Below, piece by piece: positions 1 through 64,000 of a stretch of 64,000 nt of DNA. The notes under the pieces were generated by a model. It worked only from the letters and a program-made list of their open reading frames with translations, was not told the DNA's origin and made no database searches. Location: the NCBI RefSeq assembly GCF_000003815.2, contig NC_049990.1, forward strand, positions 20,598,015 through 20,662,014. The letters run 5' to 3'. This DNA comes from Branchiostoma floridae (taxonomy: Eukaryota; Chordata; Leptocardii; Amphioxiformes; Branchiostomatidae). Numbering within the stretch: position 1 is the stretch's first letter; every line of letters starts with the position of its first letter. The translations under genes and the position numbers were made by a program.

Positions 1-126
1 GAACTGAAGAGTACAAGTTAAGCTGCAGTTGAAGTATTGTCCAATTGTAAATGAAACTCAGGCAGTTGCTTAAATACTGCCGCAACTGGTAAAAGTTAAC
101 TGAAAGGAAACTTGTTTTACTTCCAG

Positions 127-3100
127 CCCAAAGCTGTGGCGGTACTTTCACCGCTTCCAGCGGCACAGCGGCCTCTCCCAACTACCCCAGCAGCTACGGC
201 AACGACCAGAACTGCGAGTACAGCTTCCCAGCTAACGGCCAGCTGCTGCAGATCACCTTCAACAGCTTCCAACTGGAGGCAGCGAGCTCCTGGACCGGCA
301 GCTGCTATGACACCGTTACTGTGTACGACGGAGGCGTTCGTGTTGGTACGTCTCATAATCATGTACTTATAGCGGCGTTTGAAAGTAAAATACATTTAGT
401 GTGATAACTTCTATGGCTGGCATCTTTCCTTCTCGGATGCTTCATTTACAGTTAGGCATTTCATAAGACATTCGTGGTACAGAAAAATTCATATTTCTAG
501 CGCAACTATACAAGCCTTCGATCGTAAAAGATATCTCTTCTTTTATCTCTACTATACCTTAACTGAAAAGCGAGCAGAATTTGAATACGTTTGAAATGAT
601 AATTCGGTTTATTTTGTATCTGTTAGATATTTTGATGATACCTGCACTCATCCCAGTGTAGAAAAAATGTGCAATGAAGGTCTTTATTTATTCATTCACC
701 AAGTGCACTGCACTATTGTTTCTGGTAGACAATAGTAGAATTTTTAAAAATGCCCCACCCCTTTGGCGTTGCCAATAACCAACTTTTCTGTTACTTTAGG
801 TGAGTACTGTGGTACCAACAGGCCGGCCAACATCGCCACCCGATCGGATGTCACCATCGAATTCTCTTCGGACTACAGCGTCACAGGTACCGGGTTCTCC
901 CTCTCGTTCAGCCGCGGAGGTGAAATCGTCACGACCACCACTCTGCCCCCTCCCACCTACGCTCCTGGTGAGTTATCTAGGAGGGTCTACATGCTATTTT
1001 TCGTAAGGCGTAGGCAGGCCTTTTTAATTTCCCGTAATTCATATATAATAGTAGGGAAGCTGATTTATTTTACATAATTCGTACTGGAAAGAAGCGTAAA
1101 GCGTTGATAGCTTTCGTAAATTTAACGTAAAGCGGTGTTAGCCATCCCGAATTTAGCGTAAGACGTTGTCAGGACCCCCCATGCAGACCCTCACCTCTCC
1201 TAGCACCGTGCATAACAAAGGTTTAGCGGCAGAGTATTGCTATTCTCCAAGCAGAGGTTAGGCTCCGGCTGTTTTTTAACGTTTTGTAGGGTATTGCAAC
1301 CCATGTGGTATTCTAGTGCAGTAAGGGGGGTGGGGGTGGGGGGGGGCGTCATCTGTCAGTTTGTTTAGGCCCAGGGACCAGTCCGGGGCCCGGTCGGACT
1401 GTTTGCGGAAATGGAAAATTAAAGTCATGCCATTAGATATATAGTACACGGCATGCCGTTGAATTATGTTTGTTCCGTTTTGTGTTTTTGTCGTCTTTTA
1501 TATCGTACTTTTCGTTCCCCAAAAATGCCCGACCGGCACTTTTTGGAAATGTTACGTTAGCCTCAGAGAGCCATTATTATGACAATTCCCCCTCCTTACA
1601 TGGAGATTGTGTTACCACCAGGTAATCCTTATTTCGTGCACTGCGGAAGAGCATCATCATCATAAAGAGCATACCATACCATAAAGGGTCAAAGTGTACC
1701 ATACTAAACTGGCTGTTGTGAAAGGCCTTACACTCTGACTTGTTTAGCGAGAACCGGCTCTTGAGCCCCTTTTACTACAGTCTACTTGCATTCCCTATTT
1801 TTCGATGTAACATGGCGTAAAGCCCATGCGTCTTTCCCTTCTAAACTTTATCATGTCAAAGATACATTGTGTATAACATCTTGGTTATCGGACGATGAAT
1901 AGCAAATCTGTCCTGGTAGTCCATGACCTATTTGTTCGTTCTGCTCGGTAGGCTCATGCGGAACCCCTGCCATCCAGCCCCGCACCTCGGAGATGCTGAG
2001 GTACGATCAGGCCGAGGGACGCATCGTCAACGGAGACGACGCCACCCCCCACAGCTGGCCCTGGCAGATTTCTCTGCAGGTATGAAAAATCATAACCTTA
2101 CTAGTTTCATCTTCCGTAGTGACCACTGGCTCAAACGTTTCGCTTTCCAATGCTTCGCCTTCGGTCACAATTGCGCCTTTGCCCGCAGAGAATGTAACCC
2201 AACCCTGGCTCCGAAGCCTCACAATTGTCCCGGGGTAGGTCAAGGCGTCTATCTTTCGCCGGGCCCCGGGTTGATTTTAACTCCGGGTTTTAAAAAAAGC
2301 CGGGCCCAAATATAGCCTGGTAACCGCTCGCAGGGCGACCTTCGTAGGGGTCACGCCCGAAAATGTCAAAAACAGTCAGTGAACTGACCGACAGGGCCCC
2401 CTTTTCCAATTGTGACCTAAGCATACTACGGATGATGGTACCCAGGCTTGTCAAATCAAAGAATTCAATGGAGATAAGACAATCATCATATGAAAATGAT
2501 ATTTTCAGTACCATTGTCAACATTTCGTGGTATCGCTAGTATAAGGTGGTACCTCTGTCAATTTTTGCCCATCATTTTCCCAGACTTCTACAGGCTGGCA
2601 CTACTGTGGTGGTTCTATTGTGAACAACGAGTGGGTCGTCACTGCAGCTCACTGTGATCCCACGTAAGTGCCTTTCTTGTCAGATGTACAAGTTTGGAGG
2701 TACCGTGCCTTAGTCTCTGTGTAGACAGTTTAGCGACTCTATGTTCTTGTTTTTTGGCTAATGTTTCGGTCACAATTGTGCCGGTGCCCAGACCGAAGCC
2801 ACAAATTTGTCCCGGTGGATTGCCGGATATCGGGGTACCTCTCGGTGTTGTCACTGGTAGGTCACGGTGTCTATCTGTCGCCGGGCCCCGTGTTGATTTT
2901 AACTCCGAGTCAAAAGAACTCCGGCTCGTCTCTTCCAGGGACTTATCACTTTATTAGATATCCAATGATTACAGGTTTTCGATAGCAAAACCTGTCTTGG
3001 TTTCGCTAGCGTTGATGGGCTTCGCCATATTGTGTCTCAAGGGAGTAATGCTTGGGAGAAGGGTGTGGCCAGCGATTTTGATGATATGTTAGCTGGTATG

Positions 3101-4883
3101 GAATGTTGTGAGCTTGTTGTGGCGGATTTGTCGGAAATACATAGGGACGACAGCCGCATAACAATAAATGATTAGTCTGTTTAATGGCGGGATGGTGGTA
3201 CCATGGCAAGCCAGTACATAGATGATAGATCATGATATCAGTACTTCTTAGTTCAAAAATCTAAATATTGTATTTTTACCCGCAACATTTTTGCAGCATT
3301 TCCTCTGACTACGTCATCCTGGGAGAGCACAACAAGGGCGGGGGTACCGAGTCCATCCAGCGCGTGCGCATCTCCAAGAAGATCTGTCACCAGCAGTACA
3401 ACTCCAACACCATCGACTACGACATCTGCCTGCTGAAGCTGGCCACCCCCGCCGTGTTCAGTGATAAAGTCCACCCCGTCTGTATGGCAAACTCCGGCGA
3501 TGAGTCTTCCTTCCCTGCTGGGATGAGGTGCTACACTTCCGGCTGGGGAAAGACATCTGCCTCCTGTGAGTTATCTCTTTTCCACCTGTAGCTTGAAATT
3601 ATGTAAATCGTAGAAATCAGGGCCCAAATTACATAATCATGCGATGAGAGCTTTCTTTGCTAAGATGAGACTTTGAGATATGTCTTCTCACCTCTCAATC
3701 AAGATCCTATAAATGCATAAGTCTGACATTTGGCATGTTGGTAGCTAAAGAGGTATCAAAAACTTAAGCTATACATAATTACTTTCACGAGATTGTGTTC
3801 TACGGACTCTTGGTAAAACTGGAGCTGAAAAACGTTAAAGAGCTGGGGGTCACCAGAACCAACTAGAGGGAGTACGCTCAGGACAGATCAACCTGGCGTG
3901 AACTTTCCATGCCTGTAGCCGCTATGCGTCAGACTATGATGACTGCGAATTATTGATTTATTGATTGACTGACTCTGTCATTGGTAAGAGTAGTAAAAAC
4001 CTCATACTAACGGTTGCCCGCCCCTATTCCCCCAGCCTCCGGTACCCCTGACATCCTGCAGCAGGCCATGATCCCCCTCATCAGCACCTCGCAGTGCCAG
4101 GCCGCCTGGGGAAGTGTCAACACCATCACTGACCGCATGATCTGCGCAGGCGCGGATGGTGCCACCTCCTGCATGGTAAGACAAAAACATCATTCTTCTC
4201 AATACTGTACTTTTGTCTTCATGATTCTTCATGAAAAATGAGTCGGTGTAAGAGGCGCCAAGGAAGGAAGATTGTCGTTCGTTTAAAGCAGTAGTGCCAG
4301 GCTCACTGTGGAGTTTTCCAATCCTGGCAAATTCTAACAACTTTAGACCAAATCCTTGCTACACTTATAACTACTAAATCTTCAGTAAAATGAAGGCACT
4401 GTCAAAAACATAAAGGAATCAAGAGATATTTCAGAACAGTAGAGTTACTGAAGGTTGTTCCAGTCCCAACGAATGTACTGTCGATAACTGTACGACAACT
4501 GACAAGGCAATCATCCTATTTACATGTTAGTGGGTCGCCCTCCCCCATATGACCATGACAGGCGTTGATGTCCTCATACATATAGCCGTNNNNNNNNNNN
4601 NNNNNNNNNNNNNNNNNNNNNNNNNNNNNNNNNNNNNNNNNNNNNNNNNNNNNNNNNNNNNNNNNNNNNNNNNNNNNNNNNNNNNNNNNCCCCCCCCCCC
4701 CCCCCCCCCCCCCCCCCCCAGGGTGACTCTGGCGGCCCGCTGGTGTGCCAGAAGGACGGTGCCTGGAACCTGATCGGAGTTGTGTCGTGGGGAAGCTCCC
4801 AGTGCAGCACCTCCACCCCTGCCGTGTACGCTCGCGTCACCAACCTCCGCCAGTGGCTCGACTCCACCATGGCCAACAACTAA
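127..4883 (+). CDS. CUB domain plus chymotrypsin-like serine protease (5' end off window)
   Basis: Exons read as 127-345, 800-967, 1952-2079, 2584-2663, 3297-3565, 4036-4175 and 4722-4883; all junctions keep phase. The first two exons give one CUB domain (SCGGTF..., [17 protein letters not shown]) with a Thr/Pro-rich linker. Exon 3 carries the zymogen cleavage site GR|IVNG and WPWQISLQ. The S1 triad is visible: His in VTAAHC (exon 4), Asp in DYDICLLKL (exon 5) and Ser in GDSGGP (exon 7). The residue six before the catalytic Ser is Ser (TSCMGDSGGP), and the loop [13 protein letters not shown] is almost that of chymotrypsin, so I infer chymotrypsin-like rather than trypsin-like specificity. A secreted digestive or defence protease is likely. 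The signal peptide and any earlier domains lie upstream. The 100-base gap sits in the last intron and does not touch coding sequence. The product class is solid; the physiological role is inference. Confidence 0.9.
1365..1565. repeat. GGCCCGG-type inverted-repeat element, copy 1
   Basis: The ends pair: GGGGCCCGGTCGGACTGTTT on the left and a reverse complement beginning near AAAATGCCCGACCGGCACTT on the right, followed by a TGGAAATGT...GCCT tail. The same plan recurs at 9580-9765, 20290-20490, 20512-20730 and, interrupted, at 26950-27605. It has no coding capacity and is probably a non-autonomous DNA element (MITE). It lies inside an intron of the protease gene. Confidence 0.6.
2160..2935. repeat. 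Two related intronic repeat copies
   Basis: About 140 bases at 2160-2300 and about 165 bases at 2768-2930 share the same order of blocks: CGGTCACAATTG, CCGAAGCC, GTAGGTCA-like, GTCTATCT..CGCCGGGCCCCG, TTGATTTTAACTCCG. The protease exon 4 (2584-2663) lies between them. I do not recognise the family. No open frame supports a gene. Confidence 0.5.
4590..4689. other. Assembly gap (100 N) next to a poly-C run
   Basis: One hundred N bases are followed directly by about 30 C residues (4690-4719) that run into the AG acceptor of the last protease exon at 4722. The C run may be real or a sequencing artefact at the contig edge. Confidence 0.95.
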
Positions 4884-5056
4884 GTTGCCATTCACGCAGT
4901 TCCCTCTCAACGACGTACCGACCTGCGGCTAAAACAGCAAGTATAAGGAGGGAACACAGTGATCAATTGTCTATAAGGCAGTTCGCCTTCAACATCGTTA
5001 CTCATAAAGAGCCAAGTTAACATCGGTTTATCAACTACATTATATGCACAGTAGTC

Positions 5057-5062
5057 AATAAA
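5057..5062 (+). terminator. Polyadenylation signal of the protease gene
   Basis: AATAAA lies 174 bases after the TAA stop at 4881-4883 on the same strand, followed by a T/G-rich stretch (TTTGTCCTTTTATTGT). Distance and order suit the end of the protease transcript. Confidence 0.6.
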
Positions 5063-5507
5063 GATTCAAAGACACGATTTCATCGTTTGTCCTTTTATTG
5101 TCTGCTCCTAAATTACTTCTTCGACACGGGTGTATCACGTCGAAAGGCGTCAACCGGACATGTAGATGTATATTCCTTATTATCGTATTAAGGAAAGTAA
5201 TTATAACCAACAGTACTGTTGTAAATGAAAATTTTTATACCTTTGAACCTATTCATGAGAATCTCAAATCGGCCTGTTAATACTTAAAATCTACAGCATC
5301 AATCCCACATCTGACACCAAGTTGTATACGCAACTTTTGGTATGCACTTATAATTACGTGCTACACTGACAGCAATGTAAACTAAAGTGAAGTAATGTAA
5401 AATAAAGTTGAGTTAAGTTGAGTGGGTACAGAACTAAGAACCTTTACATTTTGAGTTAAAGTAAGAACTCTAACCACATGGTCACCGTGATGCCAGCACT
5501 CATTCAC

Positions 5508-8342
5508 TCATTCGGTCAGTTGTTTTTCTATCCAGTCTGCCGTTCTTTGTCTACTCTGCTCCCATGCATATATCGGCGAGTATCCTAGGTCCTTTCTAGC
5601 TTTTGCACAGTTTAAGTAGAAAGTTGTATTACATGCCAGTAAAGGAGCTCTGCTCAAAGGAGGAACAAAGTTGCAAAAAGGTTTCAAAAGAAGTCGAAGA
5701 GACCCGAAAATACCGGCTATGAAGTAGAGAAGCCACAAAGGAAGGATCATTTTCTCGTGGATTTTGACATCAGGGCAGAGGTACTCAAAGAAATCTTGGT
5801 AATTAGTGATAGGTGTGTCGTCGTGAATATTATACACGCGACCACAGGCGATACCGTCGGGGGAAACTAGCTTGTCCGCCGCCAGGAGATGTGCAAGAGC
5901 TACGTTACCCACGTATGCCTGGCGAGCTTTCACGTCAGGAGATGAAATTCTAGTTCCAAGCTTCGAAAGTTTAACGAACGAAAGATCAAGCTTGCTCCCC
6001 TCCCCATAAATATGCGGGGGTCGCAATGCGCAAGTGCGAAGTTTGCCGCCATCTTTGGTCGTTCTTCCGTTGAACTCCAGCACCAGACTTTCGGCCGCCA
6101 TCTTGGATGTCCCGTAGGCTGAGGAAAGATGGGTGCGATCGTAAGGTGACTCTTCGACGCCATCTTCGAGTGGATCCCCTCTCCAATTGGGACCGAACGC
6201 ATCTACACTGCTTGTGTAGACGAGACACTTGACATCTGTTGCTAAGCAACAGTTGAGAAGGTTCTCTGTACCTTAGGAAAAATAAAGAAGAAAGAGGTGT
6301 CCTTAGTTAGAAAAATTGATATTGCTGCACTATTATCTGGAAAAAAACATAACACCTGACGAAAACAAATGGCGAAAACAGTGCTACTCTTTGGATATCA
6401 TTTTTTCTACCCATCCAACACCATTATACAATGCAACACCTTCTTCAAATACCTCTGGAAACGCCTGTGTATATAAATTGCTATGATTCCATATTTACTT
6501 AATTATTGTATCTATATATTCTTGAAGGAAGCTTGCAGGATGCAAGGCACAGTGGGAAAAGATCAAGAAAGAGTAAATGCAGTTATAGGACTTTCCGAAG
6601 ACTATAGATGCAGAATGCAGTAACTGATGCTGATATATTCTCTGTGCTGTACTGTATATCTTTACTCTTTACTATTCGTTGGTGCTTGAAATAAATAATT
6701 AACAAACGACATTAAAAGAAAACGTTGTGTCGCGATTATGACGTGCCCCGTCCCTAACGTAAAAGCTGTCATCAATGTACATTATATTCTAGCTATTTAT
6801 CTTTCCAACGTACAATCGACCGTCAATATACAGAAAAAGACCAAGCGGATCTACCAGTACCAAGATACTGTCAATGCTAATATCTAGCCAACCACTAAGT
6901 GTACAGGCCACTTTAAACCCTACTAACTACAGACATCATTCTGCGTGTCATCTTATTTACAGCTCTCATGATTGACAGCTTGTTACCTCTGACGTTGACA
7001 TCCCATAATTCCTCCTGAGTGAACGTGCCGTCCGGGACGTCAATCAGAGAGGCCGCGTGTATGATGACGTCAGCACCCGAGCAGATTTCTGACATTCGTT
7101 CTTTACTCCGGATGTCCGCTTCGTAGACGTGAACCTTTTCTGTTGATTTATATGTGATAAAATGCAAGATAAATGTTTCAAGATATCCGAAAATTGTTTC
7201 ATCAGGTTGGTAAAATATCGATGAAGTAGAATTCTTATTACACAACCAGATGGGTACGTACGTTACTTACGTTTCGATGTCTCTCAGACACCCTGGTCAG
7301 AGCTTTTGACTGGAGTTCTGCTTCTCATCGCTATAATTATGTAGCCGATGTAGGTGGCGCTTTTGCGGTGAGAAAACAGTCCCAAACGTGGCTACGCTTG
7401 TATCTCCCCTCGTCCCGCCTACATGTAGCAGTTAGAAGCTCTGACGAAGGTGTCTGAGAGACATCGAAACGTAGGCAATGTAAGTACCCACTGGTTGTGT
7501 AATAAGAATTCTACTTCATCCTTTTTATGATAATTGTATATCAAAACACAAACACTCACAACAAAACTTGTGATGTACTGCATTACGTTATGTACTAGTA
7601 TTTGACGTTTCTATAATTCTTTTATTTCTTTAGGTCATGCATAAATCTACGTTTTAGCGAATATATTGTCAAATTCACGCCTACTGTTTTTGTTATTAAC
7701 AGTTATTTATATCAATATCATTTATCATTGTAATACATCTGGTGTATTATTTGCAGCCAGTAGGTAACACCGATTCACCTTTATCCACAGGGTAACCTAT
7801 ATCCGTTGTTCCTAAAACAGGGCATTTAGGGAAATCAAGTCGGCGGACGGCGGTTTCAAACGGCGATATTTTTACAATGTTTTAGTTTAAAACCACTGCC
7901 CGTCGCTATCACGTAACACGCCTGTTTTTTAAACCTACGAATATAGGTTACCCCGCGGATAAAGGTGAACTAGCGTTACCCAATGTTTTGTAATGAGGCT
8001 GATTTACGTGCTCCAGGCACCTCCTCGAACACGGGACCCCCGTTTTATGTCCCATCTGAAAGACGATGATATCATTAATAATGATAATGATGATGATAAT
8101 AATGATAGCAACAGTTAGAATAATGATGATAATGTTAAGAATGCTATGATAATTCTAACATTTTTTTCAGCTCATGTACGAAGCTAAGAATCCTTACCAC
8201 AAGGAGTCACACATTCGTTGACGGTTTTATCCACCACCCGAAGTTCCCGGATGTGTTCATCCCTCTCCAAGAGCATGCGCACTAGATGTGACCCCAGGAA
8301 GCCACACCCACCAGTGATGACGTAGGTCAGGTTTGCTGGCAT
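5508..8342 (-). CDS. 3-beta-hydroxysteroid dehydrogenase/isomerase family protein
   Basis: Three coding exons on the minus strand, 8342-8198, 7139-6987 and 6271-5508, join in phase to 353 codons plus stop. The N terminus has a Rossmann NAD site (TGGCGFLG, residues 10-17) and VVDK at the end of beta-2, which fits NAD preference. The catalytic pair is YGTSK (Tyr152, Lys156), with YTSS upstream. [23 protein letters not shown] and YNIHDDTPI are typical of the HSD3B branch of extended SDRs. A hydrophobic segment ([20 protein letters not shown]) matches the membrane region of these ER/mitochondrial enzymes. The family oxidises 3-beta-hydroxysteroids or related sterol/bile-acid precursors; the exact substrate cannot be read. 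The protein is about 15-20 residues shorter than vertebrate HSD3B because little separates [13 protein letters not shown] from [10 protein letters not shown], so a small exon could have been missed in intron 1. Confidence 0.88.
7220..7520. mobile_element. Inverted-repeat MITE in intron 1 of the HSD3B-like gene
   Basis: The left end GATGAAGTAGAATTCTTATT (from about 7219, read on the + strand at the end of exon 2's intron) is matched in reverse complement at 7500-7520. Inside, TTTCGATGTCTCTCAGACACC on the left pairs with GTGTCTGAGAGACATCGAAA on the right. A related element lies at 22730-23020 and a half copy at 50258-50345. No coding capacity is seen. Confidence 0.75.
7755..7985. mobile_element. 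Palindromic MITE
   Basis: TTCACCTTTATCCACAGGG followed by TAACCTATAT on the left pairs with ATATAGGTTACCCCGCGGAT and AAAGGTGAA on the right. A diverged one-sided relative starts at about 11537 (TTCACCTTAATTCGTGGGG). It lies in intron 1 of the HSD3B-like gene. Confidence 0.65.
7990..8065 (-). repeat. Fragment of a tRNA-derived SINE tail
   Basis: CACGGGACCCCCGTTTTATG followed by TCCCATC resembles the minus-strand SINE tail at 21218-21245 (CACGGGACCTCCATTTAACG then TCCTATC). It is a short, diverged fragment. Confidence 0.4.
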
Positions 8343-8815
8343 CTATTGGTCCAATCACAAGGAAAAAAAAACTATTGGTTGATATCGGAGGAGACATTGT
8401 CCCACGAATGAAAGGAATTTGTACTATTGTATTGTATTGTATTTTCAGAAGCGTTTTGGTAATATTTTCTGGTCCGTTTATATATATTTGTTTGTTTGTT
8501 TGTTTATTTGCTGTGGTACAAAATATATCATTATATAGGGTTGTTGCCAGACTTTATTTGGGGTAATAGGGCTTGGACAGATCTGTACTTTAGAGTTAGG
8601 GCTCCTAGCGACTTCATTTTGACCAGCAGGATTTCGTATCATTTGTTCTGAACACTTTATATAAGATTTATATAACGTTACAAGGCCACGCTGGTTAATT
8701 CTATGGATGGCGTCCCCTGGAGACACCAAGACTAATGCGCGATGGCGAAAAAAAAGAGAAAAATCCAGCAAAACAACAACAACACAGGATTAAATAGCCC
8801 ATTCTTTAACAGGCT

Positions 8816-9125
8816 TGGTTTGTCTTATGTTGCGGATTCGCCCCCCGTACGTGCCAGTACGGCCGTCGCGCCTGCCCTGTACAGCCTGAACGTTTTCAGA
8901 AATACGTGGCGGACGTGGCCTCCAAAAAATGTACGGACAAATTGCACGTACGGCGGGTTGTGCCCTCAGTCGAGCTGGACCCGGACTTTTCAGATTTGGG
9001 CAACCGATCTTTTTTTCCAAGCAGATGTACGGTTGGGTGCTGTGGGTGACAGCTAGTCTGTGTAACACAAACTCCGCTGTCCAGGGCTGTAACTGGCACC
9101 TCCCCGCGGAGGGCCGGCGGATGTT
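8816..9125. mobile_element. GCCGTACGTG-type MITE, copy 1
   Basis: This segment shares GGATTCGCCC, CCGTACGTGCCAGTACGG, CTGAACGTTTTCAGAAA, a GGCCTCC block and GCACGTACGGCGGGTTGTGC with the longer element at 21936-22325, where terminal inverted repeats are clear. The open frames across it are GC-rich shadows. Confidence 0.55.
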
Positions 9126-9579
9126 TGGCGGGCTGCTATAAGCGAGATTTAAAAATAATCAGGCTAGGTGACAGCGATTTCTGTCGTTTGCCTCATCAAT
9201 ATGGGCTTAAGAAATGTCCAGGTGTAGCGATTTGTTTGTTTGTTTATCACAATGTGATGGGGAGGGCAAACAAGTCCGAAGGACCTTTACAACTTGCTCT
9301 CTCTCACATTAAAATAACATCAACAACGTACAGTACAATAACATTTGAGTAACAACATATAAAATACAGGACATACAAACTAGGAAGGCATATGCATAAT
9401 CTGGATACTACTAGCACTAGTAATATACCTGGAGTGGTAGTGCTTCAACCTGGTCACCACAATAAGTTGTTCCCGACCGGATAGACCCGACCAATATAAT
9501 TTTAGTCGCCGATAGTTGATACTAGTTTACATGATACATAGAATGTCATGATCCATGACACTGCGCTCTCTTTGGCCTT

Positions 9580-9765
9580 CGTCACATTTCTAAACTGGGG
9601 CCCGACCGGGCAGCTTTCGGGAACGAAATATATGATATAAAAGACACCAAACTACGCAGGACGTAAAGAGAATACAGTAGTAGTTTTTTTTACGTAATAC
9701 ATTTCTATTTTTCGTTTCCACAAACAGCTCGACCGGGACCCGGTTTTGAAATGTGACGTCAGCTT
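9580..9765. mobile_element. GGCCCGG-type inverted-repeat element, copy 2
   Basis: CACATTTCTAAACTGGGGCC then CGACCGGGCAGCTTTCGGGA on the left is answered by TTTCGTTTCCACAAACAGCT, CGACCGGGACCCGG and GAAATGTGACGT on the right. It has the same plan as the copies at 1365, 20290, 20512 and 26950. Confidence 0.6.
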
Positions 9766-10075
9766 TTATCTTTGTCTTCAGATGATCGAATGAGGTATAC
9801 TGTAACCCGATAGGCTATAGACGAAGTCACCTCACTGTCACGCGCTGACCTACTTAAAAGGACACTACGCTGTTTACGTGGACGACCTACTTCCGCCTAG
9901 TCTCTACCAGGCGAGGAACTTAAATTATATACTAGTATATAGTGTCCTTTACCAGACTAACAACGTTGGTCATACTAAGAAAATTCTCCAGGGGAGTTTG
10001 TCCACCGTAGGGTTGAATTTGCAATATTAACACTCCCTTGGAATGGATCTTCTGACCAATTCTACCCCTCAGTTT

Positions 10076-10266
10076 GCCGATCGAATTCGTAGCCTCTACC
10101 AGGCTCCGTGGATCGGTGGTCTAATAGTAGAAATGGACAGAAAGAGTCAGCACTGACAGTAGTACGCTAGGGGAGTCGGCCAACTAGGGGGGTTATTTCA
10201 TCTTTTTGTCCAATTTCTACAATTAGACCACCGATCCGCGGAGCCTGGTAGAGGCTACCGAATTCT
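10076..10266. mobile_element. Inverted-repeat element, about 190 bases
   Basis: GAATTCGTAGCCTCTACCAG followed by GCTCCGTGGATCGGTGGTCT on the left is matched in reverse complement by AGACCACCGATCCGCGGAGC then CTGGTAGAGGCTACCGAATT on the right. About 45 bases of near-perfect pairing surround a 90-base centre. Confidence 0.75.
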
Positions 10267-10284
10267 ATCATCCGTAACCCCAGG

Positions 10285-10385
10285 TAAGAAGGATGCAGAA
10301 ACAAAGGTGACGCACTGTTGCGTCATATAACTTATATAAAGTTATATGACGCAACAACGCGTCACCTTTGTGGTCCTTTGTTTCC
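10285..10385. repeat. Long perfect hairpin
   Basis: GTTGCGTCATATAACTTATA runs straight into TAAGTTATATGACGCAAC, with an outer AAACAAAGGTGACGC / GCGTCACCTTTG pair. The centre has almost no loop. It could be a MITE remnant or a cruciform-forming site. Confidence 0.7.
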
Positions 10386-10698
10386 GCCCCACTTGTGATT
10401 TTCCCGTGACTCTGGGCGGGTGATATGTCCGCCCAGGCGTAGCAATGCGTCCGATCGGGTGCACGTAGCTTTGAATGCGTCCGCTCGGTCGTCAAAACCG
10501 TCCACCCAATACGTGATCGCATGTTACAACCCATTTTGGTCATCACGTAATACGTCAACTTGAGCACATCGATATTTTGTTTGGAACTACAAGAGTGTTG
10601 TAGTTTCATGTCTTCCTTATGGCATATCGAGCAAAATATATACATAAAGAAACAACCAGCAGGCCTAAAACATAAACATGATTAGCTTTCAATCCACC

Positions 10699-10722
10699 TA
10701 CTGCTACTACTACCTACCACTA

Positions 10723-10798
<76 letters not shown>

Positions 10799-10802
10799 TA
10801 CT
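10699..10802. repeat. (CTA)n microsatellite
   Basis: About 100 bases of CTA triplets with a few ACC and TTC interruptions. Confidence 0.95.
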
Positions 10803-11069
10803 ATAAGATATGTAATAAAGGAGGACAAACCGCACTACAATATACGAAGATCACAGCAGCACCCGATCTTGGATCAATTCTTGTTACATGGGTGTCGACC
10901 CTTCTAAGCCGTCGTCTCAGGTGTAACTGATATTCTTTCCCACCTGACTACCTATTATACGGCATAGAGTAGTCTATTCTAAACATGGGGGGGGGGGCAC
11001 TTCCGATTACACAACACAAATATTATGTAACAAGGGTGCCGGGTACCGGTTAGCTTGACCCAAAAAGGT

Positions 11070-11530
11070 TATATAGACATAGTGGTGCGTACCTAAAGCC
11101 CGGACTTGGAATTGGACCTAAAAATGTTTAGGTCCAAGTCCAAAAAAAAAAACCTAAATGTCCGGAGCCAAGTCCGGACTTGCAAAAAGCTACCTGTCAA
11201 TTATATTCCCTTTTTTTGTTCTAAAGCATCTAAAACCTTCCATAGAAAGTGACATTTTCACTGGAAAAAGACAAAAAACATTTTGTGTTTACACTGGCTA
11301 TATCTAATTTGCATGTATTTTTCACATTGCATTTCAATTCATGCTAACATGCAATTTTATATGCACCATCCCCCCTCCCCCTCAAAATAGAAAACTTTCT
11401 AGTGCACATAATATGCAATGATGGGTTCAGGTCCGGAATTAAAGTCCGGACCCGAACCTGAACTGCTGGACCTGAATCGACCTGAACCTGAATATGAATT
11501 TAGGTACGCACCACTATATAATAGACATAT
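11070..11530. mobile_element. GGTCCAAGTCC-type element with terminal inverted repeats
   Basis: ATAGTGGTGCGTACCTAAA at the left pairs with TTTAGGTACGCACCACTAT at the right. Both sides have GGTCC/GGACC-rich subterminal repeats. The centre is AT-rich and non-coding. It resembles, but is not the same as, the elements at 14484-15010 and 58905-59320. Confidence 0.7.
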
Positions 11531-12054
11531 AACCTTGTTCACCTTAATTCGTGGGGTAACCTAAATTCGTTGTTGTACAAAACTGGGTATTTAGAAATTT
11601 CAGGTCAACGACGTGGAGTTCAAATGTCAAAATTTTCAAAATATTGCAATGTCAAACTACCTTCCATCTACTTAACAAAATCTAATCGTTTCCAGGTCTC
11701 ATCAAGACCTACCCACATACTGAATATCAATACAATTACAATCCATCCTGGCGTTCTTGAGTTATGCTGGTCTTCTACATACATACATACATACATACAA
11801 ACGGTACCCAAAACATAGCTTTCTTGACGAAGGTAATAATAATAATGGATGACAAGGAAATAAGATTAAGCTAGTAAAGCAAACTCACTTTTACTGTCTA
11901 ACGTGCAGCGATTCTGTGTCTTCTAAGGGCTCTCTTGTGGAGTGCCCACTCACTGGCGAGTGGTGATTTTATATTGTACTCTTCTGCGGTGATGAGTCAG
12001 GAAATGACGGTAACCTACGTGTTGTATTACGCGTAGTCTAGGAGGATTGTTTGA

Positions 12055-12735
12055 TTTTGTTCAATCTAGCTCGAGGCCAATTCTTGAAAAAATCGATAAG
12101 GTGACAGGGTACGTGGTGAAAGTTTGTGACTGTTGGACCTTGAAGTCGAGGGTTTGAAGCCTTTGTCATATTCCTTGTCATAGACGGTACCCTACGTGTG
12201 GTATTACATGTAGTCTATGGTACTACTTGGCCGGCCTTGTTCAATCCATCCCGAGGCCAATTCTTGAAAAAAATCGATAAGGTGACAGGGTACGAGGTGA
12301 AAGTCTGTGTCTTTGGACATTGAGATCGCGAGGGTTCGAAGCCTTTGTCATATTCCTTGTCATAGACGGTGTCCTACGTGTGGTATTACATGTAGTCTAT
12401 GACGACTACTTGGCCTAGTTCAATCTATCTCTAGGCCAATTGTTGAAAAAATCGATAAGGTGACAGGGTACAAGGTGGAAGTTTGTGACGTTTGGACCTT
12501 GAAGTCGAGGGTTCGAAGCCTTTGTCATATTTCTTGTCATAGACGGTATCCTACGTGTGGTATCATAGTACATGTATATGGGGACTACTTGGCCGGCCTT
12601 GTTCAATCCATCTCGAGGCCAATTCTTTAAAAAAATCGATAAGATGACAGGGTACCAGGTGAAAGTCTGTGTCTTTTGGACCTTGAGATCGCGAGGGTTC
12701 GAAGCCTTTGACATATTTCTTGTCATAAGCCTTCG
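12055..12735. repeat. Tandem repeat, about 181-base unit, nearly four copies
   Basis: Units start near 12058, 12239, 12419 and 12600. Each contains TTCAATC..CTCGAGGCCAATTCTT, ATCGATAAGGTGACAGGGTA, CCTTGAAGTCGAGGGTT or a variant, TTTGTCATATTCCTTGTCAT and a CTACGTGTGGTATTACATG block. The copies differ by scattered substitutions. The antisense open frames here are by-products of the repeat. Confidence 0.85.
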
Positions 12736-13317
12736 TCATAACCATTGACGCTTATGGTACTTGCTCGCAACTGGAAAGTGGCTACGGTCCAAATTAGGAG
12801 GTTTTAGAATCTACGGATGTCCTGAAGAAAACCACATCATGCTTTTACGATCCGGCCATCCTCGGAGTGGATCAAACCAGTTCAGTCCGGTTTTACCCAG
12901 TGATAACTGGTCGACCCGGTGTTACGACTTGAGGTACATGTAGTTACTGTTTACCGTGACGTAAACAAACAATGTCATGCTCCTAAGTGTCCGTTCTAGT
13001 ATAAGGGTTAGACAGGTAACCGCAGATGTTCGCACGTACTTATCAAACTATGACGTTGCCTGCGTCATAACGTTATCTACTATAGTATACAATACACTTA
13101 ACCTTTGACCCGGAGTGGGGGTTATAAGCTTAGTTCTTAAAAAATGAAGGAGAGGGCAGTATAACTTATACAACGTATATTTGGTTTCCTTGTTATCTTT
13201 TATCATTTATAATCTTATTGAAAAGATGTAAAAAAAAGTTATAAACACCGCAAAAGGAAATATCTAAAATACTGACCCTATATCTGCTTGGAGATTACTA
13301 CTACCAAAGGGTAGTAG

Positions 13318-14488
13318 GGGTGGGTACCGGTGTGACAGCGATCTCGCCCCCCCGGCGATCTCGCCCCCCCCGGGGGGCGAGATCACTAGCGTTTTCGCCC
13401 CCCTTTAGCGTTTTCGCCCCCCCCCCCCCCAGAGCAGCTGGCTACTACATATTGCAGGTGCGCTACCTGGTACTATACTGCACCTGGGGAGTAACGTATA
13501 TGGTGTGTTACCTGGTACCTATATGGCACCTTATTACCGTACTGTAAGATGTCATACCTCGAAAGTCGATATTATATTGTTCGGTGCAAACATGACATTG
13601 AAATGAAAAAAGACAATTTTTGCAGCTGAGGTGGCATAAAACAGTGCTACTGGGAACGTATAAATCAACACCGTCTATGGTACGGAATACGTCAGCTATA
13701 TGTTTTCAATTTGTCGCAGTGTTTTCTTTCTTGTGCTGGAAACATTTCCAAAGCACTAACAAAAACACACGTGAATAATAGTTTCTCATTATAAACACTA
13801 TCTACGCGCAAGTTGATATAGCTGTTGCTAAATGCTACACAAACACTGGTAAAGTACTTGTCTTAAGAAACACGGGTAAATGCATCAGTTCGTAAATACT
13901 AGAAAAGACAGTCATGTTGGAGGTGAAGATATCCCTTGGCCAGGTGCATATACCAAAATGTGCGTTATTCTAATTAATACCTAATATTTGCATAATTAAT
14001 AAAGACATTACATAGTTCTTTTGTGGTCACTTCATTGTAGAGACCTCATATTGGAGATATAAAGGTTGCTTGAGGACAGGTGAATACAATGAAATACATC
14101 TTATGTCAAGACTCAGGTATATGCAATAATGGGAATACAAGGGACCAAACCCTCCTTGTCTGAAACACGTTCAACTATCTTATTACCATGTAATTACGTT
14201 AATATTGATACTATGAATGGAGTTATGTATCAAACTCGTGTACTTATATCATTATGAAACTACATTTTGTGATTTATACCAATCAACTTCTAAAATGTCA
14301 TGTAAACCCGTTTTTTTGGGGGGGGGGGGGCGAAATCGCTAAAGGGGGGCGAGGCAGGGGGGCGAGATCACTAGCCGGGGAGGGCGAGATCGCTAGTGAT
14401 TTCGCCCCGGGGGGGCGAGATCGCTAGTGATTTCGCCCCCGGGGGGGCGAGATCACGGGGGGGGCGAGAACGCTGTCACACCGGTACA
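13318..14488. mobile_element. 1.17-kb element with GC-rich terminal inverted repeats
   Basis: GGTACCGGTGTGACAGCGAT at the left end is the reverse complement of the right end (GCTGTCACACCGGTAC with GCGAGAAC before it). Both ends carry repeated CGAGATCGCTAGTGATTTCG-like modules separated by C or G runs. The 850-base AT-rich interior has no open frame of note. Confidence 0.65.
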
Positions 14489-15010
14489 GAAAATTCAGGT
14501 CCAGGTCCGGTTCAGGTCCAGAGGATCAGGTCCAGGTCCGGACCTGATTTAGTATGCGAGAACTTGTGAATGGACAGTACTCAAAACAATGGTCCATTTC
14601 GCTACAAAAAAAAAATCTGTTTTGTGAGCATCGACTCCCACTGGCCTTTTAAAATCCTACAACGCTAAATGCCTCTGTACGATTTCTGTACGATTGACTG
14701 TAAAACTTGGTAGAAATGACTATAGACTCTACTCTACTACGCTCTTGTTATTTTCTCCAACCGGTAAGCCTCTAAACGTGTGAATGCCTGATCATATAAT
14801 CTGTTCATTTTCCAATAGGTCCAACATCTAGCCTGACTAAAATCGCGCCCCTAGCGGCCGGCCCTACGATTACCACCTCCATTAAGCCCAGCCGGCGAGA
14901 GCTTGTGTAAACACAGGCTAGTCCAACATCCGGTTCACCGAATTTTTTCAGGTCGTTTTTTCCGGACCGGTCCATTAAGAAAAACCGGTTTTGTACCAGT
15001 ACCCACCCCT
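14484..15010. mobile_element. CAGGTCC-type element (copy 1), interrupted by a small insertion
   Basis: It starts with ACCGGTACAGAAAATTCAGG and ends with AAAACCGGTTTTGTACCAGT. It shares GAACTTGTGAATGGAC, AATGGTCCATTT and CACTGGC..TTTTAAAATCCTAC with the copy at 58905-59320. Compared with that copy it holds an extra 92 bases plus a 10-base duplication at 14829-14930. Confidence 0.75.
14829..14920. mobile_element. 92-base MITE with 10-base target-site duplication
   Basis: The insert begins TAGCCTGACTAAAATCGCGC and ends CACAGGCTA. GTCCAACATC occurs on both sides (14819-14828 and 14921-14930). The uninterrupted site with a single GTCCAACATC is present at about 59232-59241 in the sister element. 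A second copy of the small element is at 15676-15770. Confidence 0.8.
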
Positions 15011-15675
15011 AGTTACTAGTCTAGTGCAGGAGCTACCTCTCGCCGCTAAGAGGCGTTGTGATCCAGGTACATTGTCTTCGAGAAGACTTTCTGTTCCAGA
15101 TATAGCCTTCTAACACGCTCGTACCAAGCGCCGCGAAGAAGCCATAGGTTTAGATTGTGGTCTTAATCAATCCACAAATAAAACTACATTTGTAAATGAA
15201 ATTCACAGCTGTCATTTTAATTTTGTATCTTGTTTGTTTTGTGTTTGTCTCAATTACATTTAGAAAATCGTAAGTTGTGTGAGCGCGCCCTCGTTTGCGT
15301 TCAATACAACGTTACTGTACCCTAGTTAGCTAGTATTTTCTACAGTTATCGGGGCTAAAACAAGGCGCAAGTTTACTATTTACTGGGTAAGATTTTGCTA
15401 CAATGGTGATTATCATCATTATAGCAAAGGGAATCTTGAAATGTACTTCATTTGGTGGCGCTGTGAGGGTGTTGAATTACCCTTCTACATTGCCGAGGAG
15501 AGTTATGCACGGGACGGGGAGTTAATTTTCTTCCCTTTTGTTCAAGAAGTTATGACGCAGATATTATGTTCCCAAAGAAAATTTTAATAGCATCATACAC
15601 GTGGCTACTTTGACCCTCACAACGTTATACATAACGTTATATATAGCAGATTGAACGTAGATGGCGGTAAAACGG

Positions 15676-15770
15676 TAGCCTGGCTAAAATCGCGCCCCTA
15701 GCGGCCGGCCCTACAATTGCCCCGGGAGGGGGGTCATTAACCCCAGAGATCGTGTAAGCACAGGCTAGGT
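15676..15770. mobile_element. Second copy of the TAGCCTG...CAGGCTA MITE
   Basis: TAGCCTGGCTAAAATCGCGC and CCCTAGCGGCCGGCCCTAC match the 14829-14920 insert. It ends GTAAGCACAGGCTA. No clear target-site duplication is visible. Confidence 0.7.
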
Positions 15771-15804
15771 GAAAAAGATGCATCTATCTTCTACAACAAT
15801 GCTA

Positions 15805-15970
15805 TAATCTCCAAGCAGAGGTTAGTCTCCGGATTGTTTTTGACATTTGAAGGCGTTTCAATTTTTCTCTTTGACGTCTGACATCTGAAAAAAAATCTAA
15901 AGGAAAAAAAAATAGAAAGGCTGACAAAGACGCCTTCAAAAAGACATCAAAAACCAATCAGAACCTAACG
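15805..15970. mobile_element. CTCCAAGCAGAGG-type MITE (copy)
   Basis: AATCTCCAAGCAGAGGTTAG and a TTGACATTTGAAGGCGTTT / AAGACGCCTTCAAAAAGAC inverted pair around an A/T-rich centre. It is a diverged member of the family best preserved at 58077-58269. Confidence 0.55.
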
Positions 15971-16238
15971 TTACATATAGATTCATAAATGTGATGTGCT
16001 TTACACATATACATAGGTATACTGTACTCCATAAAGACTCATTATGCACTACGTACAGAAACTAACACCTCATAATTTCCACATATCTTTCACAGAGCTA
16101 GTTTGGTTGAAATAGTTGGCTAGTTGAGATATCTACACGTATACATAACTAGTTCGATAAAATTTTAATGTAAGAAGATATCATCTATTCTAATAGTACC
16201 TACATGTATATACAAAATGAACATGTGTTCTGAACACT

Positions 16239-16523
16239 TTTATGTTTTAGGGCAGCTTGCATGAAACCCTTTTTTAAGACGTAGAAACTTTTGTGGCTGT
16301 CTGATGTACAATTATCTAACGTAATGTGGCAGTACAAAATGTACTTCAAACTTGTGAAGTGCATAGTCAAATCAAAATTAATTTTATGTTTTAGGGCAGC
16401 TTGAAACCCTTTTTTAATTAAGACATAGAAACTTTTGTGGCTGTCTGATGTACAATTATCTAATGTAATGTGGCAGTACAAAATGTACTTCAAACTCGTG
16501 AAGTGCATAGTCAAATCAAAATT
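16239..16523. repeat. Direct duplication of about 142 bases
   Basis: TTTTATGTTTTAGGGCAGCT starts both copies (16239 and 16381), and AAGTGCATAGTCAAATCAAA ends both. The copies are almost identical, so the duplication is recent. Confidence 0.85.
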
Positions 16524-16751
16524 AAGAACGTGTGCATAACAGTTGTACACGCATATTCTTCAGTATTCTTGTGGCCTTTAAAATACCTATCTTGTGATAT
16601 CATAAACTAACTAACAACAAGCTCCTTCTAGGTAATACATACACCTCAGAGGTATTCACATATTTTCCACTTTTTCTTCTACTTTGTACTCCCCTGCTAT
16701 ATACACGGCAACATGATCATCTACCTTGCCACCCAAGGGTTTTGGTAATCT

Positions 16752-19700
16752 TCATTTCGTGTCCGAAGAGGAGTTCAAGTTGTTAGATGGAGACGGTTGG
16801 GATGGACCGGGTGGAAGATGCAGTCCTGCAGGTGGACGCTGGGCGGCGCTTGGTCTCTGACTGTTACCCGATGGAGTAGCCTGTCTGCTACTTGCCTGGA
16901 CGTAGGGATCGACGTCACTCTCAGACGACATCGAGGAGGAGTTTAAGTTGTTACTTGGAGGCGGTCGTGTTCGCGATGGTCCGGGTGGAAGATGCAGTCC
17001 TGCAGGTGGACGCTGGGCGGCGCTTGGTCTCAGACCGGTACCCGATGGAGTACTGCTCACTCGGAGGTACGGATCGACGTCACTCTCAGACGACATCGAT
17101 GAGGAGTTCAAGTTGTTACCTGGAGGCGGTCGTGTTCGCGATGGTCCGGGTGGAAGATGCAGTCTTGCAGGTGGACGCTGGGCGGCGCTTGGTGTCAGAC
17201 TGGTACCCGATGGAGTACTGCTCGCTCGGAGGTACGGATCGACGTCACTCCCAGACGACATCGAGGAGGAAGAAGCTAGTGGGTTCTGCCATCCTCTCGG
17301 GCCTCCTGCGGCTTGTACGTACGGATCTATACTGCTGGTTGAAGAGCTTGAAGGAGAGTCCGGAGAGTTTTGGGCAGAACGAGGGACTGGTAGTGAACGC
17401 AAAGGGGCTGCAGACACCACATAAGGATCTATGGAGCTTCCTGACGACATGGATTGGGTAGGGGGTGAGGTTTCGCCCGGCCTTGGAAGAAATGCGCTCG
17501 GGGTTGGCAAGCCGGGTACACCCCTTTGCGTAGAGAGGTTGGGGGACGGTGCGACAGTGGTTTGTGGCTTTGCGTTAGACGTAAATCCTTGGTTGAATGT
17601 TGGTGCCAGTAGAGGAAGATTCTCCGCTAGAACATACGGGTTGGACTGATTTTTGCATCCTCCCACCTGGAAATCTTCGTCCACATCTTCTTCCAACGCA
17701 CCGTCGGTTGCGTGTACATAAGGGTCAATTTCGGCCGAGGACGTCGTGTGTGCAGTCTCCGGCCAGTTCTCTTCAGCCTCTTTGGAAGGGAGTGGACTAT
17801 CTGTGGACGCTCGTAGAAATGACTCGAGGAAATTTTTCTTCTTAGGTGACACCGGAGAATCCGTTGTGACCGGAAAGTTGGACGATTCGTCGGCACCGGA
17901 ATCCGTTATCAGAGAGGACGGACCGGAAACGTTTCCGGAATCCGTGCTGGTCGGAGATGACGGCTCATCTTCGTCTTCGCTCTTCTGCTGCGATATCACG
18001 ACTTTAACTACAAGATCCTTGTCTGACTTCCAGCTCAGCAATCTCTTCTTCTCGCTCGTAAAGGCGCCGTCGTCAAGGGATAAGTTGTCGGGAAGATTTT
18101 GAAGAGATTTGACCAATTTGCTCTTTTGGCGAATGAGTCTGGTACGAATGGTGTCGAGATCGTCCATGCTCTCTTTGCTTGATGAAGAAGAGATCGGCTC
18201 AAAAGCAGATCTGTCTTTGGTCTCTTTGATTTCAACCTGAAAATGAGAAGGCGTTGATAGATATGTGAGCCAATTTTATATGAGACTGGCTTGTAAGGCC
18301 TCCAATTGTTACAATTGATACAAGTCATTTCACAAGTTACTAGTAGTGTTCGTACGTGTATGTATGTCCATGAGTGTGTGTGCGTGTGCGTATCTGTGTC
18401 TGAGCATCTGTGTGTACGTGTGTGCATGTGTGCGTGTGTTTATCTGTCTGTGTCTGCGCCTATGTGTCTCTATATGAGTGTGCATTTGTGTGTATGCATA
18501 TACATAAAAAATTATACAACATTTAGTAGCCTTAAACCATCCTAGTCTCATGACAGCCAAGAGCAATCTATAAAAGAAATGTTACCACGTATAATGATAT
18601 TTTACTTCTCCTAGAAAAGTAGCCTGGCTGCCAGAACCCAGCCCGATACTAAAGATACCTATTGTGTTGGGTAGATACTTTTGAGATTGGGTTGGGGTCT
18701 GGTAGCCAGGTTACTAGAACAGCGCCACCTACCAGGACAGGAGGAAGTACAATGTTGATTTTGCTGATACTGAGGAAGGGGCTGCCACGCATCCACAGAA
18801 CCAGGAAACAGACAAGTACCAACAGGCACGCCACGGCAAGGATTGGCAGAACCGTCCGGACCAAGATGTGAGAATCTGTGAGGAAATAAGTATTGTGTTA
18901 TTTTCCAATAGATAATGTATCAATAAATATATAATCAGCCGAACTTTGGTAGAATTCCACTTGAGGTGAATAATTAAATACGCAAGGTGTGTTTGTAAAA
19001 CAATATGACACTCACTAAAAGTATGCAGGCCCTACGCATGCATTCCCTATGCGTGTAGACCTTCCTTTATCTTGAATATTTTCGGCATAAATGAGGGGCG
19101 CTAAGCACACCAAGAAGGTCAATTGTTCACAAGATATCAAAGAACACATGACAAGACGTGTTTTTCTTAGCGCCCCTGAATTGTTTTTGTAACCTAACCT
19201 AACCTAACCTAACTTTAAGTCATGCGTTGTCAAGCAGATTGTATTCAGCTAGAGGCTGAGATTGATTTATTTAATCAGAAGGTACTTAGGTAGTTTGTAC
19301 AAGACTGAGTGCTTTTTGATGCGCGTGGGCTAATGGGTACTTAAAGTAAAGTAGTATGCATTTGTCACTCCCTACAATTACTAGTAATATCTTTCGGAAG
19401 ATAACATTGCCTTCTGGAATGCCCTTTTAAGATGTTGCCTTACCAGCTTCTGAAGCCTCTGTCCGTGCATAGACTCCCGCACTTCTGGCACACTCTCCAA
19501 ACCCACGCACGTCAGCGGAGGGTAGTCGTGCCTTCACGCAGACATGGTACTCCTTCCCCGGCACCAGTCCTGTCAGGTTCACGGCGTTGACGGTGTCCAC
19601 ACTAACGGGCTCCACATCAGGGTCGTACTGCACCATGTACCCCTGTACACAGGCGTCCTCTAGCGGACTCCAGTTGACTTGCATGGACGTTGGTGACAAT

Positions 19701-22700
19701 GCCGCGGCGCTTACGTTTGGAGCATCGGGCGATGCATCTGGGGTTAAGACGGAAGAAAACAGCACATTTCACTCTAAAATCTAAATCTATAGGCCATTCA
19801 TCTAACGTTTAATATATATATATAGAGAGAGAGAGAGGGGGAGGGAGAGAAAGAAACAGACACAGAGAGAAAGAAAGGAAGAAAGAAACAAAGAAAGAAA
19901 GACCAAAGAAGGAAAGAAAGCACGCTAAAAACTAGAGTGATGTTAACCTTCAACAAATTAAACATGTCAAAAATATCCCGTCATTTCTCATTAATAATAA
20001 GTCCTTTTAATACCTGCTATTTGGAGCGATGGAACCCTCAGCATGTTGTGTTGAGCGGGTGGATCACTACATCCGGCGGAAGTGCACGCAGCCACGTCAA
20101 CAATGTACGCTTTGGATGCGGACAGGTCCCGAATGATGAAGTCGGTAACTTCCACCGGAACCAACGAATGTGTCATCTCTGTGCTGAAAGTCCCAACCTC
20201 CCTGTACCTGATTTTGTACGTCTGGAGTTCCCCATTCCAATTTTCTTCCGCTGGAGGCTGCAAAACGATAACAAGAAAATTTCCGACTAGGGCCTACGTC
20301 ACATTTTCTACCCGGGGCCCGGCCGGGCTGTTTGCGGGAACGAAAAAGTTTATGCCAATAGATATGTAACAAGACATGCTGTTTAATTATTTTTTGGTCC
20401 GTTCTGTGTTTTTTGCTGTCATTTAATATTTTACGTTTCGTTCCCTAAAACTGCCCGGCCGGGCCCCTTTGTGGAAATGTGACGTAAGCCTAAGAGATTT
20501 TCTTCTTCTCCTGTTTAGGCTTAGGTCACATTTCCAAAGAGGCGCCCGGCCGGGATGTTTTAAGAAACGAAAAATTAAACTGTATACCTAGAAATATACA
20601 CAGATCATTCTCATGAATCTTATTTTGTCATTTTTGTGTATTTTGATGTCTTTTATATCATTCTTTTCGCTCCCGAAAGCTTTCCGGCCTGGCCCCGCTT
20701 TGGAAATGTGACCTAAGCCTTACTTAAACTCAAGTTATTCTGGGTCAGACTTTTATTTCATGAAGGTCTAAAACTAGTAGCATGAAGGATGCATGCCAAA
20801 AGGAGATGACAGTGTAATATTCATTGATTATAGGGTCTTCTATCAATCCGTACCTGCCAGGTGAGTTGGATGTTCCTCAAAGGGTACCTGGTACAGTCAT
20901 CCACTCTGAAGGCCAGGAACCGGGCACCGGCGGAGGGAACTGGGGAGACAGAGAAGGGTTTCGTCTTTGGCATCGCATGCAGAAAACACGTCAGAAAGCC
21001 ATAAATGTACCAAGGAGGTTGAAAGCTTCAATTTGGCGGGGCTAAATCGCAAGTGTCTGGAGCGAGCTGCCATTCAGCGCCACTCAGGTGACCTCAATAC
21101 GACAGCAATTGCCCCAGGTGCGGCCAAGGTACTGTAGGTTTTGAACCACTCACACCGCACCATCGCACGTGTGGCGGGTTTTTTAACGTGCCTGGGGTAT
21201 GGCTCTCCCCAGACACGGGACCTCCATTTAACGTCCTATCCGAGGGACGGCCCTAGCCGAAGCTATATCTAGGTACTCATTTTTACCTGAGTAAAGTGAA
21301 GAAAGTCGTGTAGAGTGCCTTTCCCAAGGGCACAAGATCGGTAACACGGCAGCCGGATTCAAACCCGCGACCTCTCAGTACAGTCACGAGCCGAACACAT
21401 TGCCGCTACGCTACGCGGTCCCAAAGTAAGTGTGCAGCGCAAGAAAGTCAGTGTGTTGAGCAGAAAAAAATGGTTTGTTGAGCAGAAAAATAGGTGTTGC
21501 ACATTGTTGCTATCGGCCACGGTACTTTTAGTATACAAAAACGTGTTTTACCGTCCTCCTGTGTATCAGCGCATATCCGCCCTGTGTCTCCTATCTTCTC
21601 TATGTACCGGCCCCTCACGCTGATACAGTAGTGCTTCCCCGGGTAAAGGTTATTCAGCACAATGTCTTTCTCTGTGGTTTCTTTCTCCAGCTGTACACGT
21701 TGAAGAAAATTAAACGTCAGAAAATGTTTTGTTTTCTTTTTTCACAAAAAGAGAAACAGAAATAGACTGACATAAATTATGCAAATGTTAGTGAAATTTG
21801 CATAATTCTTGGAGGAAAAATCTTTCTACAAATGGACAGTGTACTGCTTAAAACATCTGTAATTTTAAAGAAAAATACACATACATCATACTGATTAGAA
21901 TCTCACGATGGAGAATGGTGGGCTAAGGAGTTGAGATTCCAAAGTAATTTCTTCTACTAAAGCTAATGGCAAGCCCGCCGTACGTGCGTTTTTGGGGGAG
22001 GCCACATCCGCCCCGTTTTTCTGAAAACGTTCAGGCTGTACGGGGCAGGCGTGTCGCCCGTACTGGCATGTACGGTGGGCGAATCCGCAGCCCGATGGCA
22101 CACAAAGTTTTGCCTCCACCAAGGAGGTTAAAAAAAACCTCCTTGCCTGAACGTAAAGTTCTACGGCGTGTTTGTGTGCTCCAAAATCCGTCGGATTCCC
22201 TACGAGTTCGTACTGAGGCGGTACTTATCACTTACGGATCCCAAAAGATTGCTCACGTTTTCGCACGTACGGCGGGTTGTGCCATTAGCTTTAGTAGAAG
22301 AAATTAGCATTTCAAGTCTAGCATTATTTAAATCAGGCCATCATTCTCATAGTTAATGGGACAAGCACAAGTGACGAAGGTATGAGGTCTACGAAGGCTT
22401 GTTATAGAATTTATCAGGTATGGTCACTTCTTGAGCAATGTTAAGACAACAGATATCGATTTTTTTTCTTTAAAAAAGAGTGGTACTTACATCAAGACTT
22501 GACCCGACTTCTCCATACGTTATCGTCCACTCGATCCTGCTGAAGATGCGTGACATGCGCATGCGTCGCCCGTTGTCGCTGTTATAGAAAGGGGTTTTCG
22601 GTGCCCGGATGCGGAGAGTCAGTCGGTCTGTCTTAGCTTGAAGGATGTCCAAATCTGGGGCACCTAGTTTTGCTGGAACGTTAAAAAATCATCCGTAAAT

Positions 22701-25700
22701 AACTTCATCAAGTTGGCAATTATTCATATAGTAAGGTTCTTTAGGCACAACCAGGAAGTACTTATTTCCAACATTTCGATGTCTGTCAGACACCATCATC
22801 AGGGTAGAATGGCTGGAACTACTTATTGCTGCTACAGAGACGAGGGGGGATACAGGCTGAGCCACGTTTGGGACGGTATTCTTGCTGCTGCAGCGCCACC
22901 TACATTGGCTATAAGTAGCAGCAAGAAGTAGTTTCCAGTCATTCTACACTGATGATGGTGGCTGATAGACATCGAAACGTTGGAAGTAACTACTCCTTGG
23001 TTGTGCCTAAAGAACCTTACTATATGTTTAAAAAGCTTGGTTAATACACAGTTAATCAGGAAGGCAACATTTTCGAGCAAATGCAAAATGTTTTCCCTGT
23101 AACCTTTTTTTGTCAAGATACCTGCGCACAAAACTTTACTATTCGGCTCACCTTTAGTACTAGCATTGTGTGCGAGTAAAAAGATAGAAATTTTGAAAAT
23201 TGTTCATATTTACATTGCATAGATAACATCCAATCTCAGCTCTGATTGGCTACTGACAAAAATAGAAGAAATGAAAAGACCACACCATCCAAAACAATAT
23301 GTTTTTTTTCTCTACAGGAAAAACATAAACATTTGTAAAGTACGCAAAGAATAGTGATATCTATCCATGCACGAAGCAATATACATGTTAACATTTTGTG
23401 CAAGTGGCACACGCCCTTGGACAGTAGCCAAAATGACTCCTAGTAAGACAAAGGAAAAAAATATTCAAATTATTTCAAACTCGATCCTAAAACTGCACTA
23501 CATTGACTTTTATCTTCTGACGCGTCGGCAAAAAAAATCCGAAATTTGTGTCTTTCACTCTGACTCAACAAAATACATCATGCACCAGCGGACTCAGTGT
23601 ACTGTGGTCTTAATAACTGAACCTTAGAAGTCTAAGAACATCAGTCTATTCTTAAGTAGGGATGTTCACAAAACGTTTCACCGAAACATATAGCGCACCC
23701 CGATCTTTGATGTAGCTCAATACACATACTTTATATCCCCTTTCCACTGCGACAGCGCTCTCGACGCACTCTCTCTGCGACATAGAATTTGACAGATCGC
23801 TCAACGAATTCTATAGAAAAGAAAGGAATGCTTTTACACTTTCTGTGTTCTCTTTTGTTCTCAGTCACACTTTTACGTTTTGTATGATATACCCAGTGTG
23901 AAAGCGAAGGATACACATACTCCTATTTAGGTCGCAGTGAGAGCGCAGTGCGATCACCGTCTAGTGGAAAGGGGGAAGCAGAACAAACGTTAACTAACGT
24001 AAAAGTGATATTCAAATCTGAGCCAAGCATTATGCAAAGCTGTTCCTATTAAATCAATCAATCAATGATCACTTACGTCTATCTATCTAGACTTACTATC
24101 TAGACTTACTATCTTCAAACGGTTCGAAGACTGTAGTCTCTGCCCAGTCGCTGGTACCGTAAGAGTTGAGAGCCCGTACACGTGCCCACCAGTTCCCGTC
24201 TGTCCCCAGCTCGGAGAGAAGCACGCAGCACACCGCCGTGATGTTGATACACTTCGCCTTCTCCTGCCAGTCTTCCGGGGACGGGAATGATTCCCGATGT
24301 CCCGCTCTAAAGATTCAATCACGACAAAACTAGCGTTAGAGTACGAAAGCCCATAGCGACGGGTGTGTAGTCTCCAGGCTTCCGGGGACGGGAATGATTC
24401 CCGATGTCCCGCACTGAAGATTCAATCACAACAAAACTAGCGTTAGAGTACGAAAGCCCATAGCGACGGGTGTGTAGTCTCCAGGCTTCCGGGGACGGGG
24501 ATGATTCCCGATGTCCCGCTCTAAAGATTCAATCACAACAAACTAGCTTTAGAGTACGAAAGCTCATAGCGACGGGTGTGTAGTCTCTGGGCAGACATGT
24601 CAACTGTACTAAGAAAGAGAAGAATTTGGCCAAATAGGGACAAATACGTTACTCTTGTTTTCAGTCAGTCTTTTGCAGTGTATCCAGCTCCCGTGTAATC
24701 TCGAACCAGATCCACGGTGCGTTATGTATAGTATCAAACTCCCGTTTGACTCCCTTAGCCGGCTATAGTCCCTGGCCAGCTTTGATACTATCTTATGGCA
24801 CCGTAGGATCTGCTTGGAGATTACTCCCGTGGCCGAAAAGTTCACTCCTAGGCCAATTAAATCGAACTAGACTTTTTTTTTTCCTAACTTGGCCAAATTC
24901 CCCTACTACTATTTGACCAGGCCGGAGACTAAAACGTGTGTATGAAGTATGTAAGCACAGCACACGCTGGTGTACGCATTGTGTGAGCAGTACAAACGCT
25001 AGTGTGAAGTTGTTTTTAGTCCGGTATTTTCGAAGTGCATAAAGTGACGGTAGTGTGGTAGCTTGATTTCAGTTGACACAGAATTCAGAATTGTGGCGTA
25101 ACTGGTAGAGTGTTGGGCTCGAGACCTAGAGGTCCTGAGTTCGTACTCGCCGTGCCCCGGACATTGCGTCCTCGGGAAAGGCACTAAACACGACCTTCCT
25201 GACTTCAACCAGGTGTAAAAATGGGTACCTGGCAGTACAACCTTTACCTGCTGTATGTACTTTGTACTTTGTGTATGTCACTGTTAAAATAAGTTGCTAC
25301 TTGTGTGCAGTACCGTTAGAGGTATAAAAGATTACAGGTAGAAAAGTTTATTTTTATTCAGGCCACAGCAAGTTAATTTCATGGATGATATCATGACGTT
25401 TATTTGCCTGTTAAAAACACAAGAAATTGTGTTCCCTCTAGAGATAGTCAACATGCTTTAGATAAAAGGGCTATACTAACACAGATATAAGACTGACAAA
25501 AGTGTCTTCTCAACAAGGGGTGTTAAAACAGAATTCGAATTGATGTCGACTGAGCACTGCATATTTATCACATTATTTTAGTTCAAAAAAGTGTTTCTGT
25601 CGAAAACCGTGTTAACAAGTTCACACGCGATAATGGTTGACACAATGATATCACAGTAATAAATCATTTTCACTATTAACTATCTTTATACTCTTAGTTA

Positions 25701-28305
25701 TTAGTGAAATAACGAGATAGAGGGGTGCTATCATATTCTTTCACTAATAGACTAATCTTTCTTTCTTTCTCATAAAATAATGTGATAGAGGGGTGCTATC
25801 ACATTATTTCACTAATAGATACAATCTGAACTTCTCTTACTAGTAAAATAATGGGATAAAAAGGTGCTATCATAATATTTCCCTAAAAGATACAATCTTA
25901 ACTTCTTTTACTAGTAAAATAATGGGATAAAGGGGTGCTATGACATTATTTCACTAATCGATAGAATCTTAACTTCTCTGTCGACTGTTTGTCACCTTAG
26001 AGCGAATTTTAATTCCAACTACACACTTTGTTGTCGTTGTCGATATGTAAGTAACTTGTTCGACAATTGATCTGAAAGGACTGACCAAAATAACACATTC
26101 AAAGACAAAGTATTCAGGCTACCACTCGCACCCGTACGCGTGTTGTTTTCAGTACTGTCCTAAAACGTACTGTTGGCATTGTGAAGTCACTGTAGAAAGT
26201 TCTTTTGTGTGTGCCAAAGTCAATACCAGAAACTGTACAAATTGTATTTTGCCTTTTTGGTTCCTCAGCAACCGCCCACTGGTACAACGTATTCGTACAC
26301 ACTTGCTTAGGCCAACCGTCAATTTTTCTCTCACAGAGGTACTACCCCAGAACATTAACAATGCTACAGTAAACATTACATCAGATCCCTGGCGTGTAGA
26401 ATCTAAGACCATACTTCCTTCTTTGCGCCAAGCGGCGGCTTTTGTCAAGGTCTCAGTGTTTTATATTCTACTTGGTTAACGTTACTAACAAAAGGTCCAA
26501 TGTTGTTTTGAGGAACCTGTAGTCTTTCTTGTGCTCAGCTTTGATTGTAATTGTACAGCTACAAGTCCACAACTACCCGTTTTTCTGCTTCGTGTGACAC
26601 GAAAAGGCATTTTTCTCACGACTCACACAAGTTGCCAAGAGAGTTCAGTCATAACATAAGCAGGATAATGTTGAATAGAAAATAAACAAGTTTTCCAATG
26701 ACATATAATGCAGTGCAGTTGCCAATGTCTTCACGGAGATATACTGACAGAAATCAAGTTTTCTAAACTTTTCGTGTTGAGTTTATAGATATTGAAAATC
26801 AACTTACCCGATGTACTGTACTGTAAACATAGTCGAGTTGTCGTGGTTTGGCGCTAGATCCCATCGTAGCGTGTGGTTAAAATTGACGGACTCGAATCTC
26901 ACGTTGATAGGCTTGTCGGGTGGTCCTGACAACGATAAACGATATCGATTTTGGTTCACGTCACATTCCCAATCCGGGGCCCAGCCGGACAGCTTTCGGG
27001 AACGAGAAGTATGATATAAATGACACCAAACTACACAAGACGTAAAGAGAATAGTCGTGGGCATTATTTGTATATATGTCACAGTAGAGATGTCGATCCA
27101 GTAGAATCGTCGATTCTCCTAGGAGAGATTGCGATCGGAGCTGGTCCTAGGGCCAGCTCCGATCGGGGTCTCTCCTAGGAGAATCGACTATTCTACTAGT
27201 ATAGATTGCGATCGGGGTCTCTCCTAGGGCCAACTCCGATCCAAACTCATATGATACTAAGATATGGGAAACAGACTGCGATCGGGATCTCTCCTAGGAG
27301 AATCGGTGATTCTACTAGGAGAGACCCCGATCGCAGTCGGTTTCCCATATCTTAGTATCATATGAGTTTGGATCGGAGTTGGCCCTAGGAGAGACCCCGA
27401 TCGCTATCTAGTATTGCTGTTTCCTATATCTTAGTATCATTTGAGTTTGAATCGGATCTGGTCCTAGGGCCAACTCCGATCGGGGTCTCTCCTAGGAGAC
27501 TCGACGATTCTACTGGATCGACATCTCTACTGTGACAGATATTTTTACATATAAATGATTTCTATTTTTCGTTTCCACAAACAGTCCGAATGGGCCCAGG
27601 TTAGCCTTACCGGGTCATTCTTGCCAGGCGTGCGGTCAGAGGGTAAAAAATCTCCGCCCACTCACTACTTATATAGTCAATCATTAATGTATATACATGT
27701 ATCATGGTATCCTATGGTGTTTGTATATGTTATAAATTGTTTGTAAGTGTATTAAAAAAAGACATTTTCTCAGTTAGGATTCAAGTGTTTCTCGCAAGCA
27801 GATTCAACACTGCAACAGATATTGCTTGACCACACCGTCGTTTTAATGATGTGTCGCAGAAGGTGTATACGCAACTTAATATCACTCAATTTACTTCCTA
27901 CTCAAGACTGTTAGGTCAGGCGTGTTATAGACTGTAAGAGTTCAGAACTAAAGTATAAGAAACTTGTCTAAGAGTCTGTGTAGAGTAGTGGTAGTCCCTT
28001 ATATAATAGCTGTAACTATAAAAACTCACGGAAGTAATTATAATCTCGACCAACGGTGGAATCTAATTTTAGAACACTTGTCGGGATTGTAGTACTACTT
28101 GTGCTTTTAGCGGCAAGAAAAGATCTGAAATCACAAATACATATCGATACTTGAAAGTGTTGATGTTATATGATTGTACAAGTAAACTTGACAAAGTCTT
28201 ACCTTGCAATGAAAACCCTGAACTATCGTCGGCAGTTGTGAGAACGTCGTCAATTGTCGTACTACAGAAGACAAGCGCGATCAGAAGAACCCACGCAGCC
28301 GCCAT
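16752..28305 (-). CDS. Class II cytokine receptor-like protein with two added FN3 domains and a repeat-rich tail
   Basis: Ten exons on the minus strand (28305-28203, 26925-26808, 24306-24110, 22672-22491, 21690-21552, 20939-20854, 20257-20014, 19737-19444, 18875-18733, 18236-16752) join in phase to 996 codons plus TGA. Exon 1 encodes a signal peptide. Exons 2-3 give D1: FESVNFNHTLRW, two cysteines around residues 93-101, WWARVRALNSYGTSDWAE and VFEPFED. Exons 4-5 give D2: KLGAPDLDI, RIFSRIEWTITYGEVG and HYCISVRGRY...GRIC (Cys222/Cys240). These are hallmarks of the interferon/IL-10 receptor family. Exons 6-7 and exon 8 add two FN3 domains (LTWQPPAEENWNG; MQVNWSPLEDACVQGY). Exon 9 holds a transmembrane helix (about 463-482) and box1-like INIVLPPVL. 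The 495-residue tail has seven tyrosines (675, 703, 774, 808, 837, 892, 947), all in (D/N)PY(V/L). A JAK/STAT surface receptor is inferred; the ligand is unknown. Class I (gp130-like) ancestry is the main alternative. Confidence 0.8.
16768..17265 (-). repeat. Coding tandem repeat in the receptor tail (three 55-residue units)
   Basis: Three units of 165-168 bases lie inside the last exon of the receptor gene. Each encodes SSMSS..SDVDPY(L/V), then TPSG, PSAAQRPPA, LHLPPGPS and NNLN. Tyr837, Tyr892 and Tyr947 are spaced exactly 55 residues apart. Earlier, non-repeat copies of the (D/N)PY core stand alone upstream. Confidence 0.9.
18365..18500. repeat. TG-rich low-complexity stretch
   Basis: Degenerate (TG)n/(GTGC)n with interruptions, located in the intron just upstream of the last receptor exon. 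The open frames on both strands are artefacts of its composition. Confidence 0.85.
18615..18715. mobile_element. Short hairpin element
   Basis: GTAGCCTGGCTGCCAGAACC then CAGCCCGATA on the left pairs with GATTGGGTTGGGGTCTGGTA then GCCAGGTTAC on the right. It sits 18 bases downstream of the receptor transmembrane exon. Confidence 0.6.
19810..19925. repeat. (TA)n/(GA)n/(GAAA)n simple repeat
   Basis: A purine-rich run of GA and GAAA units in the intron between receptor exons 7 and 8. Confidence 0.9.
20290..20490. mobile_element. GGCCCGG-type inverted-repeat element, copy 3
   Basis: GGGGCCCGGCCGGGCTGTTT and GGGAACGAAAA on the left mirror TTTCGTTCCCTAAAACTGCC then CGGCCGGGCCC on the right, with outer CACATTTTC / GAAATGTGACGT. 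It lies 33 bases from the 5' border of receptor exon 7. Confidence 0.75.
20512..20730. mobile_element. GGCCCGG-type inverted-repeat element, copy 4
   Basis: GTTTAGGCTTAGGTCACATT then GGCGCCCGGCCGGGATGTTT on the left mirrors AAGCTTTCCGGCCTGGCCCC then TGGAAATGTGACCTAAGCCT on the right. It lies in tandem with copy 3, about 20 bases apart. Confidence 0.75.
21050..21425 (-). mobile_element. tRNA-derived SINE, minus strand
   Basis: Read on the minus strand from about 21422, a tRNA-like head (A-box region GTAGCGTAGCGGCAATGTG, B-box GGTTTGAATCC) is followed by CCCTTGGGAAAGGCACT, ACTCAGGTAAAAATGAGTAC, GGATAGGACGTTAAATGGAG and CGTGTCTGGGGAGAGCCATA. The same body recurs at 48458, 52650 and 53690. This is the longest copy in the window. 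Confidence 0.8.
21936..22325. mobile_element. GCCGTACGTG-type MITE, copy 2, with long terminal inverted repeats
   Basis: TTCTTCTACTAAAGCTAATG then GCCCGCCGTACGTGCG at the left is the reverse complement of CGCACGTACGGCGGG...CATTAGCTTTAGTAGAAGAA at the right, about 40 bases. The copy at 8816-9125 lacks these outer ends. Confidence 0.8.
22730..23025. mobile_element. Inverted-repeat MITE related to 7220-7520
   Basis: AAGGTTCTTTAGGCACAACC at the left is the reverse complement of GGTTGTGCCTAAAGAACCTT at the right. Inside, CATTTCGATGTCTGTCAGAC pairs with a CATCGAAACGTTGG block. It lies in the intron upstream of receptor exon 4. Confidence 0.8.
24274..24594. repeat. Threefold 107-base tandem repeat including a receptor exon edge
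   Basis: TCCGGGGACGGG(A/G)ATGATTC starts at 24274, 24381 and 24488 (period 107). The first unit contains the 5' end of receptor exon 3 and its acceptor (CTTTAG on the minus strand at 24307-24312). The other two are near-identical intronic copies upstream in transcription, so the acceptor and first coding bases are present three times. Confidence 0.85.
25090..25260 (+). mobile_element. tRNA-derived SINE head, plus strand
   Basis: GTGGCGTAACTGGTAGAGTG resembles a tRNA A-box region and GAGTTCGTACTC a degenerate B-box. The SINE body piece CGGGAAAGGCACTAAACACG and a short GGTGTAAAAATGGGTACCT block follow. The tail is truncated. Confidence 0.65.
25690..25975. repeat. Minisatellite, about 75-80-base unit, four copies
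   Basis: Each unit contains (T)AAAATAATGGGATAAA or a variant, GGGGTGCTATCA, TTATTTCACTAATAGAT and CAATCTTAACTTCT. Units are internally semi-palindromic (GTGAAATAA..TTATTTCAC). Confidence 0.8.
26950..27605. mobile_element. GGCCCGG-type element, copy 5, split by another element
   Basis: The left half (TTCACGTCACATTCCCAATC, GGGGCCCAGCCGGACAGC, TTTCGGGAACGAGAAG) lies at 26955-27080. The right half (TTTTTCGTTTCCACAAACAG, TCCGAATGGGCCCAGG) lies at 27560-27602. The hairpin element at 27078-27537 interrupts it. Confidence 0.65.
27078..27537. mobile_element. Large self-complementary element nested in copy 5
   Basis: GTCACAGTAGAGATGTCGAT then CCAGTAGAATCGTCGA on the left is the reverse complement of TCGACGATTCTACTGG then ATCGACATCTCTACTGTGAC on the right. 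Inside, blocks such as ACTCATATGATACTAAGATA then TGGGAAAC recur in reverse complement, and GGTCTCTCCTAGG modules occur many times in both directions. Most of its 460 bases can fold on themselves. Confidence 0.8.
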
Positions 28306-28318
28306 TTTCTTACGATCC

Positions 28319-28325
28319 CACTTCC
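28319..28325 (-). promoter_or_regulatory. Possible ETS-type site upstream of the receptor start
   Basis: On the minus strand GGAAGTG lies 14 bases before the ATG (28305-28303), which itself sits in AAAATGGCGGC. This suits a TATA-less promoter or 5' leader. It is a short motif and could be chance. Confidence 0.3.
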
Positions 28326-28721
28326 TCCTTAGTTACGTCACGTACTCAGGTGTTAGGGTACCTTTTGGGGAAGTCTTCAAGTCACGATTCACAGATTTCA
28401 AGATTTGTGGAGAGTCGAAACATAGTATGTAAGGAGTGTGAACGTAGCAGAGTCACTGAATAAAATGTCGGTGTGCGTCCGGGCTTCTCAGAAGAGCCGT
28501 TGAACTGGGTGGTTTCAATGACTCAAATTTTTCTCGGAACAGGAACTGTGTACTACCTGTACGTGTGTCGTGAGTCAGAAGTATCATATTACAGCATTTA
28601 CAGTTAAATCGTACCGAAAAGGAATAGTCGGAAAGACATGTTGTGAGAGTTTTATACGAAGGATACACGGTTCGCTTCTTTATTCGAAAGTCTTACGGAT
28701 TTTCGCTCGAGAAAAATTTGC

Positions 28722-28882
28722 TTGCAAAGGCCCGCGGCCCCTCCTTAACACAGGTAGTCATACCTGGTGACCTCTGCCCTCTGATGACGCAACACCTTTG
28801 CCACTTGGTGTTACGTCATCAGAGGTCAGAGGTCACCAGGTATGCTACGTGTTAAGGTGGGGCCGCGGGCCTTTGCCTCGCC
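28722..28882. mobile_element. Near-perfect 160-base palindromic element
   Basis: GCAAAGGCCCGCGGCCCCTC, CTTAACAC, ACCTGGTGACCTCTG and CTCTGATGACG on the left all reappear in reverse complement to the right (CGTCATCAGAGGTCAGAGGT, CACCAGGT, GTGTTAAG, GGGGCCGCGGGCCTTTGC). The central loop is about 20 bases. Confidence 0.85.
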
Positions 28883-29029
28883 TTGAAATCAATCGATACA
28901 AGTTGATTACTGGTGGTTTGTTTACGTGTCATACCAACGGTAAATAAACAACAAGCTAACGCAAAAGGCATAAATATCATGATTCAAAAATAAAGAGTAA
29001 CTTTCATTGTCATTGTAATTCAGTGGCGG

Positions 29030-29880
29030 CGGCACCGGGGGGGCAGGGGGGGCGGCTGCCCCCCGGAAAATATGTTGGGGGGGGGGGGGGCGTCGCCCCC
29101 CAAAAAAATCAAGCTGAAACCTTGTGTATTTTTTTGATGATGGAAATTTCATAAAATCAAGCTAGTCTAACAGCATAGTTTACCCCTGAAAATGCAAGAA
29201 ATGGCGTTTCAGAGAGTCCCGATTTCAAAATTTCGCCAGACCTCCCTTGTGACGACTGCGTCTTCGGCGCAGGACAATATGTTGCGGGAGCGTTGCTCTG
29301 AAAAATCTTTTAAACCAATAGAAATTGTACTATCATACTTAGCTTAGTTTACAAGCAGAATGTGCCACTGAAATTCAGGAAATGACGTTTCAGACGGTCA
29401 AGATTTTAAAATTTTCTCCGGACCTCCCTAGCGATGACTTACGCCTCCGGCGCTCACAACGACATGGTGAAAATTTGTGCGTGGTAGCTTAGGTCATCGC
29501 CCTCAAAGATCGTTTTCTTTGACAAAAATGGCATAAGATTTAGCATAGTCTGCAAGCAAAACTTGTCCCTCAAAATACAGAAAATGTCGTTTCAGAGGGT
29601 GCAGATTTCCAAATTTCCAAAGACCAACCTTGCAACAGCTCGCACCTTCGGCACTCGAAATCGTGAGAATATTTTGGGGGCATCGCCCTCGCTAAAACCA
29701 TGTGTCTTTCTAACAGAATTGCCATCAAACTTAGCAGCAAAATCTGCCCGTCAAAACGCATGAAATGCCGTTTTAGAGGGTCTAGATTTCAAATTTTCCC
29801 GGGGGAGCATGCCCCCGGACCCCTAGGGTGGTCGCGCCTCCGGCGCGACAGGTAGCGCCTTCGGCGCTACGTAAGGGTGT
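29030..29880. repeat. Degenerate tandem array, about 180-200-base units
   Basis: At least four units carry TTTCAGAGGGT(C/G)CAGATTT or variants, then CCGGACCTCCC-like and GCCTCCGGCGC/CCTTCGGCGC, then a G-rich or ATCGCCCTC stretch, then TTAGCATAGT and AAGCAAAA. I do not recognise the family. Frames across it are broken. Confidence 0.6.
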
Positions 29881-30576
29881 GCCACAAAATTCTGTCAGTA
29901 AAAGTTGTGACGAATGTGATCTTTTTGTTTGAACGCACAAAGGACAAATTTGCGTCCTAGTTTTGGACATACATCTTATATATTAGGCTGTCTACTGTAA
30001 GTCTAGAACGGTCAGTGGCATGTTTCTGGGTCAGTGTAAAACTAAACAAACAAGAGTTCGTAGACCTCAGGCCTGCATGAAATGTATTGGGTTTCTGTAG
30101 ACCTATTGTGTATTTTTGCCTTTTTGTCTGTGGTACGTGGTTGGAAAAATGAGCTTTTTACTGTGTTGGTTGTGCACCATGCAAAAGTCTGACTCTGAAA
30201 TTCCATTTTCTGAATTTGTAAGTTTGGACAGGGATGAACATTACTTATTTTGGATTTCTTAAGTATGTAACCAACCACAGTACTTTGAAGTTGTTGAGAC
30301 GCTACCTTTTTTTGTCTCAGATGGCCCATGCACATGTAGTTACTCTGTCACATGATATACTAATATCTTCCTATTTCAATGTACTGACCTAATGCAGCTG
30401 CTAAGTCTCCTTGGTTTGTGTTCTTCCAATGATATTCATTAAAGATTTATTTCTGGGGTGTTATTCACTTGACATCGGAATGTTACTCGCATAATTTGAC
30501 CAATGATACTTTTATCTGTAGTTCCATAGACATTAGACAACATGAATAGTCATAGCCCCCATGCAGCAGCAACAGT

Positions 30577-31080
30577 NNNNNNNNNNNNNNNNNNNNNNNN
30601 NNNNNNNNNNNNNNNNNNNNNNNNNNNNNNNNNNNNNNNNNNNNNNNNNNNNNNNNNNNNNNNNNNNNNNNNNNNNNNNNNNNNNNNNNNNNNNNNNNNN
30701 NNNNNNNNNNNNNNNNNNNNNNNNNNNNNNNNNNNNNNNNNNNNNNNNNNNNNNNNNNNNNNNNNNNNNNNNNNNNNNNNNNNNNNNNNNNNNNNNNNNN
30801 NNNNNNNNNNNNNNNNNNNNNNNNNNNNNNNNNNNNNNNNNNNNNNNNNNNNNNNNNNNNNNNNNNNNNNNNNNNNNNNNNNNNNNNNNNNNNNNNNNNN
30901 NNNNNNNNNNNNNNNNNNNNNNNNNNNNNNNNNNNNNNNNNNNNNNNNNNNNNNNNNNNNNNNNNNNNNNNNNNNNNNNNNNNNNNNNNNNNNNNNNNNN
31001 NNNNNNNNNNNNNNNNNNNNNNNNNNNNNNNNNNNNNNNNNNNNNNNNNNNNNNNNNNNNNNNNNNNNNNNNNNNNNNNN
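30577..31080. other. Assembly gap (504 N)
   Basis: Unresolved sequence between two repeat-rich stretches. Its uneven length suggests an estimated rather than default gap size. Confidence 0.97.
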
Positions 31081-31839
31081 ACCTAAATCTCCTGTAGTAT
31101 CTAAGCCAAATTTAACAGCATAATTTACTATGAAAAATGTCCTTGTCAATCCCATTTATAGATGGCAAGCTGCTGGCAATGGAAGCTTTGAAAAGTTCAG
31201 AAGCTGTTGTAGTCAAAGCAAACACCCAGCAAACATCCCCACAAACCAATGAGCAGTTGCTTAGAAGGGGAATTTCATCATATATTTGCCGCGACAAAAT
31301 GCAACCAACGATACTGAATTTAAAACAGAACAAAGCTAAGCCTCCACCACTTAACCCTGCCTGTACCATAGATTAAGCAGGCCCAAAAACCAAGCGAATA
31401 TGACTAGCCCAAAACAACAAATTACCTGTATACAGTATGGAAATGGCATTACCAAAGAAACAAAAAGAAACACAGGACAAATCATACACATACCTTTCTC
31501 TTATGCCCACACTCTATACAGTTCTCCTCCACATTAGAAAATTGCATCTTCTTCTGTTTAAGTTCAAGTTCAACCATGATTGCCAACAGGGTAAAGGAAC
31601 TTGTACCGGAACTTAAAACTCAGTACTATACAGCTCTAGAAACACCACAAAGAGTAATAAGCAAACTCCAATTATACCTGACCAACAGATATATAATCTG
31701 GCACACTCCCCTCATCTGGCAAACTGTCAGTGCCACTAAGTAACCTGATACATTGAAGGTGGCCCAGGCCAGATGATGGTTCTACACCCAACCATAATCT
31801 GTTTTTAAAACCAAGCAGATATTGGGAGGATGCCCCAAC

Positions 31840-32510
31840 CACACTAAAACAGGGTCAACCTATACAGTATCAAGTTCAAGCACTAGGAGGCCCAAAATCA
31901 AACCTGACCACCAGGACACCACAAACAACTCACGTACCAAATGGCAACACAATGGCACCTTGCGTTCCGGAGATACAGCGCACGCCCCGTGCCCGCACAA
32001 AAGGTAACCTAAAATGTCAAGTTCAAGCACCAAGGGCGCCAAAATCAAAATTGAGCATTATTCAGCCACCGCCGACACATGTGCCAAATATCATCGCGCC
32101 AGCACCAGCCGTTCAGAAGATATAACTCCGGAAATACCCCTCCCGGACACAAAATTCGACCTGCCGGGTCAAGTTCAAACGCGACAAGGCCCAAAGTCAA
32201 TCCTAGGCAACAGGCAACAACCCCCCACCCATGCACCAAAAATCGTCGCAATCGCGCGTATTGTTCCGGACACACAGCGCCAAAAGTGCCCCCAAAACAC
32301 CAAAAATGCCACCTTCAATGTCAAGGTCAAGCGCCAGGAGGCCCAAAATCACACCTGAGTGTCAGGCTACCACCCCCAACCCACGTACCAAAAATCGTCG
32401 TGCTCGCACCATCCGTTCACGAGATACAGCGCCCTACATCCCAGGCTACCGAAAAGTTTCCACCAGCATCAAAACCATACCTGCATACATGCAGGTAAAT
32501 AGTAGAGCAA
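31840..32510. repeat. Tandem array, about 150-160-base units
   Basis: Units recur near 31866, 32020, 32168 and 32322. Each has a variant of TCAAGTTCAAGC(A/G)C..GGAGGCCCAAAATCA, then ACC(A/C)CCC.ACCCACGTACC, AAAAATCGTCG and GATACAGCGC. Copies are diverged and stop-laden. The flanking 31081-31840 and 32511-32915 are otherwise featureless. Confidence 0.6.
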
Positions 32511-32914
32511 GATAGGATTTATTCACCTAGACGGCGAAAATTTACATTGATACATATTTGCGATGGCTACATAGCTATATAGTATAGAATGGCAAGTACA
32601 AAACTATCGTACATAGATATAATATGATAAGTTGACGCATTGAAAAAGTCGAACTTCGGAAGTCCGGACCGGTTGGTGTCGCTGTAGCCAGCTTTACTTC
32701 CGGTCATCTGTAAAACAAAAAGATGACAAGGAATAATGAGATGAGATCATTATACATGTATCAAATTACATATCAATATCTAAATATTTCGCATGTTAAG
32801 TTGTGTCATCGGAATTTTTCCCAAAGAATCATTAAGCAACGAACTCATCATAAATTCAAGTCCGTTTACTTCGAAAAATATTCGTCTAGTTACATATGCA
32901 TAAAGCATCCATAC

Positions 32915-33235
32915 GACTTCACTGCCGCAGCCTCTCGCCGTTCTTTCAGCGTCGGCAGAGGAGGCAACTCTCGTCTTCCCCCAGTGAGACGATACGAAGC
33001 ACTCTCCGTTGTACTCTTTAAATTTGTCTCTCCTGCTCCTTACTACACCCTACTAGTAGTACGTGCCCATATTCGAGCACAGGTCTGATAAGTGTGACGT
33101 ACACCAGGTAACCTGGACCAAATCCACAACACTAGTGCCCTGTTTTGTAAGGAGCCTAAGATAATGAAGCCTACGAGAGGCCTTCGTGACCATGGGTGTC
33201 ACTTGGTCATTAAACCTCAAGTATCTATACAATAT
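32915..33235 (-). pseudogene. LINE reverse transcriptase C-terminal relic
   Basis: The minus-strand translation gives a piece like LRFNDQVTPMVTKASRRLHYLRLLTKQGTSVVDLVQV, then after a frameshift VYVTLIRPVLEYGHVL and, further on, QRRVLRIVSLGEDES. This order is typical of the thumb and C-terminal region of CR1/Jockey-like LINE polymerases. At least two frameshifts and in-frame stops make it a dead fragment. It sits next to the third assembly gap. Confidence 0.7.
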
Positions 33236-33284
33236 AAACCCCAAACTTTGGGCTGCTCAACCCATGGCACCTGATGTCCCCCTA

Positions 33285-33384
33285 NNNNNNNNNNNNNNNN
33301 NNNNNNNNNNNNNNNNNNNNNNNNNNNNNNNNNNNNNNNNNNNNNNNNNNNNNNNNNNNNNNNNNNNNNNNNNNNNNNNNNNNN
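33285..33384. other. Assembly gap (100 N)
   Basis: Standard-length run of N. All open frames that cross it are meaningless. Confidence 0.97.
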
Positions 33385-33599
33385 TGTATTTTTCTTGTAT
33401 ATAGCAGCACGATTTCCTTGCCAAAGTTGCATTCAGCAATTTTCATCAATGATTAAAAAAAATGTTGGGAGGAAAAGTTATCTTCGTTGTGCAAAAAGCA
33501 AGTATGCCATGTTAACTTAAACCATGTGTAGTGCACTACTACCTTTTGTATCTATATGCCTGTACTTAGCCCTATAGGGCATGAATGTGCAATAAAGGC

Positions 33600-33640
<41 letters not shown>
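33600..33640. repeat. (TTA)n microsatellite
   Basis: About 13 TTA triplets, 40 bases. Confidence 0.95.
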
Positions 33641-34029
33641 TGATGACATCCGCTGAGAACCCAAAAAAAGTGGTGCGAAATAAAGTTTGACCAAAAATAA
33701 AGTTGCCTTCATTATGAGTGGTCTGAGGAAGGTTGATCATTTTAAGACCGAACACACAGAATACAAACGATAAATTCCCCATTATTGTTATTTCACAGCA
33801 TCTTCGACCGAATTTTCCATGACATTTTCTAATATTTGATTTTGCAATCCACATTGCATATATTTGGTTATTTTGAAGCTGCTTTCTGCGATTTATAGTG
33901 TGGTTGAAAACTTTCATTTTTATTTTTGGAAATGGCCGAAAATTGATGCGCGCGCGGATGTCATTCATATATTCAAATCACTGACATGGCCTTATGATAT
34001 ATACATAGCTGAGGAAACTCCACAAAGAA

Positions 34030-34101
34030 AAACGTACTCTGTAATTACCTTCGCCAAGAAGGTTATATTTACCTCCGCCAAGAAGGTTATATTTTGGGTA
34101 G

Positions 34102-34145
<44 letters not shown>

Positions 34146-34993
34146 AGACCACCATAACTCGAGAACGCCTGGCTGGATTGTATTGATATTCGGTGTGTGT
34201 GTAGGTATTGATGAGACCTGGAAACGATTAGATTTGAGGCCACCTAGCGGCCTGGGAAGGTACTGCAGCGGAACTTCCTGGTTTGATATCTCGAGTTCTG
34301 AACATGCTGCGGCTTTGATTTTTTAATTGTAGACGGCTCTTGATGCCAAGAGTTAGTGGTATAGGTTTTGGTCCCCTAGCGGCTTGTTTTGGAACTGCAG
34401 GGCAGGTTTAGTGCCAGACTTTGAAAGCGAATAACTCATGAAGGGGCTGACAGATTGTTATGATTTTTGGTATGTAGATAGCTTTAGTGATGCTTCACAT
34501 AATTACGCATTAATTATGCAATTTGGTATCTAATTTGCATAATTAATTAGAAAATCATGTATATACGCTAAGTTCTATCATAGGACCATTGCAACATGTG
34601 ACATTTGTAACTAAGAAGGAGAAGAATATTGATAGATATATATTATGCAAAATAAGGACCTAATTTGCATAATTAATGAGAAAATGCTATAATGTCATTG
34701 TGGTAAATGATGGAAACTTCTTATGGGAAGTTATGGACAGGTGAACATCGTTGAACATTAATTATGCAAATGGGTCCTCATTTGCATAAATTATTAGGAA
34801 ATGCGATAAAAGCCTTCTTTCTTAACATAGATGTGTACCTCTGTTGTTTGGTGGAGGAGATGATCAAGTAATATAATTTATGCAAATGAGAACCTTATTT
34901 GCATAATTAAGGAAACACACAATTAAGACAGCAGTTGCAAAGGCTAGGATCATTTGGCGAAGGTATGGGGTCGTGGAGCTCTAGTTTGGGTAG

Positions 34994-35029
<36 letters not shown>

Positions 35030-35875
35030 AGACCAGCATAACGCCTGGCTGGATTGTATTGATATCTAGTGTTTGCGCAGGTCTTGATGAGACCTAAAAA
35101 CGATTAGATTTTGGGCCCCCTAGCGGCCTGGGAAGGTACTGCAGCGGAACTTCCTGGTTTGATATCTCAAGTTCTGAACATGCTGCGGCTATGATTTTTT
35201 AGTGGTAGACAGCTGTTGATGCCAAGAGTAAGTGGTAAAGGTTTGGGCCCCCTAGCGGTTTGTTTTGGAACTGCAGGGCAGGTTTAGTGTCAGACTTTGA
35301 AAGGGAATAACTCAAGAAGGGGTTGACGGATTGTTATGATTTTTGGTATGTAGATAGCTTTAGTGATGCTTCACATAATAACTTATTAATTATGCAAATT
35401 TGTATCTAATTTGCATAATTAGTTAGGAAATCATGCATACACGCTAAGTTCTATTATAGGACCATTGCTACATGTGACATTTGTAACTAAGAAGAGAAGA
35501 ATATTGATAGATATATATTATGCAAAATAAAGACCTAATTTGCATAATTAATGAGAAAATGCTATAATGTCATTGTGGTAAATGATGGGAACTTCTTACT
35601 TGTAGCATTTGGAAGTTATGGACAGGTGAACATCGTTAAACATTAATTATGCAAATGAGGTCCTCATTTGCATTAATCATCAGACAATGCGATAAAAGCC
35701 TTCTTTCTTAACATATAGATGTGTACGTCTGTTGTTTGGTGGAGGAGATGATCAAGTTATATAATTCATGCAAATGAGAATCTTTTTGCGTAATTATTGA
35801 AACACAATTAACACAGCAGTTGTAAAGGCTAGGATCATTTGGCGAAGGTATGGGGTCGTGGAACTCTAGTTAAAA
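34030..35875. repeat. Two direct copies of a 0.9-kb repeat
   Basis: Both copies (about 34060-34985 and 34985-35870) begin TTTGGGTAGCGTTTGTGTGTG and run through GCCTGGCTGGATTGTATTGA, CCTAGCGGCCTGGGAAGGTA, ACTGCAGGGCAGGTTTAGTG, repeated TTTGCATAATTA boxes, and end GGCGAAGGTATGGGGTCGTG. They contain (GT)n runs near the start. No coding frame is seen. Diverged TTATGCAAAT-rich relatives appear at 37890-38170 and 46760-46860. Confidence 0.75.
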
Positions 35876-36078
35876 GTTCGGAGATACGGGGATTTACTTT
35901 CGCGGTAGCGGGAAAATGAAGATTTCGCGGTGGTTTAAGTTCGCGGTAGCGCCATATAGCCTGTAGTATCATGCTACATGTATAATGGGAAACGTTCGCG
36001 GTGGTTTTAAGTTCGCGGTAAAGTGGCCACCGCGAAAACCGCGAATATAAAACCATCGCGAACATCTCTGCATTTACT
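35875..36078. mobile_element. TTCGCGG-type MITE, copy 1
   Basis: Multiple TTCGCGGT(A/G)G on the left pair with ACCGCGAA on the right (GTTCGCGGTGGTTTTAAGTT; CCACCGCGAAAACCGCGAAT), ending near TGCATTTAC. Further copies are at 44196-44412, 48168-48380 and 60100-60277. Confidence 0.75.
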
Positions 36079-37417
36079 TTATTCTGTGGAGTTGCCTAAG
36101 CTTATGTATACGGGGACTTTCAGGTTGGTAATTTACAGACCTTTCACGTATGAAAAACCGACGTGACACACGTCATATGTTCAGCAGACGTCACCCAATA
36201 TCTATACAATGACTGCGTCATCGGGTGCCTATTCGACCTTTGACCCGTAGTCAGCTGCTCGAACTTTACGTGAACCTGGACTCGTCGTGCAGAGATATCG
36301 GTTTGTGCGTTTCTTTGTCGTTTTCTTTGAGCCTGTTGATTTTTGTCCTGCACAGACTCTATTGCACAAGTGTTCAGAATATTGACTGGGCTCACGCTAA
36401 CGTGAATATAACTTACAGAGTGGCCGGGGCTCGAAATACTGTCTGCATGTGAACCCAAAATTGGAGCTGTGTACACAATTATTTTCTGTGGATGCACAGG
36501 GTGCATCCAAATATTTTCTTAGGTTTATGTATGTAAAGATATCAAAGTATACTAGTATACATCATATTCTTGACATCTAAGTATTAGAAAGATAATAAGA
36601 TAATAAAATTGTCTGTCATGGTACTTGTTTAAGCTTTTGATAGCTTGTTTGTAACTAAGTTTATTAAGTTATTAATTTGGTGCACCCAATTATTTAAGTA
36701 ATCTCTAAAATGAATTTCGAGCCCTGCTTATCTATACATAAGTAAGAGTGATATCAGACACCCCGAGCCCAAAAATGCATTTAGCTTTGACGGGTGCGTT
36801 TTTATAGTTGACTAAGGCTTAGGGAAGTAAGTTTAACCAAGGACGCTGATATAACGTCCTTGGTTTAACTGTTACTGTTTTCCTATGTGTCCTCTATTAG
36901 TTTTGTGATTCCGATGATCATCTTTGACATATTACCAAGAATTACTGATAAGGTTTTAATGCAAATTCATGCCTATGGGGCTCAATTCCAGATGAACAAA
37001 ATCAAATACATGAAGTGATTAAAAATAGGTAAATAATCATATGAAGCTTAACTGATTGTATGTATATACTGAATATAGCACTACTATAGCGGGGTTTGAC
37101 TTCTTTGAAAACAGTTAACAATGAAATATCCCACATTTTCTATCATGATAGATTGATTCAGTGATCTTAACAGGAAGTGTGTCTTTTGTGTTTTTTTTTA
37201 GCAATGAAAAGTTTGGTATGATTTCAGACACTCTTTCGAATAGTGTGTTTCTTTCAGCATCGAATCGGGGACATTCAGAGATGAACATTGTGAATCATTT
37301 TCCACGGCATTTGTGGGCCAATGATTAATACAAAATCTGTCGCTCAGTATATGCATACTCGGAACTGTGAAGGTGCTTCACATGTACGTGGCAATGACTT
37401 ACCTAATTTGTTCCAGG
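36079..37417. other. Stretch before the first oxygenase, no gene recognised
   Basis: AT-rich sequence with no homology that I can read. A splice acceptor (TTTGTTCCAG, ending at 37416) abuts the start codon of the next gene, so a 5' untranslated exon may lie somewhere here. Confidence 0.5.
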
Positions 37418-40400
37418 ATGGACACGCAGGAACATGGGCCCATCCCCATCAATTGGGATGCTGATCTAGAGGACCACAGAACCAGCCACATCCCCATCCT
37501 AGACTTCTCCTCCTACAGCCTACTGAAGGGAGCTGTGGATGAGGATGAGCTGCAGCCGCTGGCTACACAGCTGGTCCAGGCTTTCTCCACTGTGGGGTTT
37601 GTTTACCTGTGTAACCACGGGATACCCGCAGCTCTGGTGAGGACATGTTTCAGAGATCATCATCATACCTGTGTGAAATATTTAACGTTTTCTCGAAATA
37701 TGTTGTTTGATTGTACAGTAGAAGCCAGTTAATTGCACAATGGATAATTGCACACTTCATTTAATTGCACAAAATCCTAAAATCCTGTGGTGGTGCGGTC
37801 CAGCTTAATTGTTTTGTTGTACAATTCGGATAAGTCCACTACATCCACTGGCAAATGGGGTGTGCAATTAAGCAGCTTCTACTGTATCTCATCAGATATG
37901 TAAATGAGGTCACAATTAGCATATGCCATAAGTCCATTGAATGTCTCCTCCACCCAAGATACAGATAATTATGTTGCAATCCTTTGACAGGAAGCTGTTA
38001 TAACGTTTCTTCAGTAATTATGCAAATGACATCTCTATTTACATAATGTGGTGATATTCACCTTTAATTGAATGATAAATGCCACAAGTAGGAAATTACA
38101 TGTATCATTGTGGAATCTATGGAATTATTAGTATTTTTTATCAATGATGCAAATGAGGGTTGAATTTAGCAGGGAAAGACAATTGTAGTATTCAAAGTAC
38201 AGGGAAAAAATTTTTAAACATGAAACAAAATTTTCCAGTCTTGCTAAGTAACCATTTTCTACTGTCACATTGCTTTGCAGGTCTCCAGGACTTTTGAGAT
38301 AGCAGACAAGTTCTTTGCCTTACCGGAAGAAGTGAAGACGAAGTTCTCCCGACCCCCAGACAAGAGCCATGGATGGGTGTGCTTGGAGAGAGAACGGTAT
38401 CTGGAGATTATGCTTTGTGCTGTCTTTGCTTGTACTCTCAAAGCAGAGGTTATGCTTGGGCTGTTTTTTTATGTTTTTGTTGGCGTTTTTATCGTTCTTT
38501 CTATTTTGTACCATTTTGTTGATATCTCGCTGCCTAAAAACCATAAAAAAACAGCCGGAGCCTAACCTCTGTCTGGAGAGTAGTCTTTTGTATCATTATG
38601 ACTTGGGTTAATTATCTGGCAATGTTTAACTATGTAAGGATATAAAAAAAAGAATGTGGCATCACGTAACGGTAGGATGCTTGGTTCAAAGCCCAGAGGT
38701 CCTGGGTTAGAGTTCCCTGATTTGCATCAACATTGTACCCCAGGGAAAGGCACTTTACACAAATCTCTTCACTTCTCTCAAGGAGGTTTTGACCTCCTTG
38801 CTTCACTCAGGTGAAAATGGGATGTCCCTTGAATAGGATGGCACATTATGACATATGACCACTTAAGATGAGACTGGGTATGTTTTGTTGGCTACAATCA
38901 TTGACCATCAATTTCTAATGCAATTGTAGAATGGGTAAGAACTTCAACCATAATGCATATTGACCTGACTTCTACTTTGTGTTGTTTCTGTAAAAACTTG
39001 CAGAAAAAAATTCAATGCTGCAAGTGAATTTTAAAAGCTTTTGTTTGTTTCTATACACTACAGGGTGACCATGGAAAGGCCTGGGGACCTAAAAGAAGCT
39101 TTTAATGTGAGGCCTCCACATGCCACAGAAAAGGTATTTCCTTTTGACATAACTCAATAGTTATCATATTAATACTAGCTTTATGCTTTTATTTTAGTGA
39201 ACCCTTTTATGACCATATGTATCGTAATACTCTCCTTGGCCATAGCACCCCCATGAAACTCCTTTTCCGCCGTACCCTAAAAATCTCGCCGTACCCGCTG
39301 AAAAATCTCGCCGTACCCGCTAGGCTCCGCTGTACCCGCTAAAAAACATCGCCGTACCCTAAAAATCTCGCCGTACCCGTCCCTATCCGCCGTACAGAAC
39401 AGCCGACACCGCTCGGCCACAGGGCATACTCACACGAAAGTCGCATCTAAAAGCCCTTCACGGCAATGATGCACGGTCTCACATAGCCTCATGCTCTGGG
39501 AAACATTCCTGGCCACCTCTCTGCCCAGTGGCGTTGTACAAATCGCGCCCAATATTGAGAGCACTTCGGAAAACTGTGGTGAGAAGCGGTCTGTAGAGAA
39601 GCAGAGATCCCGCGTAACCCGGAAGTGACAATCGTCTGTGGTGATAAGTTTGATGTTAAAAAAAAAAAAAAAAAAAAAGCCAGCCGGCACCTAACCTCTG
39701 CTTGGAAAGTAGCACAAACATGCAATTTGTACACAATCGCAGATATTCCATTATCAGTTCAGTCACCCTCACACCTGAGTCACCACCACAAATGAGTGCA
39801 GATAGAGATCCCCACCACCAGTAAATACATATGACTCTCCCACCACCAGTGAACACATGTGAAGATCCCCAACACTATTGAACAAAGGTGAAGATCCCCC
39901 AACACCAGTGATAAATATGAAGATCCCCCAACACCAGTGAAGACATGTGAAGATCCACCACCACCAGTGAACACAGGTGAAGATCCCCCAACACCAGTTA
40001 ATATTCAGTAATGAAGATCCCCCAACACCAGCAAATATTCAGTAACATATCGGATCCCCCAACACCAGTGAACACAGGTGAAGATCCACCACCACCAGTG
40101 AACACAGGTGAAGATCCCCCAACACCAGTAAATATTCAGTAACATATGAAGACCCCCCAACACCAGTAAATATTCAGTAACATATGAAGACCCCCCAACA
40201 CCAGTAAATATTCAGTAACATATGAAGATCCCCCAACACCAGTGAAGGCATGTGAAGATCCACCACCACCAGTGAATACAGGTGAAGATCCCTCACAGCA
40301 TACAGAAGGCCAGAACAGTTCTAAGTGCAAAATTTACAGATGAGCTTTCTTTATTCATTTGCTTCTGTACAATTGTATTGTACAATACATTTGTATTGAG

Positions 40401-43400
40401 AACATTAGAGAAAATTTATCTAACGTTACATTTCTTAATTACTTACTTATATTTTTAGATCTGCATATACGTGTACTACATATTCGGTTGCACCTTTTGT
40501 ACAAATCAACAGTCTATGTATGCATACTAAGATAATTAATAGCCTGCTTCTTCGCTATTAGCACCAAAAAACACCATATTGAGTGACATCTGGCTTCCCA
40601 TTCTGTTGTGTTGTTGAGGACATCCTGCCCCTTCATCATCTTCTCCAGAAATTCTCCAGAAGATCTAAATAAAAATAGAAATAAAATGGTCTCTATCATT
40701 ATCATAAAGCATAAGAAGTCATCATTTAGATATCTACAACACACAGGTGCCCTGTAGTAAAATCATACTAGCAACTGAGTCCAACTTTAACCTCATCATA
40801 GAAGAGTTGCTAATGAGTGTATGGTACTTAGACATATTTCAGACAAGAATGTTTTTAATATGCACAGACTACTTGTTTCCATTACCAGATCCTAGATTTC
40901 CTTTCCATTCTTACAATATAAAGTCCTACTAGGTTTAAATCTGCAGGAGAATTACAGATACTGAAATATAGCAAGAATGAATGCATTGGATTTAAAGAAA
41001 ACTGGTTTAGCAGTAACTACTCAACTAAACTCATTCAGCAGGAACCAGAACTGAAACATATCATAACCACAGTACCATACAAAGTATTGCTTTATCTCAA
41101 CTTTTCAGCGTTATTGCTTTTGCTGCAACACTACATTAGATGTCATTGTGCAGATGAAACAATGATTCTGTATCATATTCTGACAACATATGATGTGTAT
41201 TAAGTCCAGCTGGACAGATAACTTGTTATAAGTAATGTTACCTCATGCAGATGTCTATATCATCCCACTCATATTCCTCTGACTCTGTGGAGCTAAACTT
41301 TGATGGAGGAGCCCTGAGAGTGAAACATAAGCAGCAATAAGGTTACATTGTATAAGATGCCAAGTAATAAGATATCTGTAAATAAATCATTTTATATAAT
41401 CACTGCTTTACTGCACCATTTGCTTCCAAAGGTTAAATGACTTTAACTCTTACTATAATGAGGACTTGGAAAAATCAACAAAAATGAATATAATGGGTTG
41501 CTACATTGTCTCATACACTTCTCCTTATACAGATTCATTGTCATAATCATCAACCTCCACTTCCACACTTAAAATGGGTTATAACTTATACGTTAAATTT
41601 AATCCCTGCAATAGGAATTGACACATCAAACGTTGCAGGAACTCCCTAGCCGGAGAGTGAACTATTAAAGAGGGCAGGAATAAAAGGGACACGCCATATC
41701 AGTACAATACAATGAACGAAATTGTGAAATAAGTAACGTTACTTACTTGTCTACTGACTTCGTTCCTTTCGAAGCGTGCTCATGATGCTGATGCGAAGCT
41801 CACTTCCGGGTTCCTCCGGCCCTACAGACCGCTTCTCACCACAGTTTTCCCACAGTGTTCTCAATATTGGGCGCGATTTGTACAACGCCACTGGGCAGAG
41901 AGGTGACCAGGAATGTTTCCCAGAGCATAGGCTATATGAGACCGTGTGTCGTTGCCGTGAAGGGTTTTTAGATGCGACTTTCGTGTGAGTATGCCCTGTG
42001 GCCGAGCGGTGTCGGCTGTTTTGTACGGCGGATAGGGACGGGTACGGCGATATTTTTAGGGTACAGCGATATTTTTTAGTGGGTACGGCGGAGCCTAGCG
42101 GGTACGGCGAGATTTTTCAGCGGGTACGGCGAGATTTTTAGGGTACGGCGGAAAAGGAGTTTCATGGGGGTGATAGAAATATAACAAATCCCACTCTACA
42201 ATAGAAAATTCAAAATTTTTAGCACATCAATCCTATAAGTTGGTAAACTCTGGTACTTGAAGGCATGACTTTACTTCATAACAAATTCCCACTCTACAAT
42301 GGAAAATTCAAAATTTTTAACACATCAATCCTATAAGTTGGTAAACTCTGGTACTTGAAGGCATGACTTTACTTCATAACAAATCCCACTCTACAATGGA
42401 AAATTCAAAATTTTTAACACATCAATCCTATATAAGTTGGTAAACTCTGGTACTTGAAGGCATGACTTTACTTCATAACAAATCCCACTCTACAATGGAA
42501 AATTCAAAATTTTTAACACATCAATCCTATAAGTTGGTAAACTCTGGTACTTGAAGGCATGACTTTACTTCATAACAAATCCCACTCTACAGTAGAAAAT
42601 TCAAAATTTTTAACACATCAATCCTATAAGTTGGTAAACTCTGGTACTTGAAGGCATGACTTAACGTCTATGTTGTTTGCAGCTGTGGCCGAGTCAGGAG
42701 GTGCCAGAGTTCGAGCCGGCGGCCCTGCAGCTGTATGACAAATGTCGTCAGCTCAGTCTCAGGATTATAGAGCTGATGGCCAGGGGACTCAACATTAAGG
42801 TCTGTCTTAAGTGTATGTTTGTCTTCTTTACCAAGCCCCAACTAACCATTGCATGTTGGTGTAATGAAAGCTGACTAACATTTATTATGAATTGATTGGT
42901 ATACTATAAGCTGTAGTAGCCCATAGTGTAATGGCAAGGTGGATAAAAGACCTATAGTTGTATTAGGGAATGATAACTTCTTTGAAGATCCGATGATCAT
43001 CTTTGAACTTCAAGACTGACATTAAAAATACAGTGGGAGAATAAAGAATTACTGTGCTATGAATTGCAAAACTAGATATAATTTAAATGCAAGGCATTAT
43101 CAGGTTGAGAAGGATGTCTGGAGGCTTTTGTGTTTGCAGAAACTATTTCCAAACTGCAGAACAAAAATCAAAATTTTGACGTTCTGCAATATTGCAGAAC
43201 ACTGGAAGAAAGTATTTCGACCACTGTGATTGGATACAAAAGAAAACAAATAGGGAACATGGTTTTATTTGTAAAATGTACATTCTTCATATCTACCTGA
43301 ACTTTCTTCATCTCTACCTGAACTTTTATCCTTCAACATGTAACATGCTTTTAGTCTTTATATTCAATATCTTTAGAATATGCTGTGTTTTCCATATCAG

Positions 43401-45811
43401 CTATCAAGATATGGTAGACAATGAATTTGCATTAAAGTTTTATCATTCAGTTTATTTTATTATTATATAGGCAGAGATATAATCGTACAGACACTTAAAC
43501 CAGAATGGCCATTGAGTTTGTATTCTGTGAATGTGACCAACATTTAACTCTTAGAAAACAGGCTGCAGTACCCCCTTCTTCTGCTAGGGAGAATTGCTAG
43601 TACTTTAATGAACGAAGACTTTTATTGCACATTTTTGCCCCACTGGGCTAAGTACAGGTCACATGGTAAGGATCATAATATGTAACAATGGAAACAATCA
43701 TACACATCTATATAATAGATATGCGTTTAATCTATTCTAGGACTTTTGACTTCCTCTCGCTTCTTGGTAATTGCATGAATTAGTCTTCTTTGATCCAACC
43801 GAAGTACAGGTATTTTAACTAGGCGGCTCCAGATGTTTTTCTGAGGGATGACTGCAGTGAGTAAGATGTTGGTAGCTTGAGGGATAAATCTACTACTATA
43901 TACTGAAGTACAGCTATTTGCATAAAGAGGGACAATGCCTATAAACAAGTTGAGAGGGAAATTGTATCAAATGTTTGTTTCACAACATGTTTTTGTACAG
44001 AATATGCCAAGCCTGTTGTCTATGCACAGTATGATGGGTACAGGACCCAACGGGAGCCTGATGCGAACCTTACGATACCCGCCCGTGCCTGAACACGTCA
44101 AAGATAGACAGATTAGATGTGGGGAGCACACAGACTATGGCTCCATCACTCTACTGTTTCAGGACAACATAGCTGGGCTAGAGGTATGTGGAATAAAGTA
44201 CTGTAAATGCAGAAATGTTCGCGGTGGATTAATGTTCGCGGTTTTTGCGGCGACCACTTCACCGCGAACTTAAAACCACCGCGAACATTTTTCTATTATG
44301 GTATTAGACTGCAGTCTATGATGTTACCGCGAAATAAAAACCACCGCGAAAAGTCATTTTTCTCGTTACCGCGAAATCAAATCCCCGCGAACTTAAGTGC
44401 ATTTACAGTAAGCACCCTAGTAGGCGACAGTAGCCTTAATTTTCATGATCTCCAAGCAGATCCTACGGTAACATAAAATAGTATCAAATTTTTAGTATCT
44501 ATTCAGTCCTCTGAGATCAGTATTTCTTAGAATTAGCATGATCCTTTCATAGTGTCCTTGGATTTAGAACATGTTGGAGGAATTGAAAAGTAAGTCTACC
44601 AAAAAACAATTCATTACCTATATCAAAGCATCCCTTCAATACACCATACAGTATATAGATTATGCCGCTGTCTTTACCTTCTATTGTTTCAACTTTGTTG
44701 GAATTTCCAGGTGCAAAACTGTGAAGGAAAGTATGTCCCTGCCCACCCCATCCCCAACACTGTGGTGGTGAATGTTGGAGACCTCATGCAACGTTGGACA
44801 GCAGACAAGCTAAAGTCTACGGTATTAAACATTATGTAATACCAGGGTAGCGATAACAATACAGGTGTTCCAAACCGGGTGATAACTTGGGTTATCACAT
44901 AAGTTCCAACGTTACTGATATAAATTACACCAGCTTCCATTGAATATTCCAAGTGCAGTTTGAGTACACCAAGTGGGCTGCTGTAAAAAATATTTGAATG
45001 CCGGATTCTGACATTGGGATCAATGTTGTTTCTATTTTTTGTTTGAGGATACCAAATTTTCTCAACTTCTGGCGCATTTCGTTTTGAAACATGTCTTTTC
45101 AGGTGGATATGACATAAATGAAATATTACACGGTGTATTCTACATCACCCTTGTCCAAGTTGTGGATCTAACTTTAGTCAAAGTTAAAGTTTTTGGCCAT
45201 CGGGTGGTCATACCTGCAGTTCAGCTGGTGCCTCGGGTGATATGAAACACACTATAAAACACACGTTATAATTCAAATTTTTTTAAATATACAATATGAG
45301 GCATGCTAAAGTATTGCATACCATGTAAGTGTCAAGCCGAAGTTAACATAATAAACAAAGGTTTGAAGAAACAAATTCCCAGTGGTTGGTAATTTAATAA
45401 TTTGCAGAACTTCTTCTTTTGAATACATTGTAGTATTCCATATTCCTCTGCAAATAAGTATGGACTTGTAACCTGTAACTTGTATCCTGTAACTTATAAC
45501 CTGTATCTTGTAACCTGTATCTTGTAACCTGTATCTTGTAACCTGTATCTTGTAACCTGTATCTTGTAACCTGTATCTTATAACCTGTATCTTGTAACCT
45601 GTAACTTGTATCCTGTTGTCTACAGAGCCATCGAGTCCTCCTGCCAGAAACAGAAGAAGAGAGGAAAACTGCCCGTCGGTCCATCGCCTTCTTTGCACAT
45701 CCCAACATGGATGCTGTGATCACGTGTCTGGATGGATCCAACAAGTATCCACCAATCACTGCAGGAGAATACCTAAAACAGAGGCTAACAGCAACATATG
45801 ATGTCAGCTAA
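37418..45811 (+). CDS. 2-oxoglutarate/Fe(II) oxygenase, isopenicillin N synthase-like, copy A
   Basis: Coding exons 37418-37636, 38281-38396, 39064-39133, 42683-42799, 44001-44183, 44711-44821 and 45626-45811 join in phase to 333 codons plus TAA. The N-terminal DIOX_N-like part has IPILDFSSYSLL, FSTVGFVYLCNHGIP and FALPEEVK. The double-stranded beta-helix core has the iron triad His217 and Asp219 (GEHTDYGSITLLFQD) and His274 (SHRVLLP). R-x-S for 2-oxoglutarate is at 289-291 (RRSIAFF). VNVGDLMQRWTADKL is a standard family block. These are soluble oxidising enzymes; in plants and microbes they act on hormones, flavonoids or peptides, and the animal substrates are mostly unknown. A paralogue starts 3.9 kb downstream. 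All key residues are intact, so it is probably functional. A small antisense gene lies in intron 3. Confidence 0.9.
37715..37888. mobile_element. ACAGTAGAAGC-type MITE
   Basis: ACAGTAGAAGCCAGTTAATT then GCACAATGG on the left pairs with GTGCAATTAAGCAGCTTCTA then CTGT on the right. It lies in intron 1 of oxygenase copy A. Confidence 0.7.
38436..38583. mobile_element. CTCCAAGCAGAGG-type MITE (copy) in an intron
   Basis: ACTCTCAAAGCAGAGGTTAT then GCTTGGGCTGTTTTTTTATG on the left; CATAAAAAAACAGCCGGAGC then CTAACCTCTGTCTGGAGAGT on the right. It begins 40 bases after exon 2 of oxygenase copy A. Confidence 0.75.
38660..38870 (+). mobile_element. tRNA-derived SINE, plus strand
   Basis: The tRNA-like head is diverged (CACGTAACGGTAGGATGCTT; CCTGGGTTAGAGTTCC). 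It is followed by CCCAGGGAAAGGCACTTTAC and ACTCAGGTGAAAATGGGATG, as in the SINE family at 21050 and 48458. Confidence 0.6.
39246..39628. repeat. Left arm of a 3-kb inverted repeat pair
   Basis: CCCCCATGAAACTCCTTTTC opens the arm and CCCGGAAGTG closes it. The outer third is built of CGTACCC(G/T)..AAAAATCTCGC modules, about 20 bases each. The whole arm matches 41801-42172 in reverse complement. The inner end points towards the nested antisense gene. Confidence 0.85.
39780..40295. repeat. Minisatellite of CCCCCAACACCAGT(G/A)AA units
   Basis: Alternating units of about 30 and 43 bases: GAAGATCC(C/A)CCA(A/C)CACCAGT followed by GAACACAGGT or AAATATTCAGTAACATAT. Repetitive frames on the minus strand (FTGGGG..) are artefacts. 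Confidence 0.85.
40514..41783 (-). CDS. Small antisense gene of unknown function inside oxygenase intron 3
   Basis: Three minus-strand exons, 41783-41755, 41313-41242 and 40664-40514, join in frame to 83 codons plus stop. The middle exon encodes APPSKFSSTESEEYEWDDID and the last starts SSGEFLEKMMKGQDVLNNTT. Both have clean AG acceptors, and the middle exon has a GTAACA donor. The first exon (MSTLRKERSQ) uses a weaker GTAGAC donor; the stronger GTAAGT eight bases on would meet a TAG. The acidic, tryptophan-containing middle looks like a conserved short protein, but I do not recognise the family. The last 20 or so residues (FLVLIAKKQAINYLSMHT) may be read-through past an unseen donor. A CCGGAAGTG (ETS-like) motif lies just upstream at the inner edge of the inverted repeat arm. 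The gene may instead be a relic or longer than modelled. Confidence 0.45.
41801..42172. repeat. Right arm of the 3-kb inverted repeat pair
   Basis: The reverse complement of 39246-39628, with CACTTCCGGG at its inner end and GGAGTTTCATGGGGGTG at its outer end. It abuts the first exon of the nested antisense gene and could contain its promoter. Confidence 0.85.
42181..42665. repeat. Tandem repeat, about 93-100-base unit, five copies
   Basis: Units carry AACAAATCCCACTCTACAAT, GGAAAATTCAAAATTTTTAA, CACATCAATCCTATAAGTTG and TACTTGAAGGCATGACTTTA. They differ by single bases and small indels. The array ends 18 bases before exon 4 of oxygenase copy A. Confidence 0.9.
44196..44412. mobile_element. 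TTCGCGG-type MITE, copy 2
   Basis: TACTGTAAATGCAGAAATGT then TCGCGGTGG at the left; CGCGAACTTAAGTGCATTTA then CAGTA at the right. It starts 13 bases after exon 5 of oxygenase copy A. Confidence 0.85.
45467..45615. repeat. 14-base tandem repeat beside a splice acceptor
   Basis: About ten copies of CTGTATCTTGTAAC and variants run up to 45615. The acceptor of the last exon of oxygenase copy A (GTCTACAG, ending 45625) follows after ten bases, so the array forms the polypyrimidine side of this intron. Confidence 0.9.
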
Positions 45812-48167
45812 ATATTACACTAATGTGTCAATCAAACATGTGACAGCCAATCATAGAGGAGAGTCCATGATACTGGAGTCTTGATTGGTCCAAGACTAAC
45901 CAATGGCAAGAATCTGTGTGCTGTCATCTAGTTAGCTGCAGACAGTCCAATAATAGAATACTATCAACAGAGATCAACATCATTCTTGGGTCTCCAGTAG
46001 GAATATCAAGTGTTTTAAGCATTTGATGCTCCAATTACCAAGGTGCCTTGTACATGTACAATCACGCAGTACATGAAAAACATATGCTGACACTAAGCAA
46101 TAGGTTGAGGGTCTGCATGCTCTTTTCCATAAGGCATAGGCAGCCTATTTTTATTTCCTGTAATTCGTAGGGAAAACCATTTTACCTGCAGATTTCATAG
46201 CGGGGAGAAGTAAATACATTGTACCTTGTGCATAAATAATTAGAAACCCAGGCTGCTGACATGTATATTAGGCTTTCTAGACAGCCAGAATGGAAAAGTC
46301 TCTGAAAAGTTACCTGTTTTTAAAGTGACCGCTATATGATATTCTCAGCCTCCCTCTTTCATAAAGTTGGTATAGTCCTCAAACCACATGGTACCTGTAG
46401 GCCTCCTCACCGAGCTAAAGGCCTGCTTACAGCTAGCTGACTATTGAAAGAAAGTTGGATGATATTGTAGTTGTAGAGTGCTAAGGTAAAAGATCCATAC
46501 AGAAAGCTGCACAGAACTAAGTTTAAAAAACTTTATTCAAAGTGTGAGGAACATGGCTGTCGGGATATTCTTCAACACTTTTTGATTAGTGTTCCTGCAG
46601 CAAATTCTGCCACATGTATTTTGCAAAAAAAAAATGATTAAATAAATAGTGCAAGCAGAAAATAAAAAGATGGACTTTTATCTGCTTGGAGATTATCTCA
46701 CACCAAGCAAGGGATGCTCTCACAAAACTTGTCAATATTGTGACCTGTGTAACTTAGCTAAAGGTGTACATAACCAAGCATAAATTATGCAGATATGAGA
46801 GTCATTGACATAATAAAAATATTTCATGGAGGTATGAGGTCTCTGAACTCTTGGTATTAGCTGTAAAGAGTTAGAAATGTTTGTCCAATCTTCAATATTT
46901 GTCCAAAATTAATCTGTAAACTGTTAAATGTTTTTTTCGTTACAACCCTCGTTGTTCAACACACAGCCCTCCTGTGTGTGACAACAACAGGCGGCAACGA
47001 AACCTTACGCTGTTCATTCCCAACATCTGCTTGAAGATTTATGATGGGACTAGTGAGGTCGTTCACCTTTGACCTTACTTGGTAATGTCTAAACACGACT
47101 GTAAAAATGGAATCTTCCGGAAGCTTCCTCTTTTAAATCGTCTCAAACAGACCAACATCTCGTTTTCCGCTGACGCAAAATGATCTTACGTACATAATAA
47201 CAGAAGTAAAGTCGAAGAAAGGAGGTTAAAAAGGCACATTTTAGGGGAAAATCATCTAAGTTGCTATGTGTATTTTACAAGGAAATTAATACATAGCAGC
47301 AAAATGTACTTCACACTTCCCTTTTTAACGATAAATTAAAATAATCACTGTACAGAATATAAAAATGGGCAAATTATGATATTGAATAAATATAATTTTG
47401 TACTTTTAAGATGGTAGAAAGGATTTCAGGTCTTTACAAAGCATTTTGCTTCTCCGTGGAGTTGGAGCTTGCTTTGGTGCGTTTGTGTGCGGTGAAAATG
47501 TGACACCGGGCAAGACAAGGCATGACTCTTACATGAAACTAGAAAACCCGCAGAAATCCCGACATTTCTCGCCTTATAAAACAGACCGAAACCCCACTAC
47601 GGCATTACCAGACGTCTTCTTAACAGTGGGACTTAATTAGCAATTTTAATCGTAAGTTGGATCTTTGTGTTGTGAGATATCATGGCTATTTTGGAAAGGG
47701 GGAAGCCCGCATGCAAAAAGTAGGCGGGGGGAGGGTGTCTTACAAAATGTGTTATATAATATCAGCGTAATAGCAAATGAACGTATTTGTGGAGATTTCT
47801 TAAACAACAGACTTGTTCCATTGTTTTATTGCTTTGAGAGAGAGTTTGCTGCATATGTGTGTGTAGGAGGCCGTCACGTGCCAAGTGAAAGTTGACCCAC
47901 TCCAAAAGTGACCTAGTTGGTAGACATGGCGACCTCTAGCAAACACACGCTTGTTTCGTACTACAGTAGTCTACACTGTACTGATCGTAATCTGATTAGT
48001 TTCGACCTTTGATTGAGCTCATGAAATCGTAGTGATGGGCCTTTATTGAGAATATTGTTTACCAAAATTACTTGAACTACATGTAGTAGTAATGTGATCA
48101 TCTCACTTCTGAACTAGTGACAATTTGTTGTCTGCAAGCTGACCATGACATAATGAGTCAATGTAAT
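45812..48167. other. Intergenic stretch after oxygenase copy A
   Basis: No gene recognised. It holds AT-rich sequence, a TTATGCAGATATGAG-type repeat scrap near 46780 and short GC-rich frames at 47446-47895 that resemble no family I know. Confidence 0.5.
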
Positions 48168-48380
48168 ACTGTAAATGTATTTAAGTTCGCGGGGATTTAA
48201 TTTCGCGGTAGCGGGAAAAAGGACCTTTCGCGGTGGTTTTAAGTTCGCGGTAGCACCATGCTCTGTAGTCTCTTACTGCCATGGAAAAAATGTTCGCGGT
48301 GGCTTGAAGTTCGCGGTGAAGCGGCCACCGCGAAAACCGCGAACATTAAACCACCGCGAAAGTTTCTGCATTTACAGTAT
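48168..48380. mobile_element. TTCGCGG-type MITE, copy 3
   Basis: TACTGTAAATGTATTTAAGT then TCGCGGGG at the left and CACCGCGAAAGTTTCTGCAT then TTACAGTA at the right. It lies between the two oxygenase genes. Confidence 0.85.
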
Positions 48381-48457
48381 CTTAATGTAATGTTGGTATG
48401 TTATCATTATAAGTTGTGTACACTGCAATGCTTACTGTGTAAGATTGCAGTGTAAGA

Positions 48458-48660
48458 TAGCGTGGCGCCGGCATAATCGGCAGCACGTTAGGCTCAGGCC
48501 CAAGAGGTCCTGGGTTCGAAACCTGCCGTGTCACCGATTTTGCCCTTGGGAAAGGCACTTAACACGACTTTTGCCACTTCACTCAGGTGAAAATGAGTAC
48601 CTAGCTTTGGCTATGGACATCCCTTGGATAGGACATTAAATGAAGATTGTGCCATAATGA
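48458..48660 (+). mobile_element. tRNA-derived SINE, plus strand
   Basis: A tRNA-like head with B-box GGGTTCGAAACC is followed by CCCTTGGGAAAGGCACTTAA, CACTCAGGTGAAAATGAGTA and GGATAGGACATTAAATGA. It is the cleanest SINE head in the window. Confidence 0.8.
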
Positions 48661-49670
48661 TCAACAGAATGATCGTGGGCCAGGGCTCTAGCCAGCTCGA
48701 TCCCATTGTCGCGAAAACAACGAAAACTCTATTCCAGGAGTTAGAAAGACTGAACTGAGACCTTGAAAAACTGGTTTTTGATGAGATTATCGTATGCTCA
48801 AGGGTGCCGACACACATTGTCAACAATCATAACAATAGCAAAACAAACAGTGTGTGGCTTTTACGGCCGTGGACGGCATCCCCAAGCCGCCTGTAGCTTC
48901 CACCAAGGATTTTTGTCCGTAAGGGTTGACGGATTTGTTTTAGAATTTTTCCGTCAGACGCAGCAAATTTCCGTCAATTGACGGAAAAACGGACGCTGGC
49001 TAGAGCCCTGTTGTGGGCACTAAAGAAAAAAAGAAATAAAGTGTATCTTCCACAGCTAAATTGGAGATGTCTTGCTACCATTCTCGAAAGAAAGATAGAT
49101 TTTGTACTTTGGTTTCATGCAGTCTTTATAAGTCTAGTTAGAACTAAGGTGGTTGCCCTGGTGTGCTCTGGGCAAATTTCAGGCCATTTCTCCTGGCCCT
49201 CACTTAGCATTCAATGAGAAGTGTAGATATACATATATGTTGGCACCAATATCAGCCAAGCTGGCTGGGTTTGCTATATGTATTGCTTTGTCTGCAATTT
49301 CAAGAAATCTAAATCACTTATATTAGTATGGTTAAGTGTGGTTGCTCTTGTACAATAAGAAGTACTCCATTGCGCATGTAAGTCATATTGTTGTCATGTG
49401 CCTGTAAATATTGATGTCTATATTTTATCGTCCGTTCAGATTTCTAGCCTATTTAATGCATTCAGAATTTTAATGTTTTAGATGTTATGTAAGCAGGGTT
49501 TTAACGATTCATTTTTAACCACACAACGTTCTAAGTTTTTAAGCAATTCTCCAGTAACGTGTGTACCCGTATGTAAATGCCATCATAATTCAGACTTGAT
49601 GTTTCAAGTCTGCGAAGTGGTATAATGAATAAAGATTTCAAAGATTGTTGTTTTTAAATGTTTACAAAGG

Positions 49671-52600
49671 ATGGAGGTACAAACACAGCAGAATGGCCAC
49701 GCCCCCAATCACTGGGATGCGGCTCCAGATGACCACGGCCACATCCCCATCCTAGACTTCTCCTCCTACAGCCTACTGAAGGGAGCTGTGGATGAGGATG
49801 AGCTGCAGCCGCTGGCTACACAGCTGGTCCAGGCCTTCTCCACTGTGGGGTTTGTTTACCTGCGTAACCACGGGATACCCGCAGCTTTGGTAAGTCATGT
49901 CTTGATTTAGAGGTAGAAAGACAGCAAGTAAAAACTTCATAGTGAGTGGATTAAACCTTAGACTTATTTTGTTGGTAGATAAATATTTAGAACATTTAAG
50001 ACAAAATAGTTTATTCTAGCTGCCAAAAGTTGTATACTACCCTTAGATATAGGGATGTCCCTGTAGCTCAACTGGTGTTAGCCTTACACAGTGTTTGGTC
50101 CGGGTTTCAATTATGCTAGTAGGCCATTTTGGTTGGGGCTGCACCTGTCTTTTGGAAGGGGCCTAAGATGGGGTTCAATGAGGTGCCTCGAGCATGTTAA
50201 GGGTAAGGGCTAGCAACAAAGAAACATATCTTAGGATATAGGAGTTTTTCTTTTACACAACCAGTTAATCTTACCTTAGATGACTTTTCGATGCCTGTCA
50301 GACATCTTCCTCAGAGCTTCTAACTGGAGTTCTCCTTCTTGCCGCTATAAGATATCTTGTTTTCTGTTGGCATCGACAATGACCAAAAACATCACACTGT
50401 TAACTCAGAAAATGTGTCCTGCCTTGACTGATGAGTCAGATGCAATCTCTGAAGGATATCTGTAAAGATATATCCTGCTACTGAAATGGCAAGGAAACTT
50501 TCTGCTCTATGTACCACTAGACACTACATGGGTGTGGTGCAGTATAAGTGATCTTTTGTTCTTTTTCAAGGTATCGCAGGCATTTGACTCTTCAAGCAGA
50601 TTCTTCGAGCTGCCAGAAGAGGTGAAGATGAAGTACACCTTACCTCTGGAGAAAGCCATGAGCCATGGATGGCTCCATCTGGAGAGAGAGAGGTGGGTTT
50701 TACTTATTTCGTTGATGATCCTTCATTTATTAATGAAAAGTTTATCATAAAGTTGCTGGATAAAAGTTTGTGAGTACTGAGTAGCTCTCTAGCCTTGTTA
50801 AGGCACTGTCACATTTTGTTATAGACAGTACTTTCTTGTAAAATTTTCAGTATAACAAAACCAATCAAGAAACTGTAACTGTATGTCTTTGATGCAGTCC
50901 CTACATTCATTCACTGCATGGGTATGTTCTCTAAGTTGAAACTGCACCAGCTTGCCTAAATTTACTTTTCTGTTACCCATTTGGTATTCATGTATGTTGA
51001 AAGAATCTGCGGCATCCTTCATGAATGATTGTAAGCATCAGAAAATACAGTACTGCTATGATATTTTCACATTGTCTGTTCTTTATATTCTCTTCATTAA
51101 TTGTTTGTATGGTCATATCTTTACAGGGTGACGACTAAGCGGCCACCTGGCATTAAGGAATGCTATGATGTCAGACCACAGGTCGCCACGGAAAAGGTAA
51201 CTGCCATCTTCTGGACTATTGTTGTTGAATATTCTTCAAGTTAAACCTCCAAATAATAATTCAAACTTCCCCTTTCTGCCAAACCCCACTGTAGGAATGG
51301 GTTTATGTATGCCTAGTGCCATGCTAATTCAATAAAGGACTAAATACAACAATCTACTAACCGCAAAAAGAAGCTGCTACAGTAGCTACAACATTGCTAA
51401 GGTAGAAACACTTTTTCCACCACTAGAAATGCACACTTAGCCAATCTTTGACCAGAGCTTCAACCGTCCTTGAGGAAACTCAAATCTTGACATGTACATG
51501 CAATCTTATGGGTCACCTTAAGTTTTCCGAAAGAAGACCGAAGTGAGCAGAGTTTTTAGTGTAGACCTGCAGTTTTTGTGCAGTCAACTTTTGATCTTGT
51601 GACTTTGTAGAACTATGATAGACATATTACATGTTTGGTAACGTCATCCCATTTTGTTCTGTACTCAGATGTGGCCGAGTCAGGAGGTGCCAGAGTTCGA
51701 GCCGGCGGCCCTGCAGCTGTATGACAAATGTCGTCAGCTCAGTCTCAGGATTATAGAGCTGATGGCCAGGGGACTCAACATTAAGGTCTGTGTAGGTCAT
51801 GTTAGTAGTAGTGTATGTTGGGTCAGGCTCATTTTTGTGGGAGGACACTTTGTGGAGAGTACTTTATCTTAAATAATATACCTAGAAATTAGTAGAAAGT
51901 GACTTTGATTGGTAAGTCATCTGGGACAGTGCTATCCTTTCACTTTGGATCCCTTGTAACATTAAGTGTATAATGAAGGTTTGGGTTTGTGTGTTACTGA
52001 TGTCATTGGAAAGTTACTGTGTTCAAATGGAAGGGCAAAGATCACACAAACACACACATACACACACACATAAACACAAACATCTACTTAAACAAATACA
52101 CAAAGTGACACAGACGTACAAGTAAGTTCATAACTCAGTCTCTCATTTTGTAAGTCTCCAACCCTACGAAACCTAGCCTCCTTCACCAGCATTGGCGTAA
52201 GTTGTATTTGGCTGCTTTTCAGGACAGTGACAGGGAAGGTCGATTCACGATTTTACCCGGGAATATGCCAGGAAAGGCACCTTCCTGGTATATATCCCTT
52301 TTACAGCATATATATTTCTTTCCGTCGTATTCCTAGTTAAAAATCGCAAATTAGAATTCTTTTTCTCAATGGTAATTGTTCCTTCTCCTCCATTCCATAG
52401 GATGTGTCCCATTTCCTATCCATGCATGACAAGATAGGAACAGCAGCTAACGGCACCATGATGCGGATCCTACACTACCCACCCCTGCCGGAGCGGGTCA
52501 AGCCAGGGCAGATCCGCTGTGCAGAACACACCGACTACGGAGAGATCACCATACTGTTTCAGGACGCAGTGGGAGGGTTGGAGGTACACAAGTCACTTAC

Positions 52601-54326
52601 CTATGTAATGTTTTTATACTATATTAGTAGTAATGAAATGTACCTTATTTGAAAATGAGTACCTAGTCTCAACAAGGGATGTCCTGCAGATAGGACGTTA
52701 AATGGAGGTTCCGTGTCTGGGGAGAGCCACATCCCACGCATGTTAAGGAACCCACCACACCTTTCAAAACAATTAGGGGCATGCCTGGTGTGTGATGGTG
52801 CAAAACCTTCTTTCTGGAGTTGATGATTCTCTTCAAATCACGAGGATGGAGGCCTGGTAAACCTCCGTTTTGTTTTAACCATATGGTGATTTACATCATT
52901 CACCCAGACTCCAGGAAGAATAGTGACATATCAGTCACTAATGGAGATCTGAATCAGACCATACCTTAGGGATTTTCATCGTTGTCAGCAGGTAGCTTAG
53001 ATGTTGTGATGCATGATAAAATGCAAGATGAATTGCAAAGTATGGTACTCAAACCTTGATTTACATAATTCTGCTCACAATGTTTGGCCAGTCCAGCTGA
53101 AATGTTTCGTAATTACGGTAGAAGTTTCAGCTACCAAAAGTATTAATGAAAATCAAATGGTATGCCATACAACAAAATGTCTCTACTTTCAAACATGCAA
53201 ATAATTTTAACAAAATTCATTTGTGCTATTTAAAAGCCATTGATGAAGCAATCTCACATGAATTACGTAAATACTAGATGTTACTTCTAGCAGGATACAG
53301 CGGTACTGCAGGAAACTGCACAACAATGGCTGCATTTACCTTTGCTAAGCTCCTCAGTATTAAAGCACTTCTCTTCAGTCCCTTTTGTGATTTACAATGG
53401 CCCAATATCTTGTTGTTGCTGCCCTTCATGAAAACATAAATCATGACATTGTATGATTCATGTTTGGATACACAGGTACAGAGCTGTGAAGGAAAGTATG
53501 TCCCTGCCCACCCCATCCCTAACACTGTGGTGGTCAACATTGGAGACCTCATGCAACGTTGGACAGCAGACAAGCTGGCCTCCACGGTAACAAATCCTTC
53601 TATTATCACTTCATCCCAAGGGAGTGAAGTCTTGTTTTTGCTTGTCTGTTTGGGACTGTGATTCTCTGTGTACAATTCCCAATATTACATGTTATGGTTG
53701 TTGACTTACAATGTAAAAGTTTTGGGTTCAAATACTTGGCAAGTCCCATGTTGTGCCTTTGGGAAAGGCACTTAACACCTATTTCTTCACATGACTCAGT
53801 GAAAAGGAGTACCTAGCTTTTGTTAGGGAAATCCTCTTGGATGTGATGTGAAGTTTGAGGTCCCATTTTTGAGGAGGGCCATGCCTCAAGCACGTTAAAG
53901 AATCCGCCACACAAAAGATAAGGGTCCTTCCTGGTGTAAGTTGATCAAACCTTACAGTCTGGTCTCTGGGTTGACATCTTGCAAAGGTGATAGTCACCTA
54001 TTATGTCAGTCCTTCCACAAATGTGGTAAGCCTCTAGATAGGTGAATAAAAAAAATAACACCCACCAACATTGTCCTTATTTTCAAAATAAGTCTTTGCT
54101 CTTTCGTTGTCTACAGATGCATCGAGTACTTCTCCCAGAGACAGAAGAAGGACAGAAGAGCCATCGAAGATCCATCGCCTTCTTTGTACATCCCAACAAG
54201 GACACGATGATCACAAGTCTGGACGGGTCCAACAAGTACCCACCAATCAAGGCTGGCGAGTACTTAGACGAGAGGCTTACATCGACGTACGGGGGCCGCA
54301 AGTCTGAAGAAAAAACTGTCAATTGA
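49671..54326 (+). CDS. 2-oxoglutarate/Fe(II) oxygenase, isopenicillin N synthase-like, copy B
   Basis: Coding exons 49671-49889, 50571-50692, 51127-51196, 51669-51785, 52401-52583, 53476-53586 and 54117-54326 join in phase to 343 codons plus TGA. Exon count, lengths and phases match copy A except that exon 2 is six bases longer and exon 7 24 bases longer. The iron triad is His219 and Asp221 (AEHTDYGEITILFQD) and His276 (MHRVLLP). The 2-oxoglutarate motif is R291-R-S293. An AAAG acceptor-like sequence lies directly before the ATG, as in copy A, so a 5' leader exon is possible. The protein is about 70% like copy A by eye, but exons 1 and 4 are nearly identical at the DNA level while exons 2, 3, 5 and 7 differ a lot. 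The substrate is unknown; all catalytic residues are intact. Confidence 0.9.
50040..50215 (+). mobile_element. Second type of tRNA-derived SINE
   Basis: CCCTGTAGCTCAACTGGTGT resembles a tRNA A-box region and GTCCGGGTTTCAATTATG a weak B-box. A body with GGTTGGGGCTGCACCTGTCT and GGTGCCTCGAGCATGTTAAG follows. It differs from the family at 48458. Confidence 0.55.
50258..50345. mobile_element. Half copy of the ACACAACCAG MITE
   Basis: ACACAACCAGTTAATCTTAC then TTTTCGATGCCTGTCAGACA and CAGAGCTTCTAACTGGAGTT match the left half of the 7220-7520 element. The right half is missing. Confidence 0.6.
52650..52805 (+). mobile_element. SINE body fragment
   Basis: GAAAATGAGTACCTAGTCTC, GATAGGACGTTAAATGGAGG, TTCCGTGTCTGGGGAGAGCC and ACGCATGTTAAGGAACCCAC are SINE body blocks also seen at 21050-21425. 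The tRNA head is absent. Confidence 0.7.
53690..53965 (+). mobile_element. tRNA-derived SINE, diverged
   Basis: TTTTGGGTTCAAATACTTGG (B-box-like), GCCTTTGGGAAAGGCACTTA, GAGTACCTAGCTTT and CAAGCACGTTAAAGAATCCG follow the SINE order. It lies in the last intron of oxygenase copy B. Confidence 0.7.
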
Positions 54327-55254
54327 AATTACATACTATAGAACTTCTAAAAAGCTATGTTTCAATGATTGAATTTATCATTGTAGTGTCCTGATTGGAT
54401 CAAACGGTATCCAATGATGAGGTACAAAATAAATGACAGAGGCTGTTGTAATCTAATTAATGACAAAGTCAATTTTGTCAGCTTTATGAAGTGATTGTAT
54501 TGCGGAACATAAAAGTAATGCTAGAGCACTGGAGCTGGCTGTTACCTGTATGGCATGGTTGGTCAAATAAGAGCCAATCAAATAAGACTATGTAAGAATA
54601 AATTTGAGCTTCTAGCTTTATGATTGGCTAAACAGAATGTAGTAATCATTCACTGTGATTTGAAAGTACACATTCAAAGTCATCCCTGCTTTTTGATTGG
54701 TCAAGTACTAACCAATCATGTAACACATGAATTTTTATCTCACACCTCAAGTTGGTATTTCTTTTGATGTTTACCATTGGATATGATGTGGGTGGATTGT
54801 TTATTGTATATCCTGGTGTCCTCTTATTGTGTTTACATACAGTGTTATTATAAATACATGTACATATAAAGCAACAGATTTCCTAATAGTAAGAGAAGAC
54901 AGTGTGTTCTGCCATTACGTTTTTATACATTGTACCAAGACAACATCCATATGTGGCATTTCATTACTACTAATATGTGCACATGTCATGAAATATATAC
55001 ATGGGTAGTACCAATGTGTGTGAAGTGTATCATTATTGTGGACAAGTTATTCAAGAAGACACCAGTCTTGTCTTTGCATGCTGAATAAAAAAAAAAGACG
55101 TTGGTCTAATATAGTTTATCAAAAGAGAAGGTTTTAGAAGCAACCATGGTCCATGATGGTATGTATAGCCAACAGCACTACTAAGTGGCTTTGCTACAAA
55201 TAGCGATTTGGCAAAAAAAGTGCAGGTTCCAATTTTGTTAAGATGTGAAGTAGA

Positions 55255-55355
55255 ATATCTGAGCCACAGGGGTCCTCTCAACTTGGTTTGAACCTGTTAC
55301 CTCTGGGGTCTGGGTCGAACACCTTACCCATTGCACCACACTCCCAAAGTACATG
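55255..55355 (-). repeat. tRNA-like SINE head, minus strand
   Basis: On the minus strand GTGGTGCAATGGGTAAGGTG (A-box-like), GTTCGACCCAGACCCCAGAG and AACAGGTTCAAACC (B-box-like). There is no full cloverleaf that I can pair, so I call a SINE head rather than a tRNA gene. A second partial copy of its end (GGTCCTCTCAACTTGG) lies at 55400. Confidence 0.5.
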
Positions 55356-55439
55356 GACTTAATGCCTGCGGACGGCCCAATACCTGCCCGAGTCACGGTG
55401 GTCCTCTCAACTTGGCTGTATTCCACTGGCGTTCACTTT

Positions 55440-57039
55440 GCTAGGGTGAGCTGTAAGTGCGTGGAATTTACACCTGTGCATAGCGCCTCTCCAGGCATGA
55501 AATCCTCGGCTATGTTACAAGTTCACCCCTTCAAAGTTACCGGCTTTGCAATGGAAGACGGACTCCACACATCAGGCTGGTACTGGCGCATATACAGGAA
55601 TGCATTCCCCGGCCATGTAGTTCATCCCTGCAAAGTCCCTGGCTGTGATGTCGTCATCGAGATGTTTTAGGAGATCTCCAATTTGCCTAGGATGGTGTTG
55701 AGCTCAATACCACATTGTTAGTACTAAGGAGGTTAGTACAGATACAAAACAGGCATGGGTTACTTATAAACGAAACTTATGTCTGTTCTAATGAATGTCA
55801 AATGTTTTCAGATGCATATCCACTACCAAGAAACATAAAAGGACCTTGAATATACAGATACTATCCATCTTATAAATTGTATTACAGAGATTTTGGTTGA
55901 TTTCCGTTTTGGTGGGTGATGCAATGTACACCATAACCGCAAGAGGCGCTTTTGCACAGGTGCTGCTCTGGAAACGATGTGCTCCTGAAATGATTTTGGC
56001 TTATCGATATAACACCGGACTATGAGGGCAATCAACCACCTGTTGAGGGGACACATGGGGTCTTGAATATCATGGTACCTTTGCATAGCCTCCGTTTGAC
56101 ATGTAATGCCGCATGAATAGAATTATTGTTGGCTAGAAGGATCGGTCTGTGTGTAACATGCGTTGGGAGGGGGGGCGTCTCTTGAAGATATAATTTGAGG
56201 CAGATTCTTTGTTTGGCTCTTGAAGGCGGTAAACCGATACAGAGAAGACGCTGTATGGATATTGGGAGTCTAACTATCCTAGCCAGTGTCTTGACTAACA
56301 TAATTGTTGTTGTTGTCCCTGTTTTACGTCTAATTATCCGCTAGACGTGGGCTCATTGTGGTTCGTCGTTTGACTTTTTTTCAGTGCATTTCCTGAAAGG
56401 GGCGTGGTCGTTTAGTTCCTTGGAGAACATCATAAAAGAAAGTCAATCACGTAAGTTTTCAGGACGTTCTGCCATAAGCACTTTCACAGAAGTCAGAACG
56501 CATATGCGTTAACAGGAATTCTAGGTATTATGTCAAATTTCAAACCGGTAAAGGCCGGGGCACAAAAAGAAAACAAAACCTGCCCCGTCTTGGCATTGGT
56601 ATGCAAACCAAAACAATGGTTGGGACAAGGACTGTTTATTTTTTCAAGGCCTTTAATTTGGACATGTTACCTAGATTTCCTGTCGCCGCACATGCTTTCT
56701 GCTGTGAGAGGACTTATTGCTACATGTCATATGAATGGGTTGTATACCATGCAATTTGTGCATGCAGATGAGAACATTTCTGATGTTTTACTGGTTCCCA
56801 AATAAATAACAACTGTGTAAGCTCCTTAACCATTCCAAGTATGCATGCACGGTGACAGGAAGGTGATGTGTCAATGGTAAAGGCTCCTGAGACATAAACA
56901 AACACATCTGGATATTTTTATGCAAATCAAGACAATGGCCTAGACAGAACTGTCATTTTTTACATATTACCCAGAATTCCTGTTGCTGCGAATCCAGATA
57001 CATATTCGGAATGGTGAACAACCTTTGATATTGAAGAGT
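55440..57039. other. Intergenic stretch before the esterase, no gene recognised
   Basis: Several open frames of 60-105 codons exist on both strands, but none has recognisable motifs or spliced neighbours. Confidence 0.5.
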
Positions 57040-57540
57040 AAAGTTAAGGTAGCAGAACACAGTTTTCGGCCTATGGGGATTTCTATAGTTAAGGGCCTCA
57101 AGGTTACTGGCTTCGACGCATCAAAAAATAAAGTAGGGTGCACTTTTGGAATACCAAAATCAGATATGTTTGAGTTGAAGGTACAAGCCACAAAATATTT
57201 AAAAACAAAAAAATCCTGTCTGCGTATCGTCTTCTCACGCCCTCTTTGAAATGCCCCTCTGCGGAGGTCACAGAACTGCAGCCGGCTCACGCTACAAAGA
57301 CAGTTGCATAATGGGGCACATTTATACACGAAATAGAAAACTTTCACAATCCAAACCATGCAGTCTCAGAGTCGACACCTTCCGTGACCACGTAGCACAG
57401 GTTATATCTGGCTGCCCCTCAAATAAGGCTTTTTACCTCTCCTTCAACAAGTTTATCCGTACTATTTTATGTACCCGCGTCAGTCATAGACCCCGGGGTT
57501 CGCCCATTAATACTGTGTTCTGCTACCTTAACCATATTTT
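57040..57540. mobile_element. 500-base element with 25-base terminal inverted repeats
   Basis: AGTTAAGGTAGCAGAACACA at 57043 is matched in reverse complement by TGTGTTCTGCTACCTTAAC-type sequence at 57518-57535. The interior has one 88-codon frame without known motifs. The right end lies about 20 bases before the start codon of the esterase. Confidence 0.65.
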
Positions 57541-57555
57541 TTTACAAACAGATCC

Positions 57556-60500
57556 ATGGTAGTGAAGGCGTCCCTGGTGTTTGTGGTAGCGGTGGTACTC
57601 CTGACGTACTACTGTCACGAGCCTGTACCGCCAGACGTCCCACAGCCGACCATGTTCGCAGCCATGGCGATAGTCATGAGAACAGCACGACACATGGTAA
57701 GGTGTGGTCCGCTGAGATGATGAGTGCAATCCTGTATGTCCATCACAATTAGTAGTTCAACCAATCAGAGAATTGGAATGGTTGTTTTGGCTAATAGGAG
57801 AGTCAGGCAGCCTGTCCGTCAAATTCCTTTTTGTATTTGCATTTTTGTATTTTTGTTCAAAATCTTGTTTCTTTTCCTACATACTGTCAGAGAGTGAAAC
57901 TCGATGTCACAAAGTACAGTAAGAATATCCTCAAAGATAGCTTTATTTGCTTGCAGCTAGGCATGTAAAGGTTAGGTGTGACAGTGTCAGCTTGAATGTT
58001 CCGTGAAATATAACCAGCTGCTGCCTTGCCATATGGATGCAATGCTGGAGTGTTATGCTGAAGGGTGGTTATACTTACTCTCCAAGCAGAGGTTAGGCTC
58101 CGGCTGTTTTTTTAAACGTTTTTTTTAGTCGTTTTATCGGGCTTTCTATTTTGTATTCTATCTTGCTGTGTCAGGCTGGCGTACTTCAAGAAAAATGACA
58201 AAATAGAAAGCCCGATAAAACGACTAAAAAAAAAGTTAAAAAACAGCCGGAGCCTCTGCTTGGAGAGTAGGTTATACTGGCTATACAGATTCAGATACAA
58301 AAGCTGGTGTATTATGCTTACTTACTTGTTACTTGATATTTCTGAGGTCTTACGGGCTATTATCAAAGCTACACAGATGCAAATACAGCTATAGAAGCTG
58401 GTGTGTTACACTGAAGGACAGTGTCATACAGGCTAAACAGATACAAATACAGACCTCAGATTGACTCTTAGATTTTAATATTTGTTTTCTTTGCTTTCCA
58501 GGCCAATATCGGAGAGTACCTGGGCATAGGCACTGAGCCTACGAACCTACGGTACATCCTCTGGGCACTGACAAGAGCGGGCCAGAAAGTGATGACGCTG
58601 GGCACAGCATACCGAGAGGGACTGGAGTGTACAGACACCGTGTTTGACGGAGTCAGCGTCCGTGTGTACGAACCGGTGTCAGCGGCGAAGAGTAACGTCA
58701 AAGTCCCCGGCCTGGTGTTCATCCATGGAGGGGGCTTTGTTCTCCTGAATGTCGGTAAGCCATGGATCGAGTCCAGGGTACTCTACAAGTAGTCGGTGTA
58801 ACACAAACTCTGCTGTCCAGGACTGTAGAATGAGGGTCAGTATGGGGGGTCCCGACAACGATTTACGCTGAATTCAGAAGAACCCCCTACTAAGGGTCAG
58901 GGTACCGGTACAGAAAATTCAGGTCCGATTCAGGTCCAAAGCATCAGATCCAGGTTTGAACCTGAACCTGGACCTGATTCAATATGTGAGAACTTGTGAA
59001 TGGACGATACTCATAACAATGGTCCATTTGGCAACAAAGACATAATGTTTTGTGGATCATTCGAATCCCACTGGCATTTTAAAATCCTACAATGCTAACT
59101 GCCTCTGTACTATTGACTGTAAAAGTTGGTAGAAATGACTATAGACTATACTTCACTCTCGTTATTTTCCTCGACCGGTAAGCCCCGAAACATGTGAATG
59201 CCTGATCAGATAATCTGTTCATTTTCAATCGGTCCAACATCCGGTCCACCAAATTTTTTCAGGTCCAGTTTTTCTGGACCGGTCCAAAAAGAATAACCGG
59301 TTTTGTACCAGCCCTACCCCCTTCATATTACGCTAAATCAAGGAAGGCAATTTAATACGCTAAATTTGGTCGCCTCGCTATGAATTACGTCTACACAGAT
59401 AAGTTGGTTTTCCCTACGAATTACGGGAAATAAAGATAGGCTGCGTACGCCTTGCGTAAAAGAGCATGCAGACCCTCTAGAATGATGAAAAGGCCCCCTT
59501 TTTTAAGGCAAGGCTAAGCATGGTCTTCCAAACAATGAGTGGGGTGAAAAGTGAATTTCAAAGTATGGAGATAGTCTTGATTGATTGAGTCTTAATGCCT
59601 GAGACAATGTTTTGCACAATGATTGCTTGAAGAGGAAGTTTTGTTTTTATCATCTCTGTGTTTCCTAGTCTTGAAGCAAATGATGTGGGTTAACTTAGTT
59701 CTGCTTTTTTTTCACATGACCACAACATTTGATTTGTTCACAGATACGTTTGATGAGCTGACAGCCCATCTTGCCAAAGAGCTGGGGATCGTTGTTGTAT
59801 CTGTGGAGTAAGTACTTTTCAGTGCAAAGGATTTTTCGTTGTTGACAACTTTTAATGTACCAGTCAATCAAGTATTGGAATGCTGCACGTAAGAGAGACA
59901 CATCTAGTTGCACTGGTGTTATTCAACTTACTTGTACTTTGGACCAAAGTAGTAGATTCAAATTTTTACTTCTGTGAAGGAGGGTCACCTCCTGATGAAG
60001 TATTTTGGTTGGTCATGTTTGTACGTTCGCAGCTATATCTTAATGCCTTCACTGTATTCGTATGAGACTCTGGCTAATGAATCCTACACTACTGCCTAGG
60101 TTACTGTAAAAGCAGAAATGTTCATGGTGCTTTTATATATGTTCACAGTTTTTTCGAAGCTGCTTCACCGTAATGCAAAGTGTGTGGTGCTACAGCAAAC
60201 TCAAAACCACTCTGAACACTCCATTTTTCCACTCCCACAAAATCTAATCCCTGCAAACTAAAATGCATTTACTGTATCTTGGTGTAAAAAAGTGGAAAAC
60301 TGCTCACTTTTGCAATGCTTAACCACAGGTATCGACTCGCTCCTGAGCACATGTTTCCGGCAGCGTTTGACGACAGCGTTGCTGCTACAAAGTTCTTCCT
60401 CCAGAACGCAGACAAGTACAACGTTGATCGCACACGTATCGGCATCAGTGGGGACAGCGCAGGGGGCAACCTGGCCGCAGCCGTCACTCTCGCTTTAGCG

Positions 60501-61097
60501 AAGGAAAAGGGACTTCCTAAGCTAAAGACACAAGCACTCATGTACCCAGTCTTACAAGCCATAGACTTCAACACACCCTCCTACCTTGACAACGGTTACA
60601 TGAACATTCTAAGCAAAGATTTAATGGTATCATTTTGGCTGTGGTATCTAAACAATGACGTGTCTTTCAAGGAAGTATTCCAAGCCAACAATCACACAAG
60701 TGGTCAGCTCAAGAGGTCTCAGTACGCGGGGTATGTAGATCACAAAATGGTGCGGCCAAACCTGAGACCAAAAGTCGTTACACCTGTTAAGAAGGAAAGT
60801 ATAAAATTTCCTGAGATTCCAAACATCGCGACCATTTTGGATCCACGTTTCGCCCCGTTAATGGCCGACGACGCTGATTTGGAAGGTCTCCCCCCGGCGT
60901 ACATAATGACGTGCGAGTACGATGTATTGAGGGATGATGGCGTAATGTATGCCACCAGACTTCAGAAGGCTGGGGTTAGGGTTGAACACGATCATTACGA
61001 ACGCGGGTTCCACGCATTTTTATCACAGTTCCGCGTCAATGAGTTAGCAGGCACAGCTATGGACAACTTGCTTGCATATCTGAGGAAAAATCTCTGA
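57556..61097 (+). CDS. Arylacetamide deacetylase-like membrane esterase
   Basis: Exons 57556-57696, 58502-58754, 59744-59807 and 60329-61097 join in phase to 408 codons plus TGA, close to the usual 400 or so of this family. The N terminus is a single hydrophobic anchor (VVKASLVFVVAVVLLTYY), as in type II ER-lumenal AADAC proteins. IHGGGF (residues 121-126) forms the oxyanion hole of the hormone-sensitive-lipase group. The nucleophile is Ser196 in GDSAGG, the acid Asp351 in EYDVLRDDG and the base His381 in RGFHAFL. SVEYRLAPEHMFPAAFDD is a family signature split by the last intron. The family hydrolyses acyl esters and amides of lipids or xenobiotics; the substrate here is unknown. A TTTTTTTACAAACAG acceptor-like stretch abuts the ATG, suggesting a spliced 5' leader. 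Confidence 0.92.
58077..58269. mobile_element. CTCCAAGCAGAGG-type MITE, best-preserved copy
   Basis: TACTCTCCAAGCAGAGGTTA then GGCTCCGGCTGTTTTTTTAA, TTAGTCGTTTTATCGGGCTT and TCTATTTTGT on the left are all matched in reverse complement on the right. The 190 bases fold into one hairpin. It lies in intron 1 of the esterase. Other members are at 1233-1285 (half), 15805-15970, 38436-38583 and 39670-39712 (half). Confidence 0.85.
58905..59320. mobile_element. CAGGTCC-type element, copy 2 (uninterrupted)
   Basis: It starts GGTACCGGTACAGAAAATTC and ends AACCGGTTTTGTACCAGC. It is collinear with 14484-15010 but has a single GTCCAACATC and no 92-base insert. It lies in intron 2 of the esterase. Confidence 0.75.
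60100..60277. mobile_element. TTCGCGG-type MITE, copy 4, CpG-decayed
   Basis: The outline of the family remains (TACTGTAAAAGCAGAAATGT at the left, CAAACTAAAATGCATTTACT then GTATC at the right), but the usual TTCGCGGTGG has become TTCATGGTGC and ACCGCGAA has become TGCAAA or GAACAC. It lies in intron 3 of the esterase. Confidence 0.65.
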
Positions 61098-61214
61098 AGT
61101 GGTAAACTTTCTGATATCCACATATGTAAGTTCATCTGTGATGGTAGTCAACATTTTGTTACAATTTTAAACTATATCCGTACAAATCATTTATCGTTCC
61201 TCTGATCCTTTATC

Positions 61215-61345
61215 AAGTTGAAATGACCCAAAGCCTATAGATGAGACGAGGGCTGATACCGACTTCCAAGCACCTTTGACCCTTTACTGATGTCACACTT
61301 CTGGTCTGGATGTGTGACACAGGCTTTGGGTCATTTCATCTTTCT
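61215..61345. mobile_element. Short inverted-repeat element
   Basis: TTGAAATGACCCAAAGCCTA on the left is matched by AGGCTTTGGGTCATTTCATC on the right. It lies in the presumed 3' untranslated or flanking region of the esterase. A direct repeat (CAATAGAAGT..CCAAACTTGTGT, TCATATATCATAGAATAA) follows at 61345-61520. Confidence 0.65.
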
Positions 61346-61585
61346 GACATCTAAACAATAGAAGTATCCAAACTTGTGTTAAATTTTCATATATCATAGA
61401 ATAAGACACTAATGATGAAACACAGGGTGTAGATTTGCAGTATACCAACTAATATACCAACATCTGATCAATAGAAGTGGCCAAACTTGTGTATTTCCAT
61501 ATATCATAGAATAAAATACTAATTATGATATTGTATAGACCACTTTGAACTTTCTATATGCGGATCAATTATAATGCATCGGACC

Positions 61586-61591
61586 AATAAA
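61586..61591 (+). terminator. Candidate polyadenylation signal of the esterase gene
   Basis: AATAAA lies 489 bases after the esterase stop codon, followed by a T-rich TGTTTTATTTGT stretch. Other weak candidates exist, so this is tentative. Confidence 0.35.
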
Positions 61592-62149
61592 CTTGAATTG
61601 ATGTTTTATTTGTATATATTTGCTATATATGTATCAAGATATCTATCATATACAGTTGGTTGTATTCAATGTGCTTTGAGAAATTGTGCATACCTGAATT
61701 AATATTTAATCAGGTATGAATTTAGATTTTATCAATATAATCTTTATGTATCCATAGATATCTAAAAATTGGGGAGCTGTACAATTACAGTATTAACGTT
61801 GACTAGAATGGACTGATATATGTGGGGTAGGGCATTAGAATATGACAGCTGCAACCGTTGTATGTTATTAACATTAGTCAAATAATGTTCATGAATCGCT
61901 TACTACATTTATTTTTATGATGTAACCTAAGTTGACGTCACCTGAGTGTTTTTTTTCATTCATTTGGTTCAAAAATATTTTATATGATATCAGTATATCT
62001 TGCCAGATGTACATAGTTTTGAAATGTTATGAAATGTATGGTGCCAATGAAAATGATGATTTTACTCAAAATGTCATAAGTTGTCATTATTTATCTCAAG
62101 AAAAGGGCAGTTCAAGCATGTTGAATTTAAGATGACCAATCAACTTCAA

Positions 62150-62733
62150 AAGGCTTTATAACTTTTAATCACAAAGCAAAAGCCATTCAATCACATTAAA
62201 GATTGAGTTTTAGAATACCTCCTTGCAAAGAAGATTTCTTGCAGCTCCAAAAATCCTACGAGCGCCTCCTATCTGTTTTTATCCGAACTGCAGCCCATCC
62301 TCCCAGGTATGGAGCATGCTCAGTCCACGCCCAATTTGGAGTTGTCGAATTTCAAGATGGCGTGATGTTGGTGTCCTTCCGTGGTGCCACTTCCTGTACA
62401 ACTCCCATGTTGGCTCGCCAAGGGTCGCCTGCGACTGCCGATTGCGTTTCTTCTCCAGTTGAGAGGCTGAATTCCTTCCTGTAGGCTTTTGTGCGTCCCT
62501 ACGTTTTGTGGAGTCATCAAAATCGCCAGCTGGGTCAGAGTGCACTCAACCAGAGCACAGCGCCCCGCCGCTACTTGGATATTCGCGAAACAACGCTGCC
62601 CATCGACTGGTCCAAAACCCTCCCCAAAAATCTTACGGATTTCTCCAGCAGAGTGGATTAAACGTGCAGGAAGAAGAGTCGATCGTTTGTTTGTTTTTCT
62701 GAGAGGCGGGCAAAACCACCACCCCTCCCCAAG
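62150..62733 (+). promoter_or_regulatory. Putative promoter and 5' leader region of CASK
   Basis: Sequence before the CASK start is less AT-rich than its surroundings and carries AAGATGGC twice (about 62354 and at the start codon), a YY1-like context common around animal start sites. Antisense open frames across it show no known domain. Confidence 0.3.
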
Positions 62734-62792
62734 ATGGCCGACGACGAAGTTTTGTTCGAAGACGTGTACGAACTGTGTGAAATCATCGGAAG
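62734..62792 (+). CDS. CASK: First coding exon of CASK (MAGUK scaffold, CaM-kinase domain start)
   Basis: ATG in CCCCAAGATGGCC opens MADDEVLFEDVYELCEIIG, almost the vertebrate CASK N terminus (one D/E and one V/I change by eye). The exon ends AG|GTGAGT, leaving a phase 2 codon, just before the kinase glycine-loop residues. CASK is a membrane-associated guanylate kinase with an N-terminal CaM-kinase-like domain that scaffolds neurexin, Mint/Veli and syndecan at cell junctions and synapses. Only 19 full codons are here; the rest lies beyond the right edge. Confidence 0.93.
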
Positions 62793-64000
62793 GTGAGTGC
62801 GGATTTGTCCTTGATGTTTGCTCAAGACAGGAGGAGACTTTCTCAAGATTCATACCAAGATCTGGTAGACACCGTGATGTCTTCCGATCGTTAATGTGAA
62901 CGCAGTTCAGTTCAAAAACACCAACATCTTACCTATGCGACAGACCACCTTCCAAACATAAATTTTACTTCCGACATAATTTTACACGTAAAACAAAACT
63001 TGCACCATATTCAAGAAAACATATTATCACCCCTGTTGAGCTGAGAAGTGGGTGATAATTGTATAAATTATTGGATGATCATTCTAATATGACAAATAGC
63101 CACGCAGATGATATGAAACCATACGTTCCTCACGATACAAATGTGTTACTGAAACTGACGTGTTTTTGAAACTAAAACAACATGAGAAAATGCTGCGTTT
63201 GTTTTGTTGGGAGGGCGTGAAGCATACAACCAGGGGGAGGTCAGAAAGCATAAAGGGAGGGTGTGATCTTACAGGAACCTTACTGGTTCTACCTGCTCGT
63301 CTGGCCTCCACCCTCCATGAATAATGGAAACTCTGTCGCTTCATTTGTGTGAAAATGGCCAATTTCTCGGCAATCAGTGCCGAGACAGAGCTGAGATGGG
63401 GACGTGCCATCTTCATCTATACTGCCTCTGTGGTGGCCTGCAAATTGTTTTCTCACCAACCGTTAGGAGGTGGTACACTTATTTAATTTCCTACCATGCA
63501 CAGTGGGAAAATGCTGATGTTAGGGAGGTGTGAGGAGGTCTATAAAACACGATTCTCTGCTGTAGACCACATCTGGCTAGACAAGCCTTCTCCCAGGTCC
63601 AGTAAATTCACTCCTAAATAAACACCAGTGAGAACCCTGCAACCTGTTTTTTCTAGTACCAGGAAAAAAAGACGTAACAAAATCACATCGTATTTTCTAG
63701 CCGGAAAGGACGCGGTGTGTCGTTTGTAGTACCTCTGCGTAGAGAGCGCGAGCCTTTGGGGATATCGGGAAGAGTGAGAGATTACGAGGCATTGGGTTTG
63801 TGATTGGTCAGCTTATGAAAACTTGGATTAGTGCCAAGGATGGTGCCTAGGTGTCAGGATGTTGGAGATAGATCAGTCTATCTGAGGGATCAGTTATCGC
63901 AGATTAACAGCGGTTCACAGGACTTTTCAGTGTGGGAACTCTTGTTTGTTTTGTAGGTTTTTGTGATCAAGGATCAGGATTTCCGTAACCTAGGCATAGA
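62793..64000 (+). other. Start of CASK intron 1
   Basis: No exon, repeat family or RNA gene recognised. Open frames are short and without motifs. Confidence 0.6.

Follow-up and report, generated by a model that had tools for sequence, protein, structure and literature searches.

The window analysed here is a stretch of 64,000 nucleotides of the Branchiostoma floridae genome (C12:20598015–20662014; the genome searched comprised 431 contigs and 513.4 Mb). We found that its minus strand carries a gene, hereafter gene A, with 10 coding exons that run from an ATG at 28305 to a stop codon at 16752 and whose product is a predicted single-pass receptor of 996 amino acids (Table 1). All nine introns had GT-AG borders and phases were compatible throughout; GC content was 0.542 in coding sequence versus 0.407 in introns. 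The order of elements in the protein was a hydrophobic leader, class II cytokine receptor D1-D2, two FN3 domains (FN3-3 and FN3-4), one membrane helix, a Box1-like proline motif and a tyrosine-bearing tail. An initial annotation had placed the receptor at 18733–28305. This interval matched exons 1–9 on the minus strand but was one exon short, as tail exon 10 had been missed; the motifs quoted in that annotation were present in exons 2–5. Two of the three copies of the 107-bp tandem repeat lie upstream of the real start of exon 3 as truncated exon starts, and could act as decoy splice acceptors. The tRNA-Thr-like match in intron 5 more probably belongs to a tRNA-derived SINE than to an actual tRNA gene.

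Table 1. Gene A and other features of the window (positions counted from the first nucleotide of the window).
Feature	Position	Strand	Content
Exon 1	28203–28305	-	Start codon and predicted signal peptide (aa 1–35), based on the hydrophobic N terminus; ends in phase 1
Exon 2	26808–26925	-	First half of class II D1 (Tissue_fac, aa 36–128); ends in phase 2
Exon 3	24110–24306	-	Second half of D1, with late pair C93 and C100/101, SDW, FEPFEDT; ends in phase 1
Exon 4	22491–22672	-	First half of class II D2 (KLGAP start; Interfer-bind, aa 140–227); ends in phase 0
Exon 5	21552–21690	-	Second half of D2, with YC...C pair (C222, C240); ends in phase 1
Exon 6	20854–20939	-	First half of FN3-3 (stalk; fn3 4.1e-10 for FN3-3); ends in phase 0
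Exon 7	20014–20257	-	Second half of FN3-3 (ACTSAGC); ends in phase 1
Exon 8	19444–19737	-	Whole of FN3-4 in one exon (fn3 3.8e-12); phase-1 introns on both sides
Exon 9	18733–18875	-	Transmembrane helix VLPILAVACLLVLVCFLVL and Box1-like LPPVL; ends in phase 0
Exon 10	16752–18236	-	Cytoplasmic tail, 494 aa and stop
165-bp tandem repeat, 3.1 copies	16764–17270	-	In tail exon; repeats a serine-rich DPY unit
107-bp tandem repeat, 3 copies	24267–24587	.	Includes the acceptor site of intron 2 and roughly 35 bases from the start of exon 3
tRNA-Thr-like match	21343–21421		In intron 5
Palindrome-rich segment	27080–27530		In intron 1; repeated CTAGGAGAGA/CGATCGGA-like units, partly listed by TRF
3-beta-hydroxysteroid dehydrogenase family gene, part	5508–6272	-	3Beta_HSD 7.4e-46
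2-oxoglutarate/iron dioxygenase-like protein exon	37325–37732	+	DIOX_N 1e-8
Alpha/beta hydrolase exon	60288–61097	+	Abhydrolase_3 2.1e-47

D1 of gene A matched the Pfam family Tissue_fac (E 2.1e-18, 66.6 bits, cut-off 27) and D2 matched Interfer-bind (E 1.7e-10, 41.5 bits, cut-off 21), which confirmed the earlier proposal that exons 2–5 encode a class II D1-D2. A comparison with class I and class II receptors, suggested at that time as a check, pointed the same way: 28 of the 37 solved-structure sequences matched by D1-D2 at E≤1 were class II receptors or tissue factor, with IL-20Ra on top (6.7e-16), the remaining nine were fibronectin, Dscam or designed FN3 chains, and none was a class I receptor. 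Two paralogs of gene A, B and C, were found at unlinked loci. For D1-D2 of B, 26 of 45 such matches at E≤0.5 were class II, 19 were generic or designed FN3 and none was class I; for C, the 15 matches comprised 14 class II or tissue factor chains and a single receptor phosphatase. A joint D1-D2 profile of A, B and C matched 82 sequences at E≤10; among the best 60 of these 82, the first 49, and 51 in total, were class II or tissue factor, and the sole class I chain was IL-2Rb (0.053). Placement of D1-D2 with class I receptors was rejected on these matches together with the best 60 of the joint profile. Class II receptors have a late cysteine pair in D1 and a YC...C pair in D2; both were present in A and also in B and C. 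Class I receptors are defined by C-X9-10-C-X-W-X26-32-C-X10-15-C in D1 and WSXWS in D2 (PMC1963337, in the part consulted). Both motifs were searched for in A, B and C and were absent from all three. Also, no class I receptor family occurred among the nine Pfam families that matched the gene A protein at E≤1, and Pfam found no Ig domain in it.

The intron phases of gene A were 1-2-1-0-1-0-1-1-0. Vertebrate class II receptor genes have the series 1-2-1-0-1-0 (PMC8863823, in the part consulted), and in a comparison of phases gene A without exons 6–8 showed this same series. Gene B, whose exon 1 was not found, agreed with the vertebrate series when its exons 6–7 were left out. The phases of gene C (2-1-1-0) deviated from it: neither its D1 nor its D2 was interrupted by vertebrate-like introns, and the intron between these two domains was in phase 2, with the phase-1 boundary between D2 and FN3-3 being kept. 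The phase argument thus rests on A and B. By its exon structure, gene A is best read as a class II receptor gene that has additional FN3 exons, flanked by a phase-1 intron on either side, and not as a class I/class II hybrid.

Vertebrate class II receptors normally have only D1-D2 before the membrane, and IFNAR1 has two such pairs. None of A, B and C had an ectodomain of D1-D2 only, and this form was not taken as defining class II because IFNAR1 breaks that rule too. In gene A, Pfam recognized fn3 in two stretches (E 3.8e-27 overall), in agreement with the earlier claim of two more FN3 domains between D1-D2 and the membrane. Class II models gave no match to either domain at E≤0.5, so the stalk looks unlike an IFNAR1-type second D200, and a second D200 was rejected on the grounds that FN3-3 and FN3-4 match fn3 and not class II models. 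FN3-4 of gene C had a weak Interfer-bind match (8.1e-5, 23.3 bits, cut-off 21) under a strong fn3 match (5.4e-14). Among the best 60 of 111, 110 and 171 matches, the nearest solved relatives of the stalk were fibronectin, receptor phosphatases, Dscam, contactins and titin. For example, in the best 60 of 110 matches of the FN3-3 profile, RPTP-delta (2.6e-16) was far above LIFR (2.1e-6), IL-12Rb2 (1e-4) and gp130 (1.6e-4), and a single-sequence stalk query reached IL-27 subunit beta at 0.0035 (best 60 of 111). Stalks of the gp130 family were therefore not the closest to that of gene A and ranked lower among the matches listed. Since receptor phosphatases, contactins, titin and fibronectin match best, the likeness to gp130 is one of layout and not of sequence; the description of the stalk as "gp130-like" was unsupported at the sequence level, with RPTP-delta, contactins and fibronectin outranking the gp130 family among the matches listed.

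The paralogs matched gene A position by position, C with two extra domains after D1-D2 and B with one, and because each has at least one such domain the stalk is not peculiar to gene A. D1 and D2 of B scored 57.4 and 34.0 bits, both over the curated Tissue_fac and Interfer-bind cut-offs, and its D2 matched plain fn3 (1.8e-8) about as well as Interfer-bind (3.9e-8). For C the scores were 27.5 bits in D1, half a bit over the cut-off of 27, and 29.1 bits in D2. Pfam fn3 domains after D1-D2 numbered two in A and two in C. The stalk domain of B was not recognized by Pfam fn3 (best match ChitinaseA_N, 0.069, below its cut-off) and was assigned through its resemblance to A and C. The class II receptor loci found in this genome number three, a count that should be read as at least three. 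The build that gene A shares with two unlinked paralogs is new here. Three further candidate loci were rejected, C17:13313203 for Ig and FN3 frames and C11:7198847 and C18:17098329 for FN3 repeats. Weak candidates were C11:3338994, C7:19807589 and C1:26745240 (E 1.5–5.4) and C8:4006559 (E 1.85, four internal stops).

The membrane helix in exon 9 was strong (mean hydropathy 3.26) and was followed by INIVLPPVL, whose LPPVL we read as Box1-like in the manner of class II Box1 sequences. Gene B has LPSIL where A has LPPVL, and no clear LPxxL was seen after the membrane segment of C. All seven tyrosines of the gene A tail were within [DN]PY[VL], sites partly multiplied by the 165-bp tandem repeat, and the STAT3-type motif YxxQ was absent from this tail; the tail of C had SGYVLA-type sites. 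The Box1 segment of B, CTCCCGAGCATTTTG, occurred in the membrane exon and twice more downstream (C12:5990780, 5990971 and 5991631). These copies are another local duplication at a splice border.

These features suggest that the product of gene A is very probably a chain of a class II cytokine receptor (interferon/IL-10 type) whose ectodomain is extended, and judging from the predicted protein it would most likely be a tall, JAK-STAT-coupled receptor. The D1-D2 head would bind a helical cytokine, and the stalk of FN3-3 and FN3-4 would lift and orient this head as in tall class I receptors. Two chains may then be brought together by the ligand, with JAK carried by the Box1-like INIVLPPVL and the SH2 domains of STAT presumably recruited by phosphorylated [DN]PY[VL] sites. 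With STAT_int, nine matches were found in the genome at E≤0.1, of which two exceeded the cut-off and one of these two contained an internal stop; among the 14 control genomes one, from a bacterium, matched as well, below the cut-off. JAK profile and IL-10 family searches gave no match in this genome and were also silent in all 14 control genomes, so that these searches do not show absence from the genome.

It is unlikely that gene A encodes a decoy or adhesion receptor, which, like tissue factor, would have a class II fold but no role in cytokine signalling. According to an earlier report, no interferons had been identified in the B. floridae genome (PMC5752451, in the part consulted), and the stalk resembles those of adhesion proteins, but the Box1-like LPPVL (LPSIL in B) and the 494-aa tail with its seven repeated tyrosine sites suggest signalling. 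The initial annotation had described a class II head fused to a gp130-like FN3 stalk, which if real would be an unusual hybrid. In a true hybrid, the stalk would have been taken from a gp130-type class I receptor. The layout of head, FN3 domains and membrane is indeed that of gp130, and LIFR, IL-12Rb2, gp130 and IL-27 subunit beta were all reached by the stalk queries. However, RPTP-delta, contactins, titin and fibronectin scored far better among the matches listed in the same searches, and the membrane exon, with phases 1 to 0, is of the class II kind. Nothing of class I was recovered in the form of a Pfam family at E≤1, the cysteine motif or WSXWS, and we consider the hybrid origin quite improbable.

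It appears very unlikely that gene A encodes a receptor of the IFNAR1 type, in which a second D200 unit has diverged past recognition. IFNAR1, the class II receptor of vertebrates that has four domains of this kind, was among the top matches of D1-D2, and the weak Interfer-bind match in FN3-4 of C is in line with this idea; the fn3 matches of the gene A stalk are not. The gene model itself could also be at fault if two neighbouring genes had been misjoined, a short class II receptor (exons 1–5) and an FN3 membrane protein (exons 6–10), or if read-through of exon 5 gave a short secreted form. The exon 5–6 junction was predicted from genomic sequence, the stalk domain of B was unrecognized by Pfam, and beyond the donor of exon 5 the reading frame continues for about 30 residues up to a stop (frame 21451–21741), so that a secreted form may exist. 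A chimeric model was rejected on the exon and phase structure of A and on the same build in B and C; that two unlinked loci share this domain order counts against an artefact at the exon 5–6 join, while being no substitute for a transcript. Such an error is extremely improbable in our judgement.

Taking gene A to be a stalked class II receptor, we propose that phase-1-bounded FN3 exons came between D2 and the membrane exon. FN3-3, common to the three paralogs, would be the older stalk domain, and FN3-4, common to A and C, may have been added before these two split or lost in B. We tentatively raise the possibility, with rather more doubt than confidence, that the tall form is ancestral: the chordate ancestor would have had a class II D1-D2 head on an FN3 stalk, like class I receptors of Domeless/gp130 type, and vertebrates would have lost the phase-1-bounded FN3 exons to give short two-domain receptors. 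The origin of the interferon system has been put in early jawed vertebrates (PMC8218723, in the part consulted), yet at least three class II receptor loci of this amphioxus genome share the unusual build, and interferons were reported as not identified in this species (PMC5752451). A, B and C are thus particular genes for testing what class II receptors did before interferons, and they allow two further questions to be put, on a possible derived origin of the short form in vertebrates and on the relationship between class I and class II. These tall receptors may help to show the pre-vertebrate state of interferon/IL-10-type immune receptors.

A search of the open-licence literature, not exhaustive and partly limited to excerpts, did not bring up any class II receptor described as having an FN3 stalk. 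A report of 2011 counted a single apparent class II receptor each for Ciona and B. floridae (PMC3210801; the B. floridae receptor is GI 260796075), compared with the three loci found here; the part of that report consulted gives no architecture for the B. floridae receptor, which may be gene A, B or C. Gene A resembles vertebrate receptors with one D200 (IL-20Ra, IL-10Rb, IL-22Ra1 and IFN-gamma R1) in D1-D2 sequence and cysteine layout, in the F.PF.DT..G.P linker, in phases 1-2-1-0-1 followed by 0 and in its one membrane helix, but differs from them in having two extra FN3 domains and, in its tail of 494 aa, repeated [DN]PY[VL] sites. IFNAR1, like gene A, is a class II receptor with four ectodomain units of FN3 fold; its extra pair is a second D200, whereas that of gene A consists of two ordinary fn3 domains. 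With class I receptors of gp130/Domeless type (layout as given in the consulted part of PMC1963337), gene A shares a head on an FN3 stalk, Box1 and a tyrosine-bearing tail, but it has neither the class I cysteine motif, WSXWS nor a Pfam Ig domain, and its stalk is not specially close to theirs.
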